This document shows, in pieces, positions 1 through 64,000 of a DNA stretch of 64,000 nt (positions within the stretch are counted from its first letter, which is position 1; every line of letters begins with the position of its first letter). The stretch comes from Tetrahymena thermophila SB210. Its lineage: Eukaryota > Ciliophora > Oligohymenophorea > Hymenostomatida > Tetrahymenidae. The position numbers and the translations under genes were made by a program. The notes under the pieces were generated by a model that searched no databases, was not told where the DNA came from, and saw only the letters and a program-made list of their open reading frames with translations. Where the stretch lies: assembly GCF_000189635.1 (NCBI RefSeq), contig NW_002476319.1, forward strand, positions 124,001 through 188,000, in the 5' to 3' direction.

Positions 1-2741
1 ATCATAGAAGTAAGATCTTTCTATCATGCTAGCTCACTTGAGTACTTTCTGGTCTATAGTAAACTGCCAAAGAAGAGAAGACAGTTTCAGAAAATTGCAT
101 CCTGTAAATAAATATTAAATTAAATAAAATTTTTAACAACATTTACTTTAATTAATTAAGTTTCTGTTGATTTTAATCTAATTCCATTTTCATTAATTTA
201 AAGGTTTAAGTTTCAACTGTAATGAGATTGCTCTCAATAGATACAACAACTACTTAGATGCCTATTGAAAACCATCTAGTTTAGGTAAAGACAGGTGAAG
301 GTAAATCTATCATTTTGGGAATTACTTCTTGCTTCTTAGGCTTACTAGGATTCTATGTAGATTGCTGCTGCTACAGTAATTATCTAAGTTAGCGTGATTT
401 TTAGAGCTTCAGTCATATTTTCTAGCAATTAGAAATTGATAATGTAATTAAATATAACACTTTTGAGAAATAATTCGAAGATATAATTAATGATCCAGAA
501 GATATGAGATAAGTCGGTTTAGATTTACTTGATAATAAGTTACATAAAAAGGTACAGATATAAAGATAAGGGTCTTTGGGCAGTTAACCAAAGAGAAGAA
601 TTCTTCTTATTGATGAAGTAGATTTCTTTTTCGGTGAAGATTTCATTGGTCGTACTTACCCTGTTGCACTCTATTACAATAATCAAGATGTTATTGATAT
701 TTTGAAATATATCTGGTAGAATAGAGCTGTTCATATCGATAAGTTTAAGTAAACACAAGTATATAAAAAGCTATTTTAGAACAATCCAAATTTAGTTCCT
801 TGGTAAGCATTTATTGATGAACGTATAAAAATGATGTACGAAGATGTAAATAATCTTGAAGGCCACAGATATTTGACATATACTCCTTCTGGAAAAAGCA
901 AAACAATTATTTGCTATAAATCTCTTGATGGCATTTCCTTCAATACAGTCAAAGGATACAAAACAGCTTTTGCTTATATCTAAGAGTGGGAAAAGAAGAA
1001 TATAACAGAAGATGTTATGAATGAAAACCTTTCATTTATAATTAATGTAGGCTGCTTCTCATTCGCTTAGATACCTTAGGAATATCAACTGGTATTGGGA
1101 GTCAGTGGTACTTTAGAAGATATGAGTGATTATCAGAAAAATTTAACTAGAAATCTCTTCAACATAAGAAAATTAACAATCTCCCCATCAATTTATGGGT
1201 AGTCTAAATTTTCTTTTAAAAAAGAAAAGGACGTAGTTGTAAAAGAGAATAAGTTCCTTTATCATTTAGAAATATAATCTCAAATAGAAAACGTTATGAA
1301 GTAAAATAGATCAGTAATAGTATTCTTTGAGTCGAAGAGGGCATTAGACATTTTTAAAAATGAGTTTAAAACATAATACGATTATTAAGTTCTTTCTGAA
1401 GAAACTAATTTCAAAGGACACACAATAGTTAAAGCAGGTTCTATGAGCATGATAACACTCGCAACAAAGCCTTTTGGTAGAGGCTGTGATTATATCAGCA
1501 CAGATCCTGAGCTGGATAAGAATGGTGGTATTCATATTATCTAAACCTTCCTCTCTGAAGATCTAGCAGAAGAGACTCAAATAAAAGGTAGAACTGCAAG
1601 ACAAGCTTAATGTGGTAGCTACAGTTTAGTAGTCAACAGAGAAGATCTTGTACTAAACTTTAATCTAAATGCTAGTGTTAAAAATTTCTCTTATGAATTC
1701 TTACACCAATTGAGATAAACCACCTAAAAAAACAAAGAAAAATCTTTATCAATAAAGCTTGAAGAAACAAGCTAATCTCACAAGGAATCTATGCGTCTAA
1801 AGCAAATTTTGCTAAATTATTCTCCTAATAACAATGAAGAAATACAAGAAATATTAATCAAATTTAACAGGGTCACAGACAGAACTGAGAATAAAACAAA
1901 TATGTATAATTTCTATAGTGATTTAGCAGGTAAAATTGGTATCTATGAAAATAATTTCGAGTACGACGAGTATAACAATCCTAAAAATGTTGGTTTGGGT
2001 AGTGACAATTCATATAATGATCTATCACTATTGATAGGTCTATTTTATCCAGAAGAAGGACTAGATGAAGACATTAATCATTTATTAATACCAACATTAA
2101 GAAAGAAGGGTTTCAAAGTTTGTGAAGTCGTTGTTACTGAGCAGGAATTTATCGTAAAGCTACCTTAATTCGATTAAGCTTGGGTTATAAGTGGATATAA
2201 GTTCCACTCTCATAGAATGGAAAGCAGATTCTAAGATGCTATAGAATATCACTTGAAACAACAAAAGGGTTTGATGATTTGGGCTGATAATAATCCTTAT
2301 ATTGTGCATGCAAATCTGATACTTTAAAGAATTCCAGTTGGTTATTATAATAGATAACCTATCTTTATTAAATTAGATGGTTCTGATTATGGTGATTAGG
2401 TCTTAAAGGCTGGTGATTACTTTGAAACTTAATAGTTCGGTCCACATTTAATTACTACTGGTATCAATAATCTCCACGAGGGTATTACTATCTGCTATCC
2501 TTAAGTACTGAGCAATACACCAAAAGATAACTTTGGCCATCTTAATATTATCGGATTAAGCAGTGCTTCCAAGCCATGTTTCTTTGTGCTCTCCGGAACA
2601 GAGGATAGAGGTAGAATTGTATTTGATTGTGGTTTTACAAAACTAATGAGAGATTAATGGAACACTGCTGGTACAGTTACCTATGTAACTAATTGTTATG
2701 CTTGGCTATATTGGAAGGAAAGATTCGTATAAAATTTATGA
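1..2741 (+). CDS. SecA-like DEAD-type helicase protein, 5' end outside window
   Basis: The visible part is the last coding of an exon (to 103), a GT-AG intron 104-203 and one exon 204-2741 ending in TGA. The frame is open throughout if TAA/TAG are Gln. Across the splice the protein reads KLHP-VQVSTV, followed by a Walker A of SecA type, KTGEGKS (288-308). Next come the Walker B DEVD (612-623), a GTLEDMS stretch like the SecA motif at the second RecA fold, FGRGCDY (1473-1490) and GRTARQ (1587-1604, motif VI). These match the two helicase folds of SecA ATPases. The last 300 residues contain GLMIWADNNPY and look like a separate alpha/beta domain that I do not recognise. No SecA preprotein cross-linking or C-terminal zinc region is evident, so a secretion role should not be assumed. 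Ciliates are known to carry SecA-annotated helicase proteins. The helicase call is firm; the function is unknown. Confidence 0.85.
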
Positions 2742-3412
2742 TCACATAAAATTTTAATTTTTAATATATTTACTAAATAACTAAATAATTAATTAACTCG
2801 ATTATATCATTTAATATATTTATATTTCTATTATATATAGTTTTATAGTCTTATAATATAAATAAATAATTTATTCATCCATCAATTTTAATTTCTAATT
2901 ATAAATAAAGTAATTTAGAAAAACATTAAATTATCAATAAAATGGTTTAAACTACAAGTATACTTTATATAAGTCTAATAAATCAATCAATTTACAATAA
3001 TTGTTTTTTAAAAACTAAAATTTATTTAATAAATTTGAGTGAATTTTATTTAATAATTTGAAAATTAAATAAGTGATATTTTTATTAAATTTATTTTATT
3101 TTTATTAATTTTTATTATTATAAAATATTATTTCTATAAATCTAAATCTAAAAATCAAATACTAAAATTTAACTTTAAATTTTTGATTTTCTTTCATTTA
3201 AAATATATTTTAGTATCAGAATTTTTATATTTTAATGCTAAATATTAATTTTAGGAGCAATTACATTAAAACTATTATCAAAAATTTTTATTAAAAAAAA
3301 AAATATAATTTGAACATTTTTTATTTATTTAGAAGCCATTCTAAAAATAATTTAAACAAGATAAATAAATAAATTATTAAATAAAACTAAATAATTTAAT
3401 TTTATTTTTTTA
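2742..3412. other. A+T-rich convergent intergenic spacer
   Basis: This stretch lies between two converging stop codons and should hold both 3' untranslated regions. It is nearly pure A/T with no open frame of protein-like composition on either strand. Confidence 0.6.
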
Positions 3413-6400
3413 TCAAGATTAGCTATTTTAGTTTTGAATATTTATTGTTTTTTGTGAAATTTAATTAAATTCTGCTTTAAAGATTGAACTCTAAAAAATT
3501 GTATTATGCATTTCTTATTCTGTCTTCATATTTTGTAAATTGAGTAAAGAAACAGGAGAGTAATTAATATCTAATGTTTTAAAATAAATATTTTTTAAAA
3601 CTATCAAAAATTATAAATAATTCATACTTTAATTTTAATTAGAAGAAGATACTGGTATGACTCTTGCAGAAGGGTTCTTATTGTGAAGGCCGACTTTGTT
3701 TTAAAAATGTGTTATTTATATTAAATTAATTAAAATAATTAAATTTTTACTTCTTTATGAAGAAACAATAATCAATTTATTTTATTCATAATTCTAATTA
3801 TCTGGTGTATCAACAACTTGATCATTTCTATTTTCTTCTGATAAAGATTAAACCTCGATACTAGCTTTTTTAGCAATTTATTTTTCTTGTTAGTTTTCAT
3901 TTTGTTTATGTTTGATAACACTCATTCTTATACATCCCCATAGATACTTTATTCTTTCTTTAGGTATTCTTGGTAGCTAATAAAAAAACAAATAAAATTT
4001 TTTAAACTTTTATAATTTATTTACTCTAAGAAGTTTAGATAGACTAGGAAATTTTTTAGAAATCTTCAGGTAGATCTCATAAAGCTTTGATTCAAACTTA
4101 GATGTAAGTCCGCTAATTAATATTCCAAGCATTATAATTATAAAATAAACATTTAATAAGATTAAAGCTGTATAGGCTAACCAAATTTAATAAGCAAAAG
4201 GATTGTCAAGTATGAAAATTGCTAGAATTATTGATACAATTACAGTTAAGTTAGACTAAATATCCAAATTATTAAATCTCTTTTCGAGATAAGGAGAGTT
4301 CTTCTTTTGCAGATATATGTACAAAATCAATATGAAGATTACCAAAATTCCTTTTATGGAAATATACTAATCAAATATATTTATGAAAATAGTGACTAGA
4401 GTTTTCTGATAGATTTTTACTATTTCCCAAAAGTAAGAAGTTTATTTATATTCAGAATATAAAAATCCAAATCTATATTGCATTCTTATTTTATTCAACT
4501 AGTTAAAAGATAAATAAATAATTAAATAAATAACTAAATTTTATTAATTTGATTACATCTTTCTTTCCTTTATGCATGTTGTATAAGAAAAACAAAGGTA
4601 TTAATACAATCCAAACCAAAAGAGTTGGTAAAATGTAAAAAACCATCCATCCTATATGAGTATTTGTATAGCATATTTGAGAGACGTCAGCTTTAATATA
4701 ATTTTCTCCAGATATAAATCTTTGTTTTATAAATAATTTTATTTGTTAAAAATAAATAAATTAAAAAAATGTAAATTAAATTCATTTTTTAAGAATGTTT
4801 TTACAAAATTAATTTATTAGATAATTTGTATAAGTATATAATTTACTTAAATAAAATATCTCTAGATATTTATTTATGCAAGTTGCTTACTTAAGTTTAA
4901 AAAAAAAATAATTCTGAGTTTTATTCTTTTTTCAAGATATTTTATTCTAATTTTTAAAAATTTTATTTTTACCTGCAAGAAGAAGTTTAAATGTGAGTTC
5001 TAACAATAGATGGCTGCATAGAAATAAACATGTATATTATAGATATCCATGCAGTTACATTATGAAATCTAAATCTTTTTATATTGATGTATATGTAATG
5101 CCCTAATAAATAAAGGCTGACGTAAATTATAGGCATAAATTAAGCCCATAATAATCTGAAATATGTAATAGGTATCTTTTTTTGCATTTAATATAAGGCA
5201 CAGTCCATACTAAAACTCATTTACTAAACAGGATCTCCAATACTAGCAGAGATATCCCTCAAACCTGGAGGTAATTGTAATTTAAATGTCTAAATAACTA
5301 GTAGAAGTTGAATGTAGGTTGTAAAAATCTTAATTATAATACCAACAGATTCTTAATTTTAAACTGCCTTTTTTGGCAAAAAATTAATTTTTTACAAGTA
5401 AAATGTAATTATATATGAATCCAAAAGAGCTTTTGTACTTCTTACAGAGAAAATAATTGCAAGAAAAGTGTAAATACTTAAACCAATCATTTTAAACGTA
5501 TTTCCTACAACTTCGGAGCATTTACCACATTTAAAATTAGAACTAAATGAGTAACTTTCTCCCCACTCTCTTCCAGTTATATCACAAACTTCACAAAGAG
5601 CACCTATATGACCTTCTGCACAACTTGAATCTCCTGTTTTTAATCCACCTAAGCAATTTGATTCATAATTAAAACATGACTCAATGAGATCAGAAGTCTC
5701 ATCTGGTCTCCAATATCCATCAGTAAGGTTCATTTAATTTCCTCCAGGACAATTTTCAACTCCATATTTTGGGCAATTTAGGCATTATTTTGATTCTGTA
5801 AGAAGACTGTATGTGCCTTTACTGCAATAAAAACAATTTCCTGTGATTTCAATATAAGCTTCACCAACAGTACCTATTTATTAAAAATTGAAATAAATAA
5901 ATAATTAAACAATAATTTTAATTTTCTTACACTTTCTCATTTAGATTATCATTTATAGAATATAATCGTTCTTAACAGAAATGAGAGTTCCATCACTGTC
6001 AAAAACAGGTATCTAAACTGTAGGAGAGCTAGCTTTTATTAACAGTTACTAAAGAGGATATTGTTATAAAATTATTTTATCTAAAACAAACCCATTATAT
6101 ATTTAATCATATTTTGCTGTTTAAGTACCTAATATTTTTGCAGTTGAAGGCACGCTACTAGAGCCATAGTTTAAAGAAACTGTAAGTGAAGAAGTTTAGT
6201 CAGCTTGCAATATTTACTTTTTATTGTCAGAACTAATAAAGTAAAAGCCCATATCTTAGTAATCCGAAGTTCCTGATGCCCAATTACTGATTCTAACAAT
6301 ACCATCTTAATCTGGCTAATGTTCTGTTCCATTTACAGATAATATCAAACCCACAGGATATGCAACAATATCTTTACCATAAGTAGCTGTATTCATTTCA

Positions 6401-9400
6401 ACTGTTGAACCCTACAATAGCTAAGCAAAAGCTTTTAATTTTTAGAAATATTATTATTAAAAAATTAAATCCATTATTTTTATTAGAATAATATTTTATT
6501 TTAAATTAAACATTTTGGCCAATATTTTATAAATTTATTTATTTATTTTATTAAAAATTAAGATTTGATCAAAATTATGAATAAATATTTAGTTTAAAAT
6601 GTTTACTTCCAATGCACTTGATGCCTCCTGCATACTTTGCACTATTTTGAGTTATTTGAGTATTAATTAATTTCAAAGTGTTTTAAATATTTTCAGCTGA
6701 ATAGAAATATAAGCCACCTGCTGTATCTGTAGCTTAATTAGAAGTTATTTATGAGTTTTAAACAATCAAGCTGCAATTTGAAGAATAGATTGCAGTACCA
6801 TACATAGCTAAGTTATTTTAAAATTTATAACCATCAATTGTTGAAATTTGTTAAGCTGTTTAAAGGTTTCTTTTATTTGACACAGCTGCTTTAATATAAA
6901 TTATTCCCTAGTTTGATTCGCAATTTTAGATATCTCCTTTTTGAAGAGTAATTTAGTTTGAAACTTTTGTAAACCCTAATAAGCCTTAGCTACATACACC
7001 GCATATTACTTTATTCATAATAATATCTGTTACAAAAGTTTATTAGGTAGGATTTTCTATTAAAATGAAAGAATCAAAAGCTGAAGCAGTGTTTAAGAAT
7101 GAAAATACTGGATCTTTTACACAGTCATTACAAAAAGATATGTCATCGAATTCAAAAGTATTAGAATTAAAATAAGATCCTGCTAAATATATATAAGGAG
7201 TGAAGTAAAAATTTGATTAAGAAATTTTATTTTGATTGCTTTTAAACACTATCTATTAACCATAAATAAACCCTTAAACAGTTTGAATACCTGATAATGT
7301 ATTTGATTAGAAATTAAAAACTCCTCCTATCATAATCATCAAATAAAATAGCTAAAGATCGTCTTATAGAGTCTTTGCATCTATATCTTGAAACTAGTAA
7401 TATTGAGTCAATACATTTTTTAGTTTATCCATATCTTAAGTGATTGTATTAAGCTAAAATGTAGTGCTTTAAGCAGGTAATTTATGTTAAACTATTTTTA
7501 TATTAAATAATATTATAATGTATTCAAATAATTTTAGTTTTTATTCAATATTTAATTGCATTTTATTATTCTATTAGTTTTTAATAGATAAGTCTAATAT
7601 GAAATATTTTACTGTAGAATATGCTGCCTTAATTAGCAAATACATTCGAAAATGTATTCTGTTAGATCATTTATACACATTGAGATTTACCACAAATCAA
7701 ATATAGAGCACCTCCAGTATAATTAGCATATACATCAGTAAATGTGCTTCCTGTTATGGTTAATGATGAAATAGTTGACTGTGAGTCATAGTATATTGCA
7801 CCACCATTACCATTAGCTAAAGGTGAAAAAGATGTGTATATTTAATCAAATGTTACTGTATCGCATATTAATTATGAATAAGTAAGTCCTTTATAATATA
7901 TAGCTCCTGCAGTATCAGCAACTACTTACTAAAATGTACTATCCTTAATGCTAAAATAATTAGCTTGAATATTAAAATATCCTCCTTTTAAGCTATTATC
8001 TAATGTTAAATATTGCATATTAGCTTAAGTAAAATGTGAATCCAAGATGAAAATCTTATTCAGGCTTCCAACGAATCCATTTTAAAGACAAACTGATGTT
8101 TTAAAATTAGAAAAATTGGAACCATAAATATGAAAATAAGAATCCATAGAATCAACTAGAGCAAATGATGCAGACTCTTTAATCAGTTATTCTAAAAGAG
8201 TTTCAGCTGAAATTTAATTTGAAACAACTTAATCTAATATCAATCTAACAGAATTGTCTCCTTCTATGTTAATTAGTGATATTTACTTTTATGAAGCAGT
8301 AATTGAAAAAAGATTTTCAAATGTGCAATCTGTGATAATTATTCTAGGTATAGCTAATTCACCATAATCTAAATTTTTTGCTTTATTTACTAAGATACTT
8401 TCTATTTAATCGTCATTATATTCAGTCTTAGGCAAATTATTATTACTAGAAGCAATTTATGTGTTTTAAACTAAATTCTATTTTATTTATTTTTAATATT
8501 TTTAAAGTGCCTTATTTATTAATTAAAGATTTAAAAAATGAAATAAGTAATTAATTTACTGTATCACGAAAGAATAAATAAGAAAACGTAAATCCCTAAA
8601 TAAAAACTCTATTGATAAGAGTAGTTGATTATAAAAAATATCCATTCAACTCACTAAGATCACTATTAGGAAGATTTTAAAGAAAACCATTTTTAAAATC
8701 CCAATTTTTAGGTTGAACAGACCTTTAATAAGAACCTTATTGTATGTCTAAGTACGATACTGTATCAGCAAATATTACATTAACCTATTTTGTATCTATA
8801 ATGTTAAGATTCTTAATTAATATTTTAGAAATTTGCTTTAAATAAATTAGATTTGTTTGCCCAAATTCAAATTAGTTAATGCAAGATAATCCTATTAAAA
8901 TAATAAAAAAAAAATAAGTTGCACACAAATTAATTTTTAAAAATCTTCAAATTTTATGAAAATAAATTTTTTAAATAAATTTATTTTGATTTTTGTATTG
9001 ATATTTAACTCTTCTAATAATATTATTATATAAATTTTAAAAAAATTATTGGATACAAAAGTAAAGAAAGATGAGTATTTTTATGAAAAATAAATTGAAT
9101 GATTTACCCTTGACTGTAAATTAATTTATTTTCAAGTTATATGGATCTTAACTATAGTTATTTGTAAATTAATATTATACCAAGTTAATTAGCTAACCAA
9201 ATATATTTGATAATATTAATCCTTCCAAAGTGAAATTGTTTAAAATGATAATGGGACTGATTTACGAAGGACTAGCTACTGGAAACTATACTATTCTTAA
9301 GATAAATGGTTTATTACTATGCTTTATTGATACAGTATCGCAATTTATAATATTAGAAGTGAATAGAGAAGGTATGTCATTATTACATGATATTTAGATT

Positions 9401-12400
9401 TAGTCATAAAAAGCAAATTGTTAAACTTGTGTGGTCAACATATTGTAAGCATCAATAAATTTAAAACAATTCAAAGTTTAAGAAGTAATATCTGTACTAG
9501 ATATGGTTATTGTATGCTAGGATACAGGAAAATTGTGTCCTTAAGCCTAGTAAAGTATTGCTGATTGATCGAAAAAGTTTTGAGTCATTTTAAAATTACT
9601 TATTTTAATACTTGCTGTGCTAGCTACAAGCTGAATGAAATTTGTATTTGAGAATTTGCAATTATTTATCTCCATTCCGTCTACAATCATATTAAATGAT
9701 TAGCTTGAAGTAGTATTCACAAAATTAAATAAGGAATATGTGCTCGGATAGAAAAAATTTTATAATTTTAGATCAATTATTTGAAGCACTTACATATTAG
9801 CTACCTCAATGACAGGATAGCAGTTTGTTTTTAATTTTTTAAAAGTATTTTACTGTGTATCTAAATCGACTCCATGAATAAAATTAATTTAGTTAAATGT
9901 CACCTTTGAATTAAATAAGTTATCTGAAAATTTTATGAGCATATCATTTGGTAAGATTCCTTTTTTGAGGTTCAATAAAGGAATAAAAGTTAAATATGAG
10001 AAATAAAACTCATTCCAACCAGAGAATGTAAAGCCGTTTGTGTATAAAAAAGCAAGCTCAACATTTTATTTAACTCCTGCCGATGTTAAGATGCTAAAAC
10101 TTAGTTTCATTGAATTAATATTTGCAACATATTTAGCTAGTGAATTAGTGAATGTTATTTCATTTGGAAATCTGCAAACATTTTCATACACATTAGTATT
10201 CGATTGGATATTGATAGAGACATTTTACTCTGGAATTATTAGAATTTCATACTCAAATGTTGAAATTCCTTCTCCATTTATTGCGTTTAACTAAAAACTT
10301 TTTGATAATATTTTTTTTTAATAAAATATAAATGAAATATTTATTAATTCATTACTAAATATCACCTCTAATATCAGTATAAGGGAAGAAATCTACTGTC
10401 AACTGCTGAGTTGGATTCCATTTTTCTATAAAAATAACACTCAGAGGGAAAACTTCATCACCAAAATCTGCTCCAGTAGCATCAACTGTTTTATAGTAAT
10501 CAGATTAGCTCATATTTTCTTTTCCAGCAGCTTAACCAGATCTGCATTCTATAATTTATCTTATTTTTATTTTTCTCGCACAATCAGATCCTTAGCAAGG
10601 GTAACACTAATTTACTCTTGCATCATAAAAAATTGTTGATGCGCTTTAATTATTACAATCCAAACCCAAACTTCCGTTAGGGTAAAGGCATGAGTTTTCA
10701 ACTGATTTGCAAACTAAGCATTTATACTAAAATTACCCAAAAAATTGGTCTATTGATTTAAAATAAGGATTCATACTTTTCATTTCATCACTTGTTCTTT
10801 CAACACAGAGATCACAGTATCTTGGACAAATAAGACAGCTAGACTAATCTTGTGAAAGTGATTCACTTGTGGTCCATAAACCAACATCGTCATACTAGAA
10901 TTAAACATTTACACATGCTTAGCAAGTAGAATAACCACTTTCATCTGGTATGCACTACGAATTTAAGCAGCTTTGTTTTAAAAGAATTAAAATCTTATAA
11001 TAAATATAAAAGTTATTTTTTACTATGATTAGCAAAGATTTGGACATCTTCCATCTACTAAATTATTAGCACAATCTATGCATTAAGGAATAACAGGAAA
11101 GCTTTATTAATTTTCTTACTCCAAAGCTTAATCTATTTTTTTATAAAATTTGATAATCAACTAATTTAAAAAATAAAAATAATACCTTAGGAAACGAATT
11201 ATGTTGTCTTTAAAACTATAGTAAAATCTAATCCACTGCTTGAAATATGATGGCAATCATTACATGTAGCATTTGGAGCATCAGAAGGTTCTGAGCTTGC
11301 AATTTTGCCTGAAGAGCAGTTTACACAACCTTTAGAAGGTAAAGGAGAATAACCTATTAAATTTCATTGATTAAAATAAATTTTATAATTATTGGTTTAT
11401 GAGTGAATACCTTATTAACATGATGTACAGCTAATTAATTATCTGCTGTAACCTTAAAAAGTATAATAAAAACTTAAGCACTTGCTAAGGGAAGGATTAT
11501 TAAAAGAACTAACGCTTAAATCACATAATCTACATTTTTAAAAGAAAGATAAAGAATTTAGTTTTACAATTTTTAAATATTAACCTCTATTGGCTCGGAT
11601 TCGCCATATTTATTCCATATCCATTTATGCATTCTATACATTCAAATTGGGTGCTTGTTGAACTAGTTAATTGTCTCCATTTAAAACAATTAGGATCTTT
11701 AACTGCAAAATTTAGATTTACTCCATTTTAAGTATTAAAATCACTTTCTAAGACACATTATCCATCAAAGCCTGTAAGAAATTTAGTTGAATCATTATTT
11801 GAGTTATAAATGCAGCCAAAACATTTCCACTATAAACCCAATTCGTTTTTCTATTATTAAGTGAGATATAAGAAATCATTTTCTAATGTGTATAGGATGT
11901 TATCTCCAGAAAGACTACCATAATAACAAATTGAGCATTGTGAAGAACAGAACCTGCATTATCCGTCATACTTTACAGAGTAGCTTGCTTGACAAAGAGT
12001 ACAATATTTTTAAAAGCTATCTTGTGCAGAAGCATCAACTACATATGGAGAACTAGTGTGATCTATAAGTTAATCTTAAATTACAGTGGCATACCTACAG
12101 GCTCTGCAATTATTCAAATCACAGCTTTCACAAGTTGTTTGATCCAATGAAGGGATATAAAAAATACTTTTTTAATTAAAGATTAAATTAATTAATTTAA
12201 ATACTTTGAACAGTAAAAAAAGTTAGTAAAACTATTTACTGGATAAATATTTATTTATCCTTTTAATTTTACTAGAAATTAATTTATTACTTCTTTTAAT
12301 TGCATGAAGCGCATCTCCACAAAAAACCCTGCTAATCTAACATATCTTAGGTATAGTCATCTAATGTTGTCTGATCCTGAATAAAATTAGTATTGCTATT

Positions 12401-13328
12401 ACCTAAATAGCAATTTAGACAATTAACTATAACAGAAGAGCAAGAAACACAAATTCTACCCAATCCTATCGAATATCCTGAGCTACAGACTAAACACTTA
12501 GAGCTATCAGAACATATATCACAATTATCTATACATTTCGAACAACCATTTTGAGAAAAGTAGTAGCCTTTTTTACAAATTATTCCCTACTAAAATACAG
12601 GCACCTAAAAACTTAAATTAGTAGTTTAACAACCTTTAGCATTAAGTTAATCTCCACACCAAGAATCGCAACCAGGACAATCCCTGATCGCCAATCTATC
12701 TTAATTATCTCTGTAAACATAGAATAATGACTTAGTATCCAAAGTTTAAATTTTTTAGTATCGTATCAAAGATGGATCTCCTAAATCTATTGCTTGAAAG
12801 ATGTAAGTACAAATCATTTTACTTGACCTTTTAATGAAAAAATAAATAAATAAAATGAGTAAAAGAATATAATTTATACCATGTAAGAGGGTTAGAAACG
12901 CAATCAGCGCAGCCAACTGTTTATGAAATTTCTGAAAGATGGAAATGAGGACTATTTTAATCATAGTTGTTTTAACTATTATCTCAATAAGTAAAAATTA
13001 TTACCATTTTAAACATAATTGATGATTATTATCCATAGGAGTGTATAAGAAATATCCATAAGTGCATGTTAAGCAATAGTCGCTGTTAGAACATGATGTA
13101 CATGACGATGGGCAGTCTGTTAATTAATCATTATTATTATAATCAATGTACTAATTCCCTCCATAAAAAGTGATTCTTTAGTATAAAATAATGAATTTAA
13201 GTCAATATTTCTTAATATGATTCTTACCCATTAACATCAACATCATATCCACTAAAATAATATGTTTTATAGACATAATTGCTCAGTAGTGTTAAAAAAA
13301 ATATTGTGAAATTCAGAAATTATCTCAT
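3413..13328 (-). CDS. Giant surface protein: Cys-rich repeats, beta-helix, multi-pass membrane C-terminus
   Basis: This is one large multi-exon gene read right to left. The start at 13328 gives a signal peptide (MRQFLNFTIFFLTLL) in exon 13328-13228. After an intron, exon 13175-13005 begins growth-factor-receptor-type Cys repeats (CPSSCTSC, CIDNCDIC, CRFCSSQCSIC) that continue to about 10.5 kb. From about 10.3 to 6.6 kb the protein has short beta-strand repeats with GGAIYY and GGALYL turns, as in parallel beta-helix/pectin-lyase-like folds. A second Cys-rich module at 5990-5400 (GHIGALCEVC) precedes several hydrophobic segments at 5400-3900. The cytoplasmic tail runs on through two or three small exons to TGA at 3415-3413. 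One intron is roughly 200 bp (about 9110-8907). Predicted size is about 2,600-2,800 residues; I did not fix every exon. Ciliates encode many such putative membrane proteins of unknown function. It could be two genes, but frame and domain order favour one. Confidence 0.72.
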
Positions 13329-14704
13329 TGTTTTTACCCAAAATATTAATCGCTTTTAATGAATATATTTAATTTTAATTTGTTTGAATTAATAAATTTC
13401 TAAAAAAAATAGCAATCAATCATATCTGTTAGTTGAAATAAAAATAAAAAAAGTAATCAATAGCGTACATTAAGATGCAAACTAATTTAGGTAAGTTAAT
13501 CTAAAAATAATATCCACTTCATTAAATATCACAAAAATTAAAATCGAACAAGCTTCGTATTTTTAGTGTGGATTTGAAAGTTAATGATTAAGTTTTTGTA
13601 TAAATCTATTAAAAGCTTTTAACAAAATAGCTCAATCAATTCGTAATTTAATAAAATACTGTCATTAAAATTTAAATGAAAATTACTCTATGCTCTTTAC
13701 ATTCATTTTTTTAATTTGAAATTTTTATTTTAATAAAATACAAAAAGATTCGATTGAATAAATATGAAGAAATTATCAGTGTTGTTTTAAACTGTAATAT
13801 AAACACTTCATTAAAATAAATCATGAAATTTCTATTATTTATTACCTTTTTAACAAAATAAAAAATACAAAATTTAAATTCTAATAGCCACTAAATAACT
13901 TTCAACTTCAAATTAAATCATATTTAAAAACTTGTCTTTCAAAAGTTATTTTGCAAAATATAAATTTTATTTAAAGTTATTAAGTAAATTTTATGGATTT
14001 TTGCATAAATAACTTAATAGATATAAATTCGTTTTGTTTTAAATGATAAAATTATTTTTTATATTTTGATACTTAAAAATTTTTTAACTCTGTATTTAAT
14101 TTATATTCTAGTCATTCTAAATTTAAATAAAATATAGGATTAATTAATAATGGAATTAAAATATTTGTTGATATAGAAAAATTAAAAATGATTTAAATAA
14201 AATGTTATTTACTTTAAATCCTAGTAGCATCTCACCCTAATAAATAAAATATAAATTAATTATTTAGATTTGTTAACTTATTGTATTAAAATATTTTTAT
14301 TCATCATACGACAAAATGTATAAATCTTACAGTATAAAATAATTTTTATTTTCCTTCTAATATTATTTAAGTTTTTGATTTATTATTATTTTATAAATTT
14401 AATACACACTGACAATTTTTAATTAAAAACCAACTTGACAACTTGATGTTTTAAACACAAGATCTACTTTTTGAAATTTAATTTAAATTTTTTATAGTTT
14501 ATGATATAAAAATTAGAAAATCAACAATTATCTAAAAATAATAAATTAACTTTTAAACGATTTACAAAAAAAACAAATAGTCCTCTTTTAAATCTAAACA
14601 TATTAATTAAGTATAATAAATTATTAGTTTACTAGTAATCTGAAGTTTTTGAGCTTAAATTACATATATTTTTGCTATATTTTCCAAGTTTTATTTAAAT
14701 TTAT
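13329..14704. other. A+T-rich spacer upstream of the giant surface gene
   Basis: It holds the promoter side of the gene starting at 13328 and the 3' flank of the gene ending at 14705. I see no coding-like frame, RNA gene or clear repeat. Confidence 0.55.
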
Positions 14705-15241
14705 TCAATTTGAATAAGCAGAAATACAAGCAATACATGAGAGTATGAAACTAATAAGTAAAACAATATCACCAGTAACAGCTCCGATACTTCTAATAGG
14801 ATTTGAACTTCCTGCTTAAAGCATATAACCAACGCTGTATAGTAATCTACCTAGAATGGCAACAAAACCTAAAATTGCTGAAAAAAGTGGATATTTTAAG
14901 GCACCAATAATTATGAAAAGAGTTTGAGGACCCCACGCTTCTAAGAAATTGTAGTGAGCTCTTTATGCTTTACCAAAATAAACCCAGTCTTTATATGAAA
15001 GTTTGTCTGAATATCTACCATGTCCCATATCAGGATAACCAAAAGTTTTGTCAATTTCAGTTCCTAAAGATTGTCTATGCTCCTCTCCAAAATGTGCTTA
15101 TAAAAAATCCTTATTAAAGACCTTACTTCTAATTCTACCAGGTAGCAAGAAGCCTATTAAAATCATTTCAAAAGAATATATCACTACTGAGAGCAATGCT
15201 AATTAAAAATGTTCTTCTATTATAAAAACTGTTTGAGCCAT
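14705..15241 (-). CDS. MAPEG family protein, microsomal glutathione S-transferase 3-like
   Basis: A single exon of 178 residues ends at TGA 14707-14705. It carries the MAPEG signature region AQRAHYNFLEAWGP, matching the RAHQNTLE motif of MGST3. This is followed by LGRLLYSVGYMLQAG, where the family has the conserved Arg-x-x-Tyr-x-x-Gly-Tyr. There are four hydrophobic segments: residues about 9-32, a pair around 105-140, and the C-terminus. Length and layout fit MGST3 (about 150 residues), with an extra hydrophilic loop near residues 40-80. MAPEG enzymes are endoplasmic reticulum or outer mitochondrial membrane proteins conjugating glutathione or reducing lipid peroxides. The exact substrate cannot be read from sequence. 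The start is the first ATG and gives the expected N-terminal helix. Confidence 0.9.
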
Positions 15242-16281
15242 TTTATTAGATTTAATATTTTATTTTTTAACTTCTATTATTAATTTTTTTAAAACAATTA
15301 TAGGATTTAAATATGAAATTATCGATCAATTTATATCCTACACATAACTCTAATTCCTATTATTTTTAAAATTAGTTCTTTTATTTAAATATATTTTATT
15401 GCTCGTTACTTATTTCTTTTACATTTGGAGGAAGTTGAATCAACTATTTATTCTGTGGTTTTTCCACAATTTTTCTGAAATTTTTCTATATTTTTCTTAT
15501 ATTGATTAAAGAATTTAAATACAGTAACATAGAAGATTTAAAATCCAAAAAGAATTATTCTAATTTTCTATCAAAAAGATCTTGTTTTTATTTTATGATA
15601 AAAGATATTTTTATAATCTAACTTTTTAAAAAAATCCTCCTTTAATTAATTATAAAAAATTTGAATATTTAGAGGGATTAATAAAACATAAAAAGGGGGT
15701 TACTCAAAATATTATATTTTTAGTTGATATTTCAAATCGATAATAATAGAAATATTATTAAGAATATAAGAAGTTCTTTTATTAAAACTACACTAGAACA
15801 TATGAATTTAAAAATAAATAATCTTTGTAATTCTAATTATAATTTGTGACAAAACTTAATCTTTTAAATAAAAGTATTAATTTGTTATAATATAAAGGTA
15901 ATTTTTAATTTGTTTATTATTATATTAATCAAAAATATAGACAAGAGCGCAGCTTATATTTTTAAAATTAAAATTATAGAAACTTACTTCCTTACTTAGT
16001 AAAAGCAATTGCTATAATTTAAATATGTTATTAATAGGGTAATATTGTTAATTAGAATGAAATTTAAGAAATTGAAAAATTCTTTACAATTTGAAAAATT
16101 ATAAGTAAGAATTATTACATTTTTAAGAAAAATTAATTTTTTTATACATATTAATATTGAATACAATTTTTAAATTAATTTTATAATCGATCACCTTAAA
16201 TTATTAATTAGAGTTATATAAAAATTTATCATTAAGAAATTCAAAAATTTAGATTTCATTTCAATTAGGAGAGTGAAATGT
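15242..16281. other. A+T-rich spacer
   Basis: Spacer between the start of the MAPEG gene and the end of the next minus-strand gene. Just past the TGA at 16282 an imperfect inverted repeat (GAGAGTGAAA facing TTTTCTCACTC, about 16270-16317) straddles the stop; its role is unknown. Nothing else is recognisable. Confidence 0.5.
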
Positions 16282-19134
16282 TCATTTTTTATTAAATGAT
16301 TAAGATTTTCTCACTCTAAACATTTATATTTGCTCGTTTTAGTCTTATAAATTATCTAAAAATGTGTCTTTATTTAATAAGAATTCTTGACTAATTGTAT
16401 TATCGTTTATAACTTTTGTGTCTAGTTTTTCTTGAGAATCATTATGTATTGTTTTTTGTGGTTCCCCATACGCAATAAGTTCGTTAGAGTTTTAGTGAAC
16501 AATAGTTCTTTATTCTTAATCAAAAGAGTTTTTTCTAAATCTTTAAGAAAAAATAGTATCTTACGAGTACAATCTTTACTCATTTCTAGCTAAATCATTT
16601 TGTTAAGGATTAATGTTCTAGTTTAAAAGATCTTTTAAGTAATTTTCAGAACTTTATTAATTTTATTTGATATTTGCAGAAATTGCTTTTAAGCTAGGAC
16701 ACTCTAGTGAATTATTACCTTAAGGATTTGAAGAGAAAGATTAATTAGTTGTTGATTAGTTTGATAAACCAGTTCTATTAGAATGAGAAGAGTTTTTAGA
16801 CCTTGGTGGCAATTATTTTTGTAATAAATCTTAACTTTTTCTGATTTCTATTGATTATGATTAAACCTTTTATTGCTAATTTTAATCTGTTGGAAGTTAT
16901 TCTACCCCCAATTGTTAATTTTAGCTTCTAGGAGTAACTCTTTTTAAGATTGTTCTTGAATATCTTCTGTTTTCTGATTGTTGAGTTTCTAATTTGAGCT
17001 AAATTTAAGAGCAGTCTTTCATTGCCTCTTAGATTACGCTTTTAATATCCTCTTACTATTTTTTTACATCTTTTTTTAAATTTTTTAGTGCTATTTTGAT
17101 TCCAAACTTATTTTTTATTGGTTTTTAATCGCTTTCAACTTAAACTGCTTAAATATCTTGGGGTTAGTTTATATTTTACAATTTACTATTTTAAACTATT
17201 TATTTTTGTTAATTAAGATTTTCATGCATTTAATATGGCAAATTAGTACTATTTTAGAAATTGTTATCTTTTTTATCAATTAAACTATAAAGTTAATATG
17301 ATGGAGATTATGAATTGAACGATGTGTTATCTTCTTAATTAATCACAGTCTTGCTTATTTCAGAAATATCATAGGGATTACTAATATCATTGGTTATTTG
17401 TTATGATTTTTTACTATCTGGAAAATCAAAAAACAATTACTAATTAGATATATCACTATTTAGTTGATTTAAAGTTGGTTGAGATAATCTAGTATTTGCA
17501 TCAGTTGATTAACTTTTGCTTTATATATTCGGTTTGTTAGACTAATTATTACTTTTTACTTTTTCTGTAATTCTAAAATATAAAGGAGGTACTCGCTAAG
17601 AATTTCTTTGGCTTGAGGAGTTTCTAGTGTTATAACTTGAATAGTCTCTGGTATTAACAGTAGACTATTCACCTTAAGTGTTGCTAGAAGAATACTCCTT
17701 TAAATTATTTGTTGAACTTTTTCTTATTAAATTTACTGAGTTTTCCCTGCCAGTATTTACTGAGTTATCTCGAGAGCTCTGCATATTGTTTCTACTTTAA
17801 TAATTGTTAATTTTATAGCTTCTTACATCGTAGGATCTTTCACTTTTTAAATTACATTTTTATGATTTATCGCCTGATTCATAGTTAGACTAGCTCCTTT
17901 TTTCTCTTTTTGTACTACCTCTTTATGAATTTAGTATAGATATCGAATGTTTACTGATAAAAGAATTTTCAGTTATCAAATTTTATTAATTTTAGTTATA
18001 GCTATTTATCTTATGCATTTCTAAAAATATTTAATAACAGACCTCACAAATATCGCTAAAATCTTTTTTCTTTAACTGTTTTGCTTCAAATTAGCTTATA
18101 CCAACTCCTCTCCTCATCCGAATTTGAATTAATTTGTTTGAACAGATTGCTTATAATTTTGTTGAGAAATTTTTGCAGCACTCACACTATTGGACCTTTT
18201 TATTATTTTCAATTTTTTTAAGATACTTTTGAGCTTCTTGCAATGTGTCTTGCATGTGAATTGCTTGGTTAGGATATTTCATTTTAAGCTCGTATGAAAT
18301 TCTCCAAGGCTAAGGGAGAGTTGAATCATTTGAAAATTAAAGAGAGCTACAAGCTAACAAGTAAAATGATCCATTAATTTAAGTCAATAATAATTAAATA
18401 TTGCTTATTTTTCCTCTTTCATTATGAATAAGCTCGAGGGCTTTAACTACATGCTGAGAAATAAAAAGTAACTCTTATTTATCTTTTTAGCTTAATTCCC
18501 TATTGACAGACATATTTTCATCTTCAAATATTAAATAACTTTTATATTCATCTTCTTTTCTAAAACTTTCATAATTACTAATTCTCTTCTAAGCAGTAAA
18601 TTTACCATTTATTGTCCATTCTGTGCGAATCATATTTTTTTCATTGCAAGAGCTTTTTTAAAACCTTTAAATCACAGCTGTTTTATCAGATAATACATTT
18701 TAATTTAAGTTACTCTCCACTTTCTATTGTAAATTGACTCCTGTATTAAAATCTGTACAAATTTAATTGCTAGATTCTATATCATCTCTCTTTTTAAATG
18801 AATCTACGATTAACTCACATACACCTGATAAATCTAAATAGTGAAAATAGCATATCCCTTAATCATAACTTGCTAATAGTTAAAATGCAACCATTTAGCT
18901 ATTACTTTCGCTTTCTTATTCATTTTAATCTAATTTGCAAAAATAATCTTTAACAACATTAATAGATGAATTCTCTTATTTTTTTTTCAATATCTTGCCG
19001 CTCTTTCCAGTAAATATCCAATCTATCTTTTATTCATGAAGATAGAAAGTGTCTGGCACTTTAAAAGACTGCTGAAAATCATAATAAGCAGATGATTTCC
19101 AAATATCTAATATAAATCTCTTATGCAATTACAT
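16282..19134 (-). CDS. Conserved-looking N-terminal domain with Cys pairs and long polar tail
   Basis: One uninterrupted ciliate-code frame of 950 residues from ATG 19134 to TGA 16284-16282. Residues 1 to about 380 have normal composition (start MQLHKRFILDIWKSSAYYDF). They include CECCKNF near residue 315 and CEVCYQIF near 364, two C-x2-C pairs that could bind one zinc ion. Residues about 380-950 are rich in Ser, Asn and Gln, with a short Lys-rich helix near 620-650 (KKDVKKQQEDIKSV), and look disordered. I do not recognise the family. The conserved-looking N-terminus resembles proteins annotated only as hypothetical in ciliates. The gene is separated by about 1 kb from each neighbour, so no operon-like context helps. 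The start choice rests on the first ATG of the well-composed domain. Confidence 0.85.
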
Positions 19135-20273
19135 AATTAATCTAAATGAATGACTTTTATTAAATTATCTGTCAATATATTTCTAATAATACAAATAAAT
19201 CAAGATTTGCTTGGTGAAAAATGTATTTAATTAATATAGATAGTATTATAATTAATTAATCAAATAATAAATTTACTCAAAATGATAAAAAATTATATTA
19301 GTTATGTATTTAACAGCTTTTATTAAATTCTTTCAGGATTATTTTATTAATTTGAAAAATAGCTTAAATTAAATAGACCGTTCATTAATTTATTTTTAAA
19401 TGTTTTAAATAAAATCAAAAAAAAGAGAAAATTTGTAGATATTTTTTTAAATTATAATTTAATAAAAATATACAGTAAATTTTCATGTTAAAGTCAGATT
19501 ATATTAAAGAGTTTTTAAGAAAATATGAAAGGTTAAATTCAAAAATTAATGTAAAATTTATTTTCAAAAATAATTGGGTTCTGTGTGTAATTTAGATTTA
19601 ATAAACTAATATTTAATTTAATTTATTATTTTAAAAAACTAAAATGATAATATTATAAATTAACCAGGTTAAAATGTTAAAAATTTATTAATTTCTTAAT
19701 ATAATTCATATATATAATTAGTAATTTTTGAACAAAAAATGTTGAACTTATCATCTCTACTTTTAACTATGAATTATAAGAAGCTATTAAATTTGATTAA
19801 TTAGATTAAATAAATTAATTCAAAAAACATATTAAATTCTTTAATTAAACCATTTTTAAATTAATTAAGGTGTTTTTTAAATCAGAAAATGTAATTAAAT
19901 TAAGAGATTTAAGTGAGGTGTCTAAACTGAAAGCAAAGTGATTTTTATATATTAAAATTTATCATATCTTATAAAATAAAATGTAAATATTAAAAAGATA
20001 ATTAAAATAATTGAAATTTGATTTGATTTTTTTAAATTTTTAATGAATAAATAAAATAATAATGAAATTTATTTTCAAACATTTTCAAGTATATTTAGAT
20101 TGTTAATTTTTAGAAATTGAAATTTAATTAAAGTAATTTAAAAAAATTTTTATTGCTCAAAAAAAATTAATTTATTTCTTTTTATATTTACAATAGGAAT
20201 AAAGCATTTATAATTTACTAAATTTTAAATGAGAATGATGAAATTACATAATTTTATAAATATATAATCTAAA
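19135..20273. other. A+T-rich spacer
   Basis: It carries the upstream region of the 950-residue gene and the 3' flank of the WD40 gene. No frame with protein-like composition, RNA gene or repeat was seen. Confidence 0.55.
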
Positions 20274-21947
20274 TCAAGAAAACTGAATGGAGCAAACTGA
20301 TTTTCCCTAACCTAAGTAAATAGTTTTAGTTATTGGATTGCAGTCTACACAGCTTATAGATTTAGTTTATGGTATAATTTTATATACTAACTCTCCTGTA
20401 AGAATATTATGAAAATAAATTGTGCTAGAATCAGAGCTGACTATTTCAAATGGACTAAGTAAACACATAGTAACTAATGGGTTTTATATAGCTATTTGCC
20501 TCTCTATTTACGAGGTAATTAGGTTAAAAATAATTATATTTTAATCTCTTGATCCAGAGATTATTTTTTTTGGCTAGCTCTTCAGCATTTCAATTTTTAC
20601 TATAGGTCGTTTATGCAATTAAAATATTTTAACTAAAGATATTTTGCTTTTTTTAGAACTGCTTTCTTTGTAAAAAGATATTGAGCCTGCACTATCTCCG
20701 ACTAAGAATGTATTATCAGATAACTTACAAATATCAGTTGTTATACTGTTATTGAATTTAATATTTTACAGCTTTTGATTCTTGAGTATATCGAAAAGAG
20801 TTAACTCATTAATAGAACCAGAAATAATTTTATTTTTTGTTAAAAACTTAATAGTGTAAACTAAAGAGTCGTGTAATTTAAATTCAGATAATTTTTAGAA
20901 AGATCCTTTGATTTGATTAAAAAGAGTTCCCTCTCCAATTTCGTTTCCACAAATAAAATTTGAATCTATCATATCAGTGCATACAATATTGTGTTTAAGC
21001 TAAATGTCTTGTACTAAACTGTTGCTTTCATTTTTAAGTGTTGTAGAAATTTTAATCTTCTTATCGAAACCACAAGAAACAATAAATTAATTTCCTAGAT
21101 TTTGAACACATTTGACTTACATAGAATGCTAATGCATTATATTAGTAATATATTTGTTTTGCTACTAAATATTTTGTTAACCTTTAAAATTGAAATCTAT
21201 TTCAGGGATGGCTTTCTCTTCAAATATAAATCCAATAGACTAAATAGAGAAGTTCTCTGCAACACATGTGAGCTCTTTCAGCTTTTTAAAAATTTCCTTT
21301 AATTTACTGTTTTCTATTTCTAAGGGACTAAACGGATTATTTTACTTCTTTTATATACTTTATAATAAAAGATCAGCTATAAATTCATCCAAATATTTAT
21401 TACTAAATGAAAGAAAATCGCTATTATTGCCTTTATTCTTAAAAAATTATTATTTATTGTTTTGAGGTTGATTATGGAGTTAATCGTATAAGATATTTAT
21501 TTTGTTTGAGAGATCACTTTTGTGAATATTTTCATAAAACTATCTTAAAGAATGGATAATATGCTATTCAGCCTAATCTAGTTGTTTGATGATTTTTTTT
21601 TTGATAATGAGGAATATTTAATGAATTTTTTAGTAAGCACTTTAATTATCATTAACTTAGTTTAACTCTTATTTAATTTAATGAACTACTTCTTTTAATC
21701 TTTATTTGATTGAATCGTAGTCGATAAGCTGATGTTCTTTTTCATTTTAGCTTGAAGTTGACTAATTGCTTCTACTGGAATATAATACAAAGTTTTCATC
21801 AAAAAAAGAAGAGGAACCAATTTATTTATATCCTTATAGCTTATTCTAATCCTCATTGACACATTATTAACATTTTCTCCTTTAAAATAAGCAGCAATCA
21901 CTAAGACAAAAATGAGTAGATTTATTAAAATGTTTTGAGCAGAGCAT
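20274..21947 (-). CDS. Zinc-motif, coiled-coil and WD40-repeat protein
   Basis: A single exon of 557 residues ends at TGA 20276-20274. The N-terminus has C3-x2-H6, C14-x3-C18 and C26-x2-C29 followed by EHQLIDYDSI, a spacing like a B-box-type zinc finger. Residues about 80-210 are charged and helical (KQRLKEVVHQIKQELNQV), probably a coiled coil. Residues about 270-557 hold WD40-type beta-propeller blades, for example NQFIVSCGFDKKIKIS, TFLVGDSAGSISFY, KIISGSRDQNIIIF and FEIVSSDSSTIYFHNI. Such proteins act as scaffolds; no substrate or partner can be inferred. Standard-code ORF calling places a misleading GTG-start frame here (21695-21901), one base out of register. The gene is divergent from the TTLL gene and shares a 1 kb spacer with it. 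Confidence 0.88.
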
Positions 21948-22951
21948 TCTCACAAAGCTTATTAATTAATTAGCAGGTCAACTTATTACTCTATAATAAT
22001 TAATATTTATTAATTATTATTTTTAATTACCATCCAATAAAATTTGGTGATAAATATTAACAAAATAAGTTTTTTATATGATATTTTACAATTTAAGTTA
22101 AACATAAGCAAGCAATCTATTTATAAAATATATTTCTTAAGAAATTATAATTTATTTAACAATTTTATTTATTCAATTGTATTTAATATTTATTCATATT
22201 TAAAATTAAAATAAATAAATTTATAAAAAATATTAATAGAAAAAATTAAATTAAAACCATTTTTCTGCTTCATAGATATTTATTTATGAATAAAATTGAT
22301 CATTAAATTTTTTTTCTTCTGAATAAATATTTTTTTAATACCAATTTAAAATCATTATTTATAATTAAGTTTTAAAAAATTGTTTAGGAGAAAAAATAGT
22401 TTTAAAATTATACTTTCTATATGATTCTTTTTTTATTTAGAAGACTATTTTGCTATTAATATTTAACACTATTTTTTATTTCATGAATAAAATAATTTGT
22501 TAACTGATCTTTTTTCTTAATAAATATTAACTAAACTAAATGATTATCAAAAAATGTTAATATTTTTACAATTTATAACAAAAATAATTATTCTAAAAAA
22601 TAATAATCACATTGAAAAAATGATTAAGTTTTGTTATTTAAATTTTTTATTTATATTTAATTTATTTACAAAGAATATTTTTTGTTTATAATAAATATTA
22701 ATTATTTTTACGCCATTTTTTAATTTTATTTTAGAATAATTTTAGAAATAAAAATTATGTGTAATTAATTATTTTTATGGAGAAGTAAGTATATAAAATT
22801 TAATTTAAGTATTAAAATTAAAAATATATAACAACCATCCATATGACAGCAAAAGTCAAGCAAATAATTATTCAACAGTAATTAAAAAAATTGATTAATA
22901 AAAATTGTAATTTATAAAATCTATTTATGTTCTTATAAGTTTGATATTTTT
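21948..22951. other. Divergent promoter spacer between WD40 and TTLL genes
   Basis: Head-to-head spacer that must hold both promoters. It is A/T-rich with no recognisable element. Confidence 0.5.
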
Positions 22952-25833
22952 ATGAGTGATCGAATATATCATTCTTATGTGAATAACTTCTATCAAAAGG
23001 CTAAGAGTCCTAAAAATACCTAACTCATTAAATAAATTTAGAGGAGCAATCCTACTTCACCTAAAAAAAACTTACAAATATATAAAAATATTAATCCATT
23101 CAATCATGAAAATTGGTAGAAATTTGTGATACATTATTTTGAAAATATTAAATTATATCGTTTAAATAAAAGCCAAAGGATAATTGAAGAGAATGCAATT
23201 CGCTTTTCGGATAAAAAAACTGTCTAGCTTGGAACGGTGTATGGATGCAACATTCTTCTTACAACAAAAAATAGCTAGCCAAAAGTGTTTGAAAAGTTAA
23301 TATAATTAAGTGATAATAGTAACTTTAGATAAGTCACTTTGCTAAAAAGTATTAGCCCAGTTAGTGTGGTTAAAGCAAAAGATTTTCTAAATGATTCTAT
23401 TAGCAATAGATCAAGGTCTGCCTAAAAAATGTATTCAGATAAAGATAAATTTTAAGTAGGAAATAATAAAAGTTCTCTGAGATCTCTTATTTATTTTCCA
23501 CTAGTATTTAATATAAAACTAAAATGCAAACGAATTCATTATATAAATATTTTTTAACAAATTATAAAGGCAAATATCAAAGATTAGATTTCTGAAGAGA
23601 GCAAAAGCAAAAGAAATAAAATAAAGGTTATAAAAGATATGCCAATTTAGCTGGATAACTCTTTTTAAACAATTAATCATTAAATAAACTCACCTAACAA
23701 TAATATAGTTGGCGATTAATCACATGTTATTTTGCATAATATTTTTAAAAAGAGACAACAAGCTGAAGAAGGTTTACAAATATAAGAAGAGCCTTAAAAT
23801 TATATTAAAAACAAATTAGAATTATAAGAGAGAAAAATGTATTTGGAAAATTAAAATCCTAAATCTCTCAGTCCAATCAAGATACATTTCAATGAAAAAT
23901 CTATGCCTTTTAAAAATAAAATTCAAAAAAAAATTACGTATAATGAGTAAAGCAGTATTTAATAAACAATAACACTAATTAAAAAGAAAATACTTGGTCC
24001 ACCTTCATTATATAGCAGACTGAAAAAAAACTCTGAATAATTCAAGAATATTGAAAATTTGATTAAAAATAAAGCAAAAGAGTCCCACGAGCAAAATATG
24101 CAGGAGTATTTAAAAAGGATAGGCTGCACTGATAAAAATAAAAAAGTATTTTGCATAAATTCTTAAGATTAATTTGTCTAAGAAGTTCTAATTGAGCTAG
24201 GATGGATAGAAAATAAACTCTTCAAGTCTGACCTTTTTCACTTGAAATGGATTTACACTGATATTAATAAGGATTATGAAAATTTGAAAGAAGGTTAATT
24301 TTACAATCATTTTCAAAACAACCAAGAATTGACTAATAAAGGAAGACTGTTAAGAAACATCAAATTATACTTAGTTTCTTATCCACACTTACAAAAATAC
24401 TTTCCTATATAATTCGATGTTATTTATAAATAACAAAAAGAAGAATTTTTAAATGAATTCCAAAAATTTGAAATTTTTAGAAAGTTTAAGGATGTAATAT
24501 AAATAATTAAAAACGATTTAACTTAGGAATTAATTAATTAATTAACACAGATATACCATACAAAATTTATAAAAAAAGAAGAAGAAGAAGAATTACAATA
24601 TGGATTAATTACATATTTTAGATAGAATTAATAATTCAAACAATACATAGAATACATTAATTAGGTAAATAAAGATATTATTAATTTACTTAGCAAAATA
24701 CCAAATCCAAATATTAATGAGATGCTAATTAAATATTTAAATGATTTAAGCATATTGCAAGTAGATAAATTAGAATGTGATTAAGAGCAAGGAGATAAAA
24801 ATATCTAAGCATAAATTATAAATTTGAGTATTTCAATCGAATTAGATAATATACTTGAATAAATATACCCTTATACTAATTTTTGTAACTTTTGGATCAT
24901 CAAACCGTGTGGAAGCTCAAAGTAATTTCTTTAAGTATTTAAAAAATTTATTAAATATTAATATTTTTTATTTATTTTAGGGGACAAGGCTTGCAGATAA
25001 TGAGTGATGATAATTAAATTGTCAATTACACAACTCAACTCTAAGCAAGACTAGTATAGAAATATATTGAACGTATTTACATTTGCAAAAGCTAAGAATA
25101 TCCTTAGTTGTATAATAAAAAATTTGATCTACGATTATGGGTATTAGTGAAAAGCTTTAATCCCCTTACAGTATACTATTATAAACATGCTTACCTTAGA
25201 GTATGCAGTAGTGAGTATGATTTATCAGATACAAGGAACATATTTTCTCACTTTACTAATTATTCTATTAATAGAAATAAATTTATCTAAAATAAAAATG
25301 TAGAAGACTCAGCAATCAGTCTAAAGTTATTAAAACATATTATTAAAAAAGAACATGGAATAAGCTACCAAAAAAAAATTTAACCATAGATAAATGAAAT
25401 AATTATCCATTCTCTAAAATCTGTCTAAAAAAAGATTAAGCAAAACAACTCTTGCTTTGAAATATATGGATTTGATATTATATTTGATGAATAATTCAAT
25501 CCCTATTTACTAGAAGTAAATTTGAGCCCAGCATGCTCCAAAAGAAATGAATTTATATCAAAGCTATAAAAAGAAATGTTCATTTCAACTCTAAATATTC
25601 TGTTTAATACTGAATACTATTAAATATAAAACTGGAAGAAAATAAAAATATAAGATTAAATTCAAAAAGTAATAAATGAAAGCACCCATACATAGTTGTA
25701 AGAAGAAGTAATTCTAAACAGCAATAACTTTTAATCTGAAGACTCTGAAGAAAGATTTATTTCAGCAGCTATTACAATTTAAAAGTGGTACAGATAAATA
25801 AAGCTAATGAAAAATGAAAATTAAAAAATATGA
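22952..25833 (+). CDS. Tubulin tyrosine ligase-like protein, TTLL3/8 glycylase type
   Basis: Two exons (22952-24921, 24981-25833) give 940 residues; the 59 bp intron splits the ATP-grasp domain in phase 2. The joined sequence reads NFWIIKPCGSSKGQGL around residue 651, the nucleotide-binding lysine loop typical of TTLL3/8 proteins. Near 705 is FDLRLWVLVKSFNPLTVYYY, close to the equivalent segment of mono-glycylases. Near 822-840 is YGFDIIFDEQFNPYLLEVNLSP, the metal-binding segment. A C-terminal IQ-like helix (AAITIQKWYRQIK) could bind calmodulin. The first 400 residues are basic and poorly conserved-looking. TTLL3/8 enzymes attach the first glycine to tubulin side chains in cilia; initiator-versus-elongator activity is inferred from these motifs only. 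Confidence 0.9.
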
Positions 25834-26883
25834 AACTAATTAAACATTAAGTAATATTTAAATTTAAGTAAATTTTAAAAAACTAAACAAAGAAATAAAT
25901 AAACAATTCATTCGTTAATTTTAATAAAATAATCTTGAACATATATTTAGTAATAACATCTCCTTCATATAATAATATATTTTTGAAAAACAAAAAGTTT
26001 ATTTATATCAATCAGTAACTAAAATAAATACACTTCTTTTATAATTGTCAATTAATTAAAATAAAAATAATTAAAAATAATCATATAAGATACAAATTAA
26101 GTTGAAAATGTTTGTTTTAATAACTTTTAATAAAAATTAATTTGAAAAAAATAATATTACAATATAATAAATATTTAAAAATTCATGCTTAAGATAATTT
26201 AAACCCAAAAATTAAAAATGATAATTAAAATATAAATCTCTATTAAATTTAATTAATAAATTTTTAATTCTTCTTTAATTGTAAATTAAATTATCCATCT
26301 TACTTAAACTAATTTAAATAAAGATAATTAAATATTTAATAAAGAAGATAAATCAAGTTAAAAGTGTGCTTACAAATTTGGATAAAAATTTATTTTTTAA
26401 TTGTAAAAGTTTGAAGAAAAAATGATTAAAAAATATAGCTAAGAATTCATTTTTAGGTTAAATTACATTCAAAAATGGTTAAAAAGTAATTCTTTGCTAT
26501 ATATAATCAGTATCTGTAATATATTATCTATCATTTATAATATTATTAATTTATTTTTCTTCAAAATTTAAAATTTAAAATAATAATTTTTATGATTAAG
26601 TTAATAATTAAACTTAACAAAATAACTGTGTTAAGTTCAAATTCCCCATTTTTTAATAAAAGTTTAACTAAATTCCATATATATATTATGTTGTAGGTTA
26701 GCAAAAATAATCTTTAAATTAAAAATAGTTTTATAAAATTTTAAATTATTTTTAATTTAGTTACAATAAATATATACAAAAACTAAGAATTTTGATAGTT
26801 TAATCTTTTGTTTCCTCATTAAATTAATCCTTTATGAAATAAACAATATATTTTGTTTATTTATCTTTTTTAATAAATACCAA
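25834..26883. other. A+T-rich convergent spacer
   Basis: 3' flanks of the TTLL and UTP11 genes. Nothing beyond A/T-rich sequence is visible. A B-box-like string near 26636 (GTTCAAATTCC) has no tRNA around it. Confidence 0.55.
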
Positions 26884-27870
26884 TCATTTCTTTCTTTCAC
26901 TGAAAAACTTTGCAACCTTGCCAGTTTTGTATTTTTTAATTCTTCTTTTTTCTTTACCCTAAAATTATTTATTTATTTATTAATTTAAGATTTTGATTTA
27001 AATTTATAAAATAAATACCAATAAATTCTTTTCAAATTCTAGCTTTTGATAAGCTCTTTCCATTTTTTTGTGATTTTCTTCTACTTTTTTAAGCTTCATG
27101 TAAGATTCTTTAACTTTTTAATTAATTTGCTTAGAATTTAACTATTCAAGTTATTCCTTTTATTATTTTATTAGGTTCAATATTTAGAATTTATAAATTT
27201 TAAATAAAATTAATTTACTTTTTATTATTCAATTTGTTGCTTAGTTAAAATATTCGATTTATTTTATATCATTTCTTCTGTAGTATTGTAATGCTCTACT
27301 AAATCAAAATTTTCATATTCTTCTTTATCATCAACAAATATAATATTAGTGTTTTATCTAGGAGCATCAAGATCATGCAATTGGCTTTTCAGTTTTTCAA
27401 TTTGCTAAGATTTTCGTTAAATAGAAAATTATTAAAACAAAAAAGCACTTAAAATTTTAACTTACTTTCATATCTTTGTGCTTTTATATTTTAATTAGAT
27501 TTATATTTTAATTTTTAAGCAATCTTCTATATTCCTTAGGGTCAAAATCATCTTCTTCTTCTTCAAATTCAACATGCTTTCCATCCTATTATTACAATAT
27601 TAACATAAATTGAAATATTTTATCAATCAAATATCATTTTCATACAACTATTTTAGCTTTAGTCATTTTATGATAAAATTCATTTTCATTTTTCAGTCTT
27701 GCCTTAAGCTTCAAATTGTTCAATTAATCATTAATCTTATGATAATGCTTTGCTCTTTAGATGTAATCTTTTTTCTTTTCTAAAATACCCAAATGTTCTC
27801 TATTTTTGAGTTGGCCTCTTTCTCTATGCTTACGGCCAATCTTTAAGTTCTTAAAAGTTGTTGATGACAT
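26884..27870 (-). CDS. UTP11: UTP11, small-subunit processome protein
   Basis: Five exons (27870-27649, 27585-27466, 27404-27219, 27156-27019, 26958-26884), all joining in phase 0, give 246 residues, near the 253 of the human protein. The N-terminus KIGRKHRERGQ, followed by REHLGILEKKKDYIQRAKHY and ENEFYHKMTKAKI, matches the diagnostic start of UTP11 (HRERSQ, HLGLLEKKKDY, EFYYKMTR). An acidic segment follows, then a helical, basic C-terminus ending KVAKFFSERKK. UTP11 is a U3 snoRNP-associated factor needed for 18S rRNA maturation in the nucleolus. Four short introns in such a small gene are notable, yet each has clean GT-AG borders and keeps frame. Confidence 0.93.
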
Positions 27871-29238
27871 TTATCTTGAATTTTTTATAAATTAATGCTT
27901 GCTTTTTCTACTTTTAATAAGTTTTAATTCTTAATACTTTTTTTAATTTTGTCTATGAAATTTAGTTATCAAATGAATTAAACATAATGAGCAATAGCAT
28001 CATTTAATATATCTATAAAGTATTTGATCTGAATTTTTAATATAATTCTTATTTTAAAATCATGCTTTTTAGTAGAATTTTCATCATAAATACATATACT
28101 AATTCTAACAATTGATAACAATTTTTTCACAATAAATAAAAATATTTTTTTTAATTTTATGATATTAATATTTTAATAAAATAAAAATTAAAAATCAACA
28201 CACATAATTTTTTACAAAATTTAAACAACTACTTTTGTATTAAAACTATTGTCTAAAAGATTTTAATAATTATGTAATAAAAATTTAGAATCTAATTTAT
28301 TATGAGCAATTTTTATCATACTCAAAGTAGATCATAATGCTTTTTAACAATTATAAAAGTTTATTTAATAATTTTAATAAATTTTTTAAATAAGATATAA
28401 CACAATCATAATGATAATTAATCAATTAAAATTCTAATTTCTTAATTTTTTTAAACATATTTTAAAAAGTAGTAAAATAATAAAAAAATAACTTTAAATC
28501 AATTTGTTAATATTTTTTATCTTAATTTTACTTTGCTAATCTTTTTAGTAAAGGTTGAATAAACTATTTAATAAATAAAAAAATAAATGTTTAATTGAGA
28601 AATTAAGTTATTATAATAATAATAAAAAAATATCTTATAATTCATTTTATTTTGCTGATTTCTTTCATAAATTTTAAAAAATTGTTGAATAATATAAAAA
28701 TAACTTTATATCATTTTTTCAATATTTTTTTTATATATTGATATATAATTGAATTAATTATTTTAATTTTTAAAGTTTAAAAGATAAATTTGTGATTGAT
28801 AACGTAAGCTATTAAGCAATAAGAGATAATGTCCTATGTTTTCTTTTTATTTTGATAATTTCTTATGATAAATTTTTAAAAATTGAAAAACATTAAAAAA
28901 ATAACATTATTTATATCAATTAATTTTTTGAATATTGATAAGTAGTTTTTAATTTTTATAAACCTTTTTAATAAAAGTTAAAGAAAATATTTTTATTTAT
29001 AAAATAAAAAAAATTAACATATGATGAAATACTTTGGCTATTAAATTAAAAATCTTTTTGTGAAATAAAGTTATAATTGCTATATTAATAAATTAATTGG
29101 TTATGAGCAATCATTGCCGTTTAGTGTTTCCTATTTTAAATAAATATCTTAAAAAGTTATCGTTTTTGGTAATTCTTTAATTATGCTTTTAAATTAAAAA
29201 CATATAAAATAAAAACTGAATTAACTATTTTGAAATAC
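27871..29238. other. Long A+T-rich divergent spacer
   Basis: Head-to-head spacer between UTP11 and a membrane protein gene; it must hold both promoters. Its centre contains degenerate repeats listed separately. No coding frame is supported. Confidence 0.5.
28440..28960. repeat. Three degenerate A+T-rich repeat units of about 200 bp
   Basis: A similar block (A-run, ATAACTTTA, ATCA, then T-rich with AATATT) occurs near 28482, 28694 and 28894. A flank like TAAATTTTAAAAAATTG recurs near 28663 and 28861. Spacing is about 200-210 bp. Low sequence complexity makes chance similarity possible. Confidence 0.35.
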
Positions 29239-30780
29239 ATGAATACAGCTCTTGCTTTGGTACTCTCTATATAAAATTTGGCAGAGCTTGTAGTATAGGT
29301 TTTTATAGTAATCTTACTCATTAACAAAGATAGCTACTCCATGTTATATGCTTTCTTATTTACTATATTTTTAGATGGCTTCGGACTAATTTATTTTCTT
29401 AGAAATGATAATGTTGTTCCTCATAAAAAACCAAAATATTTGGTATTCTGTTTCTTATAATTAGAATTTGTTTATCAGTTAATTTTTGAAGAAGTTCCTA
29501 TGTCTATATAAAACAACATTGGTTATAGGGCATTCAGAGAATAAATTTATGTTATTTTAAATCTCGCTTTTGTGTTTACCTTTTAGGTTGATCAGAGCTA
29601 AACCAGCTATGATATTGAAATTAATTAGTTCATAATACTGCTTACTCGAATATCTTTCTTTTCGATATATCTATTTTGCTATCACACAATTAAGTATTAA
29701 TGGATGTCTTTTCTAGAATTTGTAGATGCAAATATAGTTATCTTTGCCTACTATTTAGGAATTGGTGTAATTTCAACTTAGATGGTAGGTGAAGATAATA
29801 AATATAATCTTGGATTGATATACTTTTTATTTATTTTATCTACTAACTTGATTTCTATATTCTACAGTATAAGATATATTAAGGATAATGAAGATGTAAA
29901 CTTGTTAAACACATTTTTCTGTTCATTATCTTGCAATTCTTTTTATAAAAATATGTGCTCTTATGGGCAAATGAAACCAACAATAGTCTTTAGATATTTG
30001 AATATGATATTTATTTTTGCTTTTCTGATCATCTATTTTTCATAAACAGCTCTTGATAATTTATATGACTTCTTGCATCTCCCATTGAAATAAAAGTTTA
30101 TAACTAGTTGTAGCTTAGTAAGTATGGCATTATTTCTACCTTTGTTACTTAGATATCTTCCTGAGTTTTATAATTACGCAATAAGAGAGAGAAGCTATTA
30201 CATCAATTGTGAAGAAGAATTGAATTCAGCAATAAATGAATTCAATTCTAAAATGTTGTTTACTCATTAAGTTGATATTTTAATAAAAACTAATTACTTT
30301 AACATTGCAAAAGAAGAGAAAAATTCAATCGAAGAGTAGTAGTTAATTTAAAAATAATGTTAGGATGGATAATGTAATATTTAATACAAATTTTTGCGTT
30401 CAATCTCTAAGCTCTTATCAAAAAATGTAATAGTCAACATTTAAAATTATGATTTATCTTTATGTTAATATCATGCTGAATAGCTTATCATAGGAGAGTA
30501 GATTGTTTATGAAAAACTCTTAGAAAAAACCTTCTCATAAGAAAAGTATTAAATTGATTAAACATTAATGATGATAATTAAAGAAAGATTTACTAATGGT
30601 TTTTACAATACAGAATTATCCTAAAGAATAATCAACAAAATTTAGATCAAGCAAAAAAGAATTTTCTAGAATATGAACAGTTAGGCATATTAAGTTTTTG
30701 CATTTATCAAACACTAAAAATAATACATAACCATATTACCTGAACTACTCCTATTCGATTTATATAGTATTGATACATGA
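29239..30780 (+). CDS. Unknown polytopic membrane protein with soluble tail
   Basis: A single ciliate-code exon of 513 residues ends at TGA 30778-30780. The first 300 residues contain about eight or nine hydrophobic segments. Examples are LALVLSIQNLAELVV, MLYAFLFTIFLDGFGLIYFL, LGLIYFLFILSTNLISIFY and FRYLNMIFIFAFLIIYF. The remaining 200 residues are hydrophilic and helix-rich and would form a cytoplasmic tail (SAINEFNSKMLFTHQVDI onward). I recognise no transporter, channel or receptor motif. The segment count does not fit a seven-helix receptor cleanly. Start is the first ATG and begins directly with a membrane helix. Confidence 0.82.
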
Positions 30781-31697
30781 ATTTATATTCATAATTTTTA
30801 GCAATTTAACTAAATATTAATTTGTTCTCATTTGAAATGATAATTTAATCCAATTTATTTGTATATTGAAGCTAAACACACAAAATTCTAAAAATAGCAA
30901 ATAATTTTATTTGTTTTTTTTATTGAAATATACTGAAAATATTCAAATCTTCTAGGTTTTTATCATTCTTAAAAATATTAATCCTAAATATTCAAAAATA
31001 AAATTTTATTTAGTCAAATCTTTCTGTCTTTCTTCTTATAAAATTTAATTAATTTAAGTAGATTTTTCAAAATTATAAAAAAAACATTCATTTTCAATAA
31101 ATAGCTACTTATATAATATAATTTTTATTCTAAAATTAACGTTATTATGTATTTGGATTTTAATTATTCTGTTTATTTCTAGCAAAAATAAATATTACTA
31201 AAATTTAAGATAAAATGTTTACTGAAATTTTTATACTCATTATAGATTATAATTTAAAAGAACGTGAGAAGAATGTATGAAAGAAGTTGAATTACAGTTT
31301 ATAATTTAAATTTTTGCTTTTATTATATTCTAGAAAAAGTCTAATTACAAAATTTTTTAACAATTACATATATTTTTTAATCTTGGAGTGGATTATGAAA
31401 TCACCTTTATTTTTCTCAATTATTTACTTTATTTTGATTACAATTTTTGTTATATAATTTGTGTAAGCGTTTAGAATTAAATTATTAATCTGGTATATTC
31501 TAAAAAAATTACTAACTTAACAAAAGGATTAAAAATTATATTTTCATTTAATACATATTTAAAAATTAAACTTTAAAAAAAATAAAATTTTCTCACATTA
31601 TTAAAATAGACTGATATTAATTTTTTATAAATAAATTTCATTATTAATTTTATAATTAAAATAAATTATAATTATTGTAAAAAATTTATAAATAAAA
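30781..31697. other. A+T-rich spacer
   Basis: It separates two plus-strand genes. No protein-like frame, RNA gene or repeat was seen. Confidence 0.55.
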
Positions 31698-32333
31698 ATG
31701 GTAGTAGAGCATTAAGATATCAAGCAAATAAATATTTAGCTTCTAGGTAGTTCTTAACAAAGCTTGTAGTATCTCATTCAAAAGTATTGTGATAATAAAC
31801 TAAATCACTAATAAAGCTCATAAAATTGTTAATTTATAGAATATGAAAAGACAAATATCTGTGTCGTAAAAAATCGATAAAACTGAATTTGTATTAAAAA
31901 ATAATTATTTTTTTAGGAAAATAAAAATAAATAGGTTTATTTTTGGAATGATTTTGGTTTCGACCATGTTGAAGATAAGAATTTGAAACTTAGATTAAAG
32001 AATGTGCATGGAGTTATTTTTTTGTATGATATAAATAATTATCAACATTATTTAGAAACATGCCAAAGATTTTTTAGAGTTCAAATATTAGAAGAGCTTT
32101 TAAAATAAAAATTTTCTAAAGTTATAATTGGAATATAATAAAATCAATCAGAACAAAGGTAGGTGTCTAATAAAGAAGCTTAAGATTTTTCTCTTTCTAC
32201 TGGAGCAAAGTTATATGAATTGTTTTAATTTCAATAAATTAATTTCGATGAGTCTTTTAACTACTTAATTTAAGAAATATTAAGAATTAGTAATATTGAA
32301 TAAAAATAAAAAAATTAATCTTTATAAATATGA
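31698..32333 (+). CDS. Rab/Ras-like pseudo-GTPase with all nucleotide motifs lost
   Basis: Two exons (31698-31865, 31917-32333) join in phase 0 to give 194 residues. The fold is recognisable as a small GTPase: IKQINIQLLGSS for strand 1, VHGVIFLYDINNYQHYLETC for strand 4 and helix 3, and RQVSNKEAQDFSLSTGAKLYE followed by NFDESFNYLIQEILR for the C-terminal half. The nucleotide-binding motifs are degenerate. G1 is GSSQQSL (residues 17-23) with no GK[S/T]. G3 is WNDFGFD (66-72) in place of WDTAGQE. G4 is IQQN (129-132) in place of NKxD. G5 is LFQF (158-161) in place of TSAK. The C-terminus has no prenylation cysteines. It is probably unable to bind GTP or attach to membranes by a lipid. No TGA and no frameshift interrupt it, so I call it a coding pseudo-enzyme rather than a pseudogene. 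Confidence 0.75.
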
Positions 32334-32564
32334 TTTTATTATCATTTCTTTTTAGTTTTTAATTTATTAATAATTAGTTATTTTATTTTATTTATGTTGA
32401 AAAAAATTTAACCTAAATTCAGTCGTTTGTTTTACTTAAGATTATTCAAAATAATTTTTAATAAAATATTTTACTTTAAATTTATTTTTTTAATTTAAGT
32501 TCATTCTATTTTTTTGATAGCTTTAAAATTAAAATATCTTAATCAAATTAAGTAAGTAAATCAA

Positions 32565-32595
<31 letters not shown>

Positions 32596-33263
32596 GTAAA
32601 TCTATAAATAAATAATTAATTTGTTAAATAAATAAATAATTAAAAGTTTTTTTTAATTTTAGAAGTATTGTTAGATACAATTTTCACCTTTTATTCCTTA
32701 TTAATAATGTAAGTTTATATTTGAAGTAATTTTTAATAGTAAATTGCATAAAAAAGAATATAGTTGACGTCAAAAGTTATTCTTAGTATATATTTTTGCC
32801 ATAAAATTAATTAAATAGGCTTTTTTAAAATTTCTTTTATACAAATTTGAAAAACTTTTATTAAAACAAAGTAAATATCAAATGACATTTTTTTGTATTT
32901 TTCTAACATTTTTTCTGAGGATTTGTGTATCCAAATTTATTTCTTATCAGATAATCTGATAAGAGTATCTGTCTTATAAAATGTAATTAAAATGACGAAC
33001 TTGTTTTAAGTATTCAACTTGCATTAATATGAAAATAGGTTAATAATTTGAGATTTTGGGATAATTTCTAACACTTTAATTAGCATAACAAATACTTTAA
33101 TTATTAAGTTGATAAATTCATAATCAAAGATATTAAAAATAAAAGAATAAATCGTAGGTGTATTTTAATCACAACTTTTAAAAACTATGTTTAACAATTA
33201 AGTTGTTTAATTTATATTATTAATTAAGTATTAAGAAGTATACCAAAGGTAAATAGTAGAAAT
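32334..33263. other. A+T-rich spacer with tetranucleotide microsatellite
   Basis: Spacer between the pseudo-GTPase and the FLVCR gene. It holds the microsatellite listed separately and otherwise nothing recognisable. Confidence 0.55.
32562..32640. repeat. (AAAT)n microsatellite
   Basis: About fifteen AAAT units with a few interruptions (AAGT, TTAA). Simple slippage repeat in a spacer. Confidence 0.85.
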
Positions 33264-35189
33264 ATGAGAACAAGTTTTGGTCCCCATCAAAAAAAATCCC
33301 TTCTTGATATTGAAGAGGAGGATTAGAATTAATTTAGAGACTACCCATACAGGTATGAATTCATTAAATAAAAAAGGTATGAACAAGCATTTTAATGATA
33401 AAACAAAATTAGGTGGTTTCTAGTATTTCTGTTTTGTTTGCCAAATATGATGAATGGAATAGGTTGGATCACTTTTAGTCCTATTTCGACTCAAGTAGAG
33501 TAGGTAAAAATGCATTTAAATTTAATTATATTCAATGAAAAAATTTTAATTTCTTATTAAAAAGAGTTTTATTTATTTCACCTTTAATAATTTAGGCTTA
33601 TGATCAATCTTAATTTGTAATTACCATGACTTCTATGTCCTACATGTTTTTCTACGTTCTCATAACTTTTCCATCTAATTTCTTGCTTTCTAAGAGCTTA
33701 AAATATGGAGTAAATTATTCAACTTAACATATTTTTTAAACTTTGTGTTCTATTAGTTAATCGTTTGATATTTTTGAATTAATTTGTTAATTTTTTTTAG
33801 ATTTGGCTAGGATCTGTTTTAACAATTTTAGGAGGATGGGTGAGAATATTCATTAATAATAGCTTCTGGTGGGCTATATTTGGTTAAATTTTGGGAGCTA
33901 TTGGATAACCTTTTATTCTGAATGCACCATCTAAAATTGCTGCTGTTTGGTTCAAACCTAAAGAAGTAAAATTTTTTATATTATTTTTAGCATTTAGTAG
34001 ATAAAAAGACAATACTGTATTGACGATTTTAATTTAATAATAATATTAAGCGCCCAATCGCAACTGCAATATTAGCTTTAATTAATACAATCGGTGTTGG
34101 TATTGGATTCTTATTTCCAAGTTTTTTTGTTGATGATTCATATTCTGATCAGACTAGGGATCAAGTTTACTAACTAATGTTATGGTAAGCTGTTACAATG
34201 ACTATTGCTATAGTTCCTTGCATCATCTTTTTCAAAGAAAAGCCTCCTACTCCTCCAAGGTATTATGCTTTATTTTATAAACTTTAATCTATAAAATTAA
34301 TTGAAAATTTATTAAAATAGTCATGCAGCAGAAGCAGAAAAAATGAGTTTCAAAGAGTCTTTTGTTGTCATATTTTAAAATAAAGATTTTATTAAACTAT
34401 TCTTTGCTTTTGGGTGCGTGCTTGGAAATTTTAACTCAATTGCAACTTTAATTAATTTCTATTTGGAATAATTTGGCTTCTCGAGTGTATCTAATTTAAA
34501 TTCTGTATTTTCGTTAATCTAATTTTTTATTTAAAGGATTAAACTAGTTATTTTGGAGCTATGTTTATTGTGTCTGGTTTAATTGGATCTGGAATTCTTA
34601 GTGTTGTTGTGGAGAGGACAAGTGCATATAAAAAAGTAATGACAATAACATGTCTAATCTCGATTTTTACTTATGGTTTGTAAATGGGTATGCTAGTTTT
34701 AGAAAATTTTTGGTTATTAATGATAGCTATATTTTTGATGGGATTTTTTACAACTCCTTTGATTCCAATTAGCATGGATTTTGCATGCGAAATCACTTTC
34801 CCTATATCTGAGCCTTTCAGCTCTGGTTTGGTATTAGCCTCTGGTCAATTATTTGGATCAATTTTAGTAACACTTATTGCAAAAAATACATTTTTTATGT
34901 TATATAAAATAATTTATTTTAAAAGATTATTTTAGGTACTCAGGCTATTTAACTTAATACAAAAGATGAAGTGCTTATTTCTAATGGAGTAGGTTTAGGA
35001 TTGCTTATTGTTGGGTTCATTTTTTATATGTTTTTAAACGAAGATTTAAAACGTAAAGAAGAGGAATTGAGACTTGAAAATGAAAGAAGAGAAAGATTAT
35101 TGCATAGAGAAAAAGACGATGATTATATAAATGGTGTTGACACGTTAACTCCTAATTAGCCATCTTCAATAGTAGCAAGTAAGCATTGA
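33264..35189 (+). CDS. FLVCR-type major facilitator transporter
   Basis: Eight exons (33264-33352, 33413-33503, 33596-33709, 33801-33965, 34051-34259, 34321-34486, 34537-34866, 34926-35189) join in consistent phase to 475 residues. The N-terminus reads YPYRWFLVFLFCLPNMMNGI then GWITFSPIST. Exon 4 gives GSVLTILGGWVR and GQPFILNAPSKIAAVWF, both hallmark segments of the FLVCR family. About twelve membrane helices follow the MFS plan, ending in a charged tail (NEDLKRKEEELRLENERRE). Animal FLVCR proteins export heme or carry choline or ethanolamine. The substrate here is unknown. An alternative 36 bp first intron also keeps frame, but the 60 bp version gives a better family match and a usual intron size. 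Confidence 0.92.
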
Positions 35190-36660
35190 AACGGAAAAAA
35201 TCCTAAACAAGAAATAAAGATTTGAAGAAAATAAATTCATCTTTATCTATTTAATAATTTACAAAAATTAAACGTATAAAAAATTAATTGTTAAAATCCA
35301 GCTATCTTCTTTCTCACCTTGAATCTGATAAATCTTGGTATGTTAAAGTTTTAAAGCTCAGCAATAATTTATAATTAGAAAGTTTTTTTGTTTTGTTTTC
35401 AAATCAAAGAAAATAATAATTTAACAGGATGAGAAAACAAGAGATTATTTGAATTTCAATTTACCAAAATTTAAATATAAAATGTAAAAGTAAAATGTTA
35501 AATTTATATGGTATAAATATTTGTTTGCGTATGTAAATAAATGTTAATAACAAAGTTAAAATTATCAAAATTAATTACAATTTTTTTTCACTTTGTTGGT
35601 GATAGTTAATTGTTTAATATCGAATTTATGGGTACCTTTCATTACTAAGAATTTTATATTAAATTTAATCAAAAATACTTTCATGTCCTTTATTTTTGGA
35701 TAACATCAATTTGACGCATCAAAAATATTATAATCATATGCATCAAATTAATTAATAAATTTCAAGGTGAAAAATATTCAATTTCTTAATCAGTATGATT
35801 CCTAAGTAATTTATTTGCTAAATTTAAACTGACATAGAATATCTCTTCACTTCAATTTATTTGTATAGGAAGGGCTAAAAGAATTCATTATTCATTATAC
35901 TATAATTAAATCAATTTGTAAAAAAAATAAATCATCCTAATAAACGATTAGCAAAATCTGCATAAATATATTCATTTTTTAAGATACTAAGTTTATTATT
36001 CAAGAATAAAATATTGAATGAAAAATGAAAAGAAAAATGCAGTGAAGATAAACTTTGTTAATTTTGATGAAAAGGAATTTTAAATAGAAAAAAAATAGAG
36101 AAATCGAAGATGAAATCATTAAAAAAGCAATTAGAATGAAAATAAATGGAATAGTTAAAATAGCAAAAGAAAAAAGGAAGGAGAAAGCGATGAATCAATT
36201 TTACCTAAGAAAAAATCAATTAATAAATAAATTAATTGCTTTGAGTTAAGTAAAGAAATATGTTTAATATCAATAGAAAAATAAATGAAAGACCTGCCAA
36301 AAAGCGAAAAGATCTAATATATTTAATTAATTAATGATTGAATGAATGAATGAAAAACAGAGCATATAAGCATACATATATGCATGGATGGCAAGATGAG
36401 ACAAGTAATTAACTATTAGACTAATGAATGAATAGCTGCAATCTTTTAATTTCTTGCGATAGTGAATTTTGAAAAAATCAAAACATATAAAGAGGGACAG
36501 AAAACAAAGAAGAATCAAATAAAAAATAATTAAAAAATATTTATTTTAAAAAAGGGAGAAAGAAAGAACAAAAAAAGGTTAATATTTTTTAAACTTTAAG
36601 ATTCAACTCTATAACAAAATTTCAACATTTATCAAAATAAAAACAGATAATCTTATACAA
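35190..36660 (+). promoter_or_regulatory. Spacer with purine-rich leader upstream of Rab1
   Basis: The first half (35190-36000) is ordinary A+T-rich flank. From about 36000 to 36660 the plus strand is strongly purine-rich, with runs such as GGGAGAAAGAAAGAAC near 36555 and tandem GAATGAATGAATGAAT at 36336. The bias is in the direction of Rab1 transcription and stops at its ATG, so it probably covers the promoter and 5' untranslated leader. No defined binding site is recognised. Confidence 0.45.
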
Positions 36661-37564
36661 ATGAGCTTACAATAAGACTACGACTACTTATTCAAGTTAT
36701 TGTTGATTGGTAACTCTGCCGTCGGTAAATCCTCCTTGTTATTGCGTTTTTCTGATAACATCTTTAATGATTGCTTCTTGCCAACAATTGGTGTTGATTT
36801 CAAAATCAGAACTTTTGATATTGTAAGCTAATTTATTTCCTTTCTTTAAACTCGTCCATTTAACATACTTCAAGCGTGAAAACCAGCAAAAGAAGTTTGC
36901 ATAAATAATTTTTTATCAGACTTTTTACGCCAACTCACGTGGACTTTTTTTTTTACAAATTTTTCTAAAGTTAAAAAAAAAACATAGTAAGCGAAAACAA
37001 GTACAAAAAATGCGCTGAAATTAATTTACAAAAATGGAATTTTTAATTGGCAAAAAAAAAATTAATTAGTTTTATATTTGAATTAATTAGTAAGGAAAAG
37101 CTGTTAAATTGTAAATTTGGGATACTGCTGGTCAAGAACGTTTCAAAACTATTACATCATCATATTACAAGGGTGCCCACGGTATTATTTTAGTTTATGA
37201 CATTACCGACAAGCAAACCTTTAAGGATATTGATAACTGGTTAGCTGAAGCTGACAAGAATGCAAATGAAAATGTTATCAAGCTTTTGGTTGGTAACAAG
37301 GCTGATTTAGAAAGCAAGCGTCAAGTTACCTTCGAAGAAGGCAAGGAATTAGCTGACTCATTAGGAATTAAATTTATTGAAACTTCAGCTTTGAACTCCA
37401 ACAACGTCGAAACTGCTTTCATCACCCTCGCTACTGAAATCAAGAGCAGAGTATAAAAGAACACTGAAACTGCCCCCAGAGGTGCAAATGCCCAAACTGG
37501 CAAGACCAAAATTAAAGCTGGTGACGATCTCAGTAATAAGAAGAAGAAAGACGGCTGCTGCTGA
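36661..37564 (+). CDS. RAB1: Rab1/Ypt1-type small GTPase
   Basis: Two exons (36661-36822, 37091-37564), joined in phase 0, give 211 residues. All nucleotide motifs are intact: GNSAVGKS (17-24), the [10 protein letters not shown] effector region, WDTAGQERF (64-72), GNKAD (122-126) and TSAL (152-155, where SAK is usual). The protein ends in KKDGCC for double geranylgeranylation. The effector region and the [11 protein letters not shown] and [14 protein letters not shown] stretches place it with Rab1, which directs endoplasmic reticulum to Golgi transport. Coding sequence uses many C-ending codons and CAA for Gln with few TAA, unlike most neighbours, which suggests strong expression. The 268 bp intron is long for this locus. 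Confidence 0.95.
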
Positions 37565-39625
37565 TTAAATTTATAACCTTAAAATATTAATGAAATTATA
37601 ACTGAGGATATTCATTCATGTTTCTTAATGATTGAAGGTTGAACTAAAAAAATCTGAATAACATTAATGAAGCTAGCATGTTGTAAAACAAGAAGAATAT
37701 CGTCAGAAATTTTCTGCAGATTTATATAAATTTCTTCAATATAGGAAAGAGCAAAAGTAGTAAAGAATAGAAAAGAATTGATACTTTTATACAAATAATA
37801 TAGAATAAAAAACATAATAAATATTGCAAATCAAAATATTTTCTGCAGTTAACACATTTATGTAATATATATTGTAATAGTATTCTTCATCTTATTTCCA
37901 TATAGTCAGCTCCTCAATTTTATCTTTCATACAGCTCGCTTATTTATTTATTTATTCCTTCATCCCTTCATTTATTAATTGCTGTCAAATTTTTATTTAT
38001 TTACTTACTTTTTCTTCAATAACATTGAATAGCCTAACCTTTAATAATAATATTTTTTAAATGTAATAGCAATTTAAATGTAATAAAATTATATTTTAAC
38101 TGATATTTTACATCAAAAATTATTTTCTATTATTATCCAAAAATAATATCTTTGATTACTTAAAGGAATGACAATAAGTCAGCATTAAATGTAGTGAATT
38201 ATGTATTTAATTTTAAATTAAATATTAAATAAATATTTCACTAATTATTTTAATAATGAAAGCATTATTTATAATTGATAAATTACATAGCAAGTTATTA
38301 TTTGTGATTCATTTCATATTGAAATTTTAGGCCCATAAATCATTAAATGACTACAGTAAGAATGTTGTAGATTGATAGACTATTTTAAGTCATTTAACAA
38401 AATAAGTATACTTAGTCTACTATGTTTTAATATTTCACAAAGAACATCATCAATAAAACTTAATAAACATAAGTACTATTTTAAAAACCTTAAAATAGTG
38501 AATTGAAAAACTTATTCTGTATTAATAAAAACAAAATAATCTGCTAATAGTACTATTTAAAAAATTTAATATTTTCAACACAAAAAAAAATAAATAGATT
38601 GATATTTTTTCTTTTTATGCTGTAAGGAAAAAATCCAAACTGAATTTTTTTTAATCTATTTAAAATGTATTTAATTGATTTAATTTTTTACTATTAATAA
38701 GAAATTGTTTATTATTGAAGACTGAATGTTTCTAATAAAGACTAATAAATTTCAACAAAAAAAGGTTATAAATTTTTACATAATTTATGAAAATTATGTT
38801 TGTACTTAAATTATTTAAAACTTAATATGATTTACAGTTAATTTATTCATTTAATTTTTCTTGAAATATTTTTAAGATTATTTAAATGCAAGACATCACA
38901 AATAAGCAAGTATTTGATTCTATAAATTACCAATACATATACTATAATATTGTAAGATTATTTACTCCTCAAAGTTGTTGAAAAAAAAGATTCTAAATAT
39001 TTGAAATTTCACTAACCCTTGGCATACTGAATGAATAAATAGAGTAAATAATATGATTTCATAAAATAAGCAATATGGTTATTAAAAGCAAAATTTTTAA
39101 ATAAAAAAAATTGAAGAGCAGTTTTTAAAATTTTATGATAAATATTACAATTATAACTAGAATATTAATTGAATAAATTATTTTTTTATAATTTAAAAAA
39201 AGATATTTTGAGTTTAAATTTCTACATATTTTAAGAACTTTGGAGTTCTGATTGCTTTCTTGATTTTTTTTTTATTAATTTACTTTCTTACTTGTATATT
39301 TAAAGTAATAGTAATTTATTCGATTTTTGCAACAATAAATTATTGGATATACTTTTAAAAGAAACTACAACGATTACAAGAGATAAGTTAGTTACATTAA
39401 TAAATACTCTGTTATACATTTTAATTTAAATTAATAATAGTGCATGCAGAGGATTAATGGTAAAAAAACATTCACACATTAAACTCTACTTATCTTATCT
39501 ATACTTGCCATTTATTTATGTATGCTTTAAATTTTGAAGACATCTTCGCTTTTAGTTATCTTATAGAAGAAGATGTAAACATCTCTTGGATTTTTTATGT
39601 AGTCTTGGTTAAAATTTGAGACACC
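37565..39625. other. Long A+T-rich convergent spacer
   Basis: Two kilobases between the Rab1 stop and the stop of the next minus-strand gene. Both 3' untranslated regions lie here. I found no coding-like frame, tRNA or structured repeat. Confidence 0.5.
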
Positions 39626-41616
39626 TCAGAAAGTTTGACCTTGAGGATGGAACTTTATGGGTAAGTTGTCCTTAGGATTGGTGTATCTTCTAATGAAATC
39701 TTAAAGAATAATTTCAGAATCCTTGAAGTCACAAGCCTTGTGGTTGTTGGCTTATCTGTGGACTCTAGCCAAAGTTTCCTTTAAGTCTTCGTACCACCAG
39801 ACGTATCTCTTGACATCTTATTATTTTAAAAACATTTATTTTATTTACTTTCTTATTTAGAATCGTTTTTATTATTTAGCACAAATTTAATTGTAATATT
39901 TTAACTCTTTTTGTTCAACTTGCTTATTATTTAGACATAAAATCAAATATTATAACTATCAAATTGAATATATTTAATCTAAATGTGGCTAACTAATTCT
40001 TATTATCCTAATTTAACGATAGCTGCTTTTCCTTTGTTTTATTTGTATTTTTTATCTTTGTGCTTGTAAAAATTATTAGTTTATCTTATTTATTACCTTC
40101 GTGTTCTAAGAGATATTCGTTTTGCTTAACTAATTCTTGAGCTCTTGCTTGAATGTATTCATCGAAAAGGTTAACCTTAACGAGTTGAGATCTGTAGTCC
40201 CTAATAATTTTTATTTTAAATATTTTATTAGATAAAAATGAATTTGTTTTTCAAATAAGCTACATACCAGTAGATATTTCCGAAAATAGCCAAAGAAACA
40301 ACAGGGAACAAATATCTCATGGTTCTCAATCTAATATTGGCAGTAAAGTTGTTGTAGTTGTAAGCATATAAGAACTAATTTTTAAATTTATTTTTATTAT
40401 AAATTATATTTTTATAAATACTAAATTCTCAATTGCATTTATTTTGCTTGCTAAGCTATTTGTTTCTGTGAAAGATAAATTCTATTTAAATTGAATGAAT
40501 ATCTTTATATTTTGAATAACTTTCTCGAAAAGCGATATTGAGAGATATACAAATTTATTATATTTTATTTATTTAATATGCTCTGCTAATCGATTTATTT
40601 ACTTGATTCACATTCTTAAAATTGTAAAAGCTGTTTATTGTTTTGAAATGCTAAATGCTTCAGGAAATTATGTCAACGCTTTATCTTTTTGTACTTTAAT
40701 AAGAAGTTTAAAAGCCTATTATGTAAACTGATAGCTTAGAAAAAATGTAATGCATTTGAGAAATGAATCATCGAATATTAAGTTTTTATACTAAGTTGCC
40801 AGCTAAAGCAGATGATTTATAGAGGGCAGTAGCGTGGGTGATAGTAGGATATGTCATATCGTCATCCCATTCAGCTGTTTGGATTTAGAAAATTGAGTTA
40901 AGTATAAATCATTTTTTATATTTGTGAGGATTTTTGAAAGAATATCTTACGATCAGTGGGGTTGAGCATAAATAATTCAACGGGCATGGGAGGAGCGAGC
41001 TTGGTAGTGGTTTCAATAAGGTCGATCATCTTTTTGATAGATTTATATCTCTATAAACGAGCATCCCTATATATCAAAAAATTAATTTACTTAATAAGAA
41101 TTATGCATTTAGGTATTCAAAGCTGCTTTAGTAAAATTTTGGATATCATTAAACTTGATGAATGTCAATAATGATTTGGTTTGGTAATTCAAAACTATCT
41201 TAAATACTTCCAACAAAGCAAACAAAATCTTATTTTAATCATATTTGGCTTTCTAAGTATTTTGATTATATATTCTATTTATTTATTGATTATTCTATAA
41301 CTATTTTATTTGTATTCTTACAAATGTTCTCGTATATCCTAATAAACTCATTAAATCATAGAAGGTATAGATTTATTAATGCGAATAAAGGAGGTATGAT
41401 TTGCTTTAAAATTCTTTCATCCACAAAAAAATGAGAGCTCTAACGAGCTTTTTTTTTGAAATCTCTAATGTAAGTTGTGTAAACAACAAAATGTTAAATT
41501 GTTGTCGCTTTGAAGTTGGATGCAGCTGCTTGTAATTTAATTTTGAAGTACTTGAAAGGAGGCAAGTTTTGATCTCTAAGACCTAAAAGGGTGATAGCTG
41601 TGAAATAGTTATCCAT
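39626..41616 (-). CDS. Probable mitochondrial inner-membrane protein, single-pass, 221 residues
   Basis: Six exons (41616-41552, 41066-40951, 40874-40792, 40374-40268, 40200-40097, 39816-39626) join in register to 221 residues. The first intron is 485 bp. The protein starts MDNYFTAITLLGLRDQNLPP and then has DARLQRYKSIKKMIDLIE. One membrane helix near residue 115 (RYLFPVVSLAIFGNIYW) is followed by a charged helical part (DEYIQARAQELVKQNEYL). The C-terminus has aromatic DVKRYVWWYEDLKETLARVH and ends KFHPQGQTF. I do not recognise a family. Small size, single helix, flanking charged helices and highly optimised codons resemble the lineage-specific respiratory-complex subunits known from ciliate mitochondria; this is inference. 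An alternative start at 41029 would drop the first exon, but the exact phase match across the long intron favours 41616. Confidence 0.8.
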
Positions 41617-42363
41617 TCGATATATCTATATATGCTTGCTTTTTTTATTTTTCCCTTAATTTTTCTTTTGATTTTTTATTATTTATTTTATTTTTTTCCC
41701 TTTTTTTCTTATTTTGATATAAATTTCCTTTTTTCCTTTTATCTTTCTTTCTTTCTTATTTATTTATTTAAAGTCTTATTCCTTAAATTAAATCCAACAT
41801 ATAAAGAGACAAACAAACACTTGACATATCTATTGAATATTTCTAACTTTTATTGTTTTCAAATCTTAATTCACCATTCTCGCTCACCATTTCTTTTATT
41901 TTAAATCAATACATTTAATATCCATCTTCAAATAATTTTATAATCTAATACAAATTTCAGAATCCTTAAATACTTTATTAACTTTTTTAACTTTAAATAT
42001 GCATACAATAACCAAAATTGGCAAATCTTTTTTGTTATGTGGTTTCATTAATTTTAATTAATGGGAATAATTTTAATTTATTTTGAAATAGTTTTTGATT
42101 AATTAAATTTTTATATTTGAAATAAAAATTTCATTTTGATTTTTGATAAAAATAAATAAGTTTTTTCAAAGTAATTGTTTTGTGAATATTTAAAAAACTT
42201 TAATATTTTAGTCACCTTCACATATATACAAATCCTTTTCGATATTTATTTATTTATGTAATATAATATTATTTAAAATATATATATATTTAAATAAAAT
42301 ATTTGAATAAATCAATCTTTAAATTATCTTTTAAACTAAATTTTTTTGTTGTTGTCTTTTTCT
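41617..42363 (-). promoter_or_regulatory. Spacer with purine-rich leader upstream of the mitochondrial-type gene
   Basis: From 41638 to about 41770 the plus strand is almost all C and T (CTTTCTTTCTTTC, TTTTTTTCCC), so the coding strand of the downstream gene is purine-rich, ending close to its ATG at 41616. This mirrors the leader of Rab1. The remainder to 42363 is plain A+T-rich flank of the exchanger gene's 3' end. Confidence 0.45.
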
Positions 42364-45300
42364 TCACTTTTCTTTATTATCATCTGATTCTTCATCATCA
42401 CTCTTTACACTCTTTATTTGTTAGTCGTTTAAGTATGATTTAGATTTCATCTTTTGCAATTCTATTTATTATCCTGAATTTATTTTATTTTCACTACCTT
42501 GCACAACTACTTCTAAATTATTAAAAGTATGTCTACCTGCAAATCTACTTAAGTGGGGAGCTTAAAAACTGTTTCTCTTATTATGAGATCCAGAAACAGC
42601 TACAGGACTAAATATGTTAAGAGTATGAGGTGTTTACTAATTAATGCCAACATTGTAGTCCATATGACTAATCATAAACCTAATTTCTTCACAGTCTTCA
42701 GCAAAGTGCAAAAATGTACACTTCTTTTCTGTGAAAACTGAAAAAGCTTATCCTGGCATTAAAACACAAAATGCCTATTTTTTTAAGATTAAAAATAAAT
42801 GATATTTTCATAACTAATAAATATTTTATTTACCTTATAAATTCTACCATCAATCAAATCTGATTTTTTTACCTCGTCATTATTTACTTTAGATTATGTC
42901 ATCATCACATCTGTTAAATCCTTTCTCGAAACTTGTCCTTTCAAAAGAATACCACCACTTTCACACTAGATAGTCTTCCCTTTGCTATTTTTTTAAGCCA
43001 TCAATTAAGCATAACTAGAAAAATTTAATTTATTAAAAATGTTTACTTATATTTAGCAAATTTCAACTTTGGTTGAAGTTTAATAAAACTGTTTCTATCT
43101 AAACTTCCTAAAGGTTTAAGTTCATTATAGAAAAGCTAACTCAATGCTCTCAGACTCTACATCCAAACATATTCCTTTATTTCTAAATTAACTTTGATAA
43201 CTTTCTAAATTGAGCTTAAAGGGAAAGCAAGAACGTATACAACTGCATTAGCCATGCAGGAAGTCAAGTATCTCAAACTTGGTACAATCAAGTGGTGAGG
43301 AGAAATTAAACTGCCAACTTCCTTTTATTCTTGATATCTAAAAAGACATAACATTTACTGAATAAATAATTATAAATTTACGTGCAAAAGCTCTAAGATG
43401 TTGTTTCTGTAGCACTACCTCTAGTGATAACAAAAAAGTATTTAGCTTTCTCACCTTCTTTGATGATGTACATATCTTTTTCAAAAATCATCTCAACAGA
43501 TTCTTTGATGATGTATGGAAGTAAATCTTTGTGGATGAGTTTAAAGAATGGAACCTTTATTTTTTATTTTGTTTTAAAAAATTTTACTATAAATAAAAAT
43601 ATTACATTTTCTAAGAAATTTTTGATTGGAGGAGCTTTCCAAGAAGGTTTGATGTTGTCTAAAGCAACTACTCTATCATCGATTTATTACATTAATATAT
43701 CTCTTTCTTTTTCATCTATCTTACCTAACAAAATACCCTTCTTTATTATTTTCTTTTAGCACTCTAATAAACTGTAGGTTGCCTTCTTAGTTTGGATTTG
43801 TTTAGTAATTTCTGGGAAACTTACATTTAAATCATTTTTGATATACTCTTCGCCACTCATTCTATTATCTTAGCTTTCTCTGATAATAATTTCTAAAACC
43901 TATTTTTAATATTAATTTGTAAAAAATACAATTCTTTTTTATGCTCTTGTAAATGTATTTATTTACTTAGGGAATGAAAGGGAATTGATCTATGCAAAGT
44001 TGCTCAGCTTGTTCATGAGCTTCAATATAAGCAGCAATGACATCATAAATATTAGAGATATGGTTAAAGAGGAGGTTACCAGCATAAGATCCAACAATAG
44101 GCCATCCTTTTAATTAAAAGAGCACTTTGATGTAAATAGGATTGTAAAAGTAATTGGAAAGAAATTCCCATGAGTTCATTCTTTCTTATTCAGTATCCAG
44201 ATCCCAATTTACTGAATCAATCAACAATAATAAAGCATTACTGCTGCACTGATTTCTTTCATAAATATCCCTTTATTCAAAATTATTTAAAGTTAGAAAT
44301 AAAAAAAATAAATTTTTTTGAAATTTTTGTACCAATAATTTCCTTTGAGAGCCATCAAAAATCTATTTCTACATTCAACTATCATATTTTCATCAAGATT
44401 GTGATTTGTTGAATCTGAGTCAAATGATTACTACTCTTAAAATTCATTAGAGTTTTTAAGTTCATCTATCTTAGCATCAATTACATTTTTATTTCTTATA
44501 TTTCTTGTATACTCTTCAATTTCTTCTCTTTTAGTTAGATCTGACTCTAATCTTGTAATTCTTTGCTCCAAATCTGCTAATCCTACATATTCTTTAACAC
44601 TATCCCAATTGACCATCTTTAGATAGTTATTAGATTTCAAATAATTAATCTTTTTTTCAGTATCTTCCTTCAAATCTTGTAAAATATTTAAAAAGACTCT
44701 TTCTCTAACTGTGCTTGTAACGCATAATCCTAAACTCTTAATCAAAGGACCTAAAAATATCATAAAATTTGTAATAAATACTTTATTTAAAATTAAACAA
44801 ATTACCAGTAGTTGTTCCATTGATAATTAATGTTAAAATTGCATTTCCAGCCATATCGAATAAAATAATATCTCTTAATTTTTGAGAGTAAGAGTCATCA
44901 TTAGCAACAATCATTGCAAAAGAAATACCTAAATAAAATTTAAAATATTATTTTTATTTAACTTACTTATAAAATTACCAATAGCTCCTCTAAGACCACC
45001 GTAAGCAAGGACATAAACTTCCTTCCAAGTAAGACCATAACCCCATTTTCTCAACCAAGACATAAAGCAAGCAATACTACCAAAGCGACTCAAGATCATA
45101 CAAACGTAAAGACCAAAAAGTTTAAAATAATCACTAGTTTAAATTGAAGAAGAAACATTATCGCTTCCTGACATAGTGTCGTAATCCCCATTAGATGTTA
45201 AAACTTTAACACCAACTAATACACCAGCTAATATAAAAATAATTGATTCACCAGCATAAGTTACGTACTTCCAGAAAATATAAACAGTTCTCTTTTCTTC

Positions 45301-46480
45301 ACTTGAAATTTTAGTTTTACCAAATATAGAGAGATAAATACCAAGAGAAACTAGAGCCATAATTCCTGAGACTTTTATTCCAATATCTACATTTTCTGCT
45401 ACATAGTAAGTTAGATAGCAAACAATGAAGGTTATATTGACTGTCAATATCGGATCATTATGTATTCTACGCATCCAAAACTAGGCTATCATGCCAAAAA
45501 CAATACCGAGAAGTGTACCACCAACAGTGAGAGAAAGCAAAAGTTTGATCACTTCAAACAAATCAAAATATTACTAATTTAATTCATATAAATATTAAAT
45601 ATTCTCATCATATTTTATTTATTTAAAATTAATAGCTTTTTAAATGTAGACTAAAATTACTATTTGGGTACTCTAATTACTTTTTTTTTTGAGTAATAAA
45701 ATATATAAGCTAAGGTTTTATTTTAAAATAATATAAAAATTAAGCTATAAACTATAATTATCTGTCTATCTTAGCTAATGTTTATATATAAAAGATTTAA
45801 TTTAATACCTGATTTTATGTATTCTAATCAACTTTTTTTGCGAATTCACTTGATATTTGGAAAAGAACCATACAGGTACCATCGTTAAGTAATGATTCTC
45901 CTTCAATCAGCGAATTAAATTTTTTAGGAGCGCCTACTTCTTTTAAAAGAGCTAGGACGGCTACTGTATCTGTACATGAGAGAATAGAACCGAACATAAA
46001 TGCACCACTCCAAGTGTAATAAGAGTCATCATATCTCAAAATAACTTTGATACTTATGAGTAAAAATATGGCTGAAAATAGTACACATGGGAAGGCAAGT
46101 AAAAATATCTGGCCAGATTACTTTTTAAAAGTATGCCAATCACTATTAAAACCACTTTCGAAAATAAGCACAGGGAGGAATATAATTAATATACCATGAG
46201 GGTTGATTAAACTTATCTTGCTTATTGTTATTCCTAGTATTCCCATGCTTTCAGAAAACTTTCCTAAAAAAATTCCAATAACAAAAAGCATTGGAGTGTA
46301 AGGAATGCTAGTTTTTTTATTAATTTCCCTAACAAAACCTGCAATCATAAGTCCTCCAAAAAGGAAAAACACTACAAGCGATTCTGTACTAATTTTTGAA
46401 TCATCTATGGCTTATGCTGCCATTGTACTAAAATAATTAGGCTAATATGTAGCAGCTGAAGTGTCAGTGCTATTGTTCAT
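42364..46480 (-). CDS. Na+/H+ exchanger of SOS1/sperm-NHE type with cyclic-nucleotide-binding-like domain
   Basis: A multi-exon gene. The first exons are 46480-45809, 45573-44967 and 44928-44806, in consistent phase, and the last ends at TGA 42366-42364. The membrane domain shows GILIIFLPVLIFESGF, SILSCTDTVAVLALLKEVGA and LIEGESLLNDGTCMVLFQ; the ND pair of electroneutral exchangers is intact. Next come GYGLTWKEVYVLAYGGLRGA and a cytoplasmic part with RNRFLMALKGNYW and AAYIEAHEQAEQL, resembling SOS1 and SLC9C proteins. MIFEKDMYIIKEGEKAKYFF near 43530-43470 looks like a cyclic-nucleotide-binding-domain entry. No voltage-sensor helices are seen between the two parts, so it is closer to plant SOS1 layout than to animal sperm NHE. 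Estimated length is about 1,050-1,100 residues. The usual Asp-Pro after SAT is Asp-Thr here. Confidence 0.87.
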
Positions 46481-47178
46481 ACTTTCTACTTAATACTTAC
46501 TTATATTTATTGATAAATTATAAACAGATATTTTTTATTCAAACTAATTTTATTATGCTTATCTTTGCTTTAGTTTTTTGATACAATTTAATCAATAATT
46601 ATTTTTATTGAATAGAATTCAATTTTTCTAATAAATAAATTCATATTAAAAAATACCCTTTCAATTTTTTTCTAGTGTTTTTACGATTTAGTTAAATTAA
46701 CACAAAATTTTTATTAATGAATCTCTTTATTGAATCAATATTTTTTAAATTTCGATATTTATTCTAAGCTCATTATTTAATAATTGGATGAATTCATACA
46801 AATAAATACTCAAAATAATAATCCTCCTTTGATAAAAATATGATATTATTTTTGATCATTGATTATTCTTAGAAAATTACATTATCTTTCTTAATATTCT
46901 TTAATCTGTCACTCATCTTAGAATCACTGAGAAAAATTATGAATTATTTTTGTTCTTTTTCATTTCTTTAAACTTATAAAATGAGATAGATGTTTCATTA
47001 GTATTTATTTTATTACAACTTTGTTATAATCATATTTTTATCCATCCCTTTTTATTCTTAAATAATAAATATTATCTTATAATTAAATAAATCTTTCTAA
47101 ATTATCATTCTGAGAGCATAGCTGGTGTTTTTTTAGTCAAATATACATTTTTTTTCATTACTTTTAAATCAATTAATA
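46481..47178. other. Divergent promoter spacer
   Basis: Head-to-head spacer between the exchanger and the histidine phosphatase. A/T-rich, with no recognisable element. Confidence 0.5.
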
Positions 47179-48360
47179 ATGGCCGAAGAAGCTCAAAAAT
47201 CAATTTAAGAATAATATAAAGATATCATAGAAAAATACGATATTTGTATGGATGCACCTCCAACTTCAGAAATTTTACCTTCCCATAAATTCATCATAAT
47301 TAGACATGGATTTAGTTAACACAATCTTTCTGAAAAAGAAACATTATATGACAAACCTTTGAAAGGAAAATCAGATCCTCGCTACAAACAATTGCATATG
47401 GATCCAATATACACTGATAACCCACTTCATCCTGTAGGTAAATAATTCTAAGTCATAAAAACATTTAACTAAAAATTATTGGGAATTTATGAAACTCAAA
47501 TTTTTAAAAAGGAATATAATAATGCCTCAATCACCAGAAGTATATCAATGAAATAGATTTTGAAATAGTATTTGTATCTCCTCTATAAAGAGCTCTTTAG
47601 ACTTGCATTTATCTATTTGCAACACATCCAAATAGATAAAATATCAAGTAAAAATCAATCTTTTTTTTGATCTTTCTATTTCAAATTTTGATATAAAATA
47701 TATTTTTAAGCTTATAGCTTAAATCTTACACTAAATATATAACCAAATTATTAAAATAAAGATTTGTGTTGATGCCTGAATTGTATGAATGTCTTTGCTC
47801 AAGTGGATGTTTTGGTCCCAATACGCTTACAAGCTTAAGGGAGAGCATAAATAAACTTGCAGATTAATACAATATTAAATTAGACTTCAGCTAAGTAGAA
47901 TAAGTAAGCATTATTATAAAAAAGAATAATTTTTGAATTTTCGTTTTTAAAGTTAGGAAGATACTGGCAAGTAAAAGTATTGGCAGACGAAAATCTGTCT
48001 AAAAATTTATTGGAATAGATTAACTTAGATAGTACTAATGATGAATCAGCATATTAAAAAGTAGTTTATGAAGCGATGGAAAAAACCTCATCATTTTTTT
48101 TAGAAACTTGGAAAATGTTATTTTACAGAAGCAGAAAGGTTATTTAAAAATTGTAAGAATGTGAAAAAACTGCTTCCAAAGACACTAATAAGAAAATTGG
48201 ATTAGTTTCTCATGGTTTCTTGATAAAATGTCTCACTGCTAGTAAAATAGAAGAAAATGGAAGAATAGAAGAAGGTATAATTATGAACAATTGTTAACTA
48301 CTCCCATATAATTTTGAAGAGTAGCAAAAAGAGTAGATTAAAAATAAAGTAAATTTATGA
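47179..48360 (+). CDS. Histidine phosphatase (phosphoglycerate-mutase-like fold)
   Basis: Four exons (47179-47437, 47512-47647, 47762-47903, 47953-48360) join in phase to 314 residues. KFIIIRHGFSQHN near residues 38-50 carries the catalytic RHG. FVSPLQRALQT near 110 is the usual second-half substrate-pocket segment. IGLVSHGFLIKCL near 263 carries the second catalytic His. The final IMNNCQLLPYNF also fits the family. The middle has an insert compared with the simplest members. Substrate class (metabolite, phospho-tyrosine or other) cannot be read from the sequence. Confidence 0.9.
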
Positions 48361-49892
48361 AAATTTTATTTTTAATAATTTAAAAATAATCATGCGTTTT
48401 GCTAAATAATATTTTGCTATTAAAACAAGTTATTATATTTGTAATCTAAACGTTAAAAAATTACACTATTAGTTTTACATTTTAGCTGATTAAAAATTTT
48501 ATATAGGGTTATCATGCATTAAATACATTTATTATTTTTGATCTATTATTACTTTTAAATATTTTAAAAAATATAATTCAATTAATGATTTAAGTTAATA
48601 CTTTTGAATTTCACTTTTAAAGCAACAAACTATATTAAAATTTGTTTTGATTTGAGGAGTTTAATATTTAAAAAAAATATTTTTATTTTAAATATATTAA
48701 TCGTAAATATTTAAAATTAGTCAATTAAATTTATAGTATTTTAAGATAGAAAAGATAATTTTAAGATAAAAACTAAATTTAATTAGAATTAGTTTATTTT
48801 AGAAATATTAAATAAGAAAATTATAATTCTACTTTGTTTCTATTTTTTTTGATGTAAGCTAATGGCTCATTATTATATAAAATTTAAATTTTAAAACCTG
48901 TTTTGTTTACAATTTTTTCAATTAAATATAAAAATTATTAATTTTTTGATTTTTGGTTAATACTTTTGAATTTAATTTTTAAAATAATAAAATATATTAA
49001 AATTTATTTGATTAGAGGAATTTAACATTTAAAAAATATTTATATTTTATATAAATTAATCATAAATATTTAAAATTAGTTACTTAAGTTTATAGTATAT
49101 TATGATAAAAATGATAATTTTAAGATTCAAACTAAATTATAATTGGAATTAATTTATTTTAGAAATATAAAATAAGAAAATTATAATTCAACTTCATTTC
49201 TATTTTTTATATGTAAGCTGATGGCTCATTAATATATTTAATTTCAAATATTTAGTTTACAATTTTTTCAATTAATTTTAGTCAATACCAAAGTTATGAT
49301 TTTATTTATTAATTTTTATCATTTGAATATTTTTTAGTTTACTAAATTTTAAAGGTTTTATGGCAAACAGATTTTAAATGAGGCAATACTATTTACAAAA
49401 AAGATAAAGATTTTTTTTATGATACAAAAGTTTTTTAATAAATTTTATGTAATCTAAAGTTAGTTAAAAGTTTTGAAATTCGAAGCTTAATAACTTAAAA
49501 TTAATAGAACTATAATTATTATATCATATTTATTTAATATCAAACTTTTTACACATTTTTATTTATTTAAGTTCTCAATAAAAATTATGCTTAGTTCAAT
49601 CTTTTGATTTAATTTTACTATAAGTTTTGTTAGATATCATTATTAATTAAACCTTTTTAGTGATTTAAAGTATAATCTTACTCTTTTATAATGGATATAT
49701 TGGGTTTTTTTATTTATAAAAATTAGTTATTTAGTTACTGGATTAATAAATTAATTAGTGGTAAATTTGAAATTGGATTTTCTTTATTTATAGTTTGGAT
49801 TTATTAATGTTAAATCTATTTATTTTTTAAATATTTTAAAGTAATTATCAAATTTCTTTTTCATTTTGATTTTTTTACTCCTTTCAGTTTAT
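48361..49892. other. Convergent spacer containing a tandem duplication
   Basis: Spacer between the stops of the histidine phosphatase and PP2C genes. Its centre is the tandem repeat listed next; the rest is A/T-rich and featureless. Confidence 0.6.
48595..49275. repeat. Diverged tandem duplication, two units about 361 bp apart
   Basis: Unit 1 (48595-48925) and unit 2 (48957-49275) align from a shared TAATACTTTTGAATTT start through ATTTAAAATTAGT, AAGAAAATTATAATTC, GTAAGCT(A/G)ATGGCTCATTA and the shared end GTTTACAATTTTTTCAATTA. Differences are mostly substitutions and small indels scattered along the unit, with roughly four-fifths of positions matching by eye. No coding frame is shared. Confidence 0.82.
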
Positions 49893-52762
49893 TCATTTAT
49901 TTAAAAAAACTACTATGATTGTAATATCATCAATAACTTCATCTTCTCTCTTCCAAGCTAATGTGGCTTCTTTTACCAATTTTTCACATGCTCCTTCAGG
50001 ATCATTTTTGTAGTAGAATGGAGTTATCATACTAACAACCTCTTCGTTGCTTAAAAACTCCCAAATACCATCACTTGCAACTACAAGGAATTTATCATTA
50101 GGAGAAATATCATAATGCAAAATTTCAGGTTCAGGAATAACTCCGACTTGGCTTGCAACATAATCACCAAATGAACGAGCCATAGCAAGACCTGGAATAT
50201 TTTCTGTTCTCATCCACACACGAGCGGGTCCAACTGGTTTGCCTTCCATATCTTTAAATGGTTCAACTCTTCCTCCTGAAGAAAGAATTCTGTTGTATTC
50301 AGAAGGGAGGTCAGGTTTATGGTCAATTGAAAGAGGTTAATTAGTCCATTAATTTGTGATTGGATCTTATCTTGCTATAACAGCTCTAGAGTCTCCAATA
50401 TTGGCACACCAATATCTTTCAGCAGTAACATAAACTCCTACACATGTTGATCCACTGAATGTTATATCTATTCCGCTATCCAGTAACCCTGCAGCTGTTT
50501 TTAAATACCCTGAAGTCAATGCTTAGGTAATAGCAGAAACATTTTCAATAGGGTTCTGGTTAGATTCTAATTGGTAAAATTCTTCCTTGCAGAATTATTT
50601 CATAAAGAATTCTATATTTGGTCCAAGAACTTTTTTAACATATTGAGATGCATGGTGTCCGTTTATACCATGGCCATCGCAGACACTAAAGAAATATTTT
50701 GATTTTTACTTGCAAAAATTGTTAGTAATAATATAGCTGTCCTGATTAGTTTTAACAGGCTTACCAGGAAGAGCACCAGGCTTTGAGCGGACAGCATAGC
50801 TGCTTATGAAATTTTTAGGGGTAATTTGAGGATTTTATTTAATTTAGCTGACTTCTAAAGTCTGATTGCCATTTAATTAATTTTAATTAGGGAGATGAGA
50901 AGAATTTTTGCGAATAGGCTGTGAAGATTACTTTGAGTCGTTAAAAGTACTATTAGCAGCTTTCTTACTGCTTCTTCTTTATGCATCAATAGATTATGAT
51001 TAAGGTTTTGCTTATTAAGTCATGTTTGTATTTGTTTTTCCGAATGGGTTAGCATATTTTCCCAAAAAATCTACTGGATTTTAGTTGGATTTGCTACTTT
51101 TAGGCATTTGTTAAAAGGAGTCATTTTTATCTTTAGAGCTAGATCTAGCACGACGAGACGATTAGCGGGATTCTGATTGATTTTAAAGTTAATTTTTAGA
51201 AACAGTTTGTTGATATCCACTGTATCCATTAACTAGGGCGTTGTTACCATTTCCACTAATAACTTTATTTTAATTTGACTGAGATTGATTACTGTTTAAA
51301 AATATATTGGGAGTACTCTAGTTTTACTTGATACCTCCTGCAATTAGTCTATTCTATCCTTATTACAAATTAATTACTTATGTAGGATTGCGACTATGTT
51401 ATAATCTATTAATATTTCCTGTCTATTTTGAAGACTCTAAGTTTTCGTCATATAAGTTGCTGTCATCTTGTTAGTAGTTATTTGGTGTGTTGTCGTTAGT
51501 TGAAGCTTAGTTATTATTACGCAATCCAGTAGGGGAAATTATGTTCAAATTCTTAATTTAGAGGTTTATGTTGATTTTAGGTCCTTAAGAGAATAAGCCG
51601 CTATTTTATAGAGTGTTATTATTTTATTATTTAACATTTTTGTTAGATACAAGAGAATTGAGTAAGTTGCTGGAATCATTATCTTTAAATAGATCATTTT
51701 AGAGTTTAGATTTTAGTTGATCCTTTGATTATCCCTTGTTAATTGAATTGTTAACATGTAAATTGTTCTATTATCCCAAAGGAATTTGAAGCATTGGCTG
51801 CATTTATTACTATTGCTATTAGATTAGAGATTCTAATTTAGGAAGTTTTTCATTAGACTCCATTCTGTTTTAAATAGTTGTATATCCTTTTACTCCATCT
51901 ATCATTTTATTAAAATATAATTTTAATATATTTTTAAATTCATAATCTAATCTCCTTTGATAAATTTAGGTGTTTGTTAGATAAAATATAAAGAAATAGG
52001 AAAGAAATAAAAAAGGCAAAATGGTTCAACAAATTCAACTAAAAAAATTAATTTTATAAATTTACTTTTGTTTTAACTGTTTAATGAGGTGTAGCGATTT
52101 TGATTAATGGTAGAGGGTTTGTAAATATTTTTTGCAGAGAGGGACTTTAAATTGTTATATTCTTAAGTATAATCTTGTTGCTACTGCTATTGTTTATTGA
52201 TAGATTTGTTAAGAACAGAGTTAGAGCCATTTTAAGAAAGGACAATCTAGGACTTAGTGAGGTTTTAATCGGAAGCATACTAGTTAAAGTTTCCTAGCTA
52301 GTTATTTTTTGTTGATTTAACCACTAATTGACTATTAGCTAAACTAGTGCTTTGAGTACGCTTATGACTACTGCCTGGAGTATTTGCATTTTTAGTTAAA
52401 GGAGTTTAATTATTGAGTATATTTTATAAGCTACTTAAAATGGAATCTTAAGGGTTTTTAGTAGATGATGAAGTACCTCTATTATCACCGATTTTATTTT
52501 TTGTGGATATATTTTATGCAATTCCATTACCATTTTATTCCTGCTTTCTTAAAATACCTGAACTTTTTGAGCGCCTCATTTGAGAGTTATCATCGTTCAA
52601 AGCAAAGTTGTCAATAAATAAATGATTCATGGCTTTTTTATTTGTGTCAGCTTATCTATTGCTTTGGTATTGATTAATCGTTCCTGGAGAAGGTACACGC
52701 TTACTACCATTATTTCCTAAATGCTACTATAGCGGAAACGCCTTAATTGGATGATTATTCAT
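49893..52762 (-). CDS. PP2C-type Ser/Thr phosphatase with long Asn/Gln/Ser-rich N-terminus
   Basis: Two exons (52762-52066, 51946-49893) join in phase 1 to 916 residues, TGA at 49895-49893. Residues 1 to about 600 are rich in Asn, Gln and Ser and probably disordered. The PP2C domain fills about 610-915. Its motifs are FSVCDGHGINGHH (metal-binding Asp and Gly), SGSTCVGVYV, CANIGDSRAV, SIDHKPD, GLAMARSFGD, VVASDGIWEFLSNEEV and DDITIIVV; all acidic metal ligands I can check are present. PP2C enzymes dephosphorylate Ser/Thr with Mg or Mn; the long tail may target or regulate it. The start is the first ATG after an in-frame TGA at 52852-52850; later Mets are possible. Confidence 0.9.
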
Positions 52763-53647
52763 TTGTTAAGAACTATTAATGAAAGCTATTTCTTTATATT
52801 TATTTTTTTGCTATTTTTCAATATTTAAAAGCTCAGAAAACTAATGCAATCAATCTTTAATTTGTTGGAGTTGCTGCTAATTTAAGTTTTTTTTTTAATT
52901 TAATTCTAATGTTTAGTGGTTGTTAGATAGAGCTTAATTTATTTAATTTTCGTATAGGAAGAAATTTTAGAAATATTAAATATTGATTGATTGCTGTGAT
53001 TTGTAAGCTATTGTTAGAGTGAGTATACTGAAATATTCTAAACAAAGTATTAACTTTAATGTTTTTTTATATGAAAAACTCTTTTATTTGTATTGGAGAA
53101 AGGGAGTCAGTCAAATAGAGTAAATTACTACTTTTGTGTTTTCTTTTTTTTTGTTTTGGAATTAGTAATTTATATTAATTAATTAGATAAACTTATTATT
53201 AATATTTTCTTAACTTTTTTGTTTATCACTCCCAGATTATCTATTTATATTTTTCTCTATCTATCTGTCTCTTCTATTTATTTATTAATTAATAAAAAAT
53301 ATCATTGTATTTCTTATTTTACGGTATCTACAATTAAAAATCTTTGAAGATTATTTTTCTTGTTTTTTTTTTTTTTTTTTCAAAAATGCTATTTTTATTT
53401 AAAATCTCGCGTCTGCCTAATCTCAAACAGTATATTGTTCAGTAAATAGTTAGATACAAACACAAATTACTCAATCTGTTAGTAAAATTTTTATTTCAAT
53501 GAAAATTAATTTGCTCTCAAAATAAATTCTGCATATATCTTTAACTTATATTTCAATTCAAAAAAATCAAATATTCTCAAAAGACAATCGGAAAAATTTA
53601 ATAAATTTATTAGTTGCTAAAGATTTTGATTGATTGATTGATCTTGA
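52763..53647. other. A+T-rich spacer upstream of PP2C gene with T18 run
   Basis: Contains the PP2C promoter side, a homopolymer of 18 T at 53363-53380 and a short CTATCTATCTGTCT microsatellite near 53253. Nothing else is recognisable. Confidence 0.5.
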
Positions 53648-54930
53648 AGAAAAGTTTATTTTTCATAATCTGAATAATATTTATTTGATGCAATTCCACA
53701 AGTTGGTGAGCTTAATTTGGGTTAAATCTGATTAACTCCTTATGCAGGTTCTACTAATGAAAATTTATAAATCATCAGAAAAACATATTACTGCCAATTT
53801 TATATTTGGTTTCTTTTTATGATTAGTTTTTCAAAGAATTTATCAATCTTAGTTTCTAGAAGAAGAGGAAAATATAGATTTTTGATAGCTTATTATAAAA
53901 TAAAGTATCTTCTGAATATGTTTTTGTAATGCAATTACTTACTCATATACTTATTAAGAGAGCTAAGTTGCTTGATATCTATGGTAAAAATAAATTTTAT
54001 TAAATGACCCTAACGTTCATAGATACCAGAAATTTGAAGAGAATTATCAGATTAAGGAGCAAAAGAATTTCTCAATTAATTTTCAAAATACAATAGCTTG
54101 TTACCATGAAATTAATTAAATTAATAATAATTACAATTAATGGTTGATATTTTTGATAATTTAATTTATTATCAAAGAATTTCGTCTTTTAATGTAGTGC
54201 ATTATAAATTATAAGTCCTAATTTCTTTTTGATTAAAGTAAGATATTTAACAAAAGTAATACTTCTTTTTATTGATATAAATGAATGATATATTTTTAAG
54301 AGTTCTTTTTTAAACGCACTCATTCTTGCAGCCTGCTTAAAATAAAACTGATCAATTTGATTCAAAAAAGCACCATTTAAATAAAAAATAAATTCAAAAA
54401 GTTACATATTCACAAAATATTTACTATAAATTTCATTTTTAAGAATTAATTATATTTTTCATTAATAAATTTAAGAATTTATCAAAGAATTGAGTAATGA
54501 ATAGTAAAAATATCTTTGCAATTATAAATGTAAATTTAAATTTAGATGTTGCTGAAAACTCTCTGATCGATCAAAAATATTAGGAAAAGAAAAATTATGC
54601 TACAAAACTAAATAAATTTTGATATGTAAGATACATTTTTAATATAAATTTGAACAAAAATTAAATATTTTTGATAGCTGTAAGCTCATCATGCGTTAGG
54701 AGGAAAAAATTTGATTGATTAAATTATTTACAGAAACTATAGTCTGAAATGAATTAATTATGCTTTAAGTTATGGTAACTATATTCTTTCTGATAGATAT
54801 TTAACCAATAATAATTTATTATTAAGATAGTCTTTGATTAATGTAAATTTTGTTGAATTATGGTGTATATTGAAGTATTTTAATCGAACGCATTTTTATA
54901 ATATAAATTACGCCTATCTCTCTCTCTCCA
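53648..54930 (+). pseudogene. Decayed gene, coding fragments in several frames
   Basis: Protein-like fragments occur in order on the plus strand but in changing frames and interrupted by TGA. They include FDAIPQVGELNLGQI, then TGA (53729-53731), then LTPYAGSTNENLQ; VSSEYVFVMQLLTHILIKRA and LLDIYGKNKFYQ (about 53910-54000); after a shift NDPNVHRYQKFEENYQIKE (about 54003-54060); after another shift VDIFDNLIYYQRISSFNVV (about 54145); and HHALGGKNLIDQIIYRNYSL, TGA (54750-54752), then LSYGNYILSDRYL. Shifts sit at A or T runs. Composition is richer in Gly, His, Pro and Glu than the flanks. No intron arrangement I tried restores one frame. I cannot name the family. Confidence 0.5.
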
Positions 54931-55194
54931 TCCATATATTTACTATTTACTATTTGTACTATTTCTTAAATTAATATTTGTTAGAAATAAAAGAAGTAAT
55001 TTTTTAATTTAATAATATAAATATTTTGTGGTTTTTATTATTTTCTCTGTTTGTTTCTATCTATCTATTTATCTATTAAACAATTTGATAGATTGTTAGT
55101 TAGTTAGTTAGATTGATAGACAGATAAGCATAAATTTAAAAAATACATGTAAATTTATTAAATCTAGCTATTTCTATGAATTTGTTTATTACTC

Positions 55195-58100
55195 TCATTT
55201 TTTGTTAAAGTTTTTGAAAAATTAACTATTTTTATTTTAGCCTTTTTCATTGGTGTTGATCTTTATTAATCCTGTGTTTCCACTTTAATTAATAATATTA
55301 GCATTATTTAAATTCTAATCATTTTCTGTATCATTAAATTCTTGCTCATTTCGGTAGTATTACTCATTTTCTTAAGTATAGTTTTACATTTAATTATCAT
55401 CTTATTTCCTATTTGTTTATTTCATATAGTCTGATTTTGCATTTGAGAAGTAATATGGCGGTTTTTATGAAGATTATGTCGTTTCGTTAGTAGTTGATTA
55501 AGGTACTAGTTTTAAGGATGAAGGTGGAAACAAATTTGACTTTATGTTTGTTTTAATAAACAAATCATTTTCTTTATTATTTGAAAAGTCACCGCTCTAA
55601 GAATTTACAATTTTCTTTTTCCTTTATGCAGATGCAGAATTAAATAAACCTTGAGCTGAGTACTTCTTTTAAAGTTAAATAATATTTTATTAATCAACCA
55701 TGCACTTCTTTTCCCATAATTATCCTTGTAGATTTAGTCCTTCCATTTTTAACTCTAAGTCTTGATATAACTGACTTTATTGAATCAGGAGCTCCTCTTT
55801 CATTTTAATTGAACCTTCTCTTTGGAAGAGATTCTCTTCTTTTTCTTTTAATTTTTTTTCCCAACCCTCTTTGTACTCAAGTAAATTTTACTGCTTTTAA
55901 GATAATTATGATGCTACTTCATCTAACTTCTTTTTTTCTGATGAAATAACTGCTTCTTATTCTTTTAACTTTTGCTTTAGCTCTTCAATTCCTGTTCTTT
56001 CAACATCTAAATGCAATTACATCCTGTAAACATCTTCCTCTCTTTTCTTCAGCTATTTTTCTTTATTAGAATTTTATTCCCTAATTGCTATACAATTTTA
56101 ATTTAAATTTTCAACATCTGCTTCTTTTTGTTGAAGTTTGCGTCTCTCCTTATCAACAAATACAGAAAGATCATTTAGCTATTTAAATCTAATTTCTATT
56201 TAATCAGTTTATTATCTAATCATAATCATTTAGGTTTCAATTTAAGATTCTGTTTACTGGAGTTGCAGTTAAACTAATTACAATTTATCACTTTTTTCTT
56301 TGAGCTGTACTTCTTTTTCTTTCATATGAGCCTCGACTTGCTCAAGCTCTGCTTTTGATACTGCTATTTTTTCATTCAAATTAGACAATTCTTTTTTCAA
56401 GTTTTTTGTCTCCTCCAACTCCTTTTTTTTTTCTTCCTTAACTTTTTCAAGTATTTTTTCCTCTTCATTTAAATCTATTTTTATTTAATGAGCATTCTCT
56501 CTGAGTATTTCAAAATTGTCAGTATATTTACGAATGTATTCTTTTTTTTCTGATATATTTCTATCAAGGTCAATAATTTACTCCTTCTTTTCTTTAATTG
56601 CTTTCTCTTTTAAAAACATTTCATGCTCAATAAATTCTAGTTACTTTTACTTCTCCATTATTTTTTAATCTAAAAACTATTCATTTATAGCCAAGTTTGT
56701 GGTATTCAATAAATTAAGATTGTTGCTTAGTGTTGTATTCAAAATATTTTAGTTGTTATTTAGAGTTTAATTTAACATATTATGGTTATTGTATTGAGTT
56801 TAATTCAACATACAATTTGTATTATTTAAAGAAAGTGTATTATTTAAAATATCATTTGCTGTTTTGCCACTATTTTAATATGAATTCTATGTATTTATCC
56901 TGTAATTAAATTAACCTGCATTATTAGGAGTTTGTACTTGTCCGTAAGGAGAAATACTTTTAGTTTTAGTACTATTGCTATTTTTATTGGAAATAGAATA
57001 GCTTAAATTTTCTAATACTAAATTACGATTTTAAATTTTTTAATTAATGTTTGTTTAAGTAATATTGCATTAGCAATTAACTGCCTAGTTTATTAATGGC
57101 TAATCAGATTAATCAGAATTTTCAGAGTTTTATTAATTATTAAAGTCCTCGTTCTCATAATTGCAAGTGTTTTCTTAAGTAAAATTATTACCATTTACTG
57201 TAGTATAATTCAAAAAATCACAATTTGCATATGAATTGTTGTTAGTTGAGTAAATGTTTTTGGGATTTAAATCTTCAGTAAATTAGTTTGATGTTTTTGA
57301 TCTATTTCTTCTATGAAGATTTTCCTCACTAGATAAATCTCTACTTTTAATATTTAACCTCTACTGGTTTTACTAGGATTATTTTATGAGCAACTAATCA
57401 GAAGATATTCCATTCTAACTAAATAGCGAAGTGCTTTGGTTATTTGTAAAATTTGTAGTTGCATCACTAGAATTCCTAGCAAATGTATTGTTTCTGTTAG
57501 CTATATTAAAAATAGATTCATTTTAACCTGTTTATGATGTGATTCTTCCATCAATCGAAGAAGATGATGTTATAACATTCTAGCCATTTAAATTGTTAGC
57601 TATATAAGCACTAGCTATAGGAATTGATTATCCTTACTATAATCTGCCTCCAACAAAGTCGTTTACACTTCTATCTTACTGTTGATTCACTAATTACAAA
57701 TTTAGCTTATTGTCTAACTCTTCTATTTTTTTTTTAAAGTTTTCTTGAAGCTCTAATATTGCGTTTTCTTTCTCAATAAGCCTTTATTCCCTTTTTTTAA
57801 CTTTTTATTCAACTATATTGTCTATTGTTTTAAGTTGAATAGTTATTTGACTATCCTTTTCTAGTTTTAGAGGAGAAGATTTCCTGTTTTTATCTTGCCT
57901 TCCATGCTCGTTTGAAGAAAAATTCATCTTTTTAGAATTATTAAAACTATTATTATTGATGCTAGTTGCTATTTATTTTTTATTATTATCCCTATTATAA
58001 GTGTTTGACCTATTTTTTGTTGACTAAACTTACAATGATCTCCTCACATCGTTACTTTATTTTTTTAAATTATTTTTTGTATGATTAATTTCAGTTTCTT

Positions 58101-58441
58101 TATCAAATAAATGTCTTTTTTAGTTAATATCTTGATATTCATTTTAGTTACTCTACTAATTTTCATAGCTTGCATTTAAAAAAAATTAATTTTGCTTTTA
58201 TTGTTCATAAGAATGATTCAAGTGACTTAAATTAAATGGCGAAGAACATCCTTTTTTTAAAGTTGAGATTTAAACTAGAAAAATTTTTATAAATGTGCTG
58301 TATTTATTTACTTTAGCAGGTGGTGCTTGGTTGCAAAGTACCTAATTACTCACTTAAAATAGCATTTTAAAATACCTACAAAGAAGGCTCTTCTTAATAA
58401 TTAGTACTAAGAGATGGATTTGCTTTTCTTTTATTCTTCAT
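55195..58441 (-). CDS. Large coiled-coil protein with Asn-rich repeats
   Basis: Two exons (58441-58342, 58274-55195), joined in phase 1, give 1,059 residues; TGA at 55197-55195. A short coiled coil lies near residues 174-228 (KKREQRLIEKENAILELQ). Residues about 500-560 form a repeat built on LNxT and NNxN (for example MLNQTLNNNQNILNTTL). A long, strongly charged coiled coil covers about 560-895 (ELEQVEAHMKEKEVQLKEK, KEKEENLFQREGSIKMKEE). The ends are Asn/Gln/Ser-rich. No enzyme domain is seen. Such proteins are often structural or cytoskeletal, as inference. The spacer 54931-55194 on its 3' side has TCTA/GATA microsatellites (55055-55128) that could pair with each other. Confidence 0.88.
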
Positions 58442-60048
58442 TTGATTTTATTTGTCGTAGTGTATTTTAAATATAAAGTTTTTGAAATTAAATTTTTATG
58501 ATTTTAGATACAAATAAATAAAGAAAAAAAAAATTATCTATTGATGACCTTTAAATTTGAAAATAAAGTTGTTATTAATATTCAAAAAATAAAAAATAAT
58601 AATTACAAAATATAAAATAGAATTAGAATAAATATTTATATTTTCATCAAAGCATAATTTTTCTAGAGTTTTTTAGAGTTTAATTAGAGATAATATGCTA
58701 TTTTTTCCAAAAATTAATTGTCGATTAATGAGTGTGTGGATAAACATGACTTTTAAATATTTAATTCTATTATTGTAAATACAATTTACAAGGTAATCAA
58801 TAAACAGTAAGACTAAATTGAAATCATATACGAAAAGCTAAGTTATTAAAAAAAATTAGTTAAAATATTTAATAATATTTTAGGATATCTCTTACTTTTT
58901 TATTAAATGAAATTATATCAAAATTAATATAAAAAATTTTGTAAATCTAATACTATTTTATTACTTTAATTTATGATTTTAATATTAAAAATAATTTAAA
59001 TATTTTCAGAACTATTAAATAAACAATTTTATAATTGATTTACTTATTTATCAATTAAAAATATAAAGCAAAATTTTATTAAATTAATTTATATAACATA
59101 TTAATTTTATTACTAATCAAACTTCAAAAAATTTATCAATCTTAGGATTAGTATGATTTTTAAATATTTTGCTCAATTATATTAAAAATAATTAACAAGG
59201 AAATGATTTAATAAATTGTAAGAGTAAATTGGTATCAATTTAAAGAAAAAGTATGCTGCTAAATTTAAATAGTTAAAAATATATAAATATATTTTTTGAA
59301 ATCCTTAACTTCTCTTTTAAATAACTTTAAATAAAAATTAATAATTCTAAATCTATTTTAACTCTTTACTTTCTGATTTTAATTTTAAAATAAATTAAAT
59401 AAATTCATAACTATTAGATAAAAAGTTTTATAGGTTATTTACTTATTTAAACAATATAAAGCATAGTTTTTTTAAATTAATTTATATGATATATTTATTA
59501 AATATCTAACTTGAAACTTCTTGCCGAAACAGAAAGTTTAAAAAATTAAATTTATATTTCATAAAAATCATTTTTTAAATAAAATATCTTGAAAAATAAA
59601 ATTTAAAAAAAAATAATTTTGCTTTTAGTTAATAATTTTATCATTTACTTTTGACATAAAAAAAACAAATTTTAAAGTCAAGATTAAAAACTTTCAAAAA
59701 ATAATTAAAAAAAAATTATGGATTCAGTAAAAATAAATAACTAAGTAAATTAATATAATTGGCTTAAATGAAAGAGTTTACATAATTTTTAAAACTTTAA
59801 TTTTCGTGAGTGAATTATTCATACTATAAAAATAAGACATTATTTAACACGCAAAATAAATAACATTTGGAAAAGAGCAGTAGAATTAAATACATCAATT
59901 ACATAAATTAATTAGAAATTTTAGTTAATTTTCAAGACAAGAAAAAATTTGATTGATTAATTTACTATTTTTTTGTAAACAAGAATAAATTAATTGCATA
60001 TTGAGAAGAAACTGAATTGGCCAATAATAAGAAGAGAGTTGTTTATCC
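58442..60048. other. Long A+T-rich divergent spacer containing a tandem duplication
   Basis: Head-to-head spacer holding the promoters of the coiled-coil and six-pass genes, plus the tandem repeat listed next. No coding frame is supported. Confidence 0.55.
58747..59496. repeat. Diverged tandem duplication, units about 407 bp apart
   Basis: Unit A (58747-59102) and unit B (about 59150-59496) align over their length. Shared landmarks are TTTTTAAATATTT, ACAAGG, GTAAGA(C/G)TAAATTG, TATAAATATATTTT-like A/T core, TAATTTTAAAATAA-type block, GATTTACTTATTT / GTTATTTACTTATTT and TATAAAGCA followed by AAATTAATTTATAT. Substitutions and small indels separate them. Confidence 0.7.
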
Positions 60049-63000
60049 ATGAAAAAGCTTTTTAGTAGATGTAAAAGGAGGGTGTTAACTCCGATAATGT
60101 CATAGAAATATACTAATTTAGAAGCAAAAAGGATAGTTCTTTTGTATAGAAGAATTCTCCCAATATTAATGCTTATGACTACTGCTATTGGAATTTCAGA
60201 TTTTATAAAAACTCCTCAAGGAAAACAGCTTTATACAGCAATTGTTTTCATTATAATTTTTGGCATATAAGTTTTCCATTATTTACTGATTAGATTAAAG
60301 CCCGATTACTTTAATATTTGGTAGTATTTCTCTCTATTGTCATAGCATTTAATTATTATCATTTACATCTTTGATTCTTTTGAAACTACATAATATAGTA
60401 CTTACAATCTTTTCTTTTAGGGATACTCAATTGGTATCATATTTTATTTATTTCTTACAGGGACCAACTTGTTTTTTAAATTGTTTTTATTGATTAGTTC
60501 ATTTGTGCAAATAATATTGCTCAATATCTATGAACAAAATTATTTAAAGTTGCCTATGATTGTTATTCTTACTTTGACATTTTTAATAGCCTTTACTAAA
60601 ATTGTTTAGGAAGAAAGGCGTAAAGAAAAATTATTTCTTACAAGCCAAACAAATTAAATATGGCAAAAAGTAATTAAATATTTTTTACCTATAAATATAA
60701 TTATGATTGAGTATGACAGCAATAATTAGCGTATTGTATTAAATTCTTCAAATGAGTTCACTTAGTAAAATCTTAAAATTTACAATGACGATGACTTATA
60801 AATATTCTTAGATGAAGCATGTGTTTAATAATCTTAAAATTGTTAGAGTGACACAAAGTTTACTAACACAGAATAAGCAAATGAAAAAGATTCACCTACA
60901 AAATATGATAAGCGATCTAAAGGCTAAAGAGGTAGCAAAGTTGACAATGATTAACAAGGAACCTCATCACCTCTCAAATAAAGATTGTAGAAATTCAGGA
61001 GAACCAGTTTACTGTAAATGAATAAAGTTAATAATGCTCTGCATAGAGCCTAAAGGTCGCACACTTATCTTTCAAACAAAAGTGCAAATAATGGTAGAAA
61101 TTTTGCAAATAGAGATAAGAAAAATTTGAAGCATTATTTAAAAGAATTCATGATTAAAGCAACTTAAGATAAAAATTTAAGCAAGAAAGTTTATGAGCTA
61201 AAAATAGAATATGAATAAGAAAATGATGTTAAGCTATTTTAGCTTAAATTAATGCCTTTTTTTTTTGATTAAAACTATGCAATAATAACTGTTGATAATT
61301 TATCTAACGAGGAGAGACTTAAGAGCAAAGATGACTTGTTGAAAGTATCTTATCACTTAAATAATCACTGCAGAATTAGAGTTTTAAATAATATAGAACA
61401 AATCATTCGTAACTTTATTTAATTTTAGAAGGAAGCTATATAAAATATTGAAAATAATGACAGTGAAAGCATTAAATCAATATTTTCAATATTACAATCT
61501 TCCACATTTTAGATGTGCTAAAGGACAATTAATGAGGTAAAAAATGTTCAAAATTTGTCGTATTCTAAAAAAAAAATTCCAATAAATTCTTAGCGATTTT
61601 CAATAGTTGAGTAGATAAGAACTATATTAAAGAGATTTTCTTATTAACTCCACAAAAATAACTAAAAGTTTAGGTTGCACATTGATACAACTCAGTACGA
61701 GTATTAGAAAAAAACAGACAACTAAGAGAATTAAAGCTAAGCAAATAAAATATAGGAAAAAAATATAAATTTAAACAACTTTAGTAATAATTTAAGCTCA
61801 AATAATAATCAAATAAATAGCTAAAATATTTAAAACAATTGCTACAGTCATTACAATTAAATATAACTAAATTAATAAAATAATTTAAATTTAAGTAATA
61901 ATCACTTAATAACTATGAATAATACAAACATAAATAATCTTTCTCATCTAAACAATTTTGATGAATCGCTTTAAGCTTTTTCGAGTAAGTATGCTAGTCA
62001 ATCGCATTTAGGAGCGCATTCTTAGATTTCTCAGATTGATCTTTAAAAACTTTCTCCAAAAAATGGAGGAAGATCAAGCTACTATTTAAACAGCTAAATT
62101 AATTAGTATAAATCACCTCTTTCATTAATTTAAATATAGCAGCAACAATCATAGCATCAGCAATTTTAATAATTTAGCTAAAGTATTTTAAATTCCAATA
62201 AACTTTCTTAAAATTAAAATTTAGCTTAATACCAATCAAGTGGCATCGAGTCAAATACTGATAATCAATATACAAACCATAATGATTTATAATTTGACAA
62301 TCAAACCAGCACCTTAAATAATTAAAAATAAATAAATGACATGTAAATGCCAAATCCCTCAAATATCGAATTTTAACAATCAACAGCATTTTAATAAATT
62401 AAATTAGGACTTAGGAAAGAAGAAATTATTAATGAAGAAAATGAAAAAAATGAAGAAGCTTCTGTTTAAAATTCAATTAATCAGTCCTAAAAATATACAG
62501 CTAACTTAGATAATCTAAATTATCTAAACATCACTGGAAGCACTCCCAATAAAATAAAAAGGAACAAGTCTGTATAATCTAATGATTTTTCTCCATACAA
62601 TTTAAGCAATTCATAGTAAAAAGTTAATATTAAATAAATTGAAAGTTATCTCGGTTCTGAAGCAAATCCAAACAACTCTTATTAGATGTCTTAATCTGTT
62701 GATTATTTACATTTAGATGAGCATTTTAGCAGCAACAATTAATATTCTAATTAGAAACCTTATTAAAATAGTTTTTTCAATTAATAATAAAAGTTTATCA
62801 ATTGTGTAGAGTAATATAGCTTATCTGACAAAATTAAAATGCAATCTTTTTTAAATCTTCAGAATAACATTAGCCCTCCTAATAGCTTACTTCAATAGAT
62901 AATGCAATCTCCACTAAGCTCGTTAATACATAATTACTCTACCGATCATGTGTTAGATGATTTAGATCTTTAGATTTTAAAAAACTCTAAAAAATAGATA

Positions 63001-64000
63001 ATTCCAAAAATAAATCTAGATGATTCTTCTTAAGAGGCAATTCCAGCTATTGAAATTAATCATGAAAATCTCGAAAACTCTTTAGCCAAAAAACTAAAAA
63101 ATAAAATGAATCCATTGATTGTAAGTTTTCCAAAATGTAGTCTCGAATCTAGAAATCTATAAGAAATTTCTGATCTAAGCGAATCATGTTAATATGAAAT
63201 TTCTCCTTAAAAACTGCATTCTTTAGATTAAAAATTTGAATTTGGTGAAAACAGTCTTTAGAAAATTAAGAGCAAAAACTTTAATTCAATATTATCTCCA
63301 TTAAAAAAAGAAAAAGATGGGTATTTAAGTAACAATTAATCTCGAAATTCTCTTTAATAAGTTTAATTAAGTAATCAAATGATAAATGATATAAACTAGA
63401 AAGAGATTTCTTTGTCCTCAATTGATTAACAATCTTAGAGCTAACTTTCTAAGGAATCATCAAGTTCCTCTCAATCTTAATCTCAAAGTAAATCTATAGA
63501 AAATTCTACTATCAATAATAGTCTAACCTCTTCTTAAGAATCAAAGAGAACAACCAACAAGAAAAAAAATGAAGATAAAAGCAATAAATCAAATAAAAAA
63601 AAGAAAAAAATTAATAAGAAAGAAAAAAACCGTGATAAGAAAGCTGAAAAGAGCTTAAATGACCATATAAAGGAAAAAGATTTTACAAATAAGCATCATG
63701 GCATGCGTAAAAGTGCAACAAGTATAAGTAACGACTTGCATAAAGACTAATGGGATAGTAATTTAAAAGATGATATTATTATCCTGTAAGATGTAGGTAG
63801 AGTCAATAATATTCTTTATAATTTTATTGAAAATTCAATAATACATAGTAAATAAAACTCCGAAATATTCATGAAAATAATTGAAAATACTCCTCCCCTA
63901 GAAGGCGAGCTATATTCCTCGTATTTTACTATAGAAATTACAAACATTTGTCTCTAAGATATCGAAGATGTAAAACACAAAATAGAATCCTCATTATAGT
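60049..64000 (+). CDS. Six-pass membrane protein with very long Asn/Gln/Ser-rich tail, 3' end outside window
   Basis: One frame without TGA runs from ATG 60049 to the window end, over 1,317 residues and incomplete. Residues about 30-205 hold six hydrophobic segments, including IVLLYRRILPILMLMTTAIG, LYTAIVFIIIFGIQVFHYL, LIIIIYIFDSF and LPMIVILTLTFLIAFTKIV. Then comes IWQKVIKYFLPINIIMIEYD, which resembles the linker after the membrane part of ciliate putative sensor proteins. Residues about 230-1165 are low-complexity with Asn, Gln and Ser. A Lys-rich patch lies at about 63555-63660. The final visible part regains normal composition (NNILYNFIENSI, EGELYSSYFTIEITNICLQD) and may begin a folded domain such as a PAS or histidine-kinase region. 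That last idea is weak inference; the end of the gene is needed. Confidence 0.82.

Follow-up and report, generated by a model that had tools for sequence, protein, structure and literature searches.

A Rab-like gene of Tetrahymena thermophila predicted to encode a pseudo-GTPase that has lost most of its nucleotide-binding residues

The Rab-like gene and its neighbourhood

The window, a stretch of 64,000 nucleotides from contig NW_002476319.1 of Tetrahymena thermophila SB210, contains a degenerate Rab-like gene and a canonical Rab1 gene, which serves as the comparator. Their features are as follows.

31698..31865, plus strand: exon 1 of the Rab-like gene, 56 codons (residues 1–56), covering the N-terminus, β1, the degenerate G1, α1 and the β2 region
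31866..31916, plus strand: intron of 51 nt, GTAAAA...TTTTAG, at a position common to Rab1 and ten non-prenylated Rab-like genes
31917..32333, plus strand: exon 2 of the Rab-like gene, residues 57–194, β3 to α5 and the tail, with the TGA stop at 32331–32333
36661..37564, plus strand: canonical Rab1 gene (exon 1 36661–36822, intron 36823–37090, exon 2 37091–37564)

The two exons of the Rab-like gene encode a product of 194 amino acids in the ciliate code. Four pairs of GT and AG sites keep the frame when donors are sought at 31820–31883 and acceptors at 31890–31959, and the GTAAAA/TTTTAG pair generates a junction located exactly 9 residues ahead of the β3 Trp in phase 0, as in Rab1. The intron length is divisible by three, yet an in-frame TGA lies within it at 31884–31886; the full-length protein therefore requires splicing, and retention would truncate it. 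The first glycine of G1 follows 16 N-terminal residues, as does its counterpart in the neighbouring Rab1. G and C make up 22% of the coding exons, compared with 14% of the intron and 13–14% of the 500-base flanks on either side, and the first codon positions are the richest (31%). Since the minus strand over the gene carries an open frame of 503 codons (32148–33659, table 6), the length of a reading frame alone is poor evidence here. The coordinates, the intron and the intact frame are those described in an earlier note on this DNA, which had also placed a Rab1 about 4 kb away. The Rab1 gene starts 4.3 kb off, on the same contig and strand, and has the identical intron position and phase. A major-facilitator reading frame (34024–35070; MFS_1, E 7.7e-9) lies between the two genes, and a 557-codon open frame (29107–30780, table 6) contains many hydrophobic stretches and has no Pfam match at E 0.01. 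Published T. thermophila SFR1 primers (PMC5112337) agree with the species assignment: on contig C173 of this genome, the final 32 bases of the forward primer match exactly at 342833–342864 and a reverse primer of 34 bases matches exactly at 343518–343551, whereas the full 38-base forward primer and a 40-base form of the reverse primer, both as printed, do not match.

The Rab-like protein matches the Pfam Ras profile PF00071 at 36.7 bits (cut-off 21.6; E 3.9e-9), with residues 16–178 aligned to profile positions 5–161 of 162, and exon 2 by itself gives E 1.2e-8. In a sequence search of the PDB, Rab21 is the best match (1.2e-7), followed by Rab35, Rab11 and Rab1 chains. The best group profile built from the genome, comprising ten genes, scores 57.7 bits against the protein, compared with a maximum of 8.4 over 500 shuffles. 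As judged from sequence homology, the gene is by descent a member of the Ras/Rab small GTPase superfamily, and the Rab-family origin proposed in the earlier note is borne out by the PF00071 and PDB matches. By eye, no more than two segments can be made out, KLQIW (as QVYFW) and LVYDIT (as FLYDIN). In a protein search of its own genome, the matches following the gene itself by E-value are C80 (34% identity, 3.3e-6), C134 (23%), C72 (30%) and C121 (29%), and no near copy was found.

Loss of the nucleotide motifs and the prenylation site

The remnants of four nucleotide-binding motifs can be placed along the protein by comparison with the L004 Rab.

31746..31769, plus strand: G1 remnant GSSQQSLQ, residues 17–24 (GDSGVGKT in the L004 Rab); the Lys and Ser/Thr are lost
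31947..31964, plus strand: G3 remnant NDFGFD, residues 67–72 (DTAGQE in the L004 Rab)
32133..32144, plus strand: G4 remnant IQQN, residues 129–132 (TKID in the L004 Rab)
32217..32231, plus strand: G5 remnant ELFQF, residues 157–161 (ETSAK in the L004 Rab)

Among 11 scored motif residues (four in G1, two in G3, three in G4 and two in G5), the protein keeps two, both glycines: the first of G1 and that of DxxG. Replacements affect the Lys of the P-loop, each of the three scored residues of G4 and the Ser-Ala of G5, and three of the lost residues have become hydrophobic (K23L, N129I and S159F). No G2 Thr is present at the aligned place by eye. The protein thus departs from the pattern used to recognise a working Rab, namely GxxxxGK[S/T] in G1, DxxG in G3, [N/T]KxD in G4 and SA in G5. 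The earlier claim that G1, G3, G4 and G5 are all replaced holds for nine of the 11 residues but goes too far with respect to the two glycines. Its observation that the prenylation cysteines are missing stands: the protein has four Cys, the most C-terminal at residue 105 of 194, the tail NQSLQI has no prenylation cysteine, and a pattern scan of 32181–33100 revealed no Cys-Cys or Cys-x-Cys tail ahead of a TGA.

To place this loss within the genome, 89 Ras-family models were built from PF00071 matches, with splices chosen by profile score (that of L047_1094 was re-chosen and that of L014 left ambiguous), and the 27 with gapped motif columns were dropped. In the remaining 62, the Rab-like gene ranks lowest with two residues, two models keep six, and 59 keep 9–11. 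This survey scored 150 of 201 candidates; 16 further regions and C442, C67, C282 and C178 lie outside it. The protein is thus a predicted pseudo-GTPase, with a GTPase domain recognised by homology and its nucleotide-binding residues lost.

Relatives in the genome and retention of the reading frame

The intron of the Rab-like gene falls at alignment column 44 in phase 0, a placement that was assigned automatically to ten of 63 intron-bearing models, including the Rab-like gene and Rab1. Junction inspection of L011 and re-splicing of L047_1094 revealed the same intron in these genes. The resulting set comprises ten non-prenylated genes (L043, L044, three of L047, L050, two of L057, L011 and L013), all of which have no Cys in their last four residues as modelled, and the intron is shared by the prenylated Rab1. 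Outside the L057 pair, the members of the set keep 9–11 of the 11 motif residues, with L047_1094 scored on its uncorrected splice and L011 and L047_4213 scored with gapped motif columns. In the non-prenylated L047 tandem trio (G000:C9:422300-428300), the G1, G4 and G5 residues are intact and G3 is degenerate. The non-prenylated L057 tandem pair (G000:C321:17200-21300) carries a GKQ P-loop, no DxxG and LKKD in place of NKxD, and each copy keeps six of 11 residues.

The L057 copies and a third, related locus provide a yardstick for decay; these comparisons omit 30 bases at the start of exon 1 and 20 at the end of exon 2. L057a and L057b differ by 54 substitutions over 505 exonic sites, with no exonic indels and two intron indels. 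This distribution suggests that L057 is still under selection for its frame, and the pair seems to consist of half-degenerate genes that look alive. L078 (G000:C60:847300-849400) differs from L057a by 77 exonic substitutions over 503 sites, four frameshifting indels, all in exon 2, and one 6-nt insertion, and an AT-rich tetranucleotide run follows its exon 2. L078 is clearly a Rab-like pseudogene related to the L057 pair. It emerged from a search with L057 as the query and is absent from the family-search matches listed, indicating that further degenerate copies may be missed. Nei–Gojobori dN/dS values in the set are 0.75 for the L057 pair, 0.60 for L011/L013 and 0.77–0.84 for the L047 trio, compared with 0.13 for the conserved Rab pair L004/L007; constraint in the set is therefore loose. 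Fast-evolving, tandemly duplicated genes are described as a feature of Tetrahymena genomes in PMC6564038, a comparison of 10 species, the text of which contains neither "rab gtpase" nor "small gtpase".

The Rab-like gene itself shows no frameshift: the spacings between anchors differ from those of Rab1 by +2, 0, +1, +3 and 0 whole codons. Neutral decay was simulated with 400 runs per setting, starting either from Rab1 or from an L057-like gene with six motif residues, at a frameshift rate of 0.052 per substitution, which derives from the four events in one dead copy, L078, which may have diverged in part before it died. At 0.06 neutral substitutions per site, the frame remained intact in 8–12% of runs. 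At 0.1 per site from the Rab1 start, it was intact in 0.0225 of runs, with a mean loss of 2.4 of 11 motif residues; from the L057 start, the frame was intact in 3%, the mean loss was 1.5 of six, and four or more residues were lost in 3.25%. From the Rab1 start, no run at up to 0.2 per site lost nine or more motif residues; at 0.4 per site a fraction of 0.14 did so, and none of the 400 runs at that setting retained the frame. Neutral decay is thus very unlikely to yield an intact frame together with nine lost motif residues. Accordingly, most of the motif loss probably happened under frame-keeping selection, that is, selection probably kept the frame of the Rab-like gene during most of this loss. 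The proposal of the earlier note that selection preserved the frame is supported by the indel rate of L078 and the simulation; the absence of TGA codons, on which the note had drawn, is weak evidence by itself. The argument that this absence proves selection was rejected, since none arise with a chance of 0.07–0.21 in neutral simulations at 25% identity.

Retention of core and motif residues was compared with neutral expectation by running simulations to 25% identity. The protein keeps 39 of 49 hydrophobic core columns (0.80) versus a neutral mean of 0.66–0.70 (sd 0.06–0.07), approximately two standard deviations above that mean; among 150 neutral runs per start, the highest values were 0.81–0.86. 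Of the columns conserved at 60% or more in the other 11 rows of alignment A1, 16 of 35 non-motif columns are kept versus one of ten motif columns (Fisher 0.04; 0.06–0.12 at three stricter cut-offs). The possibility that motif residues were lost faster than neutrally was rejected, as two are kept against a neutral mean of 1.2–2.2. Estimates of dN/dS between the Rab-like gene and three paralogues were saturated (dS 1.4–2.0) and discarded. The long branch of the gene in trees, its letter composition, flagged as odd in the quick maximum-likelihood tree, and its 30 Gln among 194 residues are as expected of relaxed constraint. The best-kept part of the protein lies toward its C-terminus, where the secondary structure is assigned from homology.

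32157..32285, plus strand: best-kept stretch, residues 137–179, RQVSNKEAQDF ... INFDESFNYLIQEILR, α4-β6-α5 by position

Kinship, explanations and known pseudo-GTPases

Thirteen group profiles were built, two of them from the non-prenylated column-44 set. The Rab-like protein scores 57.7 bits against the ten-gene profile of this set and 46.3 against an eight-gene version lacking L011 and L013, compared with 41.4 against the best other group and 30.7 against the Rab1 group. The score is well below the 122–206 bits that left-out members of the set obtain against a profile of the rest. In pairwise phmmer comparisons, the top matches are L037 and L019, both from outside the set. The quick maximum-likelihood tree (79 of 89 rows) places the gene in a 13-row group with the set, L037 and L014 (SH-aLRT 84), and L037 has a different intron; a tree from exon 2 only, with the same 79 rows, has L011, L013 and L014 closest. 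In a more careful mixture-model tree of 38 chosen rows, the gene is unplaced on an end branch of 3.79, and the set does not form one clade. AU tests reject neither its placement with the set (p 0.413) nor that with Rab1 (p 0.727), and the tree joining it with Rab1 has a likelihood above that of the free quick search. Since these trees and tests differ, the gene is not placed by tree. The group profile and the intron alone favour kinship with the non-prenylated set. The earlier statement that the C-terminal half looks no closer to Rab1 than to other Rabs agrees with the profile scores, but it overlooks the intron, which is equal in position and phase to that of Rab1. Overall, what the note had observed is confirmed, and its interpretation is partly supported.

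The explanation that we regard as probable on balance is that of a protein-coding pseudo-Rab, in which most of the motif loss took place under selection for the frame and which would act as a non-prenylated, non-switching binding protein. It would derive from a Rab gene whose intron lay 9 residues ahead of the β3 Trp, and most nucleotide-binding residues would have been lost while selection still held the reading frame. The roles of the P-loop Lys and the G4 and G5 residues in GTP binding, and of the prenylation site in membrane attachment, are established. With all of these gone, the pseudo-Rab is not expected to bind GTP or to attach to membranes as a Rab does. We infer that the protein is made and retains a Ras-like fold, remaining off membranes and no longer binding GTP or switching. 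It may instead bind constitutively, with the better-kept α4-β6-α5 side (residues 137–179) as the probable surface, and by analogy with CENP-M could have a trafficking or scaffold protein as its fixed partner.

Three other accounts were weighed against this explanation. The gene could have been functional until recently, perhaps with its motifs already depleted, and now be decaying as a dispensable part of a birth-and-death set, its intact frame being a short-lived remnant. The clearly dead L078, a relative of two set members in the same genome, the fast evolution of the set, the motif residues lost at about the unconstrained rate and the fraction of simulated frames still intact at 0.06 substitutions per site are all consistent with such decay. 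However, the mean losses simulated at 0.1 per site, from either start, cover so few motif residues that most of the loss should predate any recent death, and the intron, start spacing and stop of the gene are all in order; we consider this account somewhat unlikely. A local duplicate of Rab1 that diverged alone, unrelated to the set, would be compatible with the function proposed for the pseudo-Rab. The proximity of the two genes, their identical intron and the likelihood of the joint tree argue for this origin, whereas the protein scores higher against the set profile than against the Rab1 group, with or without L011 and L013, and the same intron position occurs in set genes lying on other contigs. 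Such an origin appears distinctly unlikely. Least probable, and by a long way improbable, is an unconventional Rab whose pocket was rebuilt with other residues and binds nucleotide or a different ligand. The two remaining glycines are in its favour, and some degenerate Rabs are reported to be active, such as EhRabX3 as cited in PMC8514894. Against a rebuilt pocket, the Lys of the P-loop, every scored residue of G4 and the Ser-Ala of G5 are replaced, three of the lost positions now being hydrophobic.

Few pseudo-GTPases are known to lack all of the nucleotide motifs. The route of motif loss in pseudo-GTPases is usually inferred via distant orthologues. In T. thermophila, a tractable model organism, relatives that are near-intact, half-degenerate, motif-less and dead seem to coexist in one genome, and this series may make motif loss traceable. 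With such relatives side by side, the order of the losses and the point at which GTP stops mattering could become testable. The ten set genes resemble the pseudo-Rab in lacking a Cys tail as modelled, in the identical place of the intron and in their joint profile being its best match, but differ in keeping more motif residues (6 of 11 in the L057 pair, 9–11 in the others). A bolder and unlikely reading is that of a non-prenylated, Rab1-derived family leaving the GTP switch stepwise under selection, from near-intact through half-degenerate (GKQ, LKKD) members to a motif-less fixed partner, along with dead copies. The motif-less member would perhaps be a structural partner of its own GTP-binding siblings. 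If true, this would represent a live series of conversion from small GTPase to scaffold within one genome.

Previous work on T. thermophila set aside 17 predicted Rabs without prenylated C-terminal residues (Bright et al. 2010, PMC2954822). These "Rab-like" genes share with the pseudo-Rab the species and the absence of prenylation residues; the term "nucleotide-binding" occurs 0 times in the main text of that paper. CENP-M, a human kinetochore pseudo-GTPase required for a kinetochore complex as a structural subunit, is likewise a small-GTPase descendant, reported to lack every essential nucleotide signature (PMC4080450). The suggestion in the earlier note that loss of all motifs is rarer is weakened by this precedent. 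According to the same report, Rabs are the closest structural kin of CENP-M, and it does not bind MANT-GTP. CENP-M was described from metazoans, and its switch I and β2 are deleted, whereas they are substituted in the pseudo-Rab; its partner and structure are known, whereas the pseudo-Rab is known here from its gene sequence. EhRabX10 of Entamoeba histolytica, also from a protist whose Rab set is expanded, has mostly non-canonical G motifs and lacks the G2 Thr, but keeps more than the pseudo-Rab (DTQDME in G3, TKAD in G4 and SSQ in G5; PMC8514894); no word starting with "prenyl" occurs in the main text of that source. Further pseudo-GTPases include domains of p190RhoGAP (PMC5593906) and septins (PMC10731463). 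No paper combining Tetrahymena and pseudo-GTPase turned up in the literature collection searched, and Tetrahymena is absent from the titles and abstract openings of papers on pseudo-GTPases and Rab among the matches listed. Pseudo-GTPases such as CENP-M and EhRabX10 are thus known, and what would be new is a T. thermophila pseudo-Rab with an unusual series of relatives.

Two observations concern other Ras-family loci of this genome. L072_1228 (G000:C125:292500-295300), a partial model whose first exon is unmodelled, keeps two of 11 motif residues, with NKIG in G4 and EVQT in G5, and is possibly another degenerate gene. The L025 tandem trio (G000:C91:1023500-1030600) consists of Rabs with Cys-Cys tails, two pairs of which have dN/dS values of 0.81 and 3.17. 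In one L025 copy, the P-loop GKT has changed to GNT and DTAGQE to DTASQD, with a dN of 0.080 versus a dS of 0.025 against its neighbour.
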